In this document: positions 1 to 64,000 of the stretch, one piece after another
Numbering within the stretch: position 1 is the first letter of the stretch
Layout: each line of letters starts with the position of its first letter
Source of the DNA: Mariprofundus sp.
GTDB lineage: Bacteria > Pseudomonadota > Zetaproteobacteria > Mariprofundales > Mariprofundaceae
NCBI GenBank assembly: GCA_021772775.1
Contig: JAJFLH010000018.1
Location: forward strand, 1 to 64,000
Direction: 5' to 3'
DNA: 64,000 bases
The notes under the pieces: model-generated
Databases searched by the model: none
What the model was told of the DNA's origin: nothing
Seen by the model: the letters and a program-made list of their open reading frames with translations, nothing else
Translations under genes and position numbers: made by a program

Positions 1-39
1 CTGATACCGTTGCTCTTGGGTAAGCTGCGTGTAGTTCAT
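1..39 (-). CDS. IS30-family transposase, N-terminal fragment cut by window edge
   Basis: Read on the minus strand from the ATG at 39, the 13 visible codons give MNYTQLTQEQRYQ. This is the characteristic opening of IS30-family transposases (M-x-Y-x-x-L-x-x-E-x-R-Y-x-I), the start of the N-terminal helix-turn-helix that binds the element's ends. A Shine-Dalgarno-like AAAGGA lies a few bases upstream. The catalytic DDE domain is outside the window. Whether the full gene is intact cannot be judged. Confidence 0.7.
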   Translation of the reverse strand, partial: MNYTQLTQEQRYQ

Positions 40-48
40 TCTTTGTCC

Positions 49-115
49 TTTGATAAGTCGTGTTTGAAAAGCGCAAGACTGCTACCGCAGCTTGCTCCTT
101 CAAACCCTTATCAAA
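49..115. repeat. Imperfect inverted repeat in the transposase 5' leader
   Basis: TTTGATAAG...TTTGAA...GCAAG at 49-77 is mirrored by CTTGCTCC TTCAAAC and CTTATCAAA ending at 115, giving a long interrupted stem around a roughly 13-base loop. It lies between the probable IS end and the transposase start. On the minus strand its closing stem reaches the ribosome binding site. Such leader hairpins in insertion sequences can hide the start signal when transcription reads in from outside; that role is inferred here. Confidence 0.5.
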
Positions 116-171
116 GTTGCACTTACAAGTTGAATCCGCGATTTATACTATTCCCCCAATATCCGGGAGAG

Positions 172-1884
172 CTATTGAGTCGATGCTGTAGCTTGATCCT
201 GCTTTCTTTCATCACGCACTTTTTTGACAACCACTAAGGCTTCTATCAGCACCCAAAAGGCCAGCAAAAATATAGCCGCTCCAACAGCTGCTACAGTCCA
301 CTGTTCATTACCCAACGCCTTGTAAACTCCCATGATCATGCCTGAAATAGTTGCTCCGAGCACCAGCAGCATCGGTAACAGGGTATAGAGAATTGGCTTT
401 TTCTTACGATAGAGATAAATGGTCACCGTTAACAGGGTCAAACCAGCCAGTATTTGATTGGTAGTGCCAAACAACGTCCATAAAAATAGCCCCGCTGGTT
501 TACCATCCATGGTGAAGAAGGCGAAGAAACCAATTGCAGCAACAGCAAGCGTGGTAGCAAAATAACGATTGCCAAGCGCTTTGACGTTGATGGTTTGACC
601 AATCTCTTCAAGATTAAAGCGGAGTAGTCGTGCGCCGGTATCAACACTGGTCATGGCAAAGCCGACCACCACCACAGAGATAAATGCCGCTGCATAGTCC
701 AACGGAATACCGAGCTGGTGAATAAAGTTGGCATTGCCCTGGATAAATATACCCAGCTTCTGATGCAAGCCGGCGGCTTTTTCCCATGAGCCGTAAAAGG
801 ATTCCCATTCAGCGCGTGATGAAAATGCACCTGCGGTTGTCGCCAACACTGCCAGAAGGGCCAATAGAGACTCTCCAATCATGCCGGCATAACCGACAAA
901 AGGAGCATCTGTCTCCTTGTTCAATTGCTTCGATGTGGTGCCGGAGGCAACTAAGCCGTGAAAACCGGATACAGCACCACAGGCAATGACAATAAACAGG
1001 AACGGCATCAATGGCGGAGCGCCTACAGGGTCAGGATTAAAGGCAGGAGCCACCCAATCCGGTGATAACAGAAAGAAACCAGCCAGCATCGAGAACAGCG
1101 CCAAATACAATAGCAACGAATTAAGGAAATCACGCGGCTGTAACAATAACCACACAGGTAAAACACTGGCGATAAAAGCATAAATCAACAATGACCATGT
1201 CCAGTCATTAGCTGTAAACCCAGTAACAGGCATATCCAGACCAATCGATGTGGTAATCAGCATCAAAACAAAGCCAACAGCAATCATTGGCCATAAAGGA
1301 AAGTCTTTTTTGTACACCAAGAAACCAATGACCATAGCAATTAACATCAGTGAATAGGTTGGAAAAACAGCTTCAGGATGCGCTGTTGCAGGGATATTCG
1401 CCGCATCAGGTGCGGCAAACAGGCCAGAGATCACCAAGACAAAGACACCCATGGCCAACGACACTAAAAAGAAAATGACTAGTAAAAACAACAAACGAGT
1501 ACGTGGGCTGATCACATCGCGGGCAATCGAACCCACACTTTGGCCTTTATGGCGAATAGATAGAACGAGCGCTGAAAAGTCATGCACTGCACCCACCAGA
1601 AGTGTACCAAACACCACCCAACACAAGGCTGGAACCCAGCCCCAGATCACTGCAATCGCAGGGCCAAGCATGGGTGCAAGTCCAGCAATGGAAGCATAAT
1701 GGTGTCCAAAAATGATGTACTTATTGGCCGGCACATAATCCACACCATCGTTCATCGTATGGGCGGGGGTTGGGTTATCATCATTGAGCTCGAATATCTT
1801 TTTACTCAATACGCCTTTGGCATAAAAGTGGAAAAAAACCAAATACAGGCACAACACTGTAATTGCCATTACTACAGGACTCAT
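172..1884 (-). CDS. cstA: Carbon starvation protein CstA-family transporter
   Basis: 570-residue polytopic membrane protein of the CstA/BtsT family (peptide or pyruvate uptake in characterised members). The N-terminus begins with a membrane helix (residues about 4-22). It is followed by the family hallmark around residues 50-75 (YVPANKYIIFGHHYASIAGL, then AP.LGP.IAV.WGW.PA) and many further hydrophobic segments. The C-terminal tail is short, polar and charged. It is shorter than the roughly 700-residue enterobacterial members, but that is usual for many CstA homologues. The ATG at 1884 is preceded by GGAGGG at good spacing. It is divergent from the PpiC lipoprotein gene, with a 94-bp shared upstream region, and stands alone on its strand. 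The substrate is not assignable from sequence. Confidence 0.93.
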   Translation of the reverse strand: MSPVVMAITVLCLYLVFFHFYAKGVLSKKIFELNDDNPTPAHTMNDGVDYVPANKYIIFGHHYASIAGLAPMLGPAIAVIWGWVPALCWVVFGTLLVGAVHDFSALVLSIRHKGQSVGSIARDVISPRTRLLFLLVIFFLVSLAMGVFVLVISGLFAAPDAANIPATAHPEAVFPTYSLMLIAMVIGFLVYKKDFPLWPMIAVGFVLMLITTSIGLDMPVTGFTANDWTWSLLIYAFIASVLPVWLLLQPRDFLNSLLLYLALFSMLAGFFLLSPDWVAPAFNPDPVGAPPLMPFLFIVIACGAVSGFHGLVASGTTSKQLNKETDAPFVGYAGMIGESLLALLAVLATTAGAFSSRAEWESFYGSWEKAAGLHQKLGIFIQGNANFIHQLGIPLDYAAAFISVVVVGFAMTSVDTGARLLRFNLEEIGQTINVKALGNRYFATTLAVAAIGFFAFFTMDGKPAGLFLWTLFGTTNQILAGLTLLTVTIYLYRKKKPILYTLLPMLLVLGATISGMIMGVYKALGNEQWTVAAVGAAIFLLAFWVLIEALVVVKKVRDERKQDQATASTQ

Positions 1885-1978
1885 CGACTACCCTCCATGA
1901 TGACGACACTCTGCAAGGTTGTCGTACAAGCGCAGCACGCTACTCTAGCGCCCAAACTGAACAAGAGGATCTCGTTTT

Positions 1979-2818
1979 ATGCGGCAACTGATGTTATTTG
2001 TTTTACTGCTCAGCCTCACAGCTTGTCAGCAACAAAGTGAACCACTAAAGCTTGAACCGATGGGTGGCAGCCCGGTTGTAGCGAGTGTGAACGGTGTCAC
2101 CATACACGAAGCTGATATTGATGCTGAAATGGCCCGTTTGCCTGAGTCTGTGCTTCTCTATCGCAATGACCCCAAAGCGCGTAGCCATATTTTGCGCTCC
2201 CTCGTTCGCAGCCTAGCAATCAGCCACAAGGCCAAACAACTGGGCCTGGAGATGAACCCAATCATCAAACAGCGCATGCAAGCAGCGCAACGTCAAATTT
2301 TAATCGAGGCTGCAAAATCTTGGCAGCTGTCACAAATGGATGTGATCAAAGATGCCGAAATTGAGGCCTATTACAAAAGCCATCACAATGAGTTTAGCGT
2401 TCCTGCACAGGCTCATGCACGTCATATTCTCCTGGCCAACGAGAAAAAAGCATGGGAAATTTTAAAAAAGCTGCGCCGTAATCGCGCCAAATTTGAAGAA
2501 TTGGCAGCCACTGAATCTATGGACAATAACAACAAATCGCGCGGTGGAAATCTCAACTGGTTCCCGCGCGGCATCATGGTGAAGGCTTTTGACGATGTCG
2601 CCTTCTCACTTAAGCCGCATGGCCTAAGCACGCCGGTAAAAACAAAGTTTGGCTGGCATGTGATCGAGTTACTAGGCAAACGCCCAGCCATGCAAAAGTC
2701 TATTGAAGAAGTTCGTGATGAAATCATAAGCAGTATACAGCATCAGCGTCTGCAGCAGTGGTATCAAAATATAGAGAAGGGCACTGACATCAACATCATC
2801 AAAGCTGAATACAGATAG
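1979..2818 (+). CDS. PpiC/parvulin-type peptidylprolyl isomerase lipoprotein
   Basis: 279 residues. The first 16 form a lipoprotein signal with lipobox LTAC (Cys16), so the mature protein should be anchored to a membrane facing the periplasm. Residues about 30-135 form a SurA/PrsA-like N-terminal helical region (VASVNGVTIHEADIDAEM). Residues about 143-238 are a parvulin rotamase domain with the typical HARHILL, GGNLNWF and KTKFGWHVIEL motifs. It probably isomerises prolyl bonds and helps fold exported proteins. The length and layout match PrsA/PpiD-like foldases rather than SurA, which has two rotamase repeats. Start chosen at the ATG that gives a complete signal peptide, after AGAGGA. Monocistronic, divergent from cstA. 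Confidence 0.88.
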   Translation: MRQLMLFVLLLSLTACQQQSEPLKLEPMGGSPVVASVNGVTIHEADIDAEMARLPESVLLYRNDPKARSHILRSLVRSLAISHKAKQLGLEMNPIIKQRMQAAQRQILIEAAKSWQLSQMDVIKDAEIEAYYKSHHNEFSVPAQAHARHILLANEKKAWEILKKLRRNRAKFEELAATESMDNNNKSRGGNLNWFPRGIMVKAFDDVAFSLKPHGLSTPVKTKFGWHVIELLGKRPAMQKSIEEVRDEIISSIQHQRLQQWYQNIEKGTDINIIKAEYR

Positions 2819-2892
2819 GCAGTCTCCTCGAGGTAATCGCATTAAAAGATCCTGAGTTATATTATATTTTCAGCTATTCCAACGGCGTTATG

Positions 2893-2916
2893 CTCAGGGC
2901 AGCCTCTCTGCCCGAG
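2893..2916. terminator. GC-rich hairpin after the ppiC-like gene
   Basis: GGGCAG (2897-2902) pairs perfectly with CTGCCC (2908-2913) around a 5-base loop, and CTC/GAG extends the stem past one bulged A. No T-run follows, so it is a weak terminator candidate or simply an RNA 3'-end stabiliser. Confidence 0.3.
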
Positions 2917-2983
2917 CCATTCGGATTGACGAAACCTTGACTACATTGCTAAATCCATAACCCGCATTCTTAATGCGCCTACC

Positions 2984-3011
2984 CTGACAAATCCCTTTAC
3001 CAATATAGACT
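2984..3011 (+). promoter_or_regulatory. Putative sigma70 promoter for rplY-pth
   Basis: CTGACA (2984-2989; 5 of 6 to TTGACA) is followed after 16 bp by TAGACT (3006-3011; 4 of 6 to TATAAT). It lies about 120 bp before rplY and just before the tRNA D-arm-like stretch, so it may originally have been a tRNA promoter. Judged by eye only. Confidence 0.35.
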
Positions 3012-3033
3012 TTTTCATTTACGACCCTAGAGT

Positions 3034-3065
3034 GCGCGCCCGCGTCAGTGGTAGAGCGCCTTTCA
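3034..3065 (+). pseudogene. tRNA-like fragment (D-arm only)
   Basis: TCAGTGGTAGAGCGCC (3045-3060) is identical to the D-stem/D-loop consensus of many bacterial tRNAs. It is preceded by a GC-rich stretch resembling an acceptor 5' strand and followed by CTTTC, as in a 5' anticodon stem. No anticodon loop, T-arm (GGTTCGAATC) or matching acceptor 3' strand follows. At best it is a decayed or truncated tRNA gene; chance similarity is possible. Confidence 0.3.
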
Positions 3066-3084
3066 GGCCGCTCACAACAAACTG

Positions 3085-3122
3085 ATGCACACCGTGACGG
3101 GACAACCTGACGGTGCATTTTT
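3085..3122 (+). promoter_or_regulatory. Terminator-like hairpin abutting the rplY ribosome binding site
   Basis: ATGCAC (3085-3090) pairs with GTGCAT (3113-3118); CGT/ACG continues the stem past a two-base bulge, and the loop is GC-rich. Five Ts (3118-3122) follow immediately and then the GGAGGA ribosome binding site of rplY. It could be an intrinsic terminator for an upstream short RNA, an attenuator, or a translation control hairpin. Confidence 0.4.
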
Positions 3123-3133
3123 GGAGGATACAC

Positions 3134-3754
3134 ATGACTATTGTTGTTGAAGCAGAACTTCGCGAAGAAACTGGCCGTAGCGCTACACGCAGATTACGCC
3201 GCGCAGGCAAAATGCCTGGTATTATTTATGGTGGTGGTAAACCTGATATTTCCATTACTATGGACTATTTCACTGTTTCCAAACAGCTGAATGATGAGCA
3301 CTTCCACACTTCTTTATTAGAAGTTAAAGTTAAAGGCTCACGCACTAAAAACACAGTTCTATTGAAAGCTTCCCAGTGGGATCCAGTTATGGATACAGCT
3401 ACTCACCTCGACTTTTTCCGTGTATCTGCCACAGACACCATCACATTGGACATCCCGGTTATTGCTATCAACGCTGATAAATGCCCCGGTGTTGTGAAGG
3501 GCGGCCTGGTTGACCTTGTACGTCACTCACTCGAAGTAACTTGTACTGCAAACGCTATTCCAGAGAACATTGAAGTAGATTGTGGTGACATGGAAGTTGG
3601 CGACACTGTGCATATTGAAGACATCACTCTGCCAGAAGGCGCAGTAGTTCAACATGACGTTAACTTCACAGTCCTGAATATCGCTGCACCTAAAACAGGT
3701 AGTGATGAAGAAGAAGATGATGCAGAAACAGTAGAAGCTGCAGCTGCAGAATAA
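3134..3754 (+). CDS. rplY: 50S ribosomal protein L25 / general stress protein Ctc
   Basis: 206 residues, the long form (L25 domain plus TL5/CTC C-terminal domain). It binds 5S rRNA in the central protuberance of the large ribosomal subunit. The N-terminal domain has the family signature LREETGRSATRRLRRAGKMP and GIIYGGG. The second beta domain covers residues about 95-185 (DIPVIAINADKCPGVVKGG; LEVTC.A..IPE.IEVD). The C-terminal tail is acidic and alanine-rich. A longer reading from 3113 exists, but the ATG at 3134 follows GGAGGA at proper spacing and begins with the conserved MTIVVEAE, so it is preferred. pth starts 5 bp downstream, the usual partner in bacteria; the two are almost certainly co-transcribed. 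Confidence 0.95.
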   Translation: MTIVVEAELREETGRSATRRLRRAGKMPGIIYGGGKPDISITMDYFTVSKQLNDEHFHTSLLEVKVKGSRTKNTVLLKASQWDPVMDTATHLDFFRVSATDTITLDIPVIAINADKCPGVVKGGLVDLVRHSLEVTCTANAIPENIEVDCGDMEVGDTVHIEDITLPEGAVVQHDVNFTVLNIAAPKTGSDEEEDDAETVEAAAAE

Positions 3755-3759
3755 ATAGC

Positions 3760-4335
3760 ATGAAACTGCTTGTCGGTCTGGGGAATCCGGGCAACAAGTA
3801 TAAGGAAACACGCCACAATGTAGGCTTCCGCTTCCTTGATCTGTTAGCAAAACATGAGGGGCTGCGTTTTGACGCGGCCCCTCGTTTTCATGCGGAGATC
3901 GCTGTTTGGAATCGTAATGGCGAAAAAATAACCTTGATCAAACCACAAACATTCATGAACAACAGTGGTGAATCGATTGCTCCTTTAGCACGCTATTATC
4001 AAGTCGAAGAGAAAGATGTCATTGTCATTTACGATGACCTGGATCTACCCTCTCGCAAATTGCGCATCAAAAAAGGTGGTGGTCATGGTGGCCACAATGG
4101 CTTGCGCTCGATGCACGCCCACATGCCTACAACAGACTATGTACGCGTAAAAGTCGGTATTGGACGCCCTGTACATGGTGATATTTCAGCCTGGGTACTC
4201 GGTCGTGCAGATGAAGCAGACCGAGCTGACGAGGCGTGCCTTTTCTCTGCCCTGCTTGATGAAATTGATTCACTGTTGAATGGCGATACAGACACTGCTG
4301 CCAATCGCATTCATATGGCAACAAAAACGAAATAA
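3760..4335 (+). CDS. pth: Peptidyl-tRNA hydrolase
   Basis: 191 residues, normal length. Cleaves the ester bond of peptidyl-tRNA released from stalled ribosomes, recycling tRNA in the cytoplasm. The N-terminus MKLLVGLGNPG..Y..TRHNVGF carries the catalytic His (residue 19). FMNNSG holds the substrate-binding Asn, and VIYDDLDLP the Asp that activates the His. The loop KKGGGHGGHNGLRS is also canonical. It starts 5 bp after the rplY stop, with the ribosome binding site inside the rplY tail. Downstream lies a palindromic repeat element and then ychF, so the classical rplY-pth-ychF order is kept but interrupted. Confidence 0.97.
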   Translation: MKLLVGLGNPGNKYKETRHNVGFRFLDLLAKHEGLRFDAAPRFHAEIAVWNRNGEKITLIKPQTFMNNSGESIAPLARYYQVEEKDVIVIYDDLDLPSRKLRIKKGGGHGGHNGLRSMHAHMPTTDYVRVKVGIGRPVHGDISAWVLGRADEADRADEACLFSALLDEIDSLLNGDTDTAANRIHMATKTK

Positions 4336-4341
4336 TAATTC

Positions 4342-4549
4342 ACCACAGAGGAGCAAGCGATGGTACTCCCATCGCGCGATAGAAGTTTTTGAATAATGGA
4401 AAACCAGAATGTGAAAATAAAGGCAACAGGTTTTAGCCCATTCCAGGCGAAATAAACACTGCAGCATTTCATTCCCTGGTTTTACTTACAATATTTAAGC
4501 ATATTATTACTATCGCGCGGCGGGACATCGCCGCTTGCTCCTCTGCGGT
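4342..4549. repeat. Palindromic intergenic element 1 (208 bp) between pth and ychF
   Basis: The left arm starts ACCACAGAGGAGCAAGCG and the right arm, read in reverse complement, starts ACCGCAGAGGAGCAAGCG. Both arms end in CGCGATAG about 40 bases in. Each arm also contains its own small hairpin (GCGATGG/CCATCGC at left; GCGGCG/CGCCGC at right). The intervening ~130 bp is AT-rich and has no gene. The termini resemble two other elements in this window (13847-13962 and 37449-37599). No transposase is present; the form is MITE-like. Confidence 0.7.
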
Positions 4550-4565
4550 AAAATGAGGTTAAACC

Positions 4566-5660
4566 ATGGCACTGAGTATAGGCATTGTAGGACTCCCCAA
4601 CGTAGGTAAATCCACCCTTTTTAATGCATTAAATGGCGGCGGAGCGGAAGCTGCGAACTATCCCTTTTGCACCATCGATCCCAATGTTGGTATCGTAGAA
4701 GTGCCTGATGCACGTATGGATGCGCTGGCTGCCATCGTTCAACCACAAGCGATGCAACATGCGATTATCGAATTCGTCGATATTGCTGGCCTGGTTGAAG
4801 GAGCCGCGAGTGGAGAGGGCTTAGGCAATAAATTCCTGGCTAACATTCGTGAATGTTCTGCCATTGCCCATGTTGTACGCTGTTTTGATGATGAAAACGT
4901 CACCCATGTCTCTGGCAAAGTAGATCCCTTATCTGATATTGAAATCATTGATACTGAACTCATGCTTAAAGATATGGAAACCGTTCAAAAGGCTGTGATG
5001 CGCACCGAAAAACAGTGTAAGAGCGGCAATAAAGATGCAATCGCAATTATGACTGTGCAGAAAAAAGTTCTAAGCGGCCTCGAAGATGGTATCACACTGC
5101 GTCGTCAACAGCTCTCTGCGGATGAGTTGAATGTTATCAATGAGCTGTGTCTACTGACCATAAAACCGGTTCTTTATGTCACCAATGTTGATGATAGCGC
5201 TCTGCCTGACGGCAATGCCTATGTAGACACAGTACGCGAATTTGCCAAGCAGGAAGGTGCTGGCGTTGTTGTCGTTTCTGCCCAAATTGAATCGGAACTG
5301 GCCGAAATGGATAAAGAGTCACAGATCGAATTCCTCTCTGATCTTGGTATTTCTGAGCCAGGACTGAACACTGTGATCCGTGAAGCCTATAGCCTGCTTG
5401 ATCTGATATCCTACTTTACTGCCGGTGTAAAAGAGGTACGTGCATGGACTATTCACCGTGGCGACACTGCACCCAAAGCCGCAGCAGTGATTCATAATGA
5501 TTTTGAAAAGGGCTTTATTCGTGCCGAAACCATCGCTTATGAAGAGTTCGTAGCCCTTGGTGGAGAGGCCAAGGCCAAAGAGGGTGGAAAAATGAGACTT
5601 GAAGGTAAGGAGTATATCGTCAAGGATGGGGATGTTATGCACTTCAGATTCAACGTATAA
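4566..5660 (+). CDS. ychF: Redox-regulated ATPase YchF (Obg-like GTPase family)
   Basis: 364 residues, full length for YchF/OLA1. A P-loop NTPase that prefers ATP, binds ribosomes and has been linked to the oxidative stress response. The G1 P-loop GLPNVGKS is at residues 9-16, switch I is YPFCTIDPN, and G3 is DIAGLVEGA. The usual NKxD specificity motif is replaced by TNVDD, consistent with the family's relaxed base preference. The C-terminal TGS domain (about residue 280 on) includes [14 protein letters not shown] and ends MHFRFNV. The ATG follows ATGAGG. It lies after the palindromic element and 31 bp before ppa, which has its own strong ribosome binding site. Confidence 0.96.
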
Positions 5661-5691
5661 GTGAATCATAGATAAAGGGGAGATTTAATAC

Positions 5692-6231
5692 ATGGACATT
5701 ACAAAAATTCCTGCGGGTAACAATCCGCCTGAAGACATCAATGTGGTTATCGAAGTACCACAGCATGGTGATCCGATTAAATACGAACTGGACAAAGAGT
5801 CCGGTGCGGTTTTCGTTGATCGCTTTATGCACACTGCTATGCACTATCCGTGCAACTATGGTTTTGTACCCAACACATTGTCAGATGATGGTGACCCTGT
5901 AGATGTGCTAGTCGTTTCTCAGTTCCCTCTGATTCCTGGTTGTGTGATTAACTGCCGCCCGGTTGGTGTACTACAGATGGAAGATGAAGCGGGTATGGAT
6001 GCCAAAGTATTAGCTGTTCCTGCCTCTAAATTAAAACCGGTTTACTGCAACGTGAAGGGCCCTGAAGATCTGCCTGGATTCCTCACCGATCAGATTAAAC
6101 ATTTCTTTGAACACTACAAAGATCTGGAAAAGAACAAATGGGTGAAAGTGACTGGCTGGGGTGATGCAGAAGCGGCCAAAAAAGAGGTGATGGATTCAGT
6201 TGCCGCCTATAAAGCAGATTGTGCTAAATAA
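5692..6231 (+). CDS. ppa: Inorganic pyrophosphatase, soluble family I
   Basis: 179 residues, typical for bacterial family I enzymes. Hydrolyses PPi to two phosphates in the cytoplasm, pulling nucleic acid, protein and lipid synthesis forward. Conserved elements include EVP near the N-terminus ([16 protein letters not shown]), [11 protein letters not shown], and the metal-binding [10 protein letters not shown]. Later come the second Asp cluster [13 protein letters not shown] and [12 protein letters not shown]. Preceded by AAGGGGAG. A strong terminator follows at 6262-6290, separating it from hppA, the membrane-bound pyrophosphatase, so two PPi-consuming enzymes with different energetics sit side by side. 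Confidence 0.97.
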
Positions 6232-6261
6232 TCCTGGTGCATAAGGCATAAAAACAAAAAA

Positions 6262-6290
6262 GGGCGGTTGAGAAATCAATCGCCCTTTTT
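6262..6290 (+). terminator. Rho-independent terminator of ppa
   Basis: GGGCGGTTGA (6262-6271) pairs with TCAATCGCCC (6276-6285; one G-T pair) around a GAAA tetraloop, followed by TTTTT. This is a textbook intrinsic terminator. It lies 37 bp before the hppA start, so hppA probably has its own promoter or depends on read-through. Confidence 0.92.
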
Positions 6291-6326
6291 ATTGCCTAAA
6301 AAACAGATTACGCAGAGGAGTAAAGT

Positions 6327-8330
6327 ATGGGTGAGAATATGATTCCAGCCATTTTTGGCGGCCTGGGATTAATCATTGCGTTTTTTTTGTATCTGGCCGT
6401 AAAAAAATATCCGGCTGGTGAAGGAAAAGTGGTTGAAATTGGCGAAGCCATTCATCTCGGTGCTATGCTATTCATGAAGCGCGAATACACAATTTTATCT
6501 GCTTTTATCGTTATTGTTGCCATCATACTCACCCTCACTCTCGGTGCGAACACAAGCATTGCCTTTCTCGTCGGTGCAATTTGCTCAGCTATGGCAGGTT
6601 ACTTTGGCATGTTTGCAGCTACGAAAGCTAATGTACGCACCGCCACAGCAGCTCAAAATGAAGGGGCTACAAAAGCTTTGACGATCGCCTTCTACGGTGG
6701 CTCCATCATGGGGCTGACTGTCGCCTCACTTGGTTTAATCGGTTTAGGCAGCTTATATCTATTCTTCGGCAGTGATCCACAAACAGCTCATGCCATCCAT
6801 GGATTTGGTATGGGAGCCTCCTCAGTTGCGCTATTCTCTCGTGTGGGCGGTGGTATCTTTACCAAAAGTGCTGATGTTGGCGCTGATCTAGTTGGTAAAA
6901 TCGAAGCGGGAATACCTGAAGATGATCCACGTAATCCTGGTGTGATTGCTGATAATGTCGGTGATAATGTCGGTGATGTCGCAGGTATGGGCTCGGATAT
7001 TTTTGAATCCTATTGTGGTGCAATCATTGCTACCATTGCCATAGCCTCAACCATGGCGACCGATATGATTGACCCTCTGGGCACACAACAATCGTTGATG
7101 TTCCTACCCCTGGCTTTGGCATCGTTAGGCCTTATCTGCTCTATCGTCGGCATAGTTCTGGTCAAACTATTCGCCAATAAAGAGCCCCAGCTGGCGCTAC
7201 GTATGGGCACCATCGGTTCTTCACTCATCTTCATTGTTGCGGCCTATTTCCTCATTACCATGAGTGGTATTACGGCTTCTGTTTGGGGAGCCGTAATTTC
7301 GGGAGCTATCGGCGGTATCATTATTGGCATTGTCACCGAATATTATACGGGCGGACAACCGGTTAAGGATATTGCTAAATCAGGCGAAACAGGCCCTGCT
7401 ACTGTAATGATCTCAGGCCTGGCCATTGGCATGCAATCGGTCGTTATTCCCGTATTAACCATCGCAACCATTATCTATGTATCTACCTCTTTAGTCGGCA
7501 TTTATGGTGTGGGCATAGCTGCGGTCGGCATGCTCGCGACAGTAGGAATCACCATGGCTATCGATGCTTATGGACCGGTGGCAGATAATGCAGGAGGCAT
7601 TGCTGAAATGGCCGGCATGGGTGAAGAGACTCGCCAGATTACTGATTCACTTGATGAACAGGGCAATACCACCGCAGCTATTGGTAAAGGTTTTGCGATT
7701 GGTGCTGCCGCACTTGCTGCACTGGCCATCATTTCTGCTTTTGTCGAAACTATCTCGTTAAACAACCCGGAGTTTTCACTTCGTTTGAATGAACCTCTGG
7801 TGCTTATTGGCCTGTTTATCGGTGGGATATTTCCATTCATCGTGGCCTCATTAACCATGACTGCCGTCGGTGATGCAGCCTTTGAAATGATCAAAGAGAT
7901 CCGTCGCCAATTCCACGAAATCCCGGGACTCATGCAGGGTAGTGCGAAACCTGATCATGGCCGATGCATTGAAATTGCAACCAATGCAGCGCTAAAAAAG
8001 ATGGTACTGCCCGGTGTGCTGGCGGTGCTGGCTCCGGTAGTCGTCGGCTTTGGACTTGGTGCGTCAGCTTTGGGAGGCATGTTAGCGGGCGCTTTGATCT
8101 GCTGTGTGTTGATGGCGCTTATGATGGCCAATGCAGGCGGAGCTTGGGATAATGCCAAGAAATATGTCGAAAAAGGTAACTTGGGAGGTAAAGGCTCAGA
8201 TGTTCACACTGCTGTTGTTGTAGGTGATACTGTGGGTGATCCATTCAAAGACACCTCAGGGCCTGCTATGAATATTCTGATCAATGTCATGGCGATTGTA
8301 TCACTGGTGATCGCACCACTGCTAAGTTAA
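6327..8330 (+). CDS. hppA: Membrane-bound ion-pumping pyrophosphatase, K+-dependent type
   Basis: 667 residues with about 16 membrane segments. Couples PPi hydrolysis to H+ and/or Na+ export across the inner membrane. The active-site repeat [12 protein letters not shown] is near residue 209, preceded by [28 protein letters not shown] near residue 445 has Ala where K+-independent enzymes have Lys (GNTTKA), so the enzyme should need K+. The C-terminal [16 protein letters not shown] is also canonical. H+ versus Na+ specificity cannot be settled by eye. The ATG is preceded by AGAGGAG at about 7 bp. Its neighbour ppa would compete for the same substrate, which suggests the two are used under different conditions. 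Confidence 0.96.
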
Positions 8331-8398
8331 AAAGTAACGCTTCACATCAAAGATATTACGTTGATGCACTGCCTTTCATGGATATCTCTATAGAGCTC

Positions 8399-9115
8399 TT
8401 AACCACCCAGCTCTCTGGTCACGGCCTCAATGTCATGCTCCAGCCGCCTCAATAGATCCGCCCGTTTGGTAGATGTAACCTCTTCAAGCGGGATATAGGG
8501 TAAAAAACGAAATGTAATGGTACCCGGTTTTTTAATGAAACCACGCTTGGGCCACAGCACTCCAGCATTGTGTGCCATAGGCAAAATTCCAGCCTTAGCC
8601 TTCTGAGCTAAAACGATCCCACCTGGTTGATAGTTACCCGTCGTGCCTGCTGCTGCACGCGTGCCTTCAGGAAATATAACCACCCACAACCCTTCTTTTA
8701 GCTTCTCGCCACCATCTTTCATCACCTGTTTAATGGCAGCACGTGGAGTGCCTCGACGGATGCCAATGGTCCCCATCAAGGCCAATGCCCAGCCAAAAAG
8801 AGGAATATGAAAAAGTTCGCGTTTAAGTATCCAGGTGTAAGGTGGAACAAGAATCGGCATGGCGACCGTTTCTGCTGCCGACTGGTGTTTGGCCATAAGC
8901 ACACAGGTCTCTTCAGGCATATGTTCTCTACCTTCGATATGAATACGAATGCCACACAACAATCGAAGCAAACCTAGGATAGTGGTTGACCATAAGCGGG
9001 CCCACATCCATGCAGCAGAAAAACCAAAAGGCCGAAATAGAATGACCAGCAATGAGAACAATGGCGTTAACAGCATAAAACATACATTAAAAAGGGCCGA
9101 GCGGATAAACAGCAT
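8399..9115 (-). CDS. plsC: 1-acyl-sn-glycerol-3-phosphate acyltransferase (PlsC family)
   Basis: 238 residues. Transfers a fatty acyl chain to lysophosphatidate to make phosphatidate at the inner membrane. Hydrophobic helices occupy residues about 1-55. The catalytic block near residue 76 reads KHQSAAET, an HX4E variant of the HX4D motif common in this subfamily. Motif III FPEGTR is near residue 146, and motif IV falls in AGILPMAHN. The ATG overlaps the gmhB stop by one base (TGATG), so the two are translationally coupled and share an operon on the minus strand, linking phospholipid and LPS-core synthesis. Convergent with hppA. Confidence 0.92.
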   Translation of the reverse strand: MLFIRSALFNVCFMLLTPLFSLLVILFRPFGFSAAWMWARLWSTTILGLLRLLCGIRIHIEGREHMPEETCVLMAKHQSAAETVAMPILVPPYTWILKRELFHIPLFGWALALMGTIGIRRGTPRAAIKQVMKDGGEKLKEGLWVVIFPEGTRAAAGTTGNYQPGGIVLAQKAKAGILPMAHNAGVLWPKRGFIKKPGTITFRFLPYIPLEEVTSTKRADLLRRLEHDIEAVTRELGG

Positions 9116-9696
9116 CAGGCTTTCTCAGCCAGAATCACAGTCACAGCTTCTGCTAAATTTCTATAAGCCTTAATATTCGGTTGCACGAGACGCGCTTTGT
9201 GCAAAATTTTATCGGCATCACCATAACCACTCTGAACCAGCATAGCGTCTACATTGGCAGCATGAGCGGCTACAATATCGCGGACAGAATCGCCAATAAA
9301 CAGAACCTTCGCTGGAGTATCGGAGAGCCCCAATGCATTCAACGTATCGAAAACCATACCAGGAAGCGGTTTACGGCAGCTGCAGTGATCATCAGGCCCG
9401 TGTGGGCAATACGATACATGTGAGATAAAGCCGCCACACTGTTCAATAGCCAGCATCATTTTGGCATGAATGGCATTAAAGGTCTCCTGCGTCATCATAT
9501 TACGCGCCAGTGCTGACTGATTGCTAGCAATGGTCACGGTGATGCCAGCAGCATGTAACCGCGCTATTGCTTCCAGAGAGCCTGGAATGGGCTGCCACTG
9601 TTCGGGCTTGAGAATATAATCCGGTGAATCGAAATTAATGACACCATCACGATCAAGCAGTACGGCAGTTGGTAAAGTATGAGCAGGAGTTGGCAT
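9115..9696 (-). CDS. gmhB: D-glycero-beta-D-manno-heptose 1,7-bisphosphate 7-phosphatase
   Basis: 193 residues, HAD superfamily. Removes the 7-phosphate in the ADP-heptose pathway for the LPS inner core. The nucleophile/acid motif LDRDGVIN is near residue 15; SNQSALARNMM follows. The zinc-binding loop CPHGPDDHCSCRKP is diagnostic of GmhB within the histidinol-phosphatase-like HADs, and FIGDSVRDIVAA is the metal-binding motif. It is immediately upstream of plsC with a one-base overlap and 44 bp downstream of a large hybrid kinase gene on the same strand. GmhB implies an outer membrane with heptose-containing LPS. Confidence 0.93.
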   Translation of the reverse strand: MPTPAHTLPTAVLLDRDGVINFDSPDYILKPEQWQPIPGSLEAIARLHAAGITVTIASNQSALARNMMTQETFNAIHAKMMLAIEQCGGFISHVSYCPHGPDDHCSCRKPLPGMVFDTLNALGLSDTPAKVLFIGDSVRDIVAAHAANVDAMLVQSGYGDADKILHKARLVQPNIKAYRNLAEAVTVILAEKA

Positions 9697-9740
9697 GTCA
9701 GAAGCATACGCAGACGCTGCCGCGATGAAAAGAGAAGCAC

Positions 9741-12656
9741 TTATTCAGAGCTTAACAGCTCCTGAATGACATGGCTGAGATAGTTCAGGTCAAACGGTTT
9801 ATTCAAAATAATACTTTGGTCAATGCCGGAGCCAATATCCAGCGCTTGATCCTTATCGTAGCCCGTCACAAAAATAGCCGGCACATCGCTGCCCTGTGAT
9901 CGTAACTGCTTAATTAAATCTACTCCACCCATGCGGGGCATCACCAAATCAGTAATAACCAGCTGGATCTCCTGTTGATGCAGAGTAAACACCTCGAGTC
10001 CTTCCACACCATCGCTGGCCTCTAACACACGGTATCCCAGATTGCTTAATAGCTCCAGAGTTGTGGCGCGCAGCATAGGCTCATCATCCACCAGCAACAG
10101 GGTTTCATTATTGCCTGCCTTAAGTTCAGTTTTCTTAGGTTGGTATTCCGCCTCTTGCTCGCTGACCAGTGGCAGGTAGATACTGAATCCAGTGCCTTCT
10201 CCCAACCGACTGTCGAGCTCAATGATGCCACCATGCGTTTGGATCGCTCCGAATACCATGGCCAGACCGAGCCCCGTACCTTTACCCACTCCCTTGGATG
10301 TAAAGAAAGGCTCAAACACTTTTGTTATATTCTCTTCGGCTATGCCGCTGCCATTATCTTGGACTGTTATGCGCGCCATTTTTTCGGTATCGATTTCAGA
10401 GTGTTTCATGATAAATGTTTCATCTGCCTGATATGGGGCCAGGGAAATCGATATATTTGGATGCTCCACTCTGGCAAGCGCATCACGCGCATTATTCAGC
10501 AGATTCATCAGCACCTGCTGCAGCTGGGTGGCATCACCGCGAATATAGAGTTTATCGTGACATATCACGCTGTGTAAATTGATGTTTTCAGGAATTGCAG
10601 TCTCAGCCAGCTTAAGGGCTTCCTTGAGAAAAGGGTTCAGTAAAAAAGTTTTCATCGCCACTGAATCTTTACGGGAAAAAGTAAGTAGCTGTTTCACCAT
10701 CTCGGCGGCTGAGTTGGTCAGTTGCTCGATATTGCCAATCTTTTCATCGGCCCCAGCACTATCATCCTTCTGCAGCCGCATGCGAGCCAGATAGCTGTTA
10801 CCCTGAATAGCCGCCAACATATTGTTAAAATCGTGTGCAATGCCACCAACCAGTGTACCGATAGCTTCCATCTTTTGAGCCTGCAGGAATTGATCTTCCA
10901 TCTTTTTATAGTCGGTCATATCCTGTTGTAGCGATACATAATGGCTGATTTCACCCTTCTCATCATGAATCGGTGATACCGTCATCAGAGCAGGGTAAAA
11001 GCTGCCATCTTTCTTCCTGTCGATCAGCGTACCATGCCATACATCACCACGCGTAATGGTGCGCCACATCTGCTGATAGAACTTCGGATCCTGCGCATCA
11101 CTCTTCAATATCGATGGGTTCTTTCCAATCACATCTTGCTCTGTATAACCGGTGATTTTGCAAAATGCCGGATTCACATATTCGATAATCGCACTGGCAT
11201 TGGTGATCAACACTGCCTCGCCGGCTTCAACAATCGCTTTGAGCAGTTTGCGTTGCGTATCTTCGGCCTTTATCTGATCGCTCAGATCGCGCATCATCAC
11301 CGTCATGATCGTTTCACCTTCAATGATCTGTTTGGAAATTGATGTTTCGATGGGGAACTCTTCACCATTGATACGCCGCCCAAACATCCCACTACGCCTG
11401 TGCAGCAGTGGTGCATCACTTGTACCGACAAACGCTTTAACCGCTTGCCGGTGCCCCTCCTGAAAGCGTTCAGGTATCAGTTTTTCGACTTGTTGCCCCA
11501 GCACTTCCTGTTGCCGATAGCCAAACATACGTTCGGCAGCTCTGTTAAAAAGAACAATCTGTTGCATTTCATTGATTGAGATGATCGCATCAGCGGCCAT
11601 CTCCACAATACCGGAAAATCGCGCCCGGCTCTCAACCATTTCATTCTCAGCCAGCTTACGTTCGGTGATATCAACAGCCATGCTTACAGTATATTTTATG
11701 CCATCACTTTTACCCAAATTGGTGGAATAGAAATCCCATGTCCGTGTTTCTCCATTGGCAATCTGAATGGTATATTCACCATCATGACTGGAGTGATCCA
11801 AATTATGCAAGCTATTGATAACCTTTCTGGCTTCAGCTCCCAATTCACCATAAGCCCTATCTGTCCAGGCTGCGATGGTGGGAATATCTTCATGTAAATA
11901 ACCAGTTAACTCTTCCCACTTGCTGCTAATCAGCTGCACATTACCATCTTCTGCATGCACCATAATCGGAATTGGCGCATTCAAAATCATCTGTTTTAAG
12001 CGTTGTTCACTGGTTTTTAGTGCCTCCTTCATACGACTGCGCTCTGTCGTGTTTTCAAAAACGATCCCCACACACTGCTCTGGAAGCTGAAAGGCCCTGA
12101 CCGAAAAAGTAGACTTTTCAATACGTTCATCACCGTACACGAGTTCATCGATAATGAACGCCTCCCCTGTACGAATGACTTCTGCATAGACCTGAGGTAA
12201 TCCAAGTTGACGCAAATCAGGGAAGGCCTGATCGATAGTCAACCCCACAAGCCTGTTTATATCACTACCGGTAAACTCTGATGCTGCCGGGTTTGCATTG
12301 ATTAGCCTCAATGTCCGGTCATCATCCAGATCCTCCAGCTGGTAAACAAGCAGTCCCACTTTCATGTTATTTACGATGTAATTTTTATTCTGTTCACTCT
12401 GCTGCAGCGCCTTACTTGTCTGCTCCAGCTCTTTCCAGCGACGATATGAAAACCAGAATGCAACGATTGAAACTGCCAAAAAAGTCATGAGTAGTTCATC
12501 CAGTTGCCAATGTTCATTTTTATGAAGGTAGGCATGAATCAGCTCGAATAAGTCTATGTAAACAGCTATACCCCATACCGCGACAAGCACTCCGATAGCA
12601 ATGATCAGATCGCTACGAAAATTACTGTGCTGATGTTTTTTTAGTGAGTCAGTCAT
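9741..12656 (-). CDS. Hybrid sensor histidine kinase with four PAS domains and receiver
   Basis: 971 residues. Two membrane helices (about 17-40 and 53-71) are separated by a very short loop, so there is no real periplasmic sensor domain. Four PAS-type domains follow: about 90-205, 215-335, 345-465 (a tandem S-box with AADAIISINEMQQIVLFN) and 470-590. The H-box [12 protein letters not shown] places the phospho-His at 608. The ATPase domain has LLNNARDA, DNGSG and GKGTGLGLAM. The receiver has Asp pair 857-858, phospho-Asp 903 (ITDLVMP) and Lys 953. It lacks Hpt and DNA-binding domains, so the output partner lies elsewhere. Input is probably intracellular, such as redox, small molecules or cofactors bound by PAS. 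It lies upstream of gmhB-plsC on the same strand; whether co-transcribed is unknown. Confidence 0.93.
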   Translation of the reverse strand: MTDSLKKHQHSNFRSDLIIAIGVLVAVWGIAVYIDLFELIHAYLHKNEHWQLDELLMTFLAVSIVAFWFSYRRWKELEQTSKALQQSEQNKNYIVNNMKVGLLVYQLEDLDDDRTLRLINANPAASEFTGSDINRLVGLTIDQAFPDLRQLGLPQVYAEVIRTGEAFIIDELVYGDERIEKSTFSVRAFQLPEQCVGIVFENTTERSRMKEALKTSEQRLKQMILNAPIPIMVHAEDGNVQLISSKWEELTGYLHEDIPTIAAWTDRAYGELGAEARKVINSLHNLDHSSHDGEYTIQIANGETRTWDFYSTNLGKSDGIKYTVSMAVDITERKLAENEMVESRARFSGIVEMAADAIISINEMQQIVLFNRAAERMFGYRQQEVLGQQVEKLIPERFQEGHRQAVKAFVGTSDAPLLHRRSGMFGRRINGEEFPIETSISKQIIEGETIMTVMMRDLSDQIKAEDTQRKLLKAIVEAGEAVLITNASAIIEYVNPAFCKITGYTEQDVIGKNPSILKSDAQDPKFYQQMWRTITRGDVWHGTLIDRKKDGSFYPALMTVSPIHDEKGEISHYVSLQQDMTDYKKMEDQFLQAQKMEAIGTLVGGIAHDFNNMLAAIQGNSYLARMRLQKDDSAGADEKIGNIEQLTNSAAEMVKQLLTFSRKDSVAMKTFLLNPFLKEALKLAETAIPENINLHSVICHDKLYIRGDATQLQQVLMNLLNNARDALARVEHPNISISLAPYQADETFIMKHSEIDTEKMARITVQDNGSGIAEENITKVFEPFFTSKGVGKGTGLGLAMVFGAIQTHGGIIELDSRLGEGTGFSIYLPLVSEQEAEYQPKKTELKAGNNETLLLVDDEPMLRATTLELLSNLGYRVLEASDGVEGLEVFTLHQQEIQLVITDLVMPRMGGVDLIKQLRSQGSDVPAIFVTGYDKDQALDIGSGIDQSIILNKPFDLNYLSHVIQELLSSE

Positions 12657-12789
12657 CAGATAAACGTTTATTCTTCATGGTAAGACCTCTGCTCAGGCAT
12701 GATTGATCACGCCTTCATAGGTGCCAGCAATGATAGTGCCAACTACGCTGTTTTCGTTGAGGTTTTAGTCTTCATTGTTTTGCAGGCAT

Positions 12790-12820
12790 AAAAAAAGGGG
12801 CGCCACTGGCACCCCCCTTT
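12790..12820 (-). terminator. Intrinsic terminator of trxB
   Basis: Read on the minus strand, GGGGTGCCA pairs with TGGCGCCCC (one mismatch) around a single-base-plus loop, followed by seven Ts. It lies 16 bp past the trxB stop and insulates trxB from the hybrid kinase gene downstream. Confidence 0.85.
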
Positions 12821-12835
12821 CAATGAACCATAATA

Positions 12836-13804
<969 letters not shown>

Positions 13805-13846
13805 CTAGCGCCCTGCTCCCGAATCGCAATGATATAAAGACCATCT

Positions 13847-13962
13847 ACCACGGAGGACGCAGAGTATCACAGAGTAAAGTCAAAAAAATAAATGCTCGAT
13901 ATTTCGCAATATTGTAATATCTGTCATGGATTTCCTCTGCGAAACTTTGCCTACTCTGTGGT
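13847..13962. repeat. Palindromic intergenic element 2 (116 bp) between trxB and mgtE
   Basis: The left arm begins ACCACGGAGGACGCAGAG; the reverse complement of the right arm begins ACCACAGAGTAGGCAAAG. About 25 of the first 34 bases match between arms. The left arm also matches closely the left arm of the element at 37449-37599 (shared GGACGCAGAG and CAGAGTAAA segments). There is no coding sequence inside. It ends 8 bp past the mgtE stop, so it may also form the 3' end of that transcript. Confidence 0.7.
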
Positions 13963-13969
13963 GAAAATT

Positions 13970-15331
13970 TTAAATCAGAAACAGCGTCGCTAAACCAAGA
14001 AATGAGAAAAAACCAACCACATCAGTCACAGTAGTGAGAATAGTTCCTGATGCCAAAGCCGGGTCGATATTCAACCGCTGTAGGGTCAAAGGAATCATTG
14101 CTCCGGCAAGTCCTGCAACAAACAGATTGATCATCATCGCCGCTGCAATAATGAAGCCCAGCTTCATACCTAAATCAGGAAACCACAGCGAAGCAATAAC
14201 CGCCATGATCACGGCAAAGATGATTCCTGACACCATACCAACTGAGACCTCTTTGACCAATGCACGGCGTGCATTTTCGAATGTCACACGCCCGAGTGCA
14301 ATACTACGCACAATCACCGTTAAGGTCTGCGTACCTGCAATACCGCCCATGCTGGCCACAATAGGCATCAAAATTGCCAGTGCCACAATCTGCGCCAGAG
14401 TCGCTTCAAATTGAGCGATCACCATCGATGCCCCAATCGCAGTCAATAAGTTCACTGCCAGCCAAACACCACGGCGCCGAGCTGTCGTCGCGACAGGTTC
14501 AGCCAGATCATCCTGATCCGAAAGTGCAGCCAGACGGTACATATCTTCGGTCGCTTCTTCCTGAATAACATCAATCACATCATCGGCAGTAATGCGACCA
14601 ATCAATACTCCCGCATTATCAATGACCGGCAAGGCCAACATATCATATTTATCAAAGACACGGGCAACCTCCTCCTGATCCTGATCGGCTGTCACACAAT
14701 GAAAACCATCACCAACAATATCGGATAGAATATCTTCCGCCTCGGCAAATAGCAGGGCATGCAAACTCAATACACCCACCAGCACATCTTTACGGTCTAC
14801 TACATAGACATAGTTGAGGTTTTCAATCTCCTTACCAAAACGACGCAGTACCCGAATGACTTTATCAACGGTCCAGTCATCACGTACCTTGAACAACTCG
14901 GCCTGCATCAGGCCACCGGCAGACTCCTCATCATGCGCCAATAGAGGCTCTAGCCCTCGCCGATCTTCAGGCTCCAGCCTTTCCATCACTTCATCGGCAA
15001 TATCTTTATCAACCTGCTGCAATAGATCCGCGGCATCATCAGAGTTGAGATGCTCCACCGCATCTTCAATCTCACTGGGTTTAAGAATAGCCAACAAATC
15101 TTCCTGCATGGCTTCAGGCAATTCGAGTAAGACATCACCCATCACATCTTCGGCGACATATCGGATCAGGCTGATACGCTGTTCATCACTACGACAACCC
15201 AACAGTACTTCTGCCTGCTCCCGTGCATGCATATCAATCAACACATCGCGCAGGCGTGGTGCATCCCATTTAACCAATTGGAGAGCTTCTTCGCTACTAA
15301 GTAGCGGTTTGCGACGTTCTATTTTTGGCAA
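13970..15331 (-). CDS. mgtE: Magnesium transporter MgtE
   Basis: 453 residues, standard length. Mg2+-gated Mg2+ channel of the inner membrane. The N-terminal helical MgtE_N domain (about 1-130) is rich in acidic residues. Tandem CBS domains cover about 135-255 (DRKDVLVGVLSLHALL; LPVIDNAGVLIGRITADDVID). Five membrane helices follow from about 285, including SMGGIAGTQTLTVIVRS and the pore motif DPALASGTILTTVTDV. The start codon is TTG at 15331, with AAGGAGG seven bases upstream; an ATG a little further up is out of frame. A 197-bp gap upstream separates it from mscS. No M-box-like structure was recognised there. Confidence 0.95.
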   Translation of the reverse strand: MPKIERRKPLLSSEEALQLVKWDAPRLRDVLIDMHAREQAEVLLGCRSDEQRISLIRYVAEDVMGDVLLELPEAMQEDLLAILKPSEIEDAVEHLNSDDAADLLQQVDKDIADEVMERLEPEDRRGLEPLLAHDEESAGGLMQAELFKVRDDWTVDKVIRVLRRFGKEIENLNYVYVVDRKDVLVGVLSLHALLFAEAEDILSDIVGDGFHCVTADQDQEEVARVFDKYDMLALPVIDNAGVLIGRITADDVIDVIQEEATEDMYRLAALSDQDDLAEPVATTARRRGVWLAVNLLTAIGASMVIAQFEATLAQIVALAILMPIVASMGGIAGTQTLTVIVRSIALGRVTFENARRALVKEVSVGMVSGIIFAVIMAVIASLWFPDLGMKLGFIIAAAMMINLFVAGLAGAMIPLTLQRLNIDPALASGTILTTVTDVVGFFSFLGLATLFLI

Positions 15332-15528
15332 AGCTATCCTCCTTCATGGTTTCAACAGCCCAGGCGCTATAATAAACCATATTTATCAATAATACTGCCG
15401 TACAGTTCTTTGTTATTCAGAAATGACCATGAGATTCAAAGCAGACTGTTATAACAGAGGATCGCTTATCAATAAAATTTCAGCAACCGATTCAATCGAC
15501 CGTTTTTTACTGCCTCATCATCATGAGT

Positions 15529-16347
15529 CTAATCGGGCTGATTCATATGTACATCCATCTGAGGGTATGGAATGGAGATACCGGCATCGTCAAACGCCAG
15601 CTTCACTTTTTCAGTCACATCAAACTTCACGGCCCAATAATCTTCAGATTTTACCCATGGGCGCACTGCGAAGTTAACGCTGGAATCAGCCAGCTCGGCC
15701 ACTGCAATCAATATGGACGGCTCTTTCAATACACGCTCATCAGCTTCTAGAATAGCTTGCATGATCGCTTTGGCTTTACGGATATCATCATCATAACCAA
15801 TACCAAAGACCAAATCGATGCGGCGCGTATCACGGGCCGAGTTATTGGTGATTGTACCATCATAAATTGCTCCGTTGGGTACAATGATTTCGCGGTTATC
15901 ACCAGTTTTCATACGTGTACTGAAAATGCCGATCTCTTCCACTACACCTGCAACACCTGCGGCCTCAATAAAATGACCAACTTTAAATGGCCGGAATACA
16001 ATCAATAATACCCCCGAAGCAAAATTCTGTAACGACCCCTGCAGTGCCAAACCAATCGCCAGACCTGCCGCACCGATCAGGGCAATGAATGAGGTCGTAT
16101 CAACACCAAGTTGATCAAGTGCTGCGATAATAATGAATAACAGCAGCAGAGCATTGAGAATAGAGTGCACAAAATCGACCAGCATCGTATCCATACCTGC
16201 TTTTCTAAGCATTTTATCGACCACATTCAGCAAGACTCCGGCAACCCATCGACCAATAATAAAAATCGCAATGGCCATCACGATATTGATACCCCATGGG
16301 ATGACATAAAGATTGATCAGTTCTTGAATATTTAATGATTCTAACAT
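15529..16347 (-). CDS. mscS: Small-conductance mechanosensitive channel MscS
   Basis: 272 residues, close to E. coli MscS length. Inner-membrane channel that opens under membrane tension to release solutes after osmotic downshock. Three membrane helices lie at about 18-40, 60-85 and 92-115. TM3 is the Gly/Ala-rich pore helix (LIGAAGLAIGLALQGSLQNFASG). The beta domain follows (IFSTRMKTGDNREIIVPNG), then the C-terminal alpha-beta domain. The ATG is preceded by GAGAGGG. Just upstream, at 16381-16490, lies a decayed piece of an SDR gene on the same strand. Confidence 0.94.
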   Translation of the reverse strand: MLESLNIQELINLYVIPWGINIVMAIAIFIIGRWVAGVLLNVVDKMLRKAGMDTMLVDFVHSILNALLLLFIIIAALDQLGVDTTSFIALIGAAGLAIGLALQGSLQNFASGVLLIVFRPFKVGHFIEAAGVAGVVEEIGIFSTRMKTGDNREIIVPNGAIYDGTITNNSARDTRRIDLVFGIGYDDDIRKAKAIMQAILEADERVLKEPSILIAVAELADSSVNFAVRPWVKSEDYWAVKFDVTEKVKLAFDDAGISIPYPQMDVHMNQPD

Positions 16348-16380
16348 GCCCTCTCCTCTGCTATCTGACTAAAATAGCGC

Positions 16381-16490
16381 TCAACAAGGCACCACTTTAG
16401 CATCAAACAGGGTAAATTGACCACCCGAGATAAGAAATAGTTCGGTGTAATATCAGCAGTAATACTGTCGCATCAATCAAACTAGATGTT
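16381..16490 (-). pseudogene. Remnant of the 3' end of an SDR gene
   Basis: On the minus strand the last codons read SGGQFTLFDAKVVPC-stop, matching GGQFVAFDGKVVPY-stop of the intact SDR at 26696-27364. At DNA level about 32 of the terminal 45 bases agree, across the stop codon. A second block (CATCAATCAA core, 16464-16484) matches 26791-26811 in 17 of 21 bases. Between the blocks the remnant is about 12 bp shorter, and the two parts are in different frames with an internal stop, so it is not functional. Similarity stops near 16490, where the upstream region of the binding-protein gene begins. Confidence 0.7.
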
Positions 16491-16599
16491 GATCTGCGAT
16501 AATCCTGTTTATATGCAAAAATAGTTTACACTTCATTAAAAATTGGCGCGCTTTTTGCTCGTTTCTTGTTGTTATCCAAGAATCTATTTTGGAGGAAGA

Positions 16600-17886
16600 G
16601 TGAAAAAAAAGAGTGAGAGCGACCTTGGCAGACGAGATTTCCTGAAAACATGCGGTAGCATGGTCGTCGGTGCTGCTGCCACCTTTGCTTTTCCAGCCAT
16701 TATCAGTGCGCGCGACAGCAAACCAACGATTCGGGTTGTCGGCACCCATGTGACACTTCAGGAAGCCCTACGTCAAAAAGCTGAAAAAGACCTTGGCATT
16801 AATATTGAATTCTATCCAGGAGGCAGTGCGGAAGTACTGCTAAAAGCCTCGACTGATCCGTCGTCATTTGATCTGTATGAACAGTGGTCCAACAGTATGA
16901 ATGTATTATGGCAGGCCAATGCCATTCAACCGATCTCAATCAACAAACTGACATACTGGGATGAGATCAATGGTTTGACCAAAACCGGACGAATATCTCC
17001 AGGTGCCAAAATTGGCTTGGGTGATGCCCCACATAAACTGCTCTACGCACAAGCTGATGGCTCGCTTGGCGCGAACCCGACCGGTGAAATAAGCTTTTTA
17101 CCCTATGTGCATAATACCGATTCATTTGGTTATAACTCGGCAGTGATTCCCAAAGGAATCCCCTATGAGACGGAGAGCTGGGGCTGGCTTCTTGATGAAC
17201 GTTATGCCGGTAAAGTGGCACTGGTGAATGAACCAACGATTGGTCTTTTTGATGCAGCACTGGCGGTAAAAGCACGTGGACTGATGGACTTTAAAGATAT
17301 GGGAAGCATGACACGCTCAGAGCTGGATGAGCTGTTTAAAATCCTTGTTGATTATAAAAAACGTGGTCATTTCAGAGGCGTCTGGTCATCAGTTCCTCAT
17401 TCAGTTGAACTGATGCGCTCAGGCCAGGTGGATATTCAGAGCATGTTTTCTCCCGGTGTCTCTGCCCTCAACGGCATGGGTATTCCATGTATCTATGCAG
17501 CACCTAAAGAGGGCTATCGTGCCTGGCACGGTGTGATGTGCCTCTCTCGTGAGTCCAGTGGTGAGCGACAAGAAGCCGCTTATGCCTTTATGAACTGGTG
17601 GTTATCCGGTTGGCCAGGCGCATTTATTGCCAGGCAGGGCTATTATATTTCCAATCCAGAACGCTCACGCCGCTTTATGTCCGCCTCCGAATGGGACTAT
17701 TGGTATGATGGTAAACCAGCCAGCCAGGCTCTGCGTGGTACCGATGGCAAAATCTCTGTGCATCCGAATGAAGTACGTACCGGAGGCTCTTATATCAAGC
17801 GCTTCGAAAATGTAGCTGTATGGAATACGGTCATGGACTCTTATGAATATTCGCTCCTGAAATGGAACGAATTCGTGATGGCCTGA
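16600..17886 (+). CDS. Tat-exported extracellular solute-binding protein, PotD-like
   Basis: 428 residues. The N-terminus carries a twin-arginine signal (GRRDFLKT at residues 10-17, then a hydrophobic stretch ending PAIISA), so the protein should be exported folded to the periplasm. The mature part has the form of a type II periplasmic binding protein of the spermidine/putrescine (SBP_bac_8-like) group: IRVVGTHVTLQE, DLYEQWSN, LPYVHNTDSFGYN, ALVNEPTIGLFDAAL, YAAPKEGYRAWHG. The GTG at 16600 follows GGAGGA; a longer reading from 16543 would bury the Tat motif. There are no ABC permease or ATPase genes nearby. The next gene, 7 bp on, is a hybrid kinase with a large periplasmic domain, suggesting this protein is a ligand co-receptor, not a transporter part. 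The ligand is unknown. Confidence 0.85.
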   Translation: MKKKSESDLGRRDFLKTCGSMVVGAAATFAFPAIISARDSKPTIRVVGTHVTLQEALRQKAEKDLGINIEFYPGGSAEVLLKASTDPSSFDLYEQWSNSMNVLWQANAIQPISINKLTYWDEINGLTKTGRISPGAKIGLGDAPHKLLYAQADGSLGANPTGEISFLPYVHNTDSFGYNSAVIPKGIPYETESWGWLLDERYAGKVALVNEPTIGLFDAALAVKARGLMDFKDMGSMTRSELDELFKILVDYKKRGHFRGVWSSVPHSVELMRSGQVDIQSMFSPGVSALNGMGIPCIYAAPKEGYRAWHGVMCLSRESSGERQEAAYAFMNWWLSGWPGAFIARQGYYISNPERSRRFMSASEWDYWYDGKPASQALRGTDGKISVHPNEVRTGGSYIKRFENVAVWNTVMDSYEYSLLKWNEFVMA

Positions 17887-17893
17887 GTAGATC

Positions 17894-20800
17894 ATGTTTG
17901 GCACCCTGAAACTGAAACAGAAAGTATTTGCCGGTTTTTTATCGGTGGGTTTAGTGACCACGGCTATCGCAGCCATTTCGTACGTTTCATTCGACAATGT
18001 GTTAAAAAACTTCAAAGGTTTTGTAGAATATTCCAACCGAGCTGAGTTGAATCTGCTATTGGCACACAATGTTTCCGAAATTCAACGCCAGGCCCTTATT
18101 TATACTTATGAAGGCCATCAAAGCGCTGCCGAACAGGTACATGCGCTATATGGCGATATGAAACAGACCCTCGAGAAAGGTGAAAGCCTTAAATCAGACC
18201 ATGCGGATTTAATTCAAAAACACATTCATAGCTATATGCAGGCATTTGAACAGCTACAGCAACAGCGAGAACTACAACATCATTTAATCCATTTTGATTT
18301 AAAGGATGCAGCTGCTAATGCAGAACACTTTTTGCAACTTCACATACAACAGCAATCTCTGCACCACGATAATACAGAGCTTTTAATGCATGAACGCATC
18401 TTAAACAGTCTGTTATCCATAGAGAAATATGCCCTACGCTACTTCAACACACTGGATCCATCATATATTCAAAAAACTAAAGCTGGCTTCATCACAGTTC
18501 GAAAACAGATACAGGCGATGAAAACAGATAAACAGCGATTATCCGCTGGCACTGAATCGACAAATGCGCTAAAAAATATTGAAACATATGAGCGTACGTT
18601 TCTGGAAGCAGTACAGCGAACACGAGGATATCTATTTCTGGTCAATGTTGTGATGTCGGCTGAGGCTTATGAAATTCTGTACAATGCCCGCAAGATGTCC
18701 GATCAGGTCACACAGGAGATGACTACGATTGAGCAGGATACTTTAAGCACATTACAACAGCTGTTTAACTACATTATTATTGCACTTTTGTTATCGCTAT
18801 TGATGGTTCTACTGCTCTCTGTATTGATTGGCCGCAGCCTCACTAAGCCTATTATGGGTTTAACCAAGGCCTTTAATGCTCTTTCGCAGGGATCACATAA
18901 AACGGAGATTCCACCATATCAGGCTAACGACGAAATTGGCGACCTGACCCGAGCTGCAGTTGTATTCAAAGAGAAAAACCTTCAAACACACACTTTGTTA
19001 GAACAGGCAAAAGCATTGACTCAAGAGCTGAAGAAGTCGCAAGAGAAGTATGTCGACCTGTATGACAATGCTCCGGATATGTATGCATCGGTGGAGGCTG
19101 CAACAGCGCTGGTATTGCAATGCAACCAGACGGTGGCAAATAAGCTTGGTTATCGCAAAGATGAAATGATCGGACAACCTATTTTTGCACTCTACCACGC
19201 TGACTGCATGGACAAGGTGCAGGCTGCATTCAAATCATTTATTGAAACCGGTGTTGTACACAATGCAGAGCTACAATTGAGGAAAAAGGATGGCAGCAAA
19301 ATAGAGGTCAACTTGAACGTGACATCTGTACGGGATGAAAATGGCCAGATTTTACATAGCCGCTCCAGCTGGATTGACATCACTGACCGAAAACAGGCAG
19401 AAGAGAAAGTGCGCAAGTTGTCACAAGCCGTTGATCAATCAGGCGAAGCCGTCGCCATTACCGATGCTGCGGGATGTATCGAATACATTAATCCCGCTTT
19501 TTCGCTCATCACCGGTTATAGCGAAGCTGAAGCTATAGGGCAAAACCCCCGTATCCTCAAAAGCGGCAATCAGGATGCCGCATTTTATGAAAAGATGTGG
19601 TCTACTTTAAGGTCAGGTGAATTCTGGCAAAGTAAAGTGATCAACAAAAGGAAAAATGGCGATTTCTATCCTTCCATGCTGACCATTTCACCGATTAAAA
19701 ATGATAGTGGTAAAATCACCAACTACATTGGTATCCAGCAAAGCCTAGAGGCCATTGAAGCGCTGGAGGCCCAATTCCACCAATCACAAAAAATGGAAGC
19801 GATTGGTACACTCGTTGGCGGTATTGCACATGATTTCAATAACAATCTAGCTGGTATTACCGGCAATCTGTATCTGGCAAAAATGGCTGCCAAATCATTG
19901 CCTGAAGTCGTTAAACGCCTGGATAGCGTGGAAACACTCTCATTTGGAGCCGCCGCAACCATTCAGCAACTGTTGGCCTTTTCTCGCAAAGGTATTGTGC
20001 AGATGAATCCACTTTCTATCTCATCATTTTTAAAAGAGACGATCAAACTTCAACAGGTCTCTCTGCCAGAAAGTGTATCGCTTCAACTTCAGGTCAATGA
20101 TACGGATATGCTTGTGAAAGGTGACATCAATCAGCTACAACAAGTGTTGATGAATCTAATCAATAACGCTTTTGATGCCGTACAAAAGAGTGAAAACCCG
20201 GCTATTCGTATTTGCCTGGATCGCTTCCAGGCTGATGATGACTTTGTGACCCAACATAACGGTTATAGACTGGGGGAGTATGCCCGTATCTCAGTCGTTG
20301 ATAACGGCTCGGGTATAAAGCCCGAACATCTCAATCATGTGTTTGAGCCCTTTTTCACCACCAAAGAACAGGGCAAAGGAACCGGTCTTGGGCTAGCGAT
20401 GGTGTATGGAGCAGTCAAAACGCATGATGGCATGGTTGATATCATATCATCACTGCAAGGAACCACGGTACAACTCTGCTTGCCACTGATTATGTCAGGT
20501 GAGGCTATTGATATAGCGGTGCAGGAGGATCAAGTCGTCGATGGTGATGGTGAAATGATTCTACTCGTCGATGATAATAAAACAGTGCTGAAAACAGCCA
20601 AGGATGTACTGGAAGGCATAAATTACGTTGTACTAACAGCAGAAGATGGTTTGGCTGCAATTGAAACATATCAATCTCATATCAATGACATCGACCTGGT
20701 CATTCTCGATGTAGTAATGCCACGCCTCGGTGGTGTCGAAGCGCTAAAGATGATCAAAGATATCAATCCAGACGTTAAAGCCATGTTTGCTACCGGTTAC

Positions 20801-20914
20801 GACAAACTCAGAACACTTGGCGTAAATCAGCAAGAGATGACCGAGAAAGTCATCAGTAAACCATTTGCTGTAAGTAAACTCAGTCAGCTCATTCGAGAGG
20901 TCTTACGAGGCTAA
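17894..20914 (+). CDS. Hybrid histidine kinase with long helical periplasmic domain (TorS-like layout)
   Basis: 1006 residues. TM1 is about 10-30. A predicted all-helical periplasmic domain of about 260 residues follows. TM2 is about 288-315, then HAMP (SLTKPIMGLTKAFNAL), a coiled coil and two PAS domains (about 390-500 and 510-630). The H-box [13 protein letters not shown] has its His at 646. The ATPase domain has INNAFDAV, DNGSG and GKGTGLGLAM. The receiver has Asp 893-894, phospho-Asp 939 (ILDVVMP) and Lys 989. The helical sensor and adjacent binding protein recall TorS/TorT, though the binding protein here is a different fold class. There is no Hpt domain. Starts 7 bp after the binding-protein stop, so surely co-transcribed. 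Its catalytic core is a close paralogue of the kinase at 24107. Confidence 0.93.
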   Translation: MFGTLKLKQKVFAGFLSVGLVTTAIAAISYVSFDNVLKNFKGFVEYSNRAELNLLLAHNVSEIQRQALIYTYEGHQSAAEQVHALYGDMKQTLEKGESLKSDHADLIQKHIHSYMQAFEQLQQQRELQHHLIHFDLKDAAANAEHFLQLHIQQQSLHHDNTELLMHERILNSLLSIEKYALRYFNTLDPSYIQKTKAGFITVRKQIQAMKTDKQRLSAGTESTNALKNIETYERTFLEAVQRTRGYLFLVNVVMSAEAYEILYNARKMSDQVTQEMTTIEQDTLSTLQQLFNYIIIALLLSLLMVLLLSVLIGRSLTKPIMGLTKAFNALSQGSHKTEIPPYQANDEIGDLTRAAVVFKEKNLQTHTLLEQAKALTQELKKSQEKYVDLYDNAPDMYASVEAATALVLQCNQTVANKLGYRKDEMIGQPIFALYHADCMDKVQAAFKSFIETGVVHNAELQLRKKDGSKIEVNLNVTSVRDENGQILHSRSSWIDITDRKQAEEKVRKLSQAVDQSGEAVAITDAAGCIEYINPAFSLITGYSEAEAIGQNPRILKSGNQDAAFYEKMWSTLRSGEFWQSKVINKRKNGDFYPSMLTISPIKNDSGKITNYIGIQQSLEAIEALEAQFHQSQKMEAIGTLVGGIAHDFNNNLAGITGNLYLAKMAAKSLPEVVKRLDSVETLSFGAAATIQQLLAFSRKGIVQMNPLSISSFLKETIKLQQVSLPESVSLQLQVNDTDMLVKGDINQLQQVLMNLINNAFDAVQKSENPAIRICLDRFQADDDFVTQHNGYRLGEYARISVVDNGSGIKPEHLNHVFEPFFTTKEQGKGTGLGLAMVYGAVKTHDGMVDIISSLQGTTVQLCLPLIMSGEAIDIAVQEDQVVDGDGEMILLVDDNKTVLKTAKDVLEGINYVVLTAEDGLAAIETYQSHINDIDLVILDVVMPRLGGVEALKMIKDINPDVKAMFATGYDKLRTLGVNQQEMTEKVISKPFAVSKLSQLIREVLRG

Positions 20915-20923
20915 ATGTGTGCA

Positions 20924-20945
20924 GAATAATGCAACCACATTATTC
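20924..20945 (+). terminator. Hairpin after the first hybrid kinase
   Basis: GAATAATG (20924-20931) pairs perfectly with CATTATTC (20938-20945) around a CAACCA loop, 10 bp past the kinase stop. It is AT-rich and lacks a T-run, so it is a weak terminator candidate. Confidence 0.3.
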
Positions 20946-21059
20946 CGCGATATATAGTGGGTTATACCTTCACCTAAAATTATGTCGGCTGCCAAGTTTT
21001 GACGTCCATCGATTGTAACGACTTACAAATCGCTTCGTAACGAACGAAAGGAGCTTCTC

Positions 21060-22388
21060 ATGAATAAAGTAATTCTCGCACTCATCTCACTACTCTTCAT
21101 TGCGAGCATGTCGGCATCCGCAGCGGAATTTAAAATGGTTAAACCTGAACAAGTAGGCCTCTCGTCTGAACGCTTAAAGAACATGGATCAATTGATTGAT
21201 AATCACATTCATCAGAAGAAGATCGCTGGTGCTGTGGTGCTGGTCGCACGCAAAGGTAAAATCGCTTATTTCCGAGCATCTGGTCTGGCCGATGTCGGTA
21301 AAGCAATGCACCGAGATACAATGTTCAGAATCGTTTCTATGACCAAGCCAGTCACCAGCACAGCAATCATGATGTTATATGAAGAGGGTAAATTACTACT
21401 CTCCGACCCGGTATCCAAATACATTCCTGAATTTCGCAATCAGAAGGTACTAGTACCCATGCCTAAAGGCTCTGAGTTTCCATACAGGCTGGTGCCGGTA
21501 AAACGTGAAGTACAGATTCGTGATCTATTGGCGCATACCTCAGGCATCCTCTATCTATTCCTCAACGATGTGTACCCGAATCCCACTCGCCGCATGGTCG
21601 TTGATCTCTATAAAGAGGCTGGCATTACCGATGGTTTCTGTCGCCCTGATGAAGAGATTGGTGACATGGTCAAACGCCTAGCCCGTTTGCCACTTTATGC
21701 TCATCCGGGCGAAGTCTGGGACTATGGCCTGAACTCCGATGTGCTGGGCTATCTGGTGGAAGTGGTTTCAGGCCAGAAGTTCGATACATTTGTTGAGCAG
21801 CGCATCTTTAAACCTTTAAAAATGCATGACAGCCATTTCTATATCCCTGAAGAGAAATTACCGCGCCTTGCAGCCGTATGGAAGAGCGACTGGAAGGGGC
21901 ATTTAGAACGCGCCGATGACAAACCGATTATCTCTGGAGATCTATGTCTTAATCCGAGCGATGCTGAAGCGCTTTCCGGCAAGTATCTTGCTGGTGGAGC
22001 TAATGTGTTATCCACCGTTTACGATTATTTCCGCTTTGCCCAGATGTTCCTCAACGGCGGGGAGCTTGATGGGGTTCGTTTGCTCAGTCGCAAGACTGTC
22101 GAACTAATGTCTGCAACCAATCATATCGGTAAACACGATGCCGAATTCCTGCACAGCAAAGGTTGGAAGTTCGGTCTCGGTTTTGCCATCCAGCAGGATA
22201 GGGAGCATTCGGTGGATAGTGGTGATGCAGGCACTTTTGAGTGGGCGGGTATCTATTCAACCCGATTCAGTATCGATCCAAAAGAAGAGAAGATCACCAT
22301 CTTTATGAGTCAGACCAACCCCTTCGGTCATCATTTTGAGCTCTGGGACAAGGTGCTGGTGCAATCAGCATCGGCAATAGCGGATTAG
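21060..22388 (+). CDS. Secreted serine hydrolase, class C beta-lactamase fold
   Basis: 442 residues. A Sec signal peptide (about 1-22, cleavage after ASAAE-type site) directs it to the periplasm. The serine hydrolase nucleophile is in SMTK (residues about 97-100: RIVSMTKPVTSTAIMML). The second catalytic motif is the Tyr in WDYGLNSDVLGYLVE. HTSG (LLAHTSGILY) and a late WAGIYSTRF stretch are typical of the EstB/penicillin-binding-protein-like esterases. Members include esterases, D-aminopeptidases and AmpC; substrate cannot be inferred. The ATG follows AAAGGAG. An SBP_bac_3-like gene starts 11 bp downstream, so the hydrolase belongs to that transcript and may produce or remove the ligand that the binding proteins detect. 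Confidence 0.88.
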   Translation: MNKVILALISLLFIASMSASAAEFKMVKPEQVGLSSERLKNMDQLIDNHIHQKKIAGAVVLVARKGKIAYFRASGLADVGKAMHRDTMFRIVSMTKPVTSTAIMMLYEEGKLLLSDPVSKYIPEFRNQKVLVPMPKGSEFPYRLVPVKREVQIRDLLAHTSGILYLFLNDVYPNPTRRMVVDLYKEAGITDGFCRPDEEIGDMVKRLARLPLYAHPGEVWDYGLNSDVLGYLVEVVSGQKFDTFVEQRIFKPLKMHDSHFYIPEEKLPRLAAVWKSDWKGHLERADDKPIISGDLCLNPSDAEALSGKYLAGGANVLSTVYDYFRFAQMFLNGGELDGVRLLSRKTVELMSATNHIGKHDAEFLHSKGWKFGLGFAIQQDREHSVDSGDAGTFEWAGIYSTRFSIDPKEEKITIFMSQTNPFGHHFELWDKVLVQSASAIAD

Positions 22389-22399
22389 GAAGGTATATC

Positions 22400-23245
22400 A
22401 TGAATCAACTTACCAGCAACCACACAGGCAACAGCCTGTTGGTATTTTTCATCATGTTTTTTGTGTTACCAAGCCCTGCATTTGCAACAGGCCCGCGCGT
22501 GACCACAGCACTGTTTTCAGCCGATAAAAGTGAGATACATGCTGTTGATTTTCCTCCCTTTGTATCCTCCGATGTAGTGGATGGCGGAGCCATATCTGAG
22601 CTCGTCAACACTGCTCTGGCTCGGGGAGGGGTGGATGCAGTCATTTCCACCCATCCGATTCAGCGCATGGTGAGATATTATCTGTTACAGGAGGATGCCA
22701 TGGCTGTCATAGGCTGGCATTTTCAGCTTACTGCAGAACAGAAAAAGCATCTGATCCTTATTCCGATCACGCGACTTCCCGAGAAATATTTCTATTATAA
22801 ACCGCGACATCCGAATGGCTTGATGATCAATGATGTAAGCTTGAAAGGCCTGCGTTATGGGGCGCATAAAGGTGAAGATACGAGCACCTTCGAAAAGGCC
22901 GGTGTCGAAGTACAATATGGCAGATCCATAGCACTGCTGAAAAAACTAAAAAATAACGAACTGGATTTTATCTGCTCCCCCCCCAAGACAGTGGAATGGC
23001 TGCTTGATCGCTACATGAGTGATGAAAAAGAAAATTTTGTTAGCACTGCTGGAGATGCTGAAAAGCAGCTCTTTTATATTGTATTCAACCGCAAACATGC
23101 AGATGGAGAGATGGCAGCGGATAAATTTAACAAAGCACTGAAGGATATGGTCAACGATGGCACATATGGTAAGATTGTTGAGAAACATCTGGGTAAGGGC
23201 GACGATGGAAAGCTCTATTTGAGGCGATTGGAAACATTTAAGTAA
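22400..23245 (+). CDS. SBP_bac_3-like periplasmic binding protein (orphan)
   Basis: 281 residues. A signal peptide covers about 1-29 (hydrophobic LLVFFIMFFVLPSPAFA). The mature part follows the amino-acid-type binding-protein plan: VDFPPFVS, then GGAISELVNTALARGGVDAVI, a central LKGLRYGAHKGEDTSTFEKAGVEVQYG segment, and a C-terminal FNKALKDMVNDGTYGKIVEKHLG typical of family 3. No permease or ATPase gene is nearby. The ATG follows GGAAGG. It is followed 28 bp later by a second, only distantly similar binding protein and then by a hybrid kinase. It could instead be a transport protein for a distant permease. Confidence 0.8.
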   Translation: MNQLTSNHTGNSLLVFFIMFFVLPSPAFATGPRVTTALFSADKSEIHAVDFPPFVSSDVVDGGAISELVNTALARGGVDAVISTHPIQRMVRYYLLQEDAMAVIGWHFQLTAEQKKHLILIPITRLPEKYFYYKPRHPNGLMINDVSLKGLRYGAHKGEDTSTFEKAGVEVQYGRSIALLKKLKNNELDFICSPPKTVEWLLDRYMSDEKENFVSTAGDAEKQLFYIVFNRKHADGEMAADKFNKALKDMVNDGTYGKIVEKHLGKGDDGKLYLRRLETFK

Positions 23246-23273
23246 CAGGGAAAATTAAAGGAGAGTGATATCG

Positions 23274-24104
23274 GTGAGATATCTTAAAGCATTGGAGAGT
23301 ATTGGGAGAGTTACTGCCTTACTGTTGCTGCTTAGCGTAGCTGTATCAAACAGTTATGCAGAAATCACTGTCCAGCTACATGCCAATGAGAGCCTACCCT
23401 TCTTTTCCAAAACCATGCAGCTAAACGGCATGGCCGGTGAGATTATTCATGCTGCTTCAAAAGCTGCTGGAATTACGTCAATCATAGAGTTTAGACCTCT
23501 AAAGCGCATGATCGATGATGATAGTAATAATGATTTGGGAAACCCTGCGTTCTATATGGGCACGCAGGAGTTCTCCGCCATCATTCCTATTGCCGTTTAT
23601 CATATGGCTGTTTTCCATTATCTGCCCAATCATCCTAGACACCCCGAAATTCACGCAGTGAAAGATTTAGAAGGGCACAAAATAGGGGTCCTGAAAGGCA
23701 CACTTGTCGATCGCTCTCAATTCGAAAAAGCAGGCATCGTCTTTGAAGAGAGTTATTCTCAAGAATCGCTGTTTAAAAAACTGCAGAAAGGCCGTATTGA
23801 TCTGGTGATTGAGATTAATCTAGTTGGCAAAACTATGATTACGCGCCTTTTTCCTTCCGATAGAGAGAGTTTTGGCTCAGTTCTTATCCCCAAATCAGAA
23901 TCTCCGATCGCTATTCTTCTGGCAGAGAAGCAGCTCAACGGCAACGCGTTAGGAGTACGCTACAGACAAGGTTTGCAAAAAATAAGATTGAGCGGTGAGT
24001 ATGAAACTATCCTCAATAAATATTATGGATCTGACGGGCTACCAGAGCACTATATACGAGCTATGGAGCGCTTTACTATAATCTATAATGACGGTACTGA
24101 ATAA
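23274..24104 (+). CDS. Second SBP_bac_3-like periplasmic binding protein (orphan)
   Basis: 276 residues from the chosen GTG. The signal peptide has a hydrophobic core TALLLLLSVAVSNSYA. Mature motifs include GMAGEIIHAASKAAGI, DLEGHKIGVLKGTLVDRSQFEKAGI, LFKKLQKGRIDLVIEIN and a C-terminal LQKIRLSGEYETILNKYYG, as in family 3 solute-binding proteins. A GTG at 23265 gives three more codons but lies one base from the AAAGGAG; the GTG at 23274, ten bases away, is better placed. Two bases separate its stop from the ATG of the kinase at 24107, so translation is tightly linked. It is the likeliest direct co-receptor for that kinase. Confidence 0.8.
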   Translation: MRYLKALESIGRVTALLLLLSVAVSNSYAEITVQLHANESLPFFSKTMQLNGMAGEIIHAASKAAGITSIIEFRPLKRMIDDDSNNDLGNPAFYMGTQEFSAIIPIAVYHMAVFHYLPNHPRHPEIHAVKDLEGHKIGVLKGTLVDRSQFEKAGIVFEESYSQESLFKKLQKGRIDLVIEINLVGKTMITRLFPSDRESFGSVLIPKSESPIAILLAEKQLNGNALGVRYRQGLQKIRLSGEYETILNKYYGSDGLPEHYIRAMERFTIIYNDGTE

Positions 24105-24106
24105 TC

Positions 24107-26686
24107 ATGAGCAGGTTAAAAAACAGCATTAAAGGCATGATCATTATGATCGTAGTGTTGACCGTAAGTTGCGGTTTTATGGTCTTTGAATTCTATGATT
24201 ACCATTCGACTGAGACCACCGCTCTAAAAAACCTCGAGGAGTTGACACACAGAAAAGCTGACCGGCTAGCTGAAAACCTGTCTATACCTGTATGGGAGAT
24301 TGATAACGACTGGGTCATTAAGATTATCGATACCGAAATGAAAGATAAGCAGGTTTATGCGATCACTGTTATTACAGATGGTAATCTGTTTGAAGGTAGA
24401 CAGCGGAATACAAATTGGCAGCCTGTGCAAGCCTCGCAAAAGATCAGCGAAGATTATATTTTCCGCTCCCGCTTCATTGAGCGTGACGGTCAAACAATAG
24501 GCTCTGTAAACGTCTATATCAGTCGTCAATTTATGGATGAAGTGCTTACTGAACGACTGATAAGGCAGATGATTGCACTATTGCTATTGGCACTGCTGAT
24601 TGTCATCACCCTGGTGGCTCTTCTGAACAAGGTGGTTGTGCGACGCCTACAGAAAATTCTCTCTGTCTCTAAGGCTATCGCAAACGGTGACTACTCACAG
24701 AGCCTAGATGTCAGTTATCATGATGAAGTTGGCCTTCTTGCCGATGGTATGAATACCATGAAACACAATATTCAACTGCGTGAAGCAGAATTAAAAGAGA
24801 GCGAGTCGCGATTCCGACGGCTTGTACAACAAATTCCGATTCCCCTAGCCTATGTAGCAAAAACAGGAGAGTTCGAATTTTTCAATGACCGTTTTGTAAA
24901 AACTTTCGGCTACAACCAGAAAGATCTGCCGACCATTGAGCAGTGGTGGGAGCTTGCTTACCCGGATGAGGAGTACAGACGCTGGGTTTTAGATAGTTGG
25001 GATTCCGCAACGACAAAAGCCATGACGATGAAAGAAGACATCCAGCCAGCTGAATACAATGTGACTTGCAAGAATGGCGATGTGCGCATCATTGAAATCG
25101 CCGGTGTTTTCCTTGGTGATGATTTACTTGCGACTTGCATTGACCTTACTGAACGAAAGCAGGCTGAAGAAAAAGTAAGACGTTATTCTCAGGCTATGGA
25201 GCAGTCTGGAGAGGGCATTGTCATTACAGATAAACAAGGGGTAATCGAACACATCAACCCGGCGTTTACACTGCTCACGGGCTATGGTGAAGAAGCCATT
25301 GGTAAGAAGACCAGCCTACTGAAAAGTGGCAGTCAAGATAACGCATTCTATGAAAGAATGTGGGAAACCCTGATATATGGACAGACATGGCAGGGAAAAG
25401 TTATCAATAAGAAAAAAAGCGGTGAGCTCTATCCCGCTATGCTGACTATTTCCCCCATCAGAAATGACGAAGGTAAAACCACCAACTATATTGGTATTCA
25501 GCAAAATCTGGAAAAATTTGAAGAGCTGGAACAACAGTTTCATCAATCTCAAAAAATGGAAGCAATCGGCACGCTGGTTGGCGGCATAGCCCACGATTTT
25601 AATAACACACTCGCGGGTATTACCGGCAATCTCTATATGGCCAAAAAGGCAGCCAATAGCCTACCCGATGTTGTGTACCGGCTTGATAGTGTAGAGAAAC
25701 TTTCGTTCAGTGCTGCGGCAATGATCCAGCAACTGCTGGCCTTCTCCCGCAAAAGTGTTGTGGAGATGAATCCACTTTCGATCTCCTCCTTTTTGAAAGA
25801 GACCATCAAATTAAACCAGGTTTCGCTGCCGGAGAACATTGATTTTCAAATGCAGGTAAGTACTAGTGACATGCAAGTGAAGGGCGATATTAATCAGCTG
25901 CAACAGCTATTCATGAACCTGATCAATAATGCTTATGACGCTGTGCAATCACAAAAGAAACCATGCATACGGATTGAGCTTGAGTGCATTCATGCCGACA
26001 ATCATTTTGTTGATCAACATGAAGGCTCTAAAAAAGGTGATTATGCTTGTATTTCGGTGATTGATAATGGCTTCGGTATTAAAGCGGAGCATCTCAACCA
26101 TATTTTTGAACCCTTTTTCACAACCAAAGATCCGGGCAAAGGAACCGGGCTTGGTATGGCGATGGTTTACGGTTCGGTAAAAACCCATCATGGCCTGATT
26201 GACGTAAAATCTACACAGGGCGAACACAGCGGGACATCGGTACGGATATATCTGCCTCTGATCGATTCAAATCAACTATCTGATATGGGAGATACGCATG
26301 ATGATGTGATCAATGGCCATGGTGAAACCATCCTACTTGTAGATGATAACAGTACCGTCCTGGAGACCGGGCGTGATGTACTTGAGGGCTTAGGCTATAA
26401 AGTACTGATGGCTGAAGATGGTCTGTTAGCTATTGAAACTTACCAATCACATCAGGATGAAATAGACCTGATTATTATCGATGTGGTGATGCCTAAACTG
26501 GGAGGCGTTGAAGCACTAAAAGTAATTAAGAGCTTCAACCCTGCTGTAAAAGCCATGTATGCTACAGGTTACGATAGACTTAGTTCGCTACAAATTCGCA
26601 GTCATGCACCTTTAGAAAGGGTCATCAGTAAACCGTTTGCAGTGAGTCAGCTCAGCCAGCTCATTCGAGAGGTATTAGAAGGGTAG
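24107..26686 (+). CDS. Hybrid histidine kinase paired with orphan binding proteins
   Basis: 859 residues. TM1 is about 10-29 and TM2 about 152-175, enclosing a periplasmic domain of about 120 residues, much smaller than in the kinase at 17894. HAMP follows, then two PAS domains (about 235-350 and 355-475). The H-box [13 protein letters not shown] has its His at 496. The ATPase domain has [13 protein letters not shown] and [10 protein letters not shown]. The receiver has phospho-Asp near 794 (IIDVVMP) and ISKPF Lys near 841. In the 50 residues after the His, 41 are identical to the kinase at 17894, so the cores arose by duplication while the sensor parts differ. No Hpt. Last gene of the hydrolase/binding-protein transcript. 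Confidence 0.92.
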
Positions 26687-26695
26687 TCCTGCCCT

Positions 26696-27364
26696 TCAAT
26701 AAGGCACTACTTTGCCATCAAAGGCTACAAACTGCCCCCCCATATAATCACGCGCATCGGTAATAACCTGCACCATGCCTGCCACTGAAGTTGTCACATC
26801 AATCAAGCCAGTTTGATGCGTCATATCTGTTTGCACCCAACCCGGATGTAGTGTGATCACATGCACGCCAAATGGTGCCAAATCCACCGCCATCGATTTG
26901 GATACAATCACCAGAGCCGCTTTAGCAGCTCGATAAGCATAAGTACCACCACTGCCATTGTCCGCACTTGAACCCATTTTTGAGCTGACATTAGCGATAA
27001 TGCCCTGGCCAGCGATCACTCGCTCATGCAATTTTTGAACCACGCGCAATGGGCCAATGCAGTCGACATTAAACACATCCAACATCACATCAGATGTTAC
27101 TTTGTTGAGTGACTGACCATCTTTTCCCGGCCCATAAATACCTGCATTATTAATCAGTAGATCTATTTTATCCGGCAATGAACCAAGCGGCCCATCATCA
27201 GCACTGATATCCCATTGAACGGTGTGTAAGTTTGCTGCTCCCAAATTGATCAAATCATCAGAAACTATACGGCAACAAGCCCAAACAGAATGCCCCTGTT
27301 GCAAATAATGTCGAACAAAACCCAGCCCAAGTCCGCGGTTTGCTCCGGTGATCAGTATATTCAT
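26696..27364 (-). CDS. SDR-family oxidoreductase
   Basis: 222 residues, a short classical SDR of the CsgA/C-factor or YciK-like kind. The cofactor-binding GANRGLGLG is at residues 7-15, NNAGIYG is near 72, SSKMGS holds the catalytic Ser, and YAYRAAKAAL the Tyr-x-x-x-Lys pair. The C-terminus ends GGQFVAFDGKVVPY. The substrate is unknown. It is convergent with the kinase at 24107 (10 bp apart) and divergent from the NusG_II gene. A degraded copy of its last ~110 bp is found at 16381-16490 beside mscS, suggesting that mscS and this gene were once adjacent. Confidence 0.9.
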   Translation of the reverse strand: MNILITGANRGLGLGFVRHYLQQGHSVWACCRIVSDDLINLGAANLHTVQWDISADDGPLGSLPDKIDLLINNAGIYGPGKDGQSLNKVTSDVMLDVFNVDCIGPLRVVQKLHERVIAGQGIIANVSSKMGSSADNGSGGTYAYRAAKAALVIVSKSMAVDLAPFGVHVITLHPGWVQTDMTHQTGLIDVTTSVAGMVQVITDARDYMGGQFVAFDGKVVPY

Positions 27365-27391
27365 GTTAGCTCCATTGATAGGGTTTCTCCC

Positions 27392-27826
27392 ATGCCAAGC
27401 CTAGCCTGCCATTCGCTGCCGCGCCAAACCATGCTTGATGCCCTTAAAGGCAGATGGGCAGATCGTCTGCTGCTATTGATCATCTTGCTCAGCATCGCCA
27501 GTTCGTGGTTTATCATTCAGGCCAATATCGCCGCTGGGCCTGCCATGGCTGAGATTTATCATGATGACACACTGTTGGCGACTTACCCCCTACCACAACC
27601 GGGAGAACCGAGCATTACACTGCAGCTAGAGGGGGAGCTAGGCTTATCCGATATCGTCATTGATGAGCACGGTGCCCGCATTGCTTCATCTCCTTGCACG
27701 TCGCAACGCTGTGTCCTCTCCGGCTCGCATAAGCATGCTGGCGATATCATTGCCTGTGTACCCAACAAAATTCTGATTACCCTGCGCGGCAGCAGTGAAA
27801 CCCGCTTCGATGCAATTGTTGAGTAA
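27392..27826 (+). CDS. NusG domain II-containing protein
   Basis: 144 residues with this start. One membrane helix (LLLLIILLSIASSWFII) is followed by an extracytoplasmic NusG_II-type beta domain with the conserved cysteine pattern C-T-S-Q-R-C-V-x-S-G...IIACVPNKI. The function of the family is unknown. It is usually encoded next to the Gx transporter family, as here, and often near FMN/flavin-transfer or Rnf genes, which are absent from this window. The ATG at 27392 has an AGGG eight bases upstream; an ATG at 27431 (MLDALKGRWADR) is an equally believable start closer to the membrane helix. The next gene begins 6 bp downstream. Confidence 0.8.
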   Translation: MPSLACHSLPRQTMLDALKGRWADRLLLLIILLSIASSWFIIQANIAAGPAMAEIYHDDTLLATYPLPQPGEPSITLQLEGELGLSDIVIDEHGARIASSPCTSQRCVLSGSHKHAGDIIACVPNKILITLRGSSETRFDAIVE

Positions 27827-27832
27827 GCAAAC

Positions 27833-28366
27833 ATGACACCATTTAGTCTGCCACGTCCTGCTCTGGCTGAACTGGAAAACAAAGCCCGCTGGTTAGCCCT
27901 TCTGATGCTGGCCATCGGACTGCATGTTTTTGAAGCATCGCTGCCCAGTTTCGGGCCATGGTTCAAGCCCGGATTGGCTAATCTGGTCACTTTATTAGCT
28001 CTCGCGATGATGGGCCCCCGAGCTGCTATCTCACTCTCTATTGCCAGAATAGTTGTTGGCAGCTTCTTTATCGGCACTCTATTTACGCCCACTTTTATCA
28101 TAGCCATGGCTGGTGGCTTAAGTGCTACAGTAGTGATGATCGCTGCCTGGCGCTGGTTTCCAGGCTTAAGTTTAGTTGGTATCAGCCTGCTTGGAGCCTT
28201 GGCACATATGCTCGCACAGTTTGTCAGCGTTGAAACTTTATTCATTCAACAGAGTGCACTTTATTATGCTCTGCCCCCATTGTTGATCTTATCCTGCATT
28301 AGCGGCTGGATTAATGGGGCATTGGCAGAGTATATTTCCGGCCGTCTCGCTCATGAAGAAACTTAA
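27833..28366 (+). CDS. Gx transporter family protein (heptaprenyl diphosphate synthase component I-like)
   Basis: 177 residues, about five to six membrane helices. The first segments (LALLMLAIGLHVFEASLP, then PGLANLVTLLALAMMG) and ARIVVGSFFIGTLFTPTF match the family of small membrane proteins often labelled heptaprenyl diphosphate synthase component I, or Gx transporters, resembling the substrate-binding units of ECF-type vitamin transporters. The real substrate is not known; the annotation name is historical. It lies between the NusG_II protein and the TonB-like gene, overlapping the latter by 14 bases, so the three form a translationally coupled operon. Confidence 0.82.
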   Translation: MTPFSLPRPALAELENKARWLALLMLAIGLHVFEASLPSFGPWFKPGLANLVTLLALAMMGPRAAISLSIARIVVGSFFIGTLFTPTFIIAMAGGLSATVVMIAAWRWFPGLSLVGISLLGALAHMLAQFVSVETLFIQQSALYYALPPLLILSCISGWINGALAEYISGRLAHEET

Positions 28367-29297
28367 CCTCAATATATTCAAGCCCCAGCAACAGCGTTTT
28401 ACTCTGGCGCTGGCCGCTTCACTTGCCGTCCATATTTTATTGGCGGTTTTTATTGTGCAGAAAGAACATGACAAACCCTTACCCAAAAAAGAGACACCTC
28501 AGATTATGGATGTGGTACTGCTTGATGAAAAGAAGAGCCCAAGCAAAAAATCAAACAAAGATGCACGAACTATTTCTAATATAAATGCCTCTGGAAGCAG
28601 TCGCGATGCAAAAGATCGCATGACACGCAAAGCAAAAGCTCCAATGCCCAACAAACAACAACCGAAACCGCCAACCAAGCCCAAACAAGCCGTTGCCAAG
28701 GCAAAACCCAGAGTAACACCCCAAAAAGTGAAAGAAACAGATAAGCGCACAAGTTTAATTGCGAAACAGAGTAAGCAGCCTGTGCATAAGAAACCGATCA
28801 AAACAGAGAAGCCTGTGAAAAAACAGGCCGTAGTCGAACACCCCCAGAAACGTCTGCCTCTCGCCAATTTAATGCCATCTGCCATGGCACTATCCCAGCT
28901 ATCACAAGACTTTGAACGCGAACGACGCATGAAACAAAAACTTACCCGTGAAGCCGATATTCCAATCAACACACGACAAGCCAAGTATGCACCTTATGCT
29001 CAATCCCTAGTACGCGCGCTCGAAGATCAGTGGCGACCTGGCAATGCCCGATATGAAGAGTTTTCTGATTATGAACGCAGCGCTTCAATCAAAATAACCA
29101 TTGAACATGATGGTTCGCTTGGTGGTATCGAAATTTTGCGCCCCAGCCTGCTGCCACAGGTCAATGAAAGCGCTATCAAAGCAATTCACGCAGCAGCTCC
29201 CTTTAAATTATTACCATCGTCATGGGGATTGGATCGCGCTAACTTTTATCTAACATTTGAAGTCGTGGAGAATGGTTTTGTCTTCCGTCAGATGTGA
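28353..29297 (+). CDS. TonB/TolA-like envelope-spanning protein (TonB C-terminal domain)
   Basis: 314 residues. A short cytoplasmic N-terminus is followed by one membrane helix (FTLALAASLAVHILLAVFIV, with the His typical of TonB). Then comes a long Lys/Pro/Gln-rich linker (about 45-190) able to span the periplasm. The C-terminal TonB_C-type domain (about 210-314) includes YAQSLVRALEDQWRPG, SASIKITIEHDGSLGGIEILRPS and AAPFKLLP. It may transmit proton-motive-force energy or act like TolA. No ExbB/ExbD or TolQ/TolR genes are visible. The ATG at 28353 overlaps the Gx transporter stop; an earlier in-frame ATG at 28314 would extend the overlap and is less likely. Confidence 0.85.
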   Translation: MKKLNLNIFKPQQQRFTLALAASLAVHILLAVFIVQKEHDKPLPKKETPQIMDVVLLDEKKSPSKKSNKDARTISNINASGSSRDAKDRMTRKAKAPMPNKQQPKPPTKPKQAVAKAKPRVTPQKVKETDKRTSLIAKQSKQPVHKKPIKTEKPVKKQAVVEHPQKRLPLANLMPSAMALSQLSQDFERERRMKQKLTREADIPINTRQAKYAPYAQSLVRALEDQWRPGNARYEEFSDYERSASIKITIEHDGSLGGIEILRPSLLPQVNESAIKAIHAAAPFKLLPSSWGLDRANFYLTFEVVENGFVFRQM

Positions 29298-30267
29298 AGC
29301 CCTGTTGGCCTGGTATGGCGAACATGCTCGCAGCCTACCATGGCGTGATACGACAGAGCCGTATCCTATCTGGATCTCTGAAATCATGTTGCAGCAGACA
29401 CAAGTTAAAACGGTGTTGCCACGTTATGCAGCATGGTTTGCTCGTTTCCCCAACATTGCAGCGCTGGCCGAAGCAGATTTAGATGATGTGTTAAAAGCTT
29501 GGGAGGGCTTGGGCTATTATCGTCGCGCCCGTTTCATTCATCGAGCTGCTCAAGATATTATTGAGCAGCATGGCGGTATATTTCCCGATCAGTTTGATGA
29601 AATCATGGCTCTACCCGGCATTGGCCGCTCCACCGCCGGTGCTATCTCTTCATTCTGTTTTGCAGCCAACACACCGGTGCTTGATGGCAATGTGAAACGG
29701 GTGCTTAAACGCTGGCATGCCAAACCGGAATCAAACGATAAAACACTATGGATACTTGCTCAGCAGGCCATTGACGATGCAGCGAACCCTGCAACATGGA
29801 ATCAGGCCATGATGGAGTTAGGCGCCACACGTTGCTCAGCCAAAGTTGTTGATTGCCCGAGCTGTCCTGTCGGCAGCTATTGTGAGTCCGCTTTTCAGGT
29901 CGAGCCTACAAAAGAGCTGCGCAAAACGGTTCCTGTACTCGACCTTCATTGGCAGGTCGATCTGTATCTTGATGCGCAAAAGGGTATCTGGCTCAAGCAA
30001 CGCCCCGCATCCGGTATCTGGGCCAGTCTCTGGACTCCACCAATCAGCGAATTGCCACAGCCGTCGAAACGCAGGCCTGATCACATCCATCTGCTTACAC
30101 ATCGTCGCCTGCACCTTTATGCCAACAGATTCACCGATGCACCTATGGATGAAGGCATCTGGGTATCCAGCCTCGACAAACATGCTCTACCCACCGGCAT
30201 CCATCGTTTGTTAGCGACCATTGATGGTATATCTCAGCTACTGCCATCGATACCCCCAGTTGAATAA
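29272..30267 (+). CDS. mutY: A/G-specific adenine DNA glycosylase
   Basis: 331 residues. Removes adenine mispaired with 8-oxoguanine. The catalytic Glu is in SEIMLQQTQV, the helix-hairpin-helix is LPGIGRSTAGAI, and the catalytic Asp is in VLDGNVKRVL. The iron-sulfur cluster motif C-x6-C-x2-C-x5-C (RCSAKVVDCPSCPVGSYC) is complete. The C-terminal NUDIX-like domain that reads 8-oxoG contains KGIWLKQRPASGIWASLW. The start is uncertain: ATG 29272 (MVLSSVRCEALL) overlaps the TonB-like gene by 26 bases; TTG 29257 is possible. It is in the same operon as the genes before and after it; the permease starts directly at the mutY stop. Confidence 0.95.
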   Translation: MVLSSVRCEALLAWYGEHARSLPWRDTTEPYPIWISEIMLQQTQVKTVLPRYAAWFARFPNIAALAEADLDDVLKAWEGLGYYRRARFIHRAAQDIIEQHGGIFPDQFDEIMALPGIGRSTAGAISSFCFAANTPVLDGNVKRVLKRWHAKPESNDKTLWILAQQAIDDAANPATWNQAMMELGATRCSAKVVDCPSCPVGSYCESAFQVEPTKELRKTVPVLDLHWQVDLYLDAQKGIWLKQRPASGIWASLWTPPISELPQPSKRRPDHIHLLTHRRLHLYANRFTDAPMDEGIWVSSLDKHALPTGIHRLLATIDGISQLLPSIPPVE

Positions 30268-31794
30268 ATGAACAACTTCAGTTGGTGGACACGCGGCGAC
30301 CTTGACGGCTTTTTCGGCCTCTTTGTCGATAATTTAATTCAGCTGATTCTTATTACTCTCTTATGTACCACTCTACTCGGTATGCCGAATGAGCTGGTGT
30401 TCGGCCGCATCCTGCCCGGTGTCGCCATCAGCCTGTTAATCGGCAACCTGTTTTATGCATGGCAGGCCAAGCAATTAAGCATCACAAGCGGGCATAAAGC
30501 CACCGCACTACCCTATGGTGTAAACACCGTTTCACTGTTCGCTTATGTGCTATTTGTCATGCTACCGGTGATCAAAATGACTGGCGATGTGGAACTGGCC
30601 TGGCAGATGGGATTAGCAGCCTGCTTCGGCTCAGGCCTAATTGAATTTGCCGGTGCATGGCTCGGTAGTCGCATCAAGCAGATCACTCCACGCGCCGCAC
30701 TACTCGCCACACTGGCCGGTATTGCTATCACCTTTATTTCAATGGATTTTGCCTTCCGCATGTTTGCCGATCCCCTAGTTGGTTTTGCACCACTGGCTCT
30801 AATTCTGATGCAATATTTTGGACGTGTACGTTTACCACGCGGCATTCCGGCCGGGCTTGCGGCAATCGTTGTTGGTACTCTGCTGGCATGGCTAATCGGG
30901 CGCATGGATGCTGATGCCCTGATCGCCTCCATCCAGTTCAATGTCTATCTGCCGACGCCTTATCTTGTCGAACTGGCCAACGCCTTTGCAGCACCTGAAC
31001 TGTTCGGATTCATCGCCGTTATTTTACCGATGGGACTGTTCAATCTACTCGGCTCACTGCAAAATCTGGAGAGTGCGGAAGCGGCCGGAGATATCTACCC
31101 GGTCAAACCTTCATTGGCCGCCAATGGTATCGGCAGCATGGTTGCTGCATGTTTCGGTAGCTGTTTCCCGACCACGATCTATATCGGCCATCCAGCCTGG
31201 AAAGATATGGGCGCTGGTGCCGGTTATTCGGTTGCCAATGGGGTGGTGATAAGCCTTCTTTGCTGTTTGGGGCTGGTCAACTTTGCTATGGCATTGATTC
31301 CAATTGAAGCAGGTGCAGCCATCCTGCTCTGGATCGGTATCATCATTGTCGCCCAAGCGTTTAAAGATACACCACCTCAGCATGCACCTGCCGTCGCGAT
31401 CGGGCTGATTCCCGCCATTGCCGCCTGGGGCCTGTTAATGCTGGAGAGTGGTCTGCGTGCCAATGGCAGCTCAATTGGGATGGTTGGCATTGAAGCACTC
31501 TCCAGCCAATTCCCCATTGCTGGCATGCTGGCGCTGGAGCGCGGCTTTATCTTCACCTCCATGTTATTGGCTGCCATGACGGCCTCTCTAATCGATGGCC
31601 ATTTCCGCAATGCCGCCAACTGGGCTCTTGCTGCCGCACTATTCAGTGCGATTGGGATTATTCATGGTTATCAGGTCACCGAAACATCCATTATCAATGC
31701 TTATGGGCCCGCAACAACCTGGCCATTTGTCATTGGCTACCTGGTCATGGCTGGATGTTTTTTAGCTTTTGGCAGAGTACGCAAACATGATTAA
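30268..31794 (+). CDS. NCS2-type purine/xanthine permease family transporter
   Basis: 508 residues with about 13-14 membrane helices. It resembles the AzgA-like branch of nucleobase/cation symporters: LDGFFGLFVDNLIQLILI at the N-terminus, GHKATALPYGVNTVSLFAYV (the TM3 substrate region), and LFNLLGSLQNLESAEAAGD in place of the usual DTLGT motif. FPTTIYIGHPAWKDMGAGAGYS follows. Likely imports a purine or related base with protons, but several diagnostic residues differ from known nucleobase carriers. Starts immediately after the mutY stop and overlaps the MEKHLA gene by 8 bases, indicating coupled translation. Confidence 0.82.
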   Translation: MNNFSWWTRGDLDGFFGLFVDNLIQLILITLLCTTLLGMPNELVFGRILPGVAISLLIGNLFYAWQAKQLSITSGHKATALPYGVNTVSLFAYVLFVMLPVIKMTGDVELAWQMGLAACFGSGLIEFAGAWLGSRIKQITPRAALLATLAGIAITFISMDFAFRMFADPLVGFAPLALILMQYFGRVRLPRGIPAGLAAIVVGTLLAWLIGRMDADALIASIQFNVYLPTPYLVELANAFAAPELFGFIAVILPMGLFNLLGSLQNLESAEAAGDIYPVKPSLAANGIGSMVAACFGSCFPTTIYIGHPAWKDMGAGAGYSVANGVVISLLCCLGLVNFAMALIPIEAGAAILLWIGIIIVAQAFKDTPPQHAPAVAIGLIPAIAAWGLLMLESGLRANGSSIGMVGIEALSSQFPIAGMLALERGFIFTSMLLAAMTASLIDGHFRNAANWALAAALFSAIGIIHGYQVTETSIINAYGPATTWPFVIGYLVMAGCFLAFGRVRKHD

Positions 31795-32281
31795 AACCGC
31801 CCACGAACCAAATGAGCAGAACGATTTTTTGCTCCAACATATCAACACACTGAACAACAGCCTGAAACATTGGACTGGTCACACGATCATGGCAGACATG
31901 CGGCTGGAGATTCACCCCGACCGTACAGCCCGCGAGATATACCATGCCCCCTTCGCCCTGCTCTCGCACGGCACAGATGCTGATCCGATCATCAATTATG
32001 CCAATCTCGCCGCCCAGAAGCTGTTTGAGATGAGCTGGATTGAATTTGTTCAACTGCCTTCTCGCCTATCCGCCGAGATGATGGTACAAAATGAGCGCGA
32101 TGCCCTGCTCAAACGCGTGAGTGATCATGGTTATATTGATGATTATTCAGGAGTTCGTATTTCCAAAACGGGGCAACGCTTTCTGATCAACCAAGCCACC
32201 GTCTGGAATCTGATCGGTGCCAATGGCAGTGCTAAAGGTCAGGCCGCCATGTTTGCTGATTGGCAGATGTTAGCGGACTAA
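31787..32281 (+). CDS. MEKHLA-domain (PAS-like) protein
   Basis: 164 residues consisting almost wholly of a MEKHLA domain, a PAS relative named from plant HD-ZIP III proteins: FALLSHGTDADPIINYANLAAQKLFEMSW, LPSRLSAE, YIDDYSGVRISKTGQRFLINQATVWN, GQAAMFADWQ. No effector domain is attached, so it may bind a ligand or partner on its own. The ATG at 31787 overlaps the permease stop; the in-frame ATG at 31769 is inside the permease and less likely. The tight coupling suggests it serves the permease, for example by sensing its substrate; that is inference. Confidence 0.85.
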   Translation: MIKTAHEPNEQNDFLLQHINTLNNSLKHWTGHTIMADMRLEIHPDRTAREIYHAPFALLSHGTDADPIINYANLAAQKLFEMSWIEFVQLPSRLSAEMMVQNERDALLKRVSDHGYIDDYSGVRISKTGQRFLINQATVWNLIGANGSAKGQAAMFADWQMLAD

Positions 32282-32327
32282 TCATCATTACGTTTATGCG
32301 TGAGCTTCAATAGGCTACGCTTGGCAC

Positions 32328-33104
32328 ATGAGCACTCAACGACCACAACGCGCCAAGAAATCTCTCGGACAACATTTTTTGCACGATCAACATGCCATCA
32401 GCCGCATTGTCAAAGCAATGCCAACAGCTGTAAAGGCCATTGAAATTGGTCCCGGGCCGGGAGCCATTACCGAAGCGCTATTGCAACGTGTGGATAAATT
32501 ATGTGTGATTGAAATGGATGATCAGTTTGCCGCCCGTTGGCAGGGTGTCGCTCAGGAAAATAATAAGTTATCCGTCGTTCATGGCGATGTAATGAAAGTC
32601 TTGGAAGAGACCGTCAGTCAAGTCCAACCCGAATGGATTGCTGGAAACTTACCATATAATCTCAGTGGCCCATTAACCGCTCAATTAGCAGCTCTGTCAC
32701 TATCAGGTGGCATGGTACTGATGTACCAGCGCGAAGTAGCAGAACGTATTGCAGCTGGCCCCGGCAGCAAGACATATGGCGGACTATCGGTATTAGTGCG
32801 CCACCATTATGATGTAAAACGTTTATTAACCCTGCCTCCCGGAGCTTTCTCACCACCACCGAAAGTGCATTCTGCGGTGATTTTATTAACCCCGCACGGC
32901 AATACGCCAATATGTGAATACAATCAGTTACAAAAGACAGTGCGTCAGGGTTTTGCTCACCGCCGCAAAACCATCGCCAATAACTTCAAAAAAGAGCTCA
33001 GCCGCGAACAGTTTGAAGCCATTGGTATCGATCCAAGCAAACGCCCTGAACAACTGGCGTATGAGCAGTGGGTTAGCATTGCACTGGCTTTACCTGAGTC
33101 ATAA
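32328..33104 (+). CDS. rsmA: 16S rRNA (adenine1518-N6/adenine1519-N6)-dimethyltransferase
   Basis: 258 residues. Dimethylates two adjacent adenines in the 3'-terminal helix of 16S rRNA during small-subunit maturation. The N-terminus has KKSLGQHFLHD. The SAM-binding motif is EIGPGPGAITEAL, motif II ends in VIEMDDQF, and the catalytic NLPY motif is in GNLPYNLSGPL. The C-terminal domain has LPPGAFSPPPKVHSAVI and GFAHRRKTIANNFK. Loss of the RNA target site for kasugamycin is the known phenotype of mutants. The gene is 46 bp after the MEKHLA gene and may share its transcript. Confidence 0.96.
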   Translation: MSTQRPQRAKKSLGQHFLHDQHAISRIVKAMPTAVKAIEIGPGPGAITEALLQRVDKLCVIEMDDQFAARWQGVAQENNKLSVVHGDVMKVLEETVSQVQPEWIAGNLPYNLSGPLTAQLAALSLSGGMVLMYQREVAERIAAGPGSKTYGGLSVLVRHHYDVKRLLTLPPGAFSPPPKVHSAVILLTPHGNTPICEYNQLQKTVRQGFAHRRKTIANNFKKELSREQFEAIGIDPSKRPEQLAYEQWVSIALALPES

Positions 33105-33208
33105 GTATTGCGCTTATCCACGATAAACGAAGGGCTAAGTAATAAAATAAGGTTTCGCATTCGTCTATTAAGAGAGAGCCTTATCATAGCCGCTGTTTTA
33201 TGATTAGC

Positions 33209-33238
33209 TTGCTGGTGGCTGGAACTATTGTGCATAAT
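33209..33238 (+). promoter_or_regulatory. Putative promoter for the HDOD response regulator
   Basis: TTGCTG (33209-33214) and CATAAT (33233-33238) are 18 bp apart and lie 26 bp before the chosen start codon. Only three of six -35 bases match consensus, but the -10 box is good. Judged by eye. Confidence 0.3.
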
Positions 33239-33263
33239 ACATGTGAACTCGGGAGCTATTACG

Positions 33264-34487
33264 ATGACTGAATCTGCTAATCCATCCGACGATCAAAAGA
33301 AACGCATCCTATTTGTTGATGATGAAGAGAACATACTCAACGGCCTGCAACGTATCGTGCATCCCATGCGACATGAGTGGGACTTTGAATTTGCCACCTC
33401 CGGGCAACAAGCACTGGAACTGATGGATCATAAAAAGATTGATGTTCTGGTGACCGATATGCGCATGCCTCTCATGGATGGTTCGGAGCTACTCAGCGAA
33501 GTTTCTAACGATTTCCCTCATGTCATACGTATTGTGTTGTCTGGACAGTGTGATCTGGAATCATTTATTGGTAGTGCCTGCCCTGCGCATCAGATGTTAT
33601 CCAAACCTTGTGATGCGGTGACTTTGAAAAGAACGATCGAACGTGTCATTGCACTGCGTTCACTGCTGGAGAATGAAACACTGCGCGACATTCTGTTGCA
33701 GATGAACACTCTACCCTCCCCACCTACGATATATTTGCGCATTGAAAAAGAGCTGGAAAGTCCTAACTCATCCATGCAGCGGGTCGGAGAGATCATTGGT
33801 GAAGACCTCGGCATGACAGCCAAGCTTTTACAACTGGTCAACTCCTCTTTCTTCGGCTTTAACCGCAATATTGAAACACCCGCTCAAGCAGCTTCTATGC
33901 TCGGTGTGAATATGGTGCAGTTTATTATGTTACATGTTCAAACCTTTGTATCAGGCCCCTCCATGGAGCGCACTGTCGGGAAGATTTCTGAACACTGTAT
34001 GCTCGTTGCATCGCTAGCCCGTGCCATTGCCAAACATGAGGGAGAGAACCCTGCAAGTTGTCTGGATGCATATATCGGCGGTATGATGCATGACCTTGGC
34101 CGACTCATTCTCGCGGTAAATATGCCTGAAAAATTCAAGACCATAACTGAACAGGCAAAACAATCAGGCGAGCCTATATGTCAGATTGAGCAGCAGCTTA
34201 TTGGCGCATCGCACGCTGAGATTGGAGCATATCTGCTTGGTTTGTGGGGCTTACCTGAACATGTCGTCGAAATTGCCCACCACCATCATTCACCCAGCAA
34301 TTATAAACTAGACGAGTGTTTTGCCCTTACAGCGGTGCATGTCGCCAATGTCCTTGTTCATGATCCTGAACTGGAAAGAAGAGGACAAGCCAACAGTCTG
34401 GATGAAACCTACATCAACAAACTGGTATTGAATGAGCATATCGCTGATTGGCAGGAGTGTTTAAGAGCCTTAACAGACAATAAATGA
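33264..34487 (+). CDS. Response regulator with HDOD output domain
   Basis: 407 residues. N-terminal receiver: FVDDEENIL acidic pocket, phospho-Asp in VTDMRMPLMDG near residue 65, SKPC Lys. Then an HDOD domain of about 200 residues: LPSPPTIYLRIEKELESP, IGEDLGMTAKLLQLVNSSFFGF, AYIGGMMHDLGRLILAV, GAYLLGLWGLPEHVVEIAHHHH. HDOD domains are HD-like regulatory modules; some act in chemotaxis, cell cycle or quorum signalling. Here an HD pair (MMHDLGR) is present, so residual phosphohydrolase chemistry is not excluded. The ATG at 33264 follows GGGAG; the ORF is open further upstream. No kinase gene adjoins it, making it a candidate partner for the orphan hybrid kinases. Confidence 0.9.
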   Translation: MTESANPSDDQKKRILFVDDEENILNGLQRIVHPMRHEWDFEFATSGQQALELMDHKKIDVLVTDMRMPLMDGSELLSEVSNDFPHVIRIVLSGQCDLESFIGSACPAHQMLSKPCDAVTLKRTIERVIALRSLLENETLRDILLQMNTLPSPPTIYLRIEKELESPNSSMQRVGEIIGEDLGMTAKLLQLVNSSFFGFNRNIETPAQAASMLGVNMVQFIMLHVQTFVSGPSMERTVGKISEHCMLVASLARAIAKHEGENPASCLDAYIGGMMHDLGRLILAVNMPEKFKTITEQAKQSGEPICQIEQQLIGASHAEIGAYLLGLWGLPEHVVEIAHHHHSPSNYKLDECFALTAVHVANVLVHDPELERRGQANSLDETYINKLVLNEHIADWQECLRALTDNK

Positions 34488-34533
34488 GCTGAGCAACTGC
34501 CGACTCAAACAGATAAGTTAGTTCAAAGGACAC

Positions 34534-34562
34534 GGCTCAGCTTCATCGTGTAAAGCTGAGCC
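34534..34562. terminator. Bidirectional hairpin between convergent genes
   Basis: GGCTCAGCTT (34534-34543) pairs perfectly with AAGCTGAGCC (34553-34562) around a 9-base loop. It sits in the 87-bp gap between the converging HDOD regulator and gcvPB, the right place for a shared terminator, although neither strand has a strong T-run after the stem. Confidence 0.5.
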
Positions 34563-34574
34563 ATCATCATGATT

Positions 34575-36080
34575 TTATTGTGGCCATACTAAAACTGGTT
34601 TTCTAGCCGCCTGCGTTTCATCAAGCCTACGACGGAATGGTTTAACCGGTGCTTCGTGCAAAGCATCAGTATTGCCTGCTTCACATTGCGCCGCAATTTC
34701 CAACATCGCATCACAGAAGCTATCCAGTGTTTCACGAGATTCCGTTTCAGTCGGTTCGATTAGCATGGCGCCGTGTACAATAAGCGGGAAATAAACCGTC
34801 ATTGGATGGAAACCGAGATCAATCAGCCGTTTGGCGATATCGAGTGTTTTGACACCATGTTTGTTCTGAATTTCATCGGTCAGCAGACACTCATGTTTGC
34901 ACACACCTTCAAATGGCACGTGATAGACATCTTTCAGACGATGTAAAATATAGTTGGCATTGAGCACAGCATCTTCAGCAATCTTATGCAGGCTCTGACG
35001 GCCAAATGCTGAAATATAAGCATTAGCGCGCATGTATACCCCAGACTGACCTATAGTGCTCAATATCGAGCCGATAGATGCATCTGATGTTGAATCCAAA
35101 CGGTAGTTATCACTCTCTTTGACAATACGTGGTACCGGCAGGAAAGCAGCCAGTGTGTCGTTTACAGCAACAGGCCCTGCACCGGGGCCACCGCCACCAT
35201 GCGGCGTGGCAAAGGTTTTATGCACATTGATATGCAGACAATCGATCCCCATATCACCCGGACGCGCCAGGCCAACCAGTGCATTCAGGTTCGCACCATC
35301 ACCATAAACCAGACCACCGGCATCATGTACCAACTGACAGATCTCTTTGATATCCGTTTCAAAAGCACCGGCAGTATTCGGATTGGTCATCATCAGCGCT
35401 GCGGTTCCGTCGTTCAGGTTTGCTTTCAACACATCCAGATCAATACGGCCATCTGCACCTGATTTCAGTTCTACCGTATGCATACCACACAAAGCAGCAG
35501 ATGCCGGATTGGTACCATGCGCAGAATCGGGCACCAATACGGTACGGCGTTCAGCTTCACCGCGAGCATCGAGGCAGGCACGAATCATCATCAAACCTGC
35601 CAACTCACCATGCGCACCGGCAGCAGGCTGTAGCGTCACATGTGGCAGACCGGAAATTTCACCTAACCACTCTTGTACTTCATACAACAGCTCCAGTGCC
35701 CCCTGTACAGTATCTTCAGGCTGATCTGGATGAATATGGGCTAAACCAGGCAGACGAGCAACAGTCTCATTTACACGTGGGTTATATTTCATAGTGCAAG
35801 AACCGAGCGGATAAAAACCGGTTTCAATACCATGATTCCATTGTGACAGACGCACAAAGTGACGCACTGTTTCCGGTTCAGAGAGGCCGGGAATATTGGC
35901 AGGAATTTTACGCGAAAATACCGCCAGAGCATCCGGTATATCGCCTTCGACACCCGGCAGATGAATCGACTCAGGGGCTTCATGGGCATGTTCAAACAGC
36001 AACGGCTCTTCATGCTGAATGCCATTGGTAGCTGAATATTTAAATGTTCTGTCGTTTGAATTTAAAACTGATTCACTCAC
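34575..36080 (-). CDS. gcvPB: Glycine dehydrogenase (decarboxylating) subunit 2
   Basis: 501 residues, the C-terminal half of the split P-protein. Together with GcvPA it decarboxylates glycine and passes the aminomethyl group to lipoyl-GcvH. The PLP-binding Lys is in HINVHKTFATPHGGGGPGAG. Other conserved stretches are GSCTMKYNPRVNE near the N-terminus, QPAAGAHGELAGL, PDSAHGTNPASA and MTNPNTAGAFE. The last ~25 residues are basic and variable. Its ATG overlaps the gcvPA stop by four bases, so the two subunits are translated in step. Distal gene of the gcv operon, with a convergent neighbour. Confidence 0.96.
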   Translation of the reverse strand: MSESVLNSNDRTFKYSATNGIQHEEPLLFEHAHEAPESIHLPGVEGDIPDALAVFSRKIPANIPGLSEPETVRHFVRLSQWNHGIETGFYPLGSCTMKYNPRVNETVARLPGLAHIHPDQPEDTVQGALELLYEVQEWLGEISGLPHVTLQPAAGAHGELAGLMMIRACLDARGEAERRTVLVPDSAHGTNPASAALCGMHTVELKSGADGRIDLDVLKANLNDGTAALMMTNPNTAGAFETDIKEICQLVHDAGGLVYGDGANLNALVGLARPGDMGIDCLHINVHKTFATPHGGGGPGAGPVAVNDTLAAFLPVPRIVKESDNYRLDSTSDASIGSILSTIGQSGVYMRANAYISAFGRQSLHKIAEDAVLNANYILHRLKDVYHVPFEGVCKHECLLTDEIQNKHGVKTLDIAKRLIDLGFHPMTVYFPLIVHGAMLIEPTETESRETLDSFCDAMLEIAAQCEAGNTDALHEAPVKPFRRRLDETQAARKPVLVWPQ

Positions 36081-37423
36081 TTCGCAACCTCCAGAGCAAC
36101 CAGATAATCATTAATATCAGCCTCTTCAATCATCTCGGTGGTAGTAACAAGCAAATGTCTATTTTCAGCACTGCTATCAAGCTGTTCCAACGGGATACCG
36201 GCAAAGATGTCATTAGCTTGAGCAGCGCCAAGAAAACGCTGCCGAGCAACATGATCGTCAAAGCTCAAAATGGTTTCATTGTAGTGTGCACCATCAATTG
36301 CCGTCACATGGGCTGGTAATTGTGAGACCAGTGATTGCAGTGCCACAGCTGAATGGCGCGCTACAGTCGCAAGACCTGCATCACCCATCAAGGTCATATA
36401 CGTTGCAGCTGCAGTACACATCAGTCCTTGATTGGTACAGATGTTTGAAGTCGCCTTCTCACGCCTGATATGCTGTTCACGAGTGGAGAGCGTTAACACA
36501 AAACCACGTTTTCCATCAGCATCCTTAGTCAGACCGCAAACGCGCCCAGGCATCTGACGCAGATATTTCTGTTTGCAGGTAAATAGGCCGAGATGCGGGC
36601 CACCAAAGGCCATCGGGATACCCAGCGATTGACCCGAGCCGACTGCAATATCTGCCCCCATCGCACCAGGTGATTCAATCAAAGCAAATGCACTCACATC
36701 AGAAAAAGCCACCACCATGAGACATCTATTGGCATCACAAGCTTCACGCAGTGGTGCTAGATCGTAGACCGAACCGTAGAAATCAGGGTACTGCACAATC
36801 ACACAGGCAGTTTGCCCATCAATGGCATCAATCACTCGATCCAGATCAGTACCGAAACAGCCCATATCCACTTCTACACATTCACCATCAAGGCGAGAGA
36901 GATAATTGGTGGTAACACTGCGATAACGTGGATTAACAGAACCGGCTATCACCACCCGTTTTTTACGACTGACACGGCGTGCCATCAGTGCTGCTTCTGC
37001 GGTTGCGGTACCAGCTTCATACATCGAAGCATTGGACACATCCATACCGGTCAGACGCGAAATCATGGTCTGAAATTCAAACAGCGCTTGCAGTGTACCC
37101 TGAGAGATTTCAGGCTGGTATGGAGTATAAGCAGTCAGGAACTCACCACGTGAGACCACATAATCAACTACAGCTGGCACAAAATGGTTGTAGGTGCCGC
37201 CACCCAGAAAATAGCGTGTATTAGTTGCATTACGGTTCTTTTCAGAGGCCTTGGTGAATTTGCGCACAATACCGGCTTCCGACAAAGCCTCAGCCATGTC
37301 CAGCTGACCTCTCTGAAGGTGAAATTCATCGGGGATGTCGGCAAATAGCGCGTCAATGTGAGATAGACCCATCGTTTCCAGCATGGCTGTTCGATCACTA
37401 TCTGTATGGGGAAGAAACCGCAT
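36077..37423 (-). CDS. gcvPA: Glycine dehydrogenase (decarboxylating) subunit 1
   Basis: 448 residues, the N-terminal half of the split P-protein. MRFLPHTDSDRTAMLETMG at the start, YNHFVPAVVDYVVSRGEFLTAYTPYQPEISQGTLQALFEFQT, YEAGTATAEAALMA, and STREQHIRREKATSNICTNQ are all family signatures. Split GcvP is found in many Gram-positives, Thermus and a subset of proteobacteria, while E. coli has a single 950-residue chain. Separated from gcvH upstream by a palindromic repeat element, so the operon is physically interrupted; gcvPB overlaps its end. Confidence 0.96.
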   Translation of the reverse strand: MRFLPHTDSDRTAMLETMGLSHIDALFADIPDEFHLQRGQLDMAEALSEAGIVRKFTKASEKNRNATNTRYFLGGGTYNHFVPAVVDYVVSRGEFLTAYTPYQPEISQGTLQALFEFQTMISRLTGMDVSNASMYEAGTATAEAALMARRVSRKKRVVIAGSVNPRYRSVTTNYLSRLDGECVEVDMGCFGTDLDRVIDAIDGQTACVIVQYPDFYGSVYDLAPLREACDANRCLMVVAFSDVSAFALIESPGAMGADIAVGSGQSLGIPMAFGGPHLGLFTCKQKYLRQMPGRVCGLTKDADGKRGFVLTLSTREQHIRREKATSNICTNQGLMCTAAATYMTLMGDAGLATVARHSAVALQSLVSQLPAHVTAIDGAHYNETILSFDDHVARQRFLGAAQANDIFAGIPLEQLDSSAENRHLLVTTTEMIEEADINDYLVALEVAK

Positions 37424-37448
37424 GGTTATGTCCTCTGCAATATTTTTA

Positions 37449-37599
37449 CCGCAAAGGACGCAGAGTTACGCAGAGTAAATCAAAATCTTTATAGAGCATT
37501 CAAGAATGGGATTATCACTTTTCTGTTTGAGCATGCCTAAGGCGGCTTTCTTGTCTCTTTTTATGATTTTACTTTGCGTAACCCTGCGTCCTCTGCGGT
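37449..37599. repeat. Palindromic intergenic element 3 (151 bp) inside the gcv operon
   Basis: The left arm begins ACCGCAAAGGACGCAGAG; the reverse complement of the right arm begins ACCGCAGAGGACGCAGGG. The arms match over about 38 bases with few differences. Its left arm closely matches that of element 2 (13847-13962). It separates gcvH from gcvPA, where the RNA hairpin could act as a processing or differential-stability site. There is no coding sequence and no transposase. Confidence 0.75.
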
Positions 37600-37606
37600 A
37601 TAAGGT

Positions 37607-37987
37607 TTACTCTTCTAAAAATGTGTTGTACTCATCGTCTGTCATCAACTCAACAGTGGCATCACCGCTGATTTTCACTTTGGCAATCCAGCCGCCGCCA
37701 AAGGCATCGGTATTGACCTTTTCAGGCTCGCCTTCAAGCTCTTCATTCACTTCAACCACTGCGCCAGCCACAGGTGAATAGACATCGGAAACAGCTTTAA
37801 CCGATTCGACCACGGCATAGGCTTCACCAGCTTCAAGTTCACGATCAATGTCAGGCAGTTCAACAAACACGATATCACCCAAAGCTTCCTGGGCATGATC
37901 GGTAATACCAAAGGTAGCGATATCACCATCGATTCTCACCCATTCGTGATCTTTGGTATATTTTAAATTAGCAGGAATCGTCATCAT
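37607..37987 (-). CDS. gcvH: Glycine cleavage system H protein
   Basis: 126 residues, standard length. Lipoyl carrier that shuttles the aminomethyl intermediate between P, T and L proteins. The lipoylated Lys is in VVESVKAVSDVYSPV, and the biotinyl/lipoyl fold is recognisable from YTKDHEWVR to the acidic C-terminus. Start at the ATG after GAGGGG; a second Met precedes IPANLKYTKDHEW. The gap to gcvT upstream is 19 bp, so the two are co-transcribed. The L protein (dihydrolipoyl dehydrogenase) is not in this window. Confidence 0.97.
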   Translation of the reverse strand: MMTIPANLKYTKDHEWVRIDGDIATFGITDHAQEALGDIVFVELPDIDRELEAGEAYAVVESVKAVSDVYSPVAGAVVEVNEELEGEPEKVNTDAFGGGWIAKVKISGDATVELMTDDEYNTFLEE

Positions 37988-38006
37988 CCCCTCCTCTTCA
38001 GGCTTA

Positions 38007-39110
38007 TTATCTTCTTACGTTACTGCGCACAAATGGTAGTTTGCTACGTTCCGCTGCAACCTGTTTACCGCGAATCTCTACACTCAGCTCACCGGATTCT
38101 GCATGTTCAGGTTTCACATAAGCCAGCGCAACACCACCGGCCATAGGACTATGCATTCCAGAGGTAATTTCACCACTAAGCGCACCATCCACACTGACTG
38201 GATAATGTTCACGCGGAATACCACGCCCAACCAGCTTAATCGCAATCAGACGCTGCCTGGGGCCAGCTGATTTACGTGCTTCAACTGCTACTTTACCAAT
38301 AAAATCACCTTTATCCAGCTTGGTGATCCACATTAATTTGGCTTCAACAGGCGTTACAGCATCAGATATTTCATGGCCATAAAGCGCATAACCCATCTCA
38401 GTGCGCAACATATCGCGCGCCGCTAAACCAATCGGAACAGCACCATTTTGAAGTAGATCATCCCAGACATCCACAGCAATAGCATTGGGAATATAGATCT
38501 CGAAACCATCTTCACCGGTGTAACCGGTACGTGAAACAATGCCATCGACACCGTTCACTTTGATCTGAGCAAATTTATAATAGCCGATAGATTCAAGATC
38601 CCTATCCAAAAGCGGTTGCAGTGCCGCTTGTGCAGCAGCGCCCTGCAAGGCCAGCAGCGTGGTATCATCGGATTCATCTACCACAGAGACATCAAAGCTC
38701 GCCGCCTGAGTTTGCAAATGCGCCACATCCTTGTGTCGGTTCGCTGCATTGATACACAGATAATATTCGTTATCTAAGATTTTGTAGGTGGTAATATCGT
38801 CGATAAATGTACCTGACTCATTCAGTAGCGCTGAATACTGCACCTGGCCATCAACCAATTTCGAGACATCATTGGTCGTCAGATACTGCAAATACGCCAG
38901 GGCATCGTTGCCACTCACGCGTACCTGCCCCATATGGGTAATATCAAAAATACCAGCCTCACCATTACGAACAGCGGTGTACTCTTTCAAAGCGCCAAGC
39001 CTGTATTGCACCGGCATCTCAAATCCCGCAAACGGTACCATCTTACCACCCAGTGCAACGTGAGCATCAAACAAGGGCGTTCTTGCCAGATCTATTTCCA
39101 CATCAGGCAT
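38007..39110 (-). CDS. gcvT: Aminomethyltransferase (glycine cleavage T protein)
   Basis: 367 residues. Transfers the aminomethyl carbon from GcvH to tetrahydrofolate, releasing ammonia and giving methylene-THF. Signatures: TPLFDAHVALGGKMVPFAGFEMPVQY, the catalytic Asp region GIFDITHMGQVRVSG, SRTGYTGEDGFEIY, and LRTEMGYALYGHEI. The C-terminal beta barrel ends with EIRGKQVAAERSKLPFV. Its start directly abuts the folD stop, linking one-carbon production to its next step. No space exists for a glycine riboswitch before it, unlike many bacteria in which gcvT leads the operon. Confidence 0.97.
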   Translation of the reverse strand: MPDVEIDLARTPLFDAHVALGGKMVPFAGFEMPVQYRLGALKEYTAVRNGEAGIFDITHMGQVRVSGNDALAYLQYLTTNDVSKLVDGQVQYSALLNESGTFIDDITTYKILDNEYYLCINAANRHKDVAHLQTQAASFDVSVVDESDDTTLLALQGAAAQAALQPLLDRDLESIGYYKFAQIKVNGVDGIVSRTGYTGEDGFEIYIPNAIAVDVWDDLLQNGAVPIGLAARDMLRTEMGYALYGHEISDAVTPVEAKLMWITKLDKGDFIGKVAVEARKSAGPRQRLIAIKLVGRGIPREHYPVSVDGALSGEITSGMHSPMAGGVALAYVKPEHAESGELSVEIRGKQVAAERSKLPFVRSNVRR

Positions 39111-39980
39111 CTACTCTTCTCCCAAATGCGTTTTAAATGCCTGTACGGTATTGGCCAGCAACATCGTGATCGTCATCGGCCCAACACCACCCGGCACCGG
39201 TGTAATCCATGCCGCGTTCTGACTGGCCTCTTCAAATGCCACATCGCCAGTCAGCGAACCATCTTCCAGACGATGAATGCCAACATCAATAATAATCGCG
39301 CCGGGTTTAATCCATTCACCTTTTATCAAACCCTGTTTACCTGCCGCAGCGACAACTATATCGGCGCGCTCAACATGAGACTGCAGCCCGCGTGAAAATT
39401 TATGTGTCACTGTCACCGTGGCTCCAGCCAATAACAACTCAAGCGCCATAGGGCGGCCAACAATATTCGATGCGCCAACAATCACGCACTCCATGCCATG
39501 CAGATCAACACCGGTCTCTTCGATCAACTTCATACAGCCATAAGGGGTGCAAGAACGTAAAGCAGGCTGGCGCGCAGCCAAACGGCCGAGATTATACGGG
39601 TGGAAACCATCCACATCCTTACCCGGATCAATCGCTTCAATAATGGTCTCTGAATTGATGTGAGCAGGCACTGGTAATTGCACCAAAATACCATCTATTT
39701 TCGGGTCTTGATTCAGTTCAGTAATCAAACCAAGCAGATGCTGCTGTGTCGTATTGGCAGGAAGTTCGTGAGAATAGGAAGCAATTCCGGCCTTTTCACA
39801 ACCTGTTTTTTTTGCTTTCACATAAACCTGTGAAGCAGGGTCTGCACCAACCAAAATAACCGCCAAACCCGGTTTTCGGCCATGTTTTTGAGACAGCTGC
39901 TCTGCTTCAAGACCAATGTCCTGTCGCATACGCGCTGCCAGTGCTTTACCATCTAATATCTGTGCTGTTGAAGTAGTCAT
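39111..39980 (-). CDS. folD: Methylenetetrahydrofolate dehydrogenase / cyclohydrolase
   Basis: 289 residues with the chosen start. Interconverts methylene-THF, methenyl-THF and formyl-THF using NADP. The catalytic Lys is in [14 protein letters not shown]; other motifs are [44 protein letters not shown] (dinucleotide binding) and [19 protein letters not shown]. Several upstream in-frame starts are open (ATG 39992; TTG 40019); none has a convincing ribosome binding site, and 39980 begins nearest the conserved [11 protein letters not shown]. It is the first gene of the folD-gcvT-gcvH-gcvPA-gcvPB cluster and diverges from the ROK kinase gene. Confidence 0.94.
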
Positions 39981-40042
39981 AATGCTGCGCATTGTTGCAG
40001 TATCGGCCGGTTCAGACAATGATAAGCTGCATGGTCACCCAT

Positions 40043-40954
40043 ATGAAAAATGATATACGAATCGGTATCGATCTTGGCGGTACGAAAACTGAATTAATCG
40101 CGCTCGATCATGATGACATAGAACTCATGCGTATTCGCAAAGCGACACCGGCTGGCGCCTATCGTGCCACTGTTGAGCTACTTGCAGATATGGTGTTGCA
40201 AGCGGAAGCTGAACTGAATGCTGTTGCCAGTGTTGGAATCGGCACACCAGGCGCTGCTTCGCTCAAAACAGGGCGCATGAAAAATTGTAATTCGACATGT
40301 TTGAACGGCCAAACACTAAAACAGGATGCTGAGATGCTGTTGCAACGTGAAATTCGCTTAAGCAATGATGCCAACTGCTTTACCCTCTCCGAAGCGATGA
40401 GTGGTGCAGCACAAGGTGCCCAAGTTGCATTCGGTGTAATTTTAGGCACCGGAGTAGGCGGAGGGCTTGTTGTAAACGGTCATCTTGTCGATGGCGCCAA
40501 CCACATTGCAGGTGAGTGGGGGCATAACCCATTGCCAGCTCTCTCAAACAACGATCTACCTGGGCCGGCTTGTTATTGCGGCAGGAACGGCTGCATTGAA
40601 ACATGGCTTTCTGGCCCTGCTATGAGTACAAGCCATCATCTCAACTCAGGCAATAGACTCAGTGCCAAGGCTATTGTTGCTGCCGCTGAGTCAGGTGATA
40701 CAGATTGCATACGAACACTGGGTGAGTATTACCAGCATCTGGCCCGTGCACTTGCGACAGTAATCAACATGATTGATCCAGATGTAATCGTGCTGGGTGG
40801 CGGTTTATCAAACATCACAACATTATACGAGCGCGTTCCAACCTTATGGCAACAATACGTATTCTCTGATGAGGTACGCACCAGGCTTGTGCCACCACAA
40901 CATGGTGACTCATCCGGTGTCTATGGCGCAGCCTGGTTATGGGGGAAACAATGA
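40043..40954 (+). CDS. ROK-family sugar kinase (fructokinase/Mak-like)
   Basis: 303 residues. The ATP-binding IGIDLGGTKTELIAL is at the N-terminus. GIGTPG, NSTCLNGQ and NDANCFTLSEA provide the sugar-binding site and catalytic Asp. GEWGHNPLP and the zinc motif CYCGRNGCIETWLSGPA are typical of ROK kinases close to E. coli Mak and NagK. It probably phosphorylates fructose, glucose or N-acetylglucosamine at C6; exact substrate is undetermined. The ATG at 40043 precedes KNDIRIGIDLGGT; the ORF extends further upstream without a better start. The stop overlaps the next gene (ATGA). Confidence 0.9.
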   Translation: MKNDIRIGIDLGGTKTELIALDHDDIELMRIRKATPAGAYRATVELLADMVLQAEAELNAVASVGIGTPGAASLKTGRMKNCNSTCLNGQTLKQDAEMLLQREIRLSNDANCFTLSEAMSGAAQGAQVAFGVILGTGVGGGLVVNGHLVDGANHIAGEWGHNPLPALSNNDLPGPACYCGRNGCIETWLSGPAMSTSHHLNSGNRLSAKAIVAAAESGDTDCIRTLGEYYQHLARALATVINMIDPDVIVLGGGLSNITTLYERVPTLWQQYVFSDEVRTRLVPPQHGDSSGVYGAAWLWGKQ

Positions 40955-41307
40955 AAGTTGTACATATTGCACTACTGGTTAGTGACCTGAAGCAGGCCTC
41001 TCAGTTTTACGAAAAGATATTGGGTCTACAGCGCATTGAACGGCCTCAGCTGGCTTTTGATGGTATCTGGTATGGCCTTGAACATGGCCAGGAAATTCAT
41101 TTGATGTTGCTGGATAATCCCTATCAGAATTGTGACAAACCCAGCCATGGAGGGCGCGATAATCATGTTGCCATGCAAACAGATCAACTCAATAAAATTA
41201 TAAACCAGCTCGAAAACAGTCAGGTTCCCTATACCATGAGCAAATCGGGTCGAGCCGCTATTTTTTTTCGTGATCCCGACGGCAATACCATCGAATTAAT
41301 GGGATGA
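40951..41307 (+). CDS. VOC-family (glyoxalase/bleomycin-resistance-like) protein
   Basis: 118 residues, one vicinal-oxygen-chelate domain made of two beta-alpha-beta-beta-beta units: VVHIALLVSDLKQASQFYEKILGLQ and DNHVAMQTDQLNKIINQLE...AAIFFRDPDGNTIELMG. Metal ligands are likely His in HIALLV, His in DNHVAM and Glu in NTIELMG. Proteins of this size and type include lactoylglutathione lyases, dioxygenases and antibiotic-binding proteins; function cannot be chosen. It overlaps the ROK kinase stop by four bases, so the two are co-translated. Confidence 0.88.
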   Translation: MKVVHIALLVSDLKQASQFYEKILGLQRIERPQLAFDGIWYGLEHGQEIHLMLLDNPYQNCDKPSHGGRDNHVAMQTDQLNKIINQLENSQVPYTMSKSGRAAIFFRDPDGNTIELMG

Positions 41308-41384
41308 TTTGTCACCGGCAAAAAAACGCCTAATCCATCTCTTTTGTGCCATAACACTACAGCCAGTATGGATGCGCTTACAAA

Positions 41385-41405
41385 GTAGTCATCGAATGAC
41401 TATAC
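41385..41405. promoter_or_regulatory. Short perfect palindrome upstream of the hybrid kinase at 41455
   Basis: TAGTCAT (41386-41392) and ATGACTA (41396-41402) are perfect inverted repeats with a 3-base centre, 53 bp before the kinase start. The size and symmetry suit an operator, but a hairpin in the leader RNA is equally possible. Confidence 0.3.
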
Positions 41406-41454
41406 TACCATTAGCTAGGAAGGTTATTTAAAGCTCTGAGGTAACACTACTACC

Positions 41455-43527
41455 ATGAGACAAACTATTCTTCACATGAATCCGTTACAGCTCTCCCTGC
41501 TGGTTGCCATTCCCTTTGTACTCATGTTTAGCCTGATTAATTTTAGTCAGGGGTTTAATGGTTTAGCTCAGATCGAATTGCTTATGGTAGCTTCTCTTGC
41601 GGGATTATATGGCTGGGTACGCAAAATAGACGCTCCTTTTTGGCAGCAAAACCTCTTCATACTTCACCCTGTCCTACTGTTTTCCCTGTTGTTTTTACAA
41701 GGTGGCTTTAGCGATATCGGTTTTATCTGGAGTTTTGGCTTCCCATTTATCGCCTGCTTGAGTGCCGGTTCACGTACTGGCCTCATCTGGACTGTCATCT
41801 ATGCAGTGATCATTGCCAGCTTAAGTACCATGGTAGACGAAATCATCTGGCAAAAAATGGCATATATTGGCTTGGCTTATATCGCCTTCAGCCTCATCGC
41901 CGCCTATACCATCACCTGGCGCGAGCAACGCGAGGAGAATCATCAGCACCGCATATTTGATACCGCCAGTCGCCTGAAACATGAAGAGCATATTCTGGTC
42001 GACAACAAAAGAAGCCACCGCACATTGCTCGATACCTTGCCTTATGCTTTGGGCATACACCGCAACGGAAAATGGATTTATTGTAACCCTGCCGCAGCAC
42101 TTCTCATGGGGGCATCCGGAGTAGAAGAGGTTATTGGCACACCTTTTTATGACTCTATTCCAGCCAATGATGCGGAAAAAGTGCAGGCCCACATTGAAAG
42201 TGTATGTAAAAGCACTCTCCCGACACCAGTTGTACATGAGTCTCTACTGCGCAGAGACGGTGAACCTATTGATACCAAGATGCTATCCACCCCAGTGCTT
42301 TATGACGGTGAACCAGCCTTTATATTTACTGAAATATCACACGAACATACAACAGATCATCAGCCTCACGCAGTACGCTTGGAGCACGCACAACGACTTG
42401 AGTCGCTTGGTGTTCTGGCCGGTGGCATTGCACACGACTTCAATAACCTTTTGGCAGCAATCTCCGGCAATGCGGAGTTAGCCCGTGGTTCTCTAGAAGA
42501 AAAAACGCCTGCGATTGGGCATATCGATAATATTGTCGATGCCTGTGACCATGCGGCGGAATTGTGCAAACAGATGCTCGCATATGCTGGTAAAGGCAGT
42601 TATGAATTGGAAGTTCTCGATTTAAACGATATGGTAAAATCGACAGGAAAACTGATTCGCGCCTCCGTAAGTAGTCATATTTCACTAAAGATCAAATTGG
42701 CTAAAAGCTTGCCTGGCATAGAAGGCGACATGGCCCAGGTACAGCAGCTCATTCTGAATTTCATCGTTAACTCTGCCGATGCTATTGGTTCCAAGCCCGG
42801 TGAAATCAAAGTATCTACCGGGGCCCGCCACATGGATCGCCAGACACTGGATAAACTATACAATGGAACAGACTTGGATGCTGGGCAATATGTGATCGTT
42901 GAGGTCAGCGATACGGGCTGCGGTATGAGTCTCGACATGACCGCCAAGATTTTCGATCCCTTCTTTACCACAAAAGAAACAGGCAGTGGACTCGGCCTTT
43001 CGGCAGTGCTTGGCATTGTACGCGGTCATAAAGGTGCAATTCAAGTCTACAGTTCGCTTGGTAAAGGCACTGCCTTTCGTGTTTTTCTGCCATCGACTGA
43101 ACAGGAATTTAAAGAAACGATGATCAGTACGGTTGAAGTCGAAGCATGGCAGGGGGATGGAAAGATACTGATTGTCGATGATGATATGCGTGTGCGGCAT
43201 GTCGCCAGCTCTTTCATTGAAAGTCTTCATTTTGATGTCATGACAGCTGAAGATGGCAAAGAGGGGCTAGAACTGTTCAGTAAACACCATGCCAACCTCG
43301 CCGCCGTTTTATTGGATATGACCATGCCCGTATTAGGGGGGGTTGAAGCCATGGCTGGCATGCGCGATATTGATAGCAGCGTTCCAATTGTGCTTGTATC
43401 CGGCTATTCAGAAGTTGAAGCGGGCGCTTTGATTGCCGGAGACCGACCCAATGCTTTTTTACAGAAACCATTCAAAGCCAAAGATTTGAAAACCATGCTC
43501 TATGAAGTCATGCACCCCCAAGCTTAG
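41455..43527 (+). CDS. Hybrid histidine kinase with multi-pass membrane sensor
   Basis: 690 residues. The first ~165 hold about six membrane helices with short loops, resembling a 7TM/MASE-type membrane sensor. One PAS domain follows (about 195-300). The H-box [15 protein letters not shown] has His 327. The ATPase domain has FIVNSADAI in the N-box, DTGCGM and GSGLGLSAVLGIV. The receiver has Asp 248-250, phospho-Asp 621 (LLDMTMP) and Lys 671. Its core is closer to the kinase at 50303 (shared [25 protein letters not shown] and DTGCGM) than to those at 17894 and 24107. No Hpt or DNA-binding domain is attached. Monogenic, 147 bp after the VOC gene. Confidence 0.92.
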   Translation: MRQTILHMNPLQLSLLVAIPFVLMFSLINFSQGFNGLAQIELLMVASLAGLYGWVRKIDAPFWQQNLFILHPVLLFSLLFLQGGFSDIGFIWSFGFPFIACLSAGSRTGLIWTVIYAVIIASLSTMVDEIIWQKMAYIGLAYIAFSLIAAYTITWREQREENHQHRIFDTASRLKHEEHILVDNKRSHRTLLDTLPYALGIHRNGKWIYCNPAAALLMGASGVEEVIGTPFYDSIPANDAEKVQAHIESVCKSTLPTPVVHESLLRRDGEPIDTKMLSTPVLYDGEPAFIFTEISHEHTTDHQPHAVRLEHAQRLESLGVLAGGIAHDFNNLLAAISGNAELARGSLEEKTPAIGHIDNIVDACDHAAELCKQMLAYAGKGSYELEVLDLNDMVKSTGKLIRASVSSHISLKIKLAKSLPGIEGDMAQVQQLILNFIVNSADAIGSKPGEIKVSTGARHMDRQTLDKLYNGTDLDAGQYVIVEVSDTGCGMSLDMTAKIFDPFFTTKETGSGLGLSAVLGIVRGHKGAIQVYSSLGKGTAFRVFLPSTEQEFKETMISTVEVEAWQGDGKILIVDDDMRVRHVASSFIESLHFDVMTAEDGKEGLELFSKHHANLAAVLLDMTMPVLGGVEAMAGMRDIDSSVPIVLVSGYSEVEAGALIAGDRPNAFLQKPFKAKDLKTMLYEVMHPQA

Positions 43528-43609
43528 AAATGCATAGCTACTACGCATATGAATATTGAAAGAGTTGAATAGGTTCCCATTACTAAAGTCAACGCTAGGC
43601 TGTGCAACC

Positions 43610-44653
43610 ATGCGAGTTAGTGATTTTGATTTTGATCTACCAGAACAGCTTATTGCCAAACAGCCGTTAGAGAAACGCGATGCTTCGCGCCTACTATGTA
43701 TGCCTGATGATCATCGGCCAAACAGCAGTTTCGTCGATACTCAAATTGCTGACCTAGCGCGTTTGGTACAACCCGGCGATATATGGGTACTCAATGACAC
43801 CAAAGTTATTCCAGCCCGATTAACCGGCACAAAAAGTAGCGGTGGCAAAGTCGAAGTACTGCTGTTGGAGCCAACGGATACAGCTCACACATGGATAGCC
43901 TGGGGCAAAAGCAACAAACCGCTGAAACCGGATACCATCATCACCTTTGCCGATGGTTTCAGGGCCAAAGTACTAAAGCGTGATGGCAAGAAGATTGAAG
44001 TACTGCTGTTGGCTGATGATGTTGGCAATGCCATTGAAACCTATGGTCATATGCCTCTGCCGCCCTATATCAATCGCCCTGATACCGAAGCAGATAAGGC
44101 CCGCTATCAAACCGTATTTGCACGCCACTCGGGAGCCGTTGCAGCACCCACTGCCGGCTTACATCTCACCGATGAGCTTATGAAAGCCATGCAGGAGGCT
44201 GGGGCTGAATTTGCCCATGTTACCCTGCATGTTGGCCCCGGCACCTTTCAACCGATACAGGTCGAACAGCTGGATGAACATATTATGCATGAAGAGGCTT
44301 ATATCGTGCCGGTGGAAACGGCCGAGCTAATCAACAGAGCCAAAGCTGATGGCAGACGTATCGTGGCCGTCGGCACTACCAGCCTAAGAACATTGGAAGC
44401 TGCCAGTCAAAACGGTGATCTGCAGGCTGGGGCAGGGCGCACTTCCATCTTCATTTATCCCGGTTACCATTTCCAAATGGTCGACGCTCTGCTCACTAAC
44501 TTTCATCTGCCCAAATCAACCTTAATCATGCTAGTTGCAGCCTTGGCAGGCCAGGAGGCTGTACTGGCAGCCTATGAACATGCCAAAACAGAAAATTACC
44601 GGTTCTATTCCTATGGAGATGCGATGTTTGTACCGCGCTTGAGTAGCTCATGA
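43610..44653 (+). CDS. queA: S-adenosylmethionine:tRNA ribosyltransferase-isomerase
   Basis: 347 residues. Adds the ribosyl part of SAM to 7-aminomethyl-deazaguanine in tRNA, making epoxyqueuosine. Signatures: FDFDLPEQLIAKQPLEKRDASRLL at the N-terminus, LNDTKVIPARLTGTK, PLPPYINRPD, HSGAVAAPTAGLHLT, and GTFQPIQVEQLDEHIMHEE. The ATG at 43610 (MRVSDFDF) is the family start, even though the frame is open upstream. It overlaps nadE by four bases. The gene implies that this organism makes queuosine; gluQ at 47394 makes the glutamylated form. Confidence 0.96.
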   Translation: MRVSDFDFDLPEQLIAKQPLEKRDASRLLCMPDDHRPNSSFVDTQIADLARLVQPGDIWVLNDTKVIPARLTGTKSSGGKVEVLLLEPTDTAHTWIAWGKSNKPLKPDTIITFADGFRAKVLKRDGKKIEVLLLADDVGNAIETYGHMPLPPYINRPDTEADKARYQTVFARHSGAVAAPTAGLHLTDELMKAMQEAGAEFAHVTLHVGPGTFQPIQVEQLDEHIMHEEAYIVPVETAELINRAKADGRRIVAVGTTSLRTLEAASQNGDLQAGAGRTSIFIYPGYHFQMVDALLTNFHLPKSTLIMLVAALAGQEAVLAAYEHAKTENYRFYSYGDAMFVPRLSSS

Positions 44654-46254
44654 AGATATTGATAGCTCAGATTGCACCCCGCGTTGGTGATATTAATGGA
44701 AATCTCGGCCTGATTCACCAGGCCATGGCTGAAGCAGAAACATCATTATCTGATTTGGTGGTGTTACCAGAATTGGTGATTACCGGTTACCCACCTGAAG
44801 ATTTATTGCATCGCCCCGCTTTTATGGCAACCGTAGAGGTCGCAATCGAATCGCTGATCGCTTCCAGTCGCAATAGTTGCGTAGTCTTTGGTGCCCCCCG
44901 CCGCGATGGTAATTCCCTGAAGAATAGCGTCTTCCTAGCCCAGTACGGTAAGCTGATTGGTCTGTATGACAAACAGTTCCTGCCCAATTATGGTGTATTT
45001 GATGAGCGGCGCTATTTTGAAGCAGGCAATGGTGAAAAGTGCATCTTTGAGGTCAACGGCTGGCGCGTTGGCGTCGGTCTGTGTGAAGACTTATGGCATG
45101 ATGAGCTGGCGTTCAGACAGGCAGCCATGCCATGTGATGTATGGCTCAACCTGAATGCTTCACCCTTCCATATCGGTAAACAGGCTGATCGAGAAGCCCT
45201 AGTTCGACGTCGCGCCAAAGCATTCGCGGCACCAGTGGTTTATGTTAACCCGGTCGGTGGCCAAGATGAAATTGTCTTCGATGGTGGTTCTCATGTTATT
45301 GATCCGCAAGGCAATATGCTTATGCGCTCCCCTCTGTTTGAAACCAGTCTGGATACTGTAGATTTGGCCTCCGTTGGTGTCAGGCAGGTTGTGGCTTTGC
45401 CAGAGCCCATGGAGCAACTGCACAAAGCGCTCGTGATGGGTGTAGCTGACTACGTGTTGCGTAATGGCTGTAAGCAGGTGGTCATCGGTCTCTCCGGCGG
45501 CATTGATTCGGCTTTAACTGCCGTGCTTGCGGTTGAGGCACTTGGTGCCGCCAATGTGCTGGGAGTATTGCTGCCATCACGCTACTCCAGCGATCACTCC
45601 ATTACCGATGCAGAAGGTCTGATAAAAAACCTCGGCATTGAATCCATCATTTTACCCATTGCAGATGGCGTAACTTCAGTTGAAAGCACACTGGCTGACA
45701 CATTTGCCAGCTGGGAGAAGTCAGAACCAGACATTACTGAGGAAAATATTCAGGCCCGCATGCGCGGTGTCCTACTAATGGCCATCTCGAATAAAACAGG
45801 TCGCATGGTACTCACAACAGGCAACAAATCTGAAATGGCCGTGGGTTATGCCACATTATATGGCGATATGGCTGGCGGCTTCGCAGTACTCAAAGATGTC
45901 TATAAAACTGACGTCTTCGCATTGTGTCGCTGGATCAATCGTAATGAAGAGTTAATTCCTGCCAACACTATCAATAAACCGCCATCAGCCGAGCTACGTC
46001 CCGATCAAAAGGATTCCGATTCATTACCAGACTATGATGTGCTCGATGCCATTCTCAGCGCCAATATCGAAGAACGTTTAGGTGTCGATGCCATCGCTGC
46101 ACGTGGTTATGAGAAAGCGGAAGTAAAACGCATCGTGCACCTGCTGCAATTGGCCGAATACAAACGTCGCCAGGCACCTCCCGGTGTAAAAATAACCCCG
46201 CGCGCCTTTGGCCGTGATCGCCGTTACCCCATTACGCATGGTTTTTGGGAATAA
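44650..46254 (+). CDS. nadE: NAD+ synthase, glutamine-hydrolysing
   Basis: 534 residues, two domains. The N-terminal nitrilase-type glutaminase (about 1-245) supplies ammonia using the Glu-Lys-Cys triad: Glu in LPELVITGYPPEDL, Lys in DKQFLPNYGVFDE, Cys in GLCEDLWHD. The C-terminal adenylating synthetase (about 260-534) has the PP-loop VIGLSGGIDSALTAVLA and TTGNKSEMAVGYATLYGDMAGGF, then KPPSAELRPDQKD. It catalyses the last step of NAD synthesis. The ATG overlaps the queA stop (ATGA). Confidence 0.97.
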   Translation: MKILIAQIAPRVGDINGNLGLIHQAMAEAETSLSDLVVLPELVITGYPPEDLLHRPAFMATVEVAIESLIASSRNSCVVFGAPRRDGNSLKNSVFLAQYGKLIGLYDKQFLPNYGVFDERRYFEAGNGEKCIFEVNGWRVGVGLCEDLWHDELAFRQAAMPCDVWLNLNASPFHIGKQADREALVRRRAKAFAAPVVYVNPVGGQDEIVFDGGSHVIDPQGNMLMRSPLFETSLDTVDLASVGVRQVVALPEPMEQLHKALVMGVADYVLRNGCKQVVIGLSGGIDSALTAVLAVEALGAANVLGVLLPSRYSSDHSITDAEGLIKNLGIESIILPIADGVTSVESTLADTFASWEKSEPDITEENIQARMRGVLLMAISNKTGRMVLTTGNKSEMAVGYATLYGDMAGGFAVLKDVYKTDVFALCRWINRNEELIPANTINKPPSAELRPDQKDSDSLPDYDVLDAILSANIEERLGVDAIAARGYEKAEVKRIVHLLQLAEYKRRQAPPGVKITPRAFGRDRRYPITHGFWE

Positions 46255-46371
46255 TAAATCGAAGTCGCGTAACGAGTTCAGTCCAAAATGGTCCAGAGTC
46301 TAATAAACAGACAGCATTACCTCATGATTTGTCTCGGTGACTTAAGGAAAACTAGAGCTTTTCAGGAACAG

Positions 46372-47313
46372 TTAAATGCCATCGGCATAGGTAACGCAGT
46401 CGTTGCCTGAGAAAACCGGAGTCGTCAGATATTTTTCGCCACCGTCAGGAAATATAGTGACGATTTCACCGGCTTTACCTTCTGCTGCCAGTTGATCCGC
46501 AATCTTCAATGCAGCGGCCAAAGAGCAGCCACAGGATTGACCACAAAGAATCCCCTCTTCAGAGGCAAGGCGCTGGGTGAATCGATAAGCTACATCCGTA
46601 TCAACACCTATTTTTTGGTCATGTACAGCGGCATCATAAATTCCCGGCACAATACTGGATTCGATGTGCTTCAGACCTTCAATTCCGTGGAAAGGGGAGT
46701 CCGGTTCAGCTGCCACGATCTCAATATCAGCATTCATGCTTTTCAAATAACGCCCAGTTCCTACCAGCGTCCCTGAAGTGCCAAGGGAAGCGATAAAATG
46801 AGTCACTTTACCATCACTGTCACGCCAAATTTCCGGGCCAGTAGACTCTTCGTGGGCACGTGGATTGGCGGGGTTATTATATTGATCCGGCTTATAATAG
46901 AGTTCTGGATTGGCTTCATAAATTTTACGCGCATCCATAATGGCACCATCGGAACCTTCCAGAGGATCTGAAAATATCAGCTCCGCACCAAAAGCACGGC
47001 AGATGCGCTTGCGTTCTTCCGATACATTGCCAGGCATCACCAAGCGCACACGAAAGCCCATCGTTGCACCAATCATAGCTAGCGCGATGCCGGTATTACC
47101 CGATGTGGAATCGAGGATCGTTTTATCTTTGCTGAGTATCCCCTGTTTGATGCCATCGCGAACCATCCAGAGAGCAGGGCGATCTTTTACCGAACCACCC
47201 GGATTACAGCGTTCAAGTTTAGCATGGATACGAATATTATCCGGCAGATAGCTGGTAATATTATTTAACTGTACCATGGGTGTATTGCCGATCAAATCTA
47301 GAATTGCAGTCAC
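46372..47313 (-). CDS. cysM: Cysteine synthase, CysM-like
   Basis: 313 residues, PLP-dependent. Makes cysteine from O-acetylserine (or a related activated serine) and a sulfur donor. The PLP Lys is in GGSVKDRPALWM, substrate loop STSGNTGIALAM, and phosphate loop LGTSGTLVGTGRYL. DQYNNPANPRAHEESTGPEIW resembles CysM and cystathionine-beta-synthase-like enzymes more than CysK. The late loop reads CGQSCGCSLAAAL, keeping the Ser that contacts the PLP ring but with unusual Cys residues around it. GTG at 47313 is chosen because AGGGTGAG lies 8 bases upstream and VTAILDLIGNTPMV is the family start; the longer form begins at 47331. Confidence 0.9.
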   Translation of the reverse strand: MTAILDLIGNTPMVQLNNITSYLPDNIRIHAKLERCNPGGSVKDRPALWMVRDGIKQGILSKDKTILDSTSGNTGIALAMIGATMGFRVRLVMPGNVSEERKRICRAFGAELIFSDPLEGSDGAIMDARKIYEANPELYYKPDQYNNPANPRAHEESTGPEIWRDSDGKVTHFIASLGTSGTLVGTGRYLKSMNADIEIVAAEPDSPFHGIEGLKHIESSIVPGIYDAAVHDQKIGVDTDVAYRFTQRLASEEGILCGQSCGCSLAAALKIADQLAAEGKAGEIVTIFPDGGEKYLTTPVFSGNDCVTYADGI

Positions 47314-47393
47314 AATAATCTCACCCTTCACTCGTTCTTATTCTCAACATCGCTCTTCGCAGTGCACCTTTAACTGCGGCGAATCATGGCAGA

Positions 47394-48299
47394 TCAATAC
47401 GTCTTGCCAAGCACATCTAAAATATTCTGCTCATCATCAACGCCAAAGGGCCAAACTAGCGGCTCACTGTGGCTTAAATAGTCACGCAGATTTTGCGCCT
47501 CAACACCCATTTGACGCAAACCCTGCAAAGTTGTGCTGCCATGCCGTTTGGCCAATCTATCACCATCAGAGCCACACAATAGAGCATGATGAATATAAAC
47601 AGGTTCAGGCAGAGCCAATAGAGCCTGCAGCAAGCGATGAATGCCGGTACTATCCTTCAAATCATCGCCACGAATGACATGAGTAATGCCTTGCGATGCA
47701 TCATCAATCACAACAGCAAGGTGATAACTAAAGGTAATATCTTTGCGCCCGATAACGATGTCGTGACTGATCTTCACAGCATGTTTTCTACCACTCTCAT
47801 CCTGCCAACTTAAAGGCTGGCCCACAGATGCCAGAGCCTTGTTCACATTCAAACGCCAGGCAAAACCCTCATGCTGCATGCGCTCTGTTTGTTCCACCAA
47901 CGATCTGTTTTTGCATGTGCCCGGATATTCCAATTGTGTTTCTTCGGCATGTGGCGCAGATGCTATACGTTCAACCTCTTGCCTGATCTCTTTACGTGTG
48001 CAAAAACAGGGATAAATCAGCTGCATATCTCTAAGCTTAGATATGGCCTGTTGATACAGCTCAGAACATTGACTCTGATAGCGAATATGCGCCTGCCAAC
48101 GCAAGCCTAGCCAATACAGATCTTCGATGATGTTATCAGCATATTCAGCTTTGCAGCGTGTATGATCAATATCTTCAATACGCAGCAGCAACTCGGCCTG
48201 GTGCTGCTTAGCCCACTGGGCACAACTTAGGGCTGAATAAGCATTACCTACATGCAACAACCCCGTAGGACTGGGGGCAAAACGGGTTCGATAGCGCAA
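47394..48299 (-). CDS. gluQ: Glutamyl-Q tRNA(Asp) synthetase
   Basis: 301 residues, a GluRS-like catalytic domain without the anticodon-binding domain. Attaches glutamate to queuosine at the wobble position of tRNA(Asp). RYRTRFAPSPTGLLHVGNA contains the HIGH-like motif, LLLRIEDIDHTRC follows. CFCTRKEIRQ with a later YPGTC forms the zinc site, and DRLAKRHGSTTL is the KMSKS-like loop. Length matches GluQ (about 290-300) rather than GltX (about 470). The stop of the upstream antiporter gene abuts its start, so they are probably one transcript. Consistent with queA at 43610. Confidence 0.94.
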   Translation of the reverse strand: MRYRTRFAPSPTGLLHVGNAYSALSCAQWAKQHQAELLLRIEDIDHTRCKAEYADNIIEDLYWLGLRWQAHIRYQSQCSELYQQAISKLRDMQLIYPCFCTRKEIRQEVERIASAPHAEETQLEYPGTCKNRSLVEQTERMQHEGFAWRLNVNKALASVGQPLSWQDESGRKHAVKISHDIVIGRKDITFSYHLAVVIDDASQGITHVIRGDDLKDSTGIHRLLQALLALPEPVYIHHALLCGSDGDRLAKRHGSTTLQGLRQMGVEAQNLRDYLSHSEPLVWPFGVDDEQNILDVLGKTY

Positions 48300-50204
48300 C
48301 TATTGACTCGTTTGCTGCTCTATTTGACGCGAGGATGGGGGGAGAATCAAGGCCTGATTTTCCTGGCTGCGCTCGGGACGCATCAGCACTTTGATTTCGT
48401 CGCCAGCGCTAAAAATCAAATCATCATGCGGCACCAGCGTCATATCTTCACGTACAACGGCTACCGGCTGCACCCCATGCTGAATGCGCGCATCAGTCAT
48501 ACGCACACCAATCAGCAGTGAATCAGGCTCAATGTACCGTGACTCATATGCCAGACGTTTGCGGTAAGCCTGATCATGCCAGTAGGTATAATTATATGGT
48601 TTGGCAAACAAGCGCCGCACTTGTAACTGATGAATCATACTGGCGTGTTTCACTTCATCTTCTTCTTGCAAAGCAACATAAATTTCCGGGATATGAAATT
48701 GCTCGTGCGCCAGACGAGCGATCAATAGGTTATGATCTGATGAGCCTGTCATAATCAGAGCACAACCAATCTCTTCAGCATGGCAAATTTCCCAGTACAA
48801 TGGGTCCAGAGCATTACCGCAAATAGCACTATAACCTGAACGTTTCAGACCACCAATCACTTCAGAATTCAAATCCAAGAACCTGACTTCACGGTCTTCA
48901 CCCAAAGCTCGGCCAAGTTCAGCACCAATCTGACCACCACCAATAATCAATACCGAACGTTCATCACCACCTTCGATTTGTAATATCTCCTTCAAACGGC
49001 TGGCAAACAGACTATAACCAAGTACCGATACGATGATGATAATATAGACCATAGCCAGCAGCATCTCGGCTTGGGGATAGTTATTTTGCTGTAATATAAG
49101 AACAAATAGAGAGGTGATCGCTGCAGCCACCACGCCTCGCGGTGCCATGCCGGCCAAAAACAGACTTTCATTAAACGATAAACGACTACCCAGAGTAGAT
49201 AACAGGACAATCATTGGCCGTACAACGACAGCCAGAATCACGCATAGCAGCAGCCCTTGCCACAAATAATCATACAACACGGACAGATCCATATTGGCCG
49301 CTAATAACACGAACAATACCGAAATAAGCAACATCGAAAGACTACCTTTAAAGTGTTTGAGGCGTTGAATATCGTGCACTTCCATGCGTTGCAGGGTGGC
49401 TCCCATCATCAACATGGTTAGTAGGCCAGCCTGTTCACTGATCGAATCAGCCACCAGAAACAGTCCCCAAGCCGATGTCAGCGTCAGCACCGTACGAATT
49501 TCAAAATCCTTGGCCCAATGGCTACCCAAAAGCCAACCCAATAAACGTCCTCCGGCCAGCCCAATCGCAACACCGACAGCCACTTTATACAAAATATCCT
49601 GCGCTATTCCGGATGCACTCATATCTAAGGTCAACGCGACCTGTAACATCACAATAGCCAGAATAGCACCGATCACATCAATCAGCATCGCTTCGGCTGT
49701 TAATACATGACTGATATTTCTACCTAGCCGCATCTGCCGCACAATCGGCAAGATCACCGTTGGGCCACCGACCGACACCAGCGCACCAAATAGCAGCGCC
49801 AATGGCCAATCCATACCGGCAATAAAATGAGCTGCAGACCCACCAATAAACATCGTTAGTATTGGCCCGATTAACACCAAGTTTCCAACCACCCAGCCAT
49901 TTTCACGCAGGGCTTTCAGATTCAGATTCAATCCACCTTCAAATAGAATAATGGCCAAACCCAGTTCGATCAGGGTATGCAAAGCAGGCTCTATCGTTTC
50001 AACATGCAGGGCATGCAAACCAAATGGACCCAAGACCATACCTGCGGTAAGCCACAACAGAATGGGAGGAAAACGGTAGCGATTGGCCAGCACTTGAGCC
50101 GTTGTGGCAATCACAACAGCAATAATGAATGTCGAGGTAGGAGTCATAGCATCAGGGAACATTGCCAATGAGGATGCCGCCATAAGGGCTGGTCGGCAAG
50201 CCAT
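48300..50204 (-). CDS. Cation/proton antiporter (CPA2) with TrkA-N and TrkA-C domains
   Basis: 634 residues. The membrane part (about 20-390, 12-13 helices) is a Na+/H+ exchanger-type fold: RFPPILLWLTAGMVLGP, ILFEGGLNLNLKALR, GALVSVGGPTVILPIVRQMR. The cytoplasmic Rossmann TrkA_N domain starts near 412 (SVLIIGGGQIGAELGRALG) and is followed by a TrkA_C-like region ending near 620, so transport is probably controlled by NAD(H) or a nucleotide. Similar proteins exchange K+ or Na+ for H+. GGPT replaces the ND/DD motif often seen in helix 5, and ion selectivity is open. Start uncertain: ATGs at 50204, 50162 and 50147 are all possible; the first helix starts just after the last. Confidence 0.87.
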   Translation of the reverse strand: MACRPALMAASSLAMFPDAMTPTSTFIIAVVIATTAQVLANRYRFPPILLWLTAGMVLGPFGLHALHVETIEPALHTLIELGLAIILFEGGLNLNLKALRENGWVVGNLVLIGPILTMFIGGSAAHFIAGMDWPLALLFGALVSVGGPTVILPIVRQMRLGRNISHVLTAEAMLIDVIGAILAIVMLQVALTLDMSASGIAQDILYKVAVGVAIGLAGGRLLGWLLGSHWAKDFEIRTVLTLTSAWGLFLVADSISEQAGLLTMLMMGATLQRMEVHDIQRLKHFKGSLSMLLISVLFVLLAANMDLSVLYDYLWQGLLLCVILAVVVRPMIVLLSTLGSRLSFNESLFLAGMAPRGVVAAAITSLFVLILQQNNYPQAEMLLAMVYIIIIVSVLGYSLFASRLKEILQIEGGDERSVLIIGGGQIGAELGRALGEDREVRFLDLNSEVIGGLKRSGYSAICGNALDPLYWEICHAEEIGCALIMTGSSDHNLLIARLAHEQFHIPEIYVALQEEDEVKHASMIHQLQVRRLFAKPYNYTYWHDQAYRKRLAYESRYIEPDSLLIGVRMTDARIQHGVQPVAVVREDMTLVPHDDLIFSAGDEIKVLMRPERSQENQALILPPSSRQIEQQTSQ

Positions 50205-50302
50205 AGCTTATACGCATCATCCAAGTCTCTTTATAATTTTTGAAATTATTGGCCCACAAGCCGATTAGATAGTAGCCAGCCAATCAAGAATCCATCTTAA
50301 AA

Positions 50303-52810
50303 TTACTGCGTTTGAAGTATTTTTTCTTCCAAATCATCAAGTGAGTACGGCTTCTGAATGAATCCAGCTAAACCAGCATCTACAAATTTCTCCGTTACAT
50401 CTTTCACACTGTAACCTGAAGAGAGGATGACATTGATATCAGTGCGGATGCGTTTCAGTTCATAAAAACACTCCTCACCACCCATATTGGGCATGGTTAA
50501 ATCCAGTAATACCAATGATATTTGATCTTTATATTTACTAAACAGCTCAACACCCTCAACACCATCGTTCGATGTCATCACCTCAAAACCCAACTCTTCA
50601 AGCATTAATGTAGCGGAGGTGCGTACTATCAGCTCATCATCAATGACCAGTGCAGTGCCATTAAAGCGGTGATGCGGCTCTGGCGCTTTCTTCATTACTT
50701 CTTTGGGCTTAGTGACTACATGAGAAGAAATTGGAAGCACAACGGTAATCACTGTGCCCAGCCCTAAAGTAGAATTGATTCGAATGCCTCCGTGATGTCC
50801 TTTCACAATTCCCAGAAGTGCACTCATACCCAGCCCACGACCTGTGAACTTGGTACTGTAATAGGGATCAAATATCTTTAACTTGGTCTCCTTATCCATA
50901 CCGCAACCGGTATCGGAGACTTCAAGATAGACATAGCGCGTTTCCTCAAGGTATTGATAACCAAAATAGTCACTTAAAAACTCATCATCGACTTGCATTT
51001 CACCCGTTTTGATGGTGCAAAGCTTAACCTCACTACGCTCTCCATGAACATCTATTGCTTCGGATGCATTGGTAATCAGATTCAATAGAACCTGCTGTAT
51101 TTGGGATATATCCGCATCAATTGCAGGCAATGATTGGCTGAGCTGATAGTTGATAGTGACCTGCTTGGCGACTGCCACATCAATCAAATTGCCCATATCT
51201 TTAGCAACCTGAGAGAGATTAACTGGCGCAATAATAAACTGTCCTTTACCTGAATATGCCAACATTTGATTGCATAGTCCGGCCGCCGTATGACAGGCAT
51301 CGATAATCGCATCTACACTACTGCGTTTGCGTGCATGCATACTCGTATCCGGCTGACTCTGCATCAGGGAAGCATGCGCAAGAATTGCACTAAGTAAATT
51401 ATTGAAATCATGAGCAATACCACCAGCCAAAACACCCAAAGATTCAACTCTATCAATATGCTGTAACTTTGATTCGGTCAGATGCCGCTGACTAACATCC
51501 TGTATCACCATTAAAACTGCCGATTGACCTTCATAATCAATGCAGACTGAAGATGTATCGCTATACATAATGCCCTCTGGCGGATATATATAACACTCAT
51601 CAGTATGCAAATAATTCGTACTATTTTTCAACATATCTTCAATACGTTCAGCCACTGTAAATTGATCTTTAGGATGGATGAATTCAAGGATGTTTCGTCC
51701 AATTAGATGATCGGCTTGATCAGCAAAACCCAGTTTTTCGGCTATATATGGATTGGCATATAAGAGCGTTCCTCGTTGCTGAACGAGAATGCCCATGTGA
51801 CTCATCTCCACGAGGGTACTATAACGCTGATTACTGGTAAGCAGAGCCTGCTGGCTCGCCTCCAGCTCCGCAGTACGCGCTATAACCTCTTCCTCAATTA
51901 GCATGAAATTTTTTCTTGAACGCTGCATCCCCCATACGATAAAACATGTTAAGAACAGACTTAATGCCAATGATTGCCATGCCAGTACAGTGGGATGATC
52001 TTTTAGATATTGAGGTGTAGCAGTAAAATTCAATTGCCCGTTTTGACCGGAGAAAGAGAAAGAAACCTCATGATACAGATCAGTAGAATCATGACTATGA
52101 CCTGACGATGAATAAACTAGTTCTTTGCGATCACCATCAATCAGAAACAGAGAGATTTGCTGGGATGCCGTTGGCAAACCGTCAAGCGCACGTTCAATCA
52201 AACCTTCAATATCCCATACCGTTATCACAGCACCAATCTGTGTAGTGGCAAGCAACGCGCCTGTCTGCATTTGACTACTAACAGCAGCAATAAAGTTCAA
52301 TGCATTGACATGACTATGTTTATCTCTCTCCACCTGAACCTGAATCAGTCGCCCCTGTTGGGGTAAATAAGTGATTCCGGCATGACTATCATCCAGATAA
52401 ACAAAATCTTTATGAATAAGGCTCGAATGATTGCCTTTTTTAGCATAAATAACGTTTAAACTTTCAGCTTTCGTTGCTGTTGATTCAAAAACACCCCAGG
52501 CAATATTTAAAAGCTGGGGATCATCAATCAAGAGCCTTTCTGCCATCGGCATAAAATCCTCTGGCTCTTGCGGATTGTCATGCTCAATATTGATATCATG
52601 CTCAATAAGGAAACGCACATCAGCCACAGTTTTCTCAACCGATTCCAGCTCTTTCTGAACAGCTATCGCATAACTGGAAACGCTATATTCAAACTCTTTT
52701 GCAAAGCGCGAGAGTTCCCAGCTATGAATAAAAGCAAAGATTGCCCCGGACAGAAGAAGTCCAAAGCAGAGGATAAGAGTTATTCTATGTTTTGCATTTA
52801 CCTTCAGCAT
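50303..52810 (-). CDS. Hybrid histidine kinase with CHASE-like periplasmic sensor
   Basis: 835 residues. TM1 is about 10-30. A periplasmic domain of about 240 residues follows, with CHASE-like features (helical start SYAIAVQKELESVEKTVADVRFLIEHD, then FMPMAERLLIDDPQLLNIAWG). TM2 is about 278-300. One PAS domain (about 330-445) leads to the H-box [15 protein letters not shown] with His 467. The ATPase domain has LITNASEAI, DTGCGM and GRGLGMSALLGIV. The receiver has an acidic pair in VIDDEL, phospho-Asp 770 (LLDLTMP) and IQKPY Lys. CHASE domains in other proteins bind cytokinins or small organic ligands. The receiver-domain gene at 52839 lies 28 bp upstream on the same strand, so the two form a signalling unit. 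Confidence 0.92.
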   Translation of the reverse strand: MLKVNAKHRITLILCFGLLLSGAIFAFIHSWELSRFAKEFEYSVSSYAIAVQKELESVEKTVADVRFLIEHDINIEHDNPQEPEDFMPMAERLLIDDPQLLNIAWGVFESTATKAESLNVIYAKKGNHSSLIHKDFVYLDDSHAGITYLPQQGRLIQVQVERDKHSHVNALNFIAAVSSQMQTGALLATTQIGAVITVWDIEGLIERALDGLPTASQQISLFLIDGDRKELVYSSSGHSHDSTDLYHEVSFSFSGQNGQLNFTATPQYLKDHPTVLAWQSLALSLFLTCFIVWGMQRSRKNFMLIEEEVIARTAELEASQQALLTSNQRYSTLVEMSHMGILVQQRGTLLYANPYIAEKLGFADQADHLIGRNILEFIHPKDQFTVAERIEDMLKNSTNYLHTDECYIYPPEGIMYSDTSSVCIDYEGQSAVLMVIQDVSQRHLTESKLQHIDRVESLGVLAGGIAHDFNNLLSAILAHASLMQSQPDTSMHARKRSSVDAIIDACHTAAGLCNQMLAYSGKGQFIIAPVNLSQVAKDMGNLIDVAVAKQVTINYQLSQSLPAIDADISQIQQVLLNLITNASEAIDVHGERSEVKLCTIKTGEMQVDDEFLSDYFGYQYLEETRYVYLEVSDTGCGMDKETKLKIFDPYYSTKFTGRGLGMSALLGIVKGHHGGIRINSTLGLGTVITVVLPISSHVVTKPKEVMKKAPEPHHRFNGTALVIDDELIVRTSATLMLEELGFEVMTSNDGVEGVELFSKYKDQISLVLLDLTMPNMGGEECFYELKRIRTDINVILSSGYSVKDVTEKFVDAGLAGFIQKPYSLDDLEEKILQTQ

Positions 52811-52838
52811 GAGAGCTGCATATCAAACACAAACAGCG

Positions 52839-53396
52839 TTAAATCGTCTGTTTTTGTGCCGTACTACTTAACAACTGGGATGACATGCCCACACCAAGCA
52901 AGATATTATTCAGGTCATGGCTAAGCTGATCACTATATTCGGCACTATCAACAACCGCTTGTTCAAGCTTCGATGTCGCTTCAGATAACACGATTTTCAC
53001 ATTTTCTACCTGACGACTCATCTCAATACGCTCTAAAGCGTGAATCATGCGTGTTTTGAGCAAAGTCGCATGAAATGGCTTGAGAATATAATCGTCTGCA
53101 CCTGCATCAATATAATGACTTATCTTATTTAGGTCATTACTGCCGGTAATCACAATAACGCGGGTATTTTTCAATTTGGGGTTATTTCTGAATGATTGCA
53201 GCAATGCGAAACTATCCGTTTCAGGAATAAGGATATCGAGTAAAATAAGGTCTGGCGTCTGTTTCTCGATCTCTTGTTCGGCCTCTTGGCCATCTTTCGC
53301 CTTTAGGGGCTCAAAACCAAAACTCTGAATCAGCTGATCCAGAATAATATGAACCATAAGTTCATCATCAATAAGGATTTTTGGTGTTTTATTCAC
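52839..53396 (-). CDS. Receiver-domain protein ending in an isolated H-box helix
   Basis: 185 residues. Residues about 5-122 form a receiver: ILIDDELMVH, phospho-Asp in LLDILIPETDSF near residue 54, VITGSND Thr, and LKPF Lys. A coiled-coil helix follows, ending YSDQLSHDLNNILLGVGMSSQLL, which matches the H-box region of histidine kinases (His in HDLNN). The protein then stops, without the second dimerisation helix or an ATPase domain. The GTG at 53396 is chosen because AAGGAG lies 5 bases upstream. It could be a truncated kinase or a protein that dimerises with, or receives phosphate from, the kinase encoded 28 bp downstream. Confidence 0.83.
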   Translation of the reverse strand: MNKTPKILIDDELMVHIILDQLIQSFGFEPLKAKDGQEAEQEIEKQTPDLILLDILIPETDSFALLQSFRNNPKLKNTRVIVITGSNDLNKISHYIDAGADDYILKPFHATLLKTRMIHALERIEMSRQVENVKIVLSEATSKLEQAVVDSAEYSDQLSHDLNNILLGVGMSSQLLSSTAQKQTI

Positions 53397-53688
53397 ATGC
53401 ACTCCTTGCAAACAACAACGAAAGAACAGATTCACTCCTTGCAGTTCATAGAGGAGACCCTGTCTTTATTCCATGTCTATAGTCATTCCATTACAATCTA
53501 AAATCTGATTGCTAACAGATCTACTTGAGCTTGTCATACCTCAAGAAACTCAAATTTTGATAGAGAAAAACAATGAAATTACTAAGGCTTTATCGTGGCC
53601 GTTTAACTTAACATGCTTCATCGCTGATGAAATGCTAGGATTCAGAAATTCAATTTAATATATCTCCGCATAATCAAACAGGTGAACC
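53397..53688. other. 292-bp non-coding region between divergent genes
   Basis: No gene is supported here. It separates the receiver-protein gene (minus) from gpmI (plus) and must hold both promoters. A CTTGAG/CTCAAG inverted repeat lies near 53525-53546, and ACTCCTTGCA occurs twice (53401 and 53435). No strong promoter hexamers stood out. Confidence 0.5.
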
Positions 53689-55332
53689 ATGACTGCACAT
53701 ACACATTTTCGCGACCTAGCCAACAGTAAGCGACCAGTATTACTCATCGTAATGGATGGCTGGGGCTTCGGCTCTGGCGGCCCCGAAGATGCCATTGAGC
53801 ATGCCCACACCCCTGTATTCGACAAATTAATGAAGTCGTATGCCAACACCCGTCTGATGACACATGGTTCTTATGTTGGCCTGCCTTCTAACAAAGACAT
53901 GGGGGGCTCAGAAGTCGGTCATTTGACGATGGGAGCTGGCCTAGTACTTGATCAAGGCCCAACCCGTATCCAAAATGCTATTGAAGATGGCTCCTTTTTT
54001 AACTCCAAGGCTCTGAAGCAAATCATGCATAGCACTGAAGCCGGTGGCACTCTCCACCTTCTGGGTTTGCTCTCTGATGGCAATATTCATTCTCATATAA
54101 GCCACTACAGGGCTCTGATTGACCATGCATTTACACATGGCATTCGGAAACTGCGTATACATGCCCTGCTTGATGGTCGCGATGTTGGTATCCAGACAGC
54201 GCAAAACTTTGTAACTGAGCTGCAAGAGATGTTTACGACCATCAACCAACACGATGATTTTGATTACGCCTTTGCCTGTGGAGCTGGTCGAGAGCGTTTA
54301 ATCATGGATCGCGATAACAACTGGCCGAAAATAGCTGAAGGCTGGGATTTGATGATACATGGTAAAGCGCAGTACCGCTTCTCATCGATGCTCGATGCCA
54401 TTGAATACTTTAGAGCTCAACAGCCGGAATTAGTCGATCAGGATATGCCAGGGTTTGTTATCGTTGATGATGAAGACAGACCAGTTGGTTTAATCAATGA
54501 TGGTGATGCAGTTATCATGATGAACTTTAGAGGAGACCGCGCCATCGAGATCACTGAGGCTTTTGAACTCGATGATTTTGATGGCTTTGATCGTGGTGAG
54601 CGGCCGGAGATCACCTATGCTGGTATGATGGTTTATGATGAAGATCGCGATTTACCAACACTCCAGCTTATGGGCCCAACCAAAGTGAAGAACCCCTTTG
54701 GCAAACGTATTCTTGGGCTAGGCATCAAACAGTTTCGACTCACTGAAACCCAGAAGTACCCGCATGTCACTTTCTTTTTTAATGGTGGCTATCGCAAACC
54801 GCTGGACGATAGTATGGAAGATTACATTCTCATTGACTCTGATAAAAATGTCTCCTTTGCCGATGCGCCACAGATGAAAGCAGTGGAGATCGCCGACAAA
54901 GCCATAGAGCTGATTGAAAAGGGAGAATATGGTTTTGGCCTAATGAACTTTGCCAATGCCGATATGGTTGGCCATTGTGGTCACCTGAAACCCGCCATTG
55001 AAGCCATTGAAGCCGTTGATACAGCTGTCGGCCGAATCATTAAAACTTTAGAGAAAGTAGGAGGCTGCGCTCTGATCACTGCCGATCACGGCAATGCTGA
55101 AGAGATGCTTGTTTTTGCTGGAAATGGCGATAGCGAAGCATGCACCAAACACTCCACTAATCCGGTACCGTGCATTCTGTTTGACCCTACTTATGATGGT
55201 TCCTATCAGCTGCGTGAGCCAGATGGTGATAACATGCCCGGTCTGTCGCATCTTGCTGCAACACTGTTTGAAATCATGGGTTATGAAGCTCCGGATGATT
55301 TAGACCCTTCTTTGATCGCATACAACTCATAA
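53689..55332 (+). CDS. gpmI: Phosphoglycerate mutase, 2,3-bisphosphoglycerate-independent
   Basis: 547 residues, Mn-dependent. Interconverts 3- and 2-phosphoglycerate in glycolysis and gluconeogenesis. Metal-binding MDGWGFGSGG is near residue 22. The phosphoserine is in GLPSNKDMGGSEVGH (canonical MGNSEVGH, here Asn to Gly). GRDVGIQTAQNFV, NFRGDRAIEI, HVTFFFNGG, ADMVGHCGH and TADHGNAEEM complete the two half-sites. The length and phrases such as DDEDRPVGLINDGDAV are closer to the long plant/trypanosomatid-type enzymes (about 550) than to the ~510-residue E. coli/Bacillus type. The ATG follows CAGGTG. Single gene. Confidence 0.94.
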   Translation: MTAHTHFRDLANSKRPVLLIVMDGWGFGSGGPEDAIEHAHTPVFDKLMKSYANTRLMTHGSYVGLPSNKDMGGSEVGHLTMGAGLVLDQGPTRIQNAIEDGSFFNSKALKQIMHSTEAGGTLHLLGLLSDGNIHSHISHYRALIDHAFTHGIRKLRIHALLDGRDVGIQTAQNFVTELQEMFTTINQHDDFDYAFACGAGRERLIMDRDNNWPKIAEGWDLMIHGKAQYRFSSMLDAIEYFRAQQPELVDQDMPGFVIVDDEDRPVGLINDGDAVIMMNFRGDRAIEITEAFELDDFDGFDRGERPEITYAGMMVYDEDRDLPTLQLMGPTKVKNPFGKRILGLGIKQFRLTETQKYPHVTFFFNGGYRKPLDDSMEDYILIDSDKNVSFADAPQMKAVEIADKAIELIEKGEYGFGLMNFANADMVGHCGHLKPAIEAIEAVDTAVGRIIKTLEKVGGCALITADHGNAEEMLVFAGNGDSEACTKHSTNPVPCILFDPTYDGSYQLREPDGDNMPGLSHLAATLFEIMGYEAPDDLDPSLIAYNS

Positions 55333-55445
55333 TGATACCTTTAGTGTAATGTTTACGCTTGCGGCTATTACTTCATGTGGGAAAAATACAGCTGCAATCT
55401 GGTGAGATCAGATTGACTGAATCGAGATCTTAAAGGAGTCACGAC

Positions 55446-56162
55446 ATGGAACAACTGGATCAGATCGCCGGTATTCTTGCCCTGACCATGGGTGCTGCCT
55501 GGGCTAGTGGAATCAACCTCTATGCCGCCATCTTAATGCTTGGACTAATGGGCACAACTGGCAATATCGATTTACCACCCGGCTTAGAAATACTCACCGA
55601 CCCAATGGTATTACTGGCTGCCGGCGCGATGTATGCCGTCGAATTTTTCGCTGATAAAATCCCCGGCGTAGATACCGGGTGGGATTCAATTCACACATTT
55701 ATTCGTATTCCTGCCGGTGCCATGATGGCTGCCGGTGCAGTCGGTGATGTTACCCCCGCACTCGCACTTGCTTCCGGCATTATGGGCGGTGGTTTAGCTG
55801 CCGCCACCCATGCCACCAAGGCCGGTTCGCGCGCACTGATCAACACTTCACCGGAGCCTTTCAGCAACTGGACAGCATCAATCACTGAAGATATTGCTGT
55901 TATTGGTGGTTTATGGGCTGCATTGAATCACCCGACACTGTTTGTTGCATTGATGATTTTGTTTATTTTACTGATGATTTGGCTCTTACCCAAACTATGG
56001 CGTGGCATTAAAACCGTGTTCAAAAAAGTGCGTGGGCTATTTGGCGCTAAAGATTACTCTTCTGCCTCACTAGAGCAGCCTGCGTCAACTGAGCCTGATC
56101 AACCGGAAACTACGCCGCCCCCCATACAAAACACGCAGGCAAAGGCTGACGACAAACATTAA
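55446..56162 (+). CDS. DUF4126 membrane protein
   Basis: 238 residues. Several membrane segments: ILALTMGAAWASGINLYAAILMLGLMG, then MVLLAAGAMYAVEFFADKIPGVDTGWD, a Gly/Ala-rich stretch GALAL..GIMGGGLAAATHATKAGSR, and LFVALMILFILLMIWLLPKLW. These are the features of the DUF4126 family, whose function is unknown. The C-terminal ~45 residues are cytoplasmic, Pro/Gln/Ser-rich and probably disordered. The ATG follows AAAGGAG. It converges on the SEL1 gene with two bases between the stops. Nothing in the context points to a job. Confidence 0.85.
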   Translation: MEQLDQIAGILALTMGAAWASGINLYAAILMLGLMGTTGNIDLPPGLEILTDPMVLLAAGAMYAVEFFADKIPGVDTGWDSIHTFIRIPAGAMMAAGAVGDVTPALALASGIMGGGLAAATHATKAGSRALINTSPEPFSNWTASITEDIAVIGGLWAALNHPTLFVALMILFILLMIWLLPKLWRGIKTVFKKVRGLFGAKDYSSASLEQPASTEPDQPETTPPPIQNTQAKADDKH

Positions 56163-56164
56163 GG

Positions 56165-56935
56165 CTACTCTTCCGCCTTGCTTTCGATAGCTGGCTGAGA
56201 CCCTTCTGTCCTGCCATTAACCTCTGCCAGATCTTGAGCTAGCCCTCTGGCGATTTCAGACGTCTCCTGGCTGTTTAAACCTTCGTATTGTGGCCATGAC
56301 ATCAAACTAGATTCATCAACTGCATCCACCTTCTTTTGAGATGACACACGAACGGGTTTGACTTCGACGCGTTTACGGGGGGCTTGCGCCGGCTTTGTCT
56401 CGACCTTGAGAGCTTCAAAATTCGGCTTATGCACTATTATTTCAACAGGCTTGGATTCGCTTCTGTCGCGATCAATACGCGGTTCGTGTTTTGTTTTGTC
56501 AACCGCCATGGATTCAGAAAATATTTCAATACCTTGATATTGTTCAGGTTTATTTATCTTCTTCTCAGGAGTAGGCTTGGTATGTTTTTCCCACAACGTT
56601 GATGCAAGATTACGCCTGACTTCATCCGCCCCATAATCATCTATGCTTTGTAATTTAACACGCGCTGGAATATGACCCTGCTGCGAAGCACTCTGCAGCC
56701 ACTTTACGCCTTCCTGACTATTTTTTTGTACACCTTTTCCTTCCAGAAACATCATAGCCAATACATATTGTGATTGTACATGACCCGCGTCTGCAGCCTC
56801 CTGACACACAGCAATAGCCTGCTGGTATGACTTGATATAATATGATCGTAAACAGTCTTGTTTTATATCTCTCGCCACAGCATTTGGCGTTATAGACAAC
56901 ATAAGTACAGTGAAAAAAACCTTTTTCCCACTCAC
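56165..56935 (-). CDS. SEL1-repeat periplasmic protein
   Basis: 256 residues. A signal peptide is at about 1-22 (FFTVLMLSITPNAVA). Residues about 28-100 contain Sel1-like tetratricopeptide repeats: YQQAIAVCQEAADAGHVQSQYVLAMMFLEG and QEGVKWLQSASQQGHIPARVKL, a protein-protein interaction fold. The C-terminal 150 residues are charged, low-complexity and without recognisable domain. Two Cys in the N-terminal repeat may form a disulfide. It starts 7 bp after the histidine-phosphatase gene, so both belong to one operon. No partner is evident. Confidence 0.8.
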   Translation of the reverse strand: MSGKKVFFTVLMLSITPNAVARDIKQDCLRSYYIKSYQQAIAVCQEAADAGHVQSQYVLAMMFLEGKGVQKNSQEGVKWLQSASQQGHIPARVKLQSIDDYGADEVRRNLASTLWEKHTKPTPEKKINKPEQYQGIEIFSESMAVDKTKHEPRIDRDRSESKPVEIIVHKPNFEALKVETKPAQAPRKRVEVKPVRVSSQKKVDAVDESSLMSWPQYEGLNSQETSEIARGLAQDLAEVNGRTEGSQPAIESKAEE

Positions 56936-56942
56936 AACAGAC

Positions 56943-57632
56943 TCACTGGTTTATATTGAGCAAACGAAACTTACCACCGCCTGTTTCAATCAGATGAGAG
57001 ATTTTGGCGTTGGAAAGTTTATATCGTCCGTCCGGCTCAAGGTTCTGCAATATTTCAATCAGACGCGAACCAATGTGGTAGTGTCCAACAATCAAAATAC
57101 GCTTGCCCGTACCTGCAAAACGTTTGCGAATCAGCTGTACTGCTTTAAACGTTTGTAACAAACCATCACCATAATCTTTCGGCGCATATCTTCTGCGCGC
57201 ATCAGCATTATGAAAGATAAAATAATTCTTCATATGAGATTCGATTTTTATCGCTTTGCCACGTTTCAAGTTGAATGATGCAATACGCGACTTCTTTTGC
57301 CAGCAGCACTCCTGCAATTCAGGCCAAACCTCTGCTTTTAGACGATGTTTTTTCAAATAGGGTAAAATAGTATTCAATGTACGATATTTTGGACTAACTA
57401 TAATATGATCAAAATTGAGCTTATCCAGCTTAGTGGTTAACGCTGCAACCTGCTTTTTGCCTTTAGGTGAAAAAGTACGGTCATTTTCATAGGTATGTTT
57501 ATGGGTGAGGTTGCCCATCGTTTCCCCATGCCGGACGAGGTAGATCTCTGTTGCAGACGCCGCATAGCTATTGGAGGCCGCAAAAAAAAGAGAACAACAG
57601 AGCGTTAACAATAATACTTTAATGATATTCAT
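56943..57632 (-). CDS. Exported histidine phosphatase family protein
   Basis: 229 residues. A signal peptide is at about 1-25 (LLLTLCCSLFFAASNSYA). The phosphoglycerate-mutase-like RHG motif is YLVRHGETMGN near residue 34, with the acid/base region HIIVSPKYRTLNT and a late His in VGHYHIGSRL, so the phosphatase triad is complete. Exported members often have unknown substrates, or act on lipopolysaccharide phosphates as in E. coli Ais. Upstream partner of the SEL1 gene. A palindrome (57647-57672) lies between it and polA. Confidence 0.83.
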   Translation of the reverse strand: MNIIKVLLLTLCCSLFFAASNSYAASATEIYLVRHGETMGNLTHKHTYENDRTFSPKGKKQVAALTTKLDKLNFDHIIVSPKYRTLNTILPYLKKHRLKAEVWPELQECCWQKKSRIASFNLKRGKAIKIESHMKNYFIFHNADARRRYAPKDYGDGLLQTFKAVQLIRKRFAGTGKRILIVGHYHIGSRLIEILQNLEPDGRYKLSNAKISHLIETGGGKFRLLNINQ

Positions 57633-57646
57633 AGTTTCATTTTAGC

Positions 57647-57672
57647 TACTCTCGGAATATAATGCGAGAGTA
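57647..57672. promoter_or_regulatory. Palindrome between polA and the histidine phosphatase gene
   Basis: TACTCTCG (57647-57654) pairs perfectly with CGAGAGTA (57665-57672) around a 10-base AT-rich loop. It lies 12 bp past the polA stop and 15 bp before the next start on the same strand. It could terminate polA weakly or serve as an operator; no T-run follows. Confidence 0.35.
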
Positions 57673-57683
57673 ACTATTCCCCC

Positions 57684-60452
57684 CTAAAGCTGATGCGCTT
57701 CAAACCAGTTATCTCCGATACCAATATCTACAATCAGCGGCACACTCAATGCGACAGCTGATTGCATCGTTTCCCGCATTATCGTAGAAACCTTTTCCAC
57801 ATCCGCTTTGGGTGTTTCAACAATCAATTCATCATGCACCTGCAAAATAATCGCGCTTTGAGGAGCCTCATCTTTCAAACGTTGATGCAGGTTAACCATC
57901 GCGACTTTGATAATATCAGCCGCAGAGCCTTGCAGGGGTGCATTAATCGCCGTGCGTTCTGCATAAGAGCGGCGCATACCATTGCTGCTGTTGATATCCG
58001 GTACGTAAACACGGTGTCCCAGTAGTGTTTCAACAAAACCAGACTCTTTAGCTTTTTCCAGAGTCTCATCCATAAAGGCCCGAACGCTGGGATAACGCGC
58101 AAAATAGGTCGCAATAAACTCTTTTGCTTCACTGCGGCCCACACCCAACTGCTTGGCAAGGCCAAACGCACTCATGCCATAGAGAATGCCAAAATTAATG
58201 ATTTTAGCACTGCGACGCATTTCACCACTCACATCGGCCAAATCAATATCATTCACCGCAGCAGCTGTAGATGCATGAATATCTTTACCGTCAGCAAAAG
58301 CCTGTTGCAATACCGCATCGCCGGAAAAATGCGCCATCAAACGCAGTTCAATTTGAGAGTAATCGGCAGCAATCAACATATGACCAGGCTCAGCTATGAA
58401 TGCCTTACGTATTTCTCGCCCCTCCGCACTGCGAATAGGAATATTCTGTAAATTAGGATCGGAAGAGGAGAGCCGGCCAGTGGTGGTAATAGCCTGATTA
58501 AAGGAGGTATGTACTCGTCCACTCTTCGCATGCACCAATTTTTGCAACGCATCCGTATAGGTGGACTTGAGTTTAGCCAACTGGCGCACTTGCAAAATTA
58601 ATCGCGGCACCTCATGTTCATCAGCCAGTTTTTCCAATACTTCCTGACCCGTTGCCCACTGTCCTGATTTGGTCTTTTTGCCACCCTCAATCCCTAAGAT
58701 TTCAAACAGCAACTCACCCAACTGCTTGGGCGATTGAATATTAAATGTTTGACCAGCAGCGGCATGAATCTGCGATTCCAACGCTGCAATACGTGAACCA
58801 AAAGAGGCCGATAACTCTGCCAACATGACCACATCAATATGGGCTCCTTTCCACTCCATATCTACCAGCACCGATGCCAATGGAAGTTCAATATTATCAT
58901 GGCGATTTAAGCGGCTCTCACTGCTTAGTTTATCTTTTAACAGGGCCGTCAAACGCAAAGCAATATCTGCATCTTCTGCTGCATAGGGCAGAGCTTCTGC
59001 AATCCTGACCTGATCAAAACAGATCTGTTTGGCACCCTTGCCAGCCACTGCTTCGTAAGGAGTACAGTGATAACCGAGATAATCTTCTGCCACCGTGTCC
59101 ATTTTCGGAGCATATTTAGCGGGATAGAGGCAATAGGCCAACAACATAGAGTCAGCGCTAATACCCGCCAAATCGATGCCTGCTCGACGTAGAACCTGAG
59201 CATCATATTTCAGATTATGGCCGCATTTGGCTTTGCTTCCATCCTCTAAAATCGGTTGCAATAGCGCCAAGACATCAGCGCGTGGCAGTTGTTTCGGGCT
59301 AGGTTCAAGCAGATCAACCGCTCGATGCCCAAGCGGCACATAATACGCTTCGCCCGGTTTGACTGAAAATGACAAACCGACGATTTCTGCATCATGTGTA
59401 GTCAAAGAGGTGGTCTCTGTATCCAACGCAATAAGCTCGGCCTGCTGTAATACCTGCAACAGCGCTTGCAGCGATGTGTCATCATCGACCAGTATATCAG
59501 TACGCGCAGGTAGTGGTTCATGAACACTCTCTTCTTGCTCTTCGCTTAGAGGCCCCACAATAACAGCTTTACCCACAGCTCTGTCTACCGCATCAGCATC
59601 ACTGAACTCAGCCAATAGACGGCGAAACTCAAGACGCTCAAACAACTCAGCCAACTTTGGGCGATCCGGCATAGAGACAGTCAAATCATCCAGCTCTATC
59701 CCCACATCAACCTGATCATCTAGGGCCACTAGACGATAGGAGAGGCGCGCATCTTCAGCAAATTCGATCAGGTTTTCACGTCGTTTGTTCTGTTTGATCT
59801 CATGGGCATGCGTCAATACCCCTTCCAGATCACCATACGTTTCGAGCAATTGCACAGCTGTTTTCGGACCAATACCGGGCACACCGGGAATATTATCGGC
59901 CGAATCACCGGACAACGCCAAAAGATCATGAACGCGATCAGGGCCAACCCCCCATTTCTCTTTCACCTCTTCCGGCCCATAATCTTTTTTGCGCATGGTA
60001 TCGAGCATCCAGATGCGATCATTGACCAGCTGCATCAGATCTTTATCGGTCGAAACCATGGTTACATCCCAACCTTTGGCTTCAGCCTGCCGGGCCAATG
60101 TGGCAATCACATCATCGGCTTCATAATCTTCAATACAGATACGATTTAATTTGAACGCATCGGTAACGTCATACACAGATGACCATTGTGCCGCCAAATC
60201 TTCAGGCATAGGAGGGCGATGCGCTTTGTATGCAGGATACATACGATTGCGAAATGTGCCTCCTTTCGGATCAAACACGACAGCCACATGGGTAGGGCTC
60301 AGATCTTTAAGGATGCTGCGCAGCATCTGCACATAACCAAATACGGCATTGGTTGGCTCACCCTTTGAGTTGGCAAGATTATGGCGCACAGCATGAAAGG
60401 CGCGGAATACGTAATTGGGTCCATCGATCAATACTAAATGAGGCATAGCCAT
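57684..60452 (-). CDS. polA: DNA polymerase I
   Basis: 922 residues, all three domains present. 5'-3' exonuclease (about 1-290): LVLIDGPNYVFRAFHAV, VFDPKGGTFRN, YEADDVIATLA, GDSADNIPGVPGIGPKTA. 3'-5' proofreading exonuclease (about 325-510) with intact metal ligands, starting LIALDTETTSL. Polymerase (about 530-922): motif A DYSQIELRLMAH, motif B RRSAKIINFGILYGMSAFGLA, motif C LQVHDELIVE. It fills gaps and removes Okazaki primers. The ATG at 60452 has an AGGCAGG-like ribosome binding site; a second ATG two codons later is possible. Stands as its own unit between nudF and the phosphatase genes. Confidence 0.98.
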   Translation of the reverse strand: MAMPHLVLIDGPNYVFRAFHAVRHNLANSKGEPTNAVFGYVQMLRSILKDLSPTHVAVVFDPKGGTFRNRMYPAYKAHRPPMPEDLAAQWSSVYDVTDAFKLNRICIEDYEADDVIATLARQAEAKGWDVTMVSTDKDLMQLVNDRIWMLDTMRKKDYGPEEVKEKWGVGPDRVHDLLALSGDSADNIPGVPGIGPKTAVQLLETYGDLEGVLTHAHEIKQNKRRENLIEFAEDARLSYRLVALDDQVDVGIELDDLTVSMPDRPKLAELFERLEFRRLLAEFSDADAVDRAVGKAVIVGPLSEEQEESVHEPLPARTDILVDDDTSLQALLQVLQQAELIALDTETTSLTTHDAEIVGLSFSVKPGEAYYVPLGHRAVDLLEPSPKQLPRADVLALLQPILEDGSKAKCGHNLKYDAQVLRRAGIDLAGISADSMLLAYCLYPAKYAPKMDTVAEDYLGYHCTPYEAVAGKGAKQICFDQVRIAEALPYAAEDADIALRLTALLKDKLSSESRLNRHDNIELPLASVLVDMEWKGAHIDVVMLAELSASFGSRIAALESQIHAAAGQTFNIQSPKQLGELLFEILGIEGGKKTKSGQWATGQEVLEKLADEHEVPRLILQVRQLAKLKSTYTDALQKLVHAKSGRVHTSFNQAITTTGRLSSSDPNLQNIPIRSAEGREIRKAFIAEPGHMLIAADYSQIELRLMAHFSGDAVLQQAFADGKDIHASTAAAVNDIDLADVSGEMRRSAKIINFGILYGMSAFGLAKQLGVGRSEAKEFIATYFARYPSVRAFMDETLEKAKESGFVETLLGHRVYVPDINSSNGMRRSYAERTAINAPLQGSAADIIKVAMVNLHQRLKDEAPQSAIILQVHDELIVETPKADVEKVSTIMRETMQSAVALSVPLIVDIGIGDNWFEAHQL

Positions 60453-60540
60453 AACCTGCCTTTCAAATGATAGGGGTCAATTATGTTCTTTTTATTTAAA
60501 AGGTGTTCGCCTCTTTAAACACAATAATATCTACTCTTTA

Positions 60541-61116
60541 TTACACTACACCTTTGCAACCGAAGGCGAGTAACAGCGCCAACATAGGAGCCCCGGAAGC
60601 TATTTTTCCTTCCGCCAACATCTGCAAACTGGTTTCACGTGAAACCCAAAAGCTGCGAATATCCTCCTGCTCCTCATCACATCCACCCCCCAGACTGATT
60701 GGATACTGTTTATCCACCAGGCCTAGGAACAAGTCGATGCGCTCTGAACAAGCGCCCGGTGTGGTATAATATCGTCCAAGAAACTTTACCTCAGTGGGGA
60801 TAAAGCCGGCCTCCTCTTGCGCCTCACGGATCACAGCCTGCTCTGCTGTTTCACCTTTATCGATCATGCCCGCAACTATTTCAATCAACCATGGATTATC
60901 ATTCCGAGCCGCTGGACCTATGCGAAATTGCTCCAGTAGTAACACTTCATCCGCTTTAGGATCAAAAAGCAGCAAGGCTGCTGCATCACCACGCTCCATA
61001 TTTTCACGTTTTGCCTGTATCGAACCACCATCAAAACGGTCATGCTCAATAATATATTCATCCATGCCAAAAAAGCCCTGATAGACCCGCTCTTTTTTGA
61101 TAACTTTGTAATCCAT
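60541..61116 (-). CDS. nudF: ADP-ribose pyrophosphatase, NUDIX family
   Basis: 191 residues. Hydrolyses ADP-ribose to AMP and ribose 5-phosphate. The NUDIX box G-x5-E-x7-REUxEExGU is complete (GMIDKGETAEQAVIREAQEEAGF). Upstream EQFRIGPAARNDNPWLIEIVAG is typical of ADP-ribose-specific members, as are YYTTPGACSERIDLFLG downstream. The ATG at 61116 (MDYKVIKKERVYQG) follows GGGAGG; a GTG two codons earlier is open. It diverges from the two-component regulator gene with 60 bp between the starts. Confidence 0.92.
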   Translation of the reverse strand: MDYKVIKKERVYQGFFGMDEYIIEHDRFDGGSIQAKRENMERGDAAALLLFDPKADEVLLLEQFRIGPAARNDNPWLIEIVAGMIDKGETAEQAVIREAQEEAGFIPTEVKFLGRYYTTPGACSERIDLFLGLVDKQYPISLGGGCDEEQEDIRSFWVSRETSLQMLAEGKIASGAPMLALLLAFGCKGVV

Positions 61117-61176
61117 GCACACCTCCCTATTGATAATCCTTCACGCATACTATCCATCAATGCTACAGTAAGCCGC

Positions 61177-61860
61177 ATGAAGATTTTGGTGGTTGAAGAT
61201 GAAGAGCGTGTCGCTCACTTTATTCAAAAAGGTTTGAAGGAAGAGGGACATGCTGTTGATGTCTCTTATGATGGTGAAGACGGTGAGTTTTTAGCCGAAA
61301 TCAATGATTATGATCTGATCATTCTCGACCTCATGTTACCAAAGAAAAATGGTATTGTGGTATGCCGTGAATTGAGAGCCTCCGGTGTTGCAACGCCTGT
61401 TCTGATGCTCACAGCTCGCGACTCCGTCGAAGATAAAGTGCGTGGGCTCGATGCCGGTGCAGATGACTATCTTGCCAAACCATTCGCCTTTGAAGAGTTG
61501 CTGGCACGTGTACGAGCTCTGTTGCGTCGTCAGTCCGATAATAAATCCCCCGTATTGAGTATGGCTGATCTCGAACTCGATCCAATTAGCCGCCGCGTAA
61601 CACGCAATGAAAAACCGATTCGACTCACGACCAAAGAGTACGCCCTATTGGAATATCTGCTGCGTAATCCAAACAAAGTGCTCTCTCGCACGCTGATTGG
61701 TGAACATGTCTGGGATATGAATTTCGACCCGGAAAGTAATGTCATTGATGTATATGTCAGCCATTTGCGTTCTAAAATAGATAAAGGTCATGAAATTGCA
61801 CTGCTGCATACGCTACGCGGTCAAGGATATCTGCTCAGCGACAACTCACCGCCAGCGTGA
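61177..61860 (+). CDS. OmpR-family response regulator
   Basis: 227 residues. Receiver domain with acidic pocket VVEDEER, phospho-Asp in ILDLMLPKKNG near residue 51, MLTARDS Thr and AKPFAFEEL Lys. A winged-helix DNA-binding domain covers about 130-222 (LRLTTKEYALLEYLLRNPNKVLSR, NVIDVYVSHLRSKID, LLHTLRGQGYLL). Closest in outline to CusR/CopR-type regulators paired with CusS-like kinases. Acts as the transcriptional arm of the kinase 81 bp downstream. The ATG at 61177 gives the canonical MKILVVEDEE; the frame is open far upstream into the divergent nudF promoter. No metal-efflux genes are in view to support a metal role. Confidence 0.94.
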   Translation: MKILVVEDEERVAHFIQKGLKEEGHAVDVSYDGEDGEFLAEINDYDLIILDLMLPKKNGIVVCRELRASGVATPVLMLTARDSVEDKVRGLDAGADDYLAKPFAFEELLARVRALLRRQSDNKSPVLSMADLELDPISRRVTRNEKPIRLTTKEYALLEYLLRNPNKVLSRTLIGEHVWDMNFDPESNVIDVYVSHLRSKIDKGHEIALLHTLRGQGYLLSDNSPPA

Positions 61861-61941
61861 TCCGCCCGATTCCACACGACAGGTTTCATCGATTGAAATG
61901 TTAACCGAAACTGACAGACAGCTGTTTTGAGCCGTAACCCC

Positions 61942-63423
61942 ATGAGCATCATTCATTGGATTCGTTCCAATATATTTCGCACTTTTCGTGGCCGATTGGC
62001 CATGCTCTACATCACACTCGAGCTCAGTATTTTGCTTTTTGCTGCTGTGGTTCTATACAATGTCTTGTCCAATCGCATCTACCATGAGGTGGATGAACAG
62101 CTGATGAGTCAGGCCAGTACACTGGTCGATGAACTCGAAACCTCACCCTATTATTTCTGGTCGGGCCATTTAGGCACGTATGCGGATCACTTTCAGGGCC
62201 CTATTCAGCTCGTTGGTGCCAACGGACTTATTTTATTCAGTGCCAACCACTCGCTTATCAATAAAGGCGGCAATGATGTCAGTCGCGCTCTTGCCCATAC
62301 ATTCCGCGATGGTAGCCCCGCTTTCGCTTCGACAAATTCATTATTGAATAAAGCGAATATCAGAGTTATCGCATTCCCTATTCATAAAGCTGGACGAATT
62401 ACAGCCACTCTTTTGCTCGGTCACAGTACGGCAGATATTCGCGCTGTATTTAATATCCTATATGTTGTTGGTGGTATTCTTGGTCTGATCTCTATCATTA
62501 TCAGTGCCGTAGCTGGATATTACATGGCCAAACGTGCTTTGGAGCCAATTCAGGAAATCACCTCTACCGCACGTGGAGTAGCCGCTGGTGACTTGTCCCG
62601 TCGACTTAAATCCAAGTCCCAGGATAAAGAACTTCAAATTCTTGTACGTGTTTTGAATAAAATGTTTACCGACCTTGAGACCAGTTTTAAAGCACAGAAA
62701 CGGTTCACAGCCGATGCTTCACATGAGTTGCGTCTACCATTGACCATATTAAAAGGGGAGATTGAAGTCGCCCTACGTCGACCACGTAGTGAAGAGGAGT
62801 ATCAACAAATTTTACAACAACAGCTCGGTACTATTGATCGCATTCAGCGCATTGTGAATGACCTGCTCACACTGGCTCGAGCTGAAGCTGGACAACTTGA
62901 ATTGGTACAAACTTCTGTAGATCTATCGCTCTTATTACAGGAGATAGGGCAACACCATCTGATTCTCTTTGATAGCCAACAAATCCAGCTCGACATGCAA
63001 ATCGAGGATGATTTGATCATGATGGGGGAAGCCAATCAAATCGAACATACCATTATGAATCTACTCTCCAATGCATTTAAACATGCACCCGAACAATCGA
63101 GTATTCTGCTCTCCGCTCACTCTGAAGGGAATTCAGTGCTCATCTGTATACGTGATGAAGGTCCTGGTATCGCAGAAGAACAACAGAGCCGTCTGTTCGA
63201 TCGCTTTTATCGCGCTGATGATGCCCGCTGCCGTAAGGATGGTGATGGGGCTGGTTTGGGTTTAGCTATTTGCAAACGTATTGTTGATGCCCACAATGGT
63301 GAAATTTGGGTAGATAGTGAAATCGGTGCAGGCGCATCATTCTTTATTCGACTGCCCTTATCCTGCGCCGCCCTAAATCAAAATCATCAAAAACGACTGA
63401 ATAATATCCTCATCGACACTTAA
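61942..63423 (+). CDS. Sensor histidine kinase, CusS-like, partner of the OmpR regulator
   Basis: 493 residues. TM1 is about 20-42, a periplasmic domain about 43-170, TM2 about 172-195. HAMP follows (KRALEPIQEITSTARGVAAGDLSRRL). The H-box is FTADASHELRLPLTILKGE with His near 261, where the usual HELRTPL has Leu instead of Thr. The ATPase domain is complete: MNLLSNAFKHA, RDEGPGI, FDRFYRADDAR, GAGLGLAICKRIV. Cognate of the response regulator upstream. The Thr is part of the ExxT motif needed for phosphatase activity in many HisKA kinases, so signal shut-off may be altered. ATG 61942 is preferred to TTG 61927. Confidence 0.92.
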   Translation: MSIIHWIRSNIFRTFRGRLAMLYITLELSILLFAAVVLYNVLSNRIYHEVDEQLMSQASTLVDELETSPYYFWSGHLGTYADHFQGPIQLVGANGLILFSANHSLINKGGNDVSRALAHTFRDGSPAFASTNSLLNKANIRVIAFPIHKAGRITATLLLGHSTADIRAVFNILYVVGGILGLISIIISAVAGYYMAKRALEPIQEITSTARGVAAGDLSRRLKSKSQDKELQILVRVLNKMFTDLETSFKAQKRFTADASHELRLPLTILKGEIEVALRRPRSEEEYQQILQQQLGTIDRIQRIVNDLLTLARAEAGQLELVQTSVDLSLLLQEIGQHHLILFDSQQIQLDMQIEDDLIMMGEANQIEHTIMNLLSNAFKHAPEQSSILLSAHSEGNSVLICIRDEGPGIAEEQQSRLFDRFYRADDARCRKDGDGAGLGLAICKRIVDAHNGEIWVDSEIGAGASFFIRLPLSCAALNQNHQKRLNNILIDT

Positions 63424-63428
63424 AAGGC

Positions 63429-64000
63429 TTATTTTTTTGCCACCAGATAGCGCTGTGGTCTCTTCTTCAAATCACCGGCGACACTCTCTGCAGCAACACC
63501 AGCCACAAACTTTAACCCTTTTGAACTATCCCTGGCATGCTCCATCAAACTTTCAAAGTTTTTATAAAGATAGCGTTTATCTTCGACATGAATATGACTG
63601 ATATAACCCACTTCTAAAATATAAGGAGAAAGATCATCACGATCATAACCGACATTATATATATTCGAGGATAACAGCTTGCGATCCTGGGTGGCATACA
63701 GATCTGCTGCCAATACCATACCTGGTCGATAAGGTTTAAATGGCGAGCCCGAAGCATAACCAAAACGTTTAATGTCCACTCTGATCAAGGCATCAATACC
63801 TCTAGCCCGTGGATCTTTTTTGCGATATGCCTTTTGCGCTTCCCAATAACTCATATCCAGATCAACAACACGATATCCCAGTCTGCGTAAGCGGTACTTG
63901 ATGCCTTGACGCATCTTGGCAATTGAAAGCTGTAAGAGTGCCGGATTGGCACCTTGATACTTGATACGTTTACTCTCCCGTACCACTTGTTGTACGATCT
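63429..64000 (-). CDS. Unidentified protein, N-terminus beyond window edge
   Basis: The frame stays open to the right edge without a stop, so the true start probably lies outside; a GTG at 63986 is the first internal candidate. About 190 residues are visible. I do not recognise the family. The visible part is basic, has no membrane helix, and contains LSIAKMRQGIKYRLRRLGYRVVDLDMSYWEA, then GIDALIRVDIKRFGYAS and PGMVLAADLYATQDRKLLSSNIYNVGYD. It ends DLKKRPQRYLVAKK. The pattern of alternating strands with a solvent-exposed loop is reminiscent of periplasmic lipoproteins of DUF type, but this is a guess. It converges on the sensor kinase with 5 bp between the stops. Confidence 0.6.
   Translation of the reverse strand, partial: IVQQVVRESKRIKYQGANPALLQLSIAKMRQGIKYRLRRLGYRVVDLDMSYWEAQKAYRKKDPRARGIDALIRVDIKRFGYASGSPFKPYRPGMVLAADLYATQDRKLLSSNIYNVGYDRDDLSPYILEVGYISHIHVEDKRYLYKNFESLMEHARDSSKGLKFVAGVAAESVAGDLKKRPQRYLVAKK

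Follow-up and report, generated by a model that had tools for sequence, protein, structure and literature searches.

A PotD-type binding protein with a Tat signal and its adjoining hybrid kinase as a probable two-protein receptor in Mariprofundus, with related gene pairs in several phyla

Described binding-protein-driven sensors

Receptors driven by a periplasmic binding protein (SBP) are known so far from few examples. PgtC-PgtB is a two-protein sensor made up of an SBP and a histidine kinase, PgtC and AioX belong to SBP families other than the one considered here, and TorT is a type I binding protein. The AioX-AioS system is presented in PMC5908839 as an SBP and histidine kinase sensor of the same two-protein makeup. 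By plan, the closest known system is NspS-MbaA of Vibrio cholerae and Sinorhizobium meliloti, in which a PotD-type SBP acts in signaling through a membrane sensor (PMC9993111), the same plan being used there for a c-di-GMP output (PMC9993111, PMC8079147). The periplasmic part of S. meliloti MbaA spans residues 24-256 and is followed by HAMP, and the MbaA output is GGDEF-EAL (PMC9993111). TorT-TorS is a looser analogue (reviewed in PMC8534201). In P. aeruginosa, SBP_bac_8 and kinase genes lie near each other (PA0602/AgtB with AgtS, PA4985 with AruS) and no interaction was seen (PMC11113362).

No description of the SBP-sensor pair reported below was found in the literature searched, outside which most subscription journals lay, so that its absence is not proof that the pair is new. 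The preliminary description of this DNA had called the pair a possibly undescribed receptor, and this can be kept for the pair itself and not for the principle, as NspS-MbaA already provides a membrane sensor driven by a PotD-type SBP (PMC9993111). The pair is widespread, occurring in several phyla, and the general kind, an SBP-driven receptor, is already known.

The gene pair in the window

The window, the whole 64,000-nucleotide stretch of Mariprofundus sp. DNA that was analyzed, contains the two genes in tandem, with the following features.

16600-17886, + strand: SBP gene, starting at a GTG preceded by GGAGG; product of 428 aa with a type II PotD/PotF fold; ligand-binding co-receptor (proposed)
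16630-16647, + strand: twin-arginine motif RRDFLK of the Tat signal, residues 11-16
17894-20914, + strand: hybrid histidine kinase gene, 1006 aa; ATG start 7 bp past the SBP stop
17927-17986, + strand: TM helix 1, approximately residues 12-31, from sequence and sensor model
17987-18763, + strand: periplasmic all-helical HBM-type sensor domain, approximately residues 32-290; proposed SBP-docking domain
18614-18673, + strand: signature block, residues 241-260, QRTRGYLFLVNVVMSAEAYE, from the alignment of partnered sensors
18764-18832, + strand: TM helix 2, approximately residues 291-313, from sequence and sensor model
18824-18955, + strand: HAMP domain, PF00672, at its cut-off
19067-19393, + strand: PAS domain 1, Pfam
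19415-19741, + strand: PAS domain 2, Pfam
19805-19990, + strand: HisKA dimerization/phosphoacceptor region (GGIAHDFNN), below the Pfam cut-off and assigned from sequence
20120-20488, + strand: HATPase_c catalytic domain, Pfam
20558-20893, + strand: C-terminal receiver domain, Pfam

The SBP N-terminus, MKKKSESDLGRRDFLK, has a twin-arginine motif that scores 19.1 bits with TIGR01409 (cut-off, 16.7), the Pfam match is SBP_bac_8 (8e-16), and the AlphaFold2 model (pLDDT 89.7) is of the PotD/PotF type, with PotD/PotF as its fold neighbors in Foldseek. Genes, TIGR01409, SBP_bac_8 and fold therefore agree with the initial assignment of a PotD-like protein with a Tat signal encoded just before a hybrid kinase. 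The likeness to the PotD/PotF SBPs of ABC transporters consists of the same fold and weak sequence similarity, whereas the window SBP lies outside any transporter operon, is ∼60 to 80 residues longer as encoded and has the pocket acids replaced.

No permease or ATPase gene adjoins the SBP gene at this locus. The host genome (99.96% complete) encodes one SBP_bac_8 protein and seven PF00528 permeases, namely, two dipeptide-type pairs, PstCA and ModB, assigned by sequence together with neighbors (PstS/PstB/PhoU-like genes for PstCA and a ModA-like gene for ModB). No PotBC-type or other cognate permease for the SBP was found in this genome, in keeping with the earlier remark that ABC partners are missing.

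The kinase has the order TM, periplasmic domain (∼31-290), TM, HAMP, PAS, PAS, HisKA, HATPase and REC; the domain scan gave no Hpt domain in it, and among the neighboring genes there is no separate response regulator alongside. As with NspS-MbaA, whose genes adjoin or overlap, a PotD-type periplasmic SBP gene directly precedes a sensor gene, and some relatives of the window pair have GGDEF. Unlike NspS-MbaA, the window pair has a Tat signal and most members have a hybrid kinase output, and compared with MbaA as it is described, the window kinase lacks GGDEF-EAL and the polyamine-pocket acids of the SBP are replaced in the alignment. TorT-TorS shares with the window pair a periplasmic binding protein and a hybrid kinase with an all-helical sensor, with some fold similarity. 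It differs in gene order, in that the window SBP is an SBP_bac_8 protein of the PotD/PotF type and not a TorT-like type I protein, and in that the core of the window kinase is PAS-PAS-HisKA-HATPase-REC without Hpt. TIGR02956 scored 108.6 bits on this kinase against a cut-off of 676.5, and we reject membership in TorS on the grounds of architecture, SBP type and profile comparison. The PgtB model was matched by the kinase core alone, far below its cut-off.

Conservation of the pair across genomes

Within the order, the SBP is present in 5 of 78 genomes; clear sensor matches are found in the same 5, adjacent every time, and the sole further match in the order is marginal (6e-4, genome G014). Genome G008, from another genus, keeps SBP and sensor but joins them to another kinase core, and genes for a receiver protein and a PAS hybrid kinase come next. 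In the Mariprofundus relative G053 (L010:5851-8863), the sensor kinase gene is in pieces through frame changes and the SBP is intact.

A scan of species genomes yielded >500 SBP relatives, and loci were analyzed for the best 80 of these (62 to 87% identical), which by record title come from Pseudomonadota, Desulfobulbaceae, Campylobacterota, Verrucomicrobiota, Planctomycetota, SAR324 and Oligoflexia. The twin-arginine motif is present in 71 of these 80, the rest being mostly KR-type. L064 and L092 were left out of the pairing count because these loci end before the next gene is readable, leaving 78 testable loci. A membrane sensor gene lies immediately downstream of the SBP in 77 of them, with a homologous sensor domain detectable in nearly all of the 77; the sole exception, L040, has an SBP without an adjoining sensor. 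From 397 Pseudomonadota genomes drawn independently, 22 more SBP loci were obtained at 59 to 66% identity. In each of the 22 the sensor gene adjoins the SBP gene, and the top sensor matches of this sample were these loci and the loci of the order. The pairing far exceeds chance. A genome survey for the pair had been put forward as a check on the preliminary description, and both samples come out in its favor; the near-perfect co-occurrence, together with the failure to find a cognate permease, supports the reading of the two proteins as one receptor. As a conserved SBP-sensor gene pair without transporter genes, it agrees with the general kind, an SBP-dependent two-protein receptor.

Scanning the outputs of 57 sensors gave HATPase in 48, GGDEF in 9, a receiver in 25 and Hpt in 6, and EAL was not among the families listed for these relatives. 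Output modules thus vary, as kinase or GGDEF, while SBP and sensor remain together. The genes neighboring the pair loci have no common metabolic theme, and response regulators and other signaling genes prevail among them. We note that one genome, that of Pseudoalteromonas gelatinilytica, contains two separate SBP-sensor pairs (L058 and L061), indicating that the receptor can duplicate as a unit.

Fold and conservation of the sensor domain

The Pfam scan of the kinase gave no match over the sensor region. The AlphaFold2 model of the ∼260-residue periplasmic domain (mean pLDDT 92) is all-helical, as had been anticipated from sequence, and contains the two-module six-helix HBM fold. Its best Foldseek match is the HBM domain of McpS, with TM scores by target length of 0.76 to 0.78, against 0.40 to 0.59 for TorS entries and 0.47 to 0.55 for the TorS-TorT complex entries, and profile comparison of the sensor with Escherichia coli TorS was not significant (probability, 3%). 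With the McpS HBM fold closer, no significant TorS profile match and no Hpt domain, TorS is not the nearest relative; the preliminary description had called the kinase TorS-like. A search by sequence for solved structures related to the sensor returned helical and HAMP-region matches only, the best being an "ancestral PcpI" structure, and many of the weaker sequence matches of the sensor fall in chemoreceptor-like frames. McpS and related chemoreceptors share the six-helix sensor fold; they differ in that the McpS HBM domain binds dicarboxylates directly and in that the HBM chemoreceptor relatives inspected have no such SBP neighbor.

Among the pair loci, mean identity is ∼64% between SBPs and ∼21% between sensors, and the aligned cytoplasmic parts average ∼28%. 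Conservation within the sensor is concentrated in the signature block at residues 241-260, where V252 and E260 occur in all rows, V253 in 95% and N251 in 86%, with a smaller conserved patch at residues 62-74. This block is largely missing from HBM relatives without an SBP, which are mostly chemoreceptor-like. Distances between SBPs correlate more closely with those between sensors (Spearman 0.56, reached by 0 of 200 Mantel permutations) than with those between cytoplasmic parts (0.41), although shared inheritance of adjoining genes can yield part of the SBP-sensor correlation. We propose, from the modeled fold, which bears some relation to that of the TorT-binding TorS sensor, that the helical sensor may be the domain on which the SBP docks.

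Family and ligand of the binding protein

The SBP tree has three well-supported neighboring branches. All sensor-paired SBPs fall in one clade (support 99/99). SBPs of the ABC-transporter branch have RR signals and lie beside permeases, an ATPase and often an Asp/Glu racemase gene (Tat signals and an Asp/Glu/hydantoin racemase gene in L025, L026, L143-L149, L159 and L160), and SBPs of the sister branch have no signal peptide and lie in CobW/amidase/deacetylase/SDR clusters. PotD/PotF themselves sit on a very long branch. A sensor domain was found in none of the sister-branch loci scanned, either those of the ABC-transporter SBPs or those of the signal-less SBPs by CobW/amidase genes. Because sensor-paired SBPs form one branch and the scanned sister-branch loci are without a sensor domain, recruitment to the receptor role seems to have happened once. 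The Tat signal is a family trait, since SBPs of the ABC-transporter branch also carry RR signals, and Tat export, called unusual in the preliminary description, is thus not peculiar to this co-receptor. The signal-less PotD-like proteins (L022:6965-8179, L007:5971-7203, L156 and L158) lie in conserved gene clusters that also encode a CobW GTPase, two SDRs, an amidase, a polysaccharide deacetylase and a protein of ∼104 residues that has no Pfam match; such a cytosolic SBP-fold protein is possibly an enzyme.

In the profile alignment, PotF residues D39, E185, D247 and D278, which we take to be the acidic residues of the polyamine pocket (partly also from the titles of PotF variants), correspond to V51, A222 (or I214), G286 and G311 of the SBP; placement near E185 is ambiguous by a few residues, and neither option is acidic. 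R307 is invariant. Because none of these four positions holds an acid, the alignment makes a polyamine ligand unlikely. The settings of the sister branches (amidase, deacetylase, SDR and CobW; Asp/Glu racemase) hint at an amide or imide, a hint too indirect to claim. The high conservation of the SBP in different phyla points to an environmental signal that they share.

Proposed mechanism and alternatives

We consider it likely that the two genes form one SBP-dependent receptor in which the SBP no longer serves a transporter. The SBP would fold in the cytoplasm before export by Tat and would bind, in the periplasm, a small molecule that is probably not a polyamine. One state of the SBP, most likely the ligand-bound closed one, may then dock on the HBM-type domain of the kinase, and docking would presumably change autophosphorylation via TM helix 2 and HAMP. 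Phosphate would pass to the C-terminal receiver and from there perhaps to an Hpt protein or regulator elsewhere, and in other genomes the same SBP-sensor input module would drive other kinases or diguanylate cyclases. Docking does not follow from adjacency, because AgtS and AruS show that neighboring SBP and kinase genes need not interact, and McpS shows that an HBM domain can itself bind a small ligand, so that sensing might not fall to the SBP alone.

That direct binding is the core of one alternative, in which the HBM domain recognizes the small molecule and the part of the SBP is limited to delivery, trapping or chemical modification of that molecule. The McpS structures, which matched the sensor best, contain succinate and malate as ligands, the far stronger conservation of the SBP than of the sensor also fits an enzyme-like role, and the sister branch without a signal peptide lies in catabolic clusters. 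At 21% identity, the sensor nevertheless varies a great deal for a domain with a common small-molecule pocket, and the block that it conserves is specific to sensors with an SBP partner, so that we regard this explanation as unlikely. A polyamine receptor like NspS-MbaA, with a kinase in use by chance, is rather improbable: the replaced PotF acids, the invariant R307 and the very long PotD/PotF branch argue against it, even though the plan is the same, with a PotD-type SBP gene before a membrane sensor whose periplasmic domain has ∼230 to 260 residues, and some relatives have GGDEF outputs like MbaA. An SBP that serves an unlinked ABC transporter, with kinase adjacency reflecting co-regulation only, would agree with the transport role of the ABC-branch relatives and with the functionally unlinked SBP and kinase genes of P. 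aeruginosa (PMC11113362), yet the host genome yielded no PotBC-type permease and the pairing across phyla is almost exceptionless, which makes this explanation highly improbable.

Returning to the SBP-dependent receptor, we suggest tentatively, with somewhat less than even confidence, that the SBP was recruited once from a transporter family to serve solely as co-receptor for one non-polyamine molecule of conserved chemistry and spread across phyla as a plug-in input to phosphorelays or c-di-GMP signaling. As a receptor, the pair would represent a large unnamed family in which the ligand-binding half is conserved, the helical half changes fast except for a fixed signature block, and the outputs are interchangeable. 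The pair offers a ready test of how an SBP communicates with a helical sensor.

Other signaling genes in the window

Two further hybrid kinases are encoded in the window. At 22400-26686, two tandem secreted SBP_bac_3-like proteins directly precede the second, and over 519 residues the PAS-kinase-receiver parts of this kinase and of the one at 17894-20914 are 69% identical; with the same output module and a different input, this locus is perhaps another SBP-fed receptor. Between the two kinase groups, the gene at 21060-22388 encodes a secreted beta-lactamase-family (PF00144) serine hydrolase. The third hybrid kinase, at 9741-12656, has the order PAS-HisKA-HATPase-REC and a cytoplasmic part ∼40% identical to those of the other two.

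Follow-up and report, generated by a model that had tools for sequence, protein, structure and literature searches.

Judged from sequence, the relatives of the gene and the pattern of its mutations show that REC-alpha1, a 185-aa receiver protein ending in a single H-box helix, is a real and maintained short form and not a broken gene. It represents a variation on the known class of HisKA proteins without an ATPase domain, with half a DHp retained. We tentatively regard it as a functional accessory of the adjacent hybrid kinase and suppose that it moves or removes phosphoryl groups, a reading to which we give somewhat less than even confidence. The host, Mariprofundus, is an iron-oxidising marine bacterium of the Zetaproteobacteria, and the gene lies on contig C10 of genome G000, in the window, i.e., the whole 64,000-nucleotide stretch of DNA analysed here. 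The features are as follows (basis in brackets).

52839..53396, minus strand: REC-alpha1 gene, type B, 185 aa, GTG start, TAA stop (ORF)
53401..53406 (approximate), minus strand: ribosome-binding site AAGGAG, 5 nt 5' of the GTG (sequence)
53043..53396, minus strand: receiver domain, residues 1-118, D54 and K106 kept, one beta1 codon fewer than in OFTM13 (Pfam, alignment, AlphaFold)
52944..53039, minus strand: extension of receiver helix 5, residues 120-151, predicted as an unbroken helix (AlphaFold)
52869..52925, minus strand: H-box helix core LSHDLNNILLGVGMSSQLL, residues 158-176, H160 codon at 52919-52917 (sequence, AlphaFold)
50303..52810, minus strand: hybrid histidine kinase with sensor, PAS, HisKA with HDFNN, HATPase and receiver (Pfam)
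48300..50204, minus strand: cation:proton antiporter-like gene following the kinase, here and in OFTM13 (named from sequence)

A first-pass annotation of this DNA had described a receiver protein that ends in a lone H-box helix, has a good ribosome binding site and precedes a full hybrid kinase, and our analysis bears out each of these points. The sequence 5' of the GTG is TTTGCAAGGAGTGCAT, with AAGGAG 5 nt before the start, and the start codon of the hybrid kinase lies 28 nt 3' of the REC-alpha1 stop on the same strand. The protein runs from the receiver through a long helix to LSHDLNNILLGVGMSSQLL and stops 25 residues past H160. This histidine sits in SHDLNN; the box reads H160 D L N N164 and fits the HE/DxxN/T H-box. 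Pfam recognises a single receiver domain (PF00072, residues 7-116, E 3e-22, 79 bits), and the alignment shows the acidic pair, D54, the T/S and K106 of a response-regulator receiver all in place. HisKA (PF00512) gave no match in the protein at E up to 1 and the HATPase domain of a histidine kinase is absent by Pfam; the protein ends after DHp helix 1 and so lacks the two-helix hairpin of HisKA/DHp proteins. The HisKA domain of the neighbouring hybrid kinase itself scores just under the Pfam cut-off.

One valine codon of receiver strand 1 is missing at 53367-53372 (ILIDDE vs ILIVDDE in OFTM13 and most relatives). The frame is intact, and AlphaFold still predicts a receiver fold with high confidence. 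The predicted monomer comprises this confident receiver, a continuous helix at residues 110-151, a break, and a helix at 156-182 that holds SHDLNN. Modelled by itself, the helical region has low confidence (pLDDT 69). A fold search matched RR468 and others, matches which are dominated by the receiver part, and the hydrophobic moments of both helices fit a hairpin weakly.

The ortholog in Mariprofundus sp. OFTM13 (L027) agrees in length and end point, shares 74% identity, and is followed by a kinase 58% identical to that of the window and then by the same antiporter-like gene. Orthologs in G014 and M. erugo P3 (G002; L028) also end after helix 1. Same-length homologues, for which the earlier annotation advised a check, therefore exist; relatives with a full ATPase domain, which it had named as the sign of a recent mutation, do not appear among the nearest ones, the REC-HDLNN family of types A-D described below. 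A tblastn search of the window for a remnant of helix 2 3' of the stop yielded short low-scoring matches only (best E 0.9). A kinase cut short by mutation was rejected on the strength of the relatives and the gene neighbourhood.

The mutation pattern was assessed by comparing the window and OFTM13 genes with the Nei-Gojobori method. The proportion of nonsynonymous differences (pN) was 0.023 in the H-box core (residues 158-176), 0.108 in the receiver, 0.273 in the linker and 0.478 in the last eight residues, so that the core, identical at 18 of 19 residues with one amino-acid change, is the most constrained region. Fewer amino-acid-changing differences fall in the core than in the rest of the gene (Fisher p 0.006, uncorrected, one genome pair), and HDLNN is unchanged. 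Synonymous sites in the core are saturated (pS 0.835), which argues against constraint at the DNA level. This comparison supports strong purifying selection acting on the H-box helix. Together with the same-length homologues and the same kinase standing next in OFTM13, it speaks against a recent truncation.

REC-alpha1 belongs to a group that we define here as the Mariprofundus REC-HDLNN family, types A-D: proteins with a receiver and an HDLNN-type box and without an ATPase domain. Type A has a receiver and a complete two-helix DHp hairpin (Pfam HisKA, 34-41 bits), and is present in most Mariprofundus genomes, usually flanked by an mfd-like and an mgtE-like gene (named by sequence); the member in G003 has lost the entire DHp part. 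Types B, C and D keep DHp helix 1 only. Type B, the form in the window, occurs in four genomes, and type C, found in two, has a longer N-terminus and ends in HDLNN or HDLKN with about 20 further residues. Type D, a 272-aa protein on contig C25 of the same genome as the window, reads EHDLNNAMLALTTLKELMPNDEDKT and then stops; no ortholog of it was found in the class. Pfam HisKA and HATPase gave no match in types C and D, in which HDLNN or HDLKN recurs, and the receivers of types B, C and D keep their key residues essentially intact. In a tree of receivers, a fork (85/98) separates types A-D from 18 of the 19 other receivers included; the exception is the receiver of the window kinase, whose very long branch (3.75) falls within type A at an unsure position. 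Type B groups together (81/90), as does type C (98/89). Branching among the types is not resolved, so that helix 2 may have been lost once or several times; the complete DHp hairpin seen in type A was probably already present in the ancestral type.

In the window's own genome, 55 DNA matches to HD[FILM]NN were counted vs 1 for a reversed control, so the matches are not due to chance. They comprise three HDLNN, 51 HDFNN and one unrelated HDINN. All three HDLNN boxes belong to the REC-HDLNN family and have 24-57 aa from the histidine onward, and each of the 51 HDFNN boxes is followed by at least 187 aa, in longer kinase-like frames which, from their length and the GGIAHDFNN context, are presumably kinases. 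With 51 such boxes in 3.1 Mb, the genome (G000) is rich in this apparent class of kinases.

We also looked for the short form beyond Mariprofundus. Among 299 Pseudomonadota genomes scanned for HDLNN followed by a stop, with leucine restricted to CTN and stops to TAA and TAG (the in-frame stop of the second copy in the own genome was read from its ORF), an in-frame stop together with an H-box-like helix was found only in Mariprofundus. Apart from two full kinases and a receiver protein of 539 aa, a profile search of the phylum returned nothing beyond Mariprofundus and one family member (E 1e-32). Full-length matches from Aeromonas and Vibrio were rejected, being ordinary response regulators whose output domains are of other kinds.

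The neighbourhood suggests a candidate partner. A relative of the window kinase is present in every genome that has type B or C, namely G000, G013, G014 and G002. Type B adjoins it in two genomes (G000 and G013). The kinase of G014 is followed after 26 nt by the start of a type C gene, and the type C gene of M. erugo stands behind a lone receiver that is 38% identical to the terminal receiver of the window kinase. Of the two type B copies located away from the kinase, that of G014 carries a degraded box (HDIQG) and that of M. erugo lacks the histidine (LADGLN). An intact HDLNN may go with kinase adjacency, although the copies are few and this is suggestive only. In G018 the kinase is present and type B or C was not found at the thresholds used; its kinase (L135:6171-8696) carries HYFNN in place of HDFNN, without an acid beside the histidine.

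Several known systems share parts of this arrangement. In a SMART survey, 1556 of 42417 HisKA proteins (3.66%) had no HATPase domain, 711 of them with the phosphatase motif (PMC3591291). These potential split or bifunctional kinases likewise have an HE/DxxN/T phospho-acceptor motif without an ATPase domain, and type A belongs among them, whereas types B, C and D hold helix 1 only and would be missed by a HisKA-based count since Pfam HisKA does not match them. The isolated DHp of HK853, without its CA domain, forms a dimer and dephosphorylates its receiver (PMC5727384). In HisKA proteins, D-x-x-N beside the histidine is the phosphatase motif, and HDLNN conforms to it. Spo0B and ChpT perform DHp-type phosphotransfer as dimers with a four-helix bundle (PMC3433190). 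As in REC-alpha1, their histidine lies on a DHp-type helix without autokinase activity; unlike it, they have the full hairpin and a C-terminal domain (ATPase-like in ChpT), while REC-alpha1 has its receiver at the N-terminus and ends without a second helix or any further domain. By analogy, type A could act directly as the isolated DHp or a Spo0B/ChpT-type dimer does. In the split kinase CheA3/CheA4 of Rhodobacter sphaeroides the phospho-acceptor histidine is also on a protein without a catalytic domain (PMC3591291), but CheA3 carries it on a P1 domain instead of a DHp helix and lacks a receiver at its N-terminus. We found no description of a receiver joined to half a DHp in open-access papers.

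Beside the observed architecture, conservation, selection and neighbourhood, we infer for our preferred reading, the kinase accessory, a four-helix bundle, a partner and a chemistry. As the window protein has no second helix, the extended helix 5 is the obvious stand-in. This extension would replace the lost helix 2 and pack with the H-box helix as a hairpin, and two molecules might pair into a Spo0B-like four-helix bundle. H160-D161-x-x-N164 would then move phosphoryl groups to or from a receiver, or help to hydrolyse them there, the target being either the protein's own receiver or the terminal receiver of the adjacent hybrid kinase. The AlphaFold result, a monomer with two helices, speaks against this reading, as do the two type B copies with a degraded box or without histidine and the G018 genome, which has the kinase but gave no type B or C match at our thresholds. 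An extra phosphotransfer protein is also not required, since the genome holds 17 Hpt domains. To our knowledge, there is no example of a single DHp helix performing phosphotransfer or phosphatase chemistry. In its complete form, a minimal phosphotransfer or phosphatase module in small receiver proteins, with one H-box helix, the extended helix 5 as DHp helix 2 in an order-reversed hairpin and a hybrid kinase as partner, the proposal is rather unlikely. Activity of the lone helix would mean that a phospho-acceptor unit can work at less than the size of a two-helix DHp domain, and that receiver proteins with such a helix form a class invisible to domain searches.

A kinase-binding regulator ranks close behind the accessory reading. 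As a regulatory decoy, its receiver would dock on the kinase DHp and the H-box helix would mimic helix 1 or insert beside it, tuning or blocking autophosphorylation without carrying phosphate; the heterodimer with the kinase suggested earlier falls under this heading. Such a role, which we consider doubtful, would suit the kinase adjacency in three genomes (type C included), the dispensable histidine in M. erugo, and the precedent of Osp and FixT, small response-regulator-like inhibitors that act on kinases, Osp having a receiver fold (PMC9430884). Osp, however, is a single receiver domain for which an H-box helix is undescribed, and it lacks several receiver active-site residues, whereas REC-alpha1 keeps D54 and K106. 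Conservation of H, D and N together would be unnecessary in a pure decoy. Moreover, the comparison with the H-box of the kinase at 50303, recommended in the first-pass annotation, does not support close kinship: the REC-alpha1 helix matches it at 7 of 29 positions, but type A proteins at 11-15 of 29.

Alternatively, the helix may be a structural leftover, kept for dimerisation or packing (in a phosphate sink or an allosteric partner), with the histidine an unused heirloom of the DHp ancestor. The M. erugo copy that lost its histidine and is otherwise kept, the loss of helix 2 and the G003 type A protein without its DHp part are in line with this. We nevertheless find it unlikely, as a packing helix would tolerate surface changes at H, D and N, while HDLNN is the same in the window and OFTM13 despite saturated synonymous sites and recurs, or appears as HDLKN, in types C and D. 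Finally, a dead fragment of a full REC-HisKA-HATPase kinase, produced by a recent frameshift or nonsense mutation, might be read from the one-codon deletion in the receiver and from the existence of such full kinases in the class (L143, L147), but is very improbable given the alike-ending ortholog, nearest relatives without an ATPase domain, the kinase gene only 28 nt downstream, the lack of a convincing helix-2 remnant downstream and the strong selection on the H-box. The earlier suggestion of a dead fragment is accordingly disfavoured for the window copy, by selection and relatives, and is plausible for the histidine-less copy of M. erugo.

With type A, several half-hairpin forms and a histidine-less form, Mariprofundus offers a direct comparison. 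In the type A protein of G005 (L141:4532-5173) the receiver is degenerate (GD for DD, Lys to Thr) and the HDLNN hairpin intact. In M. erugo (G002), the receiver of type A (L146:1489-2112) is dead (phospho-Asp to Pro, Lys to Ala) and its HDLNN hairpin intact, and type B (L140:6454-7035) has an intact receiver and has lost the histidine, so that the losses of the two copies are complementary.
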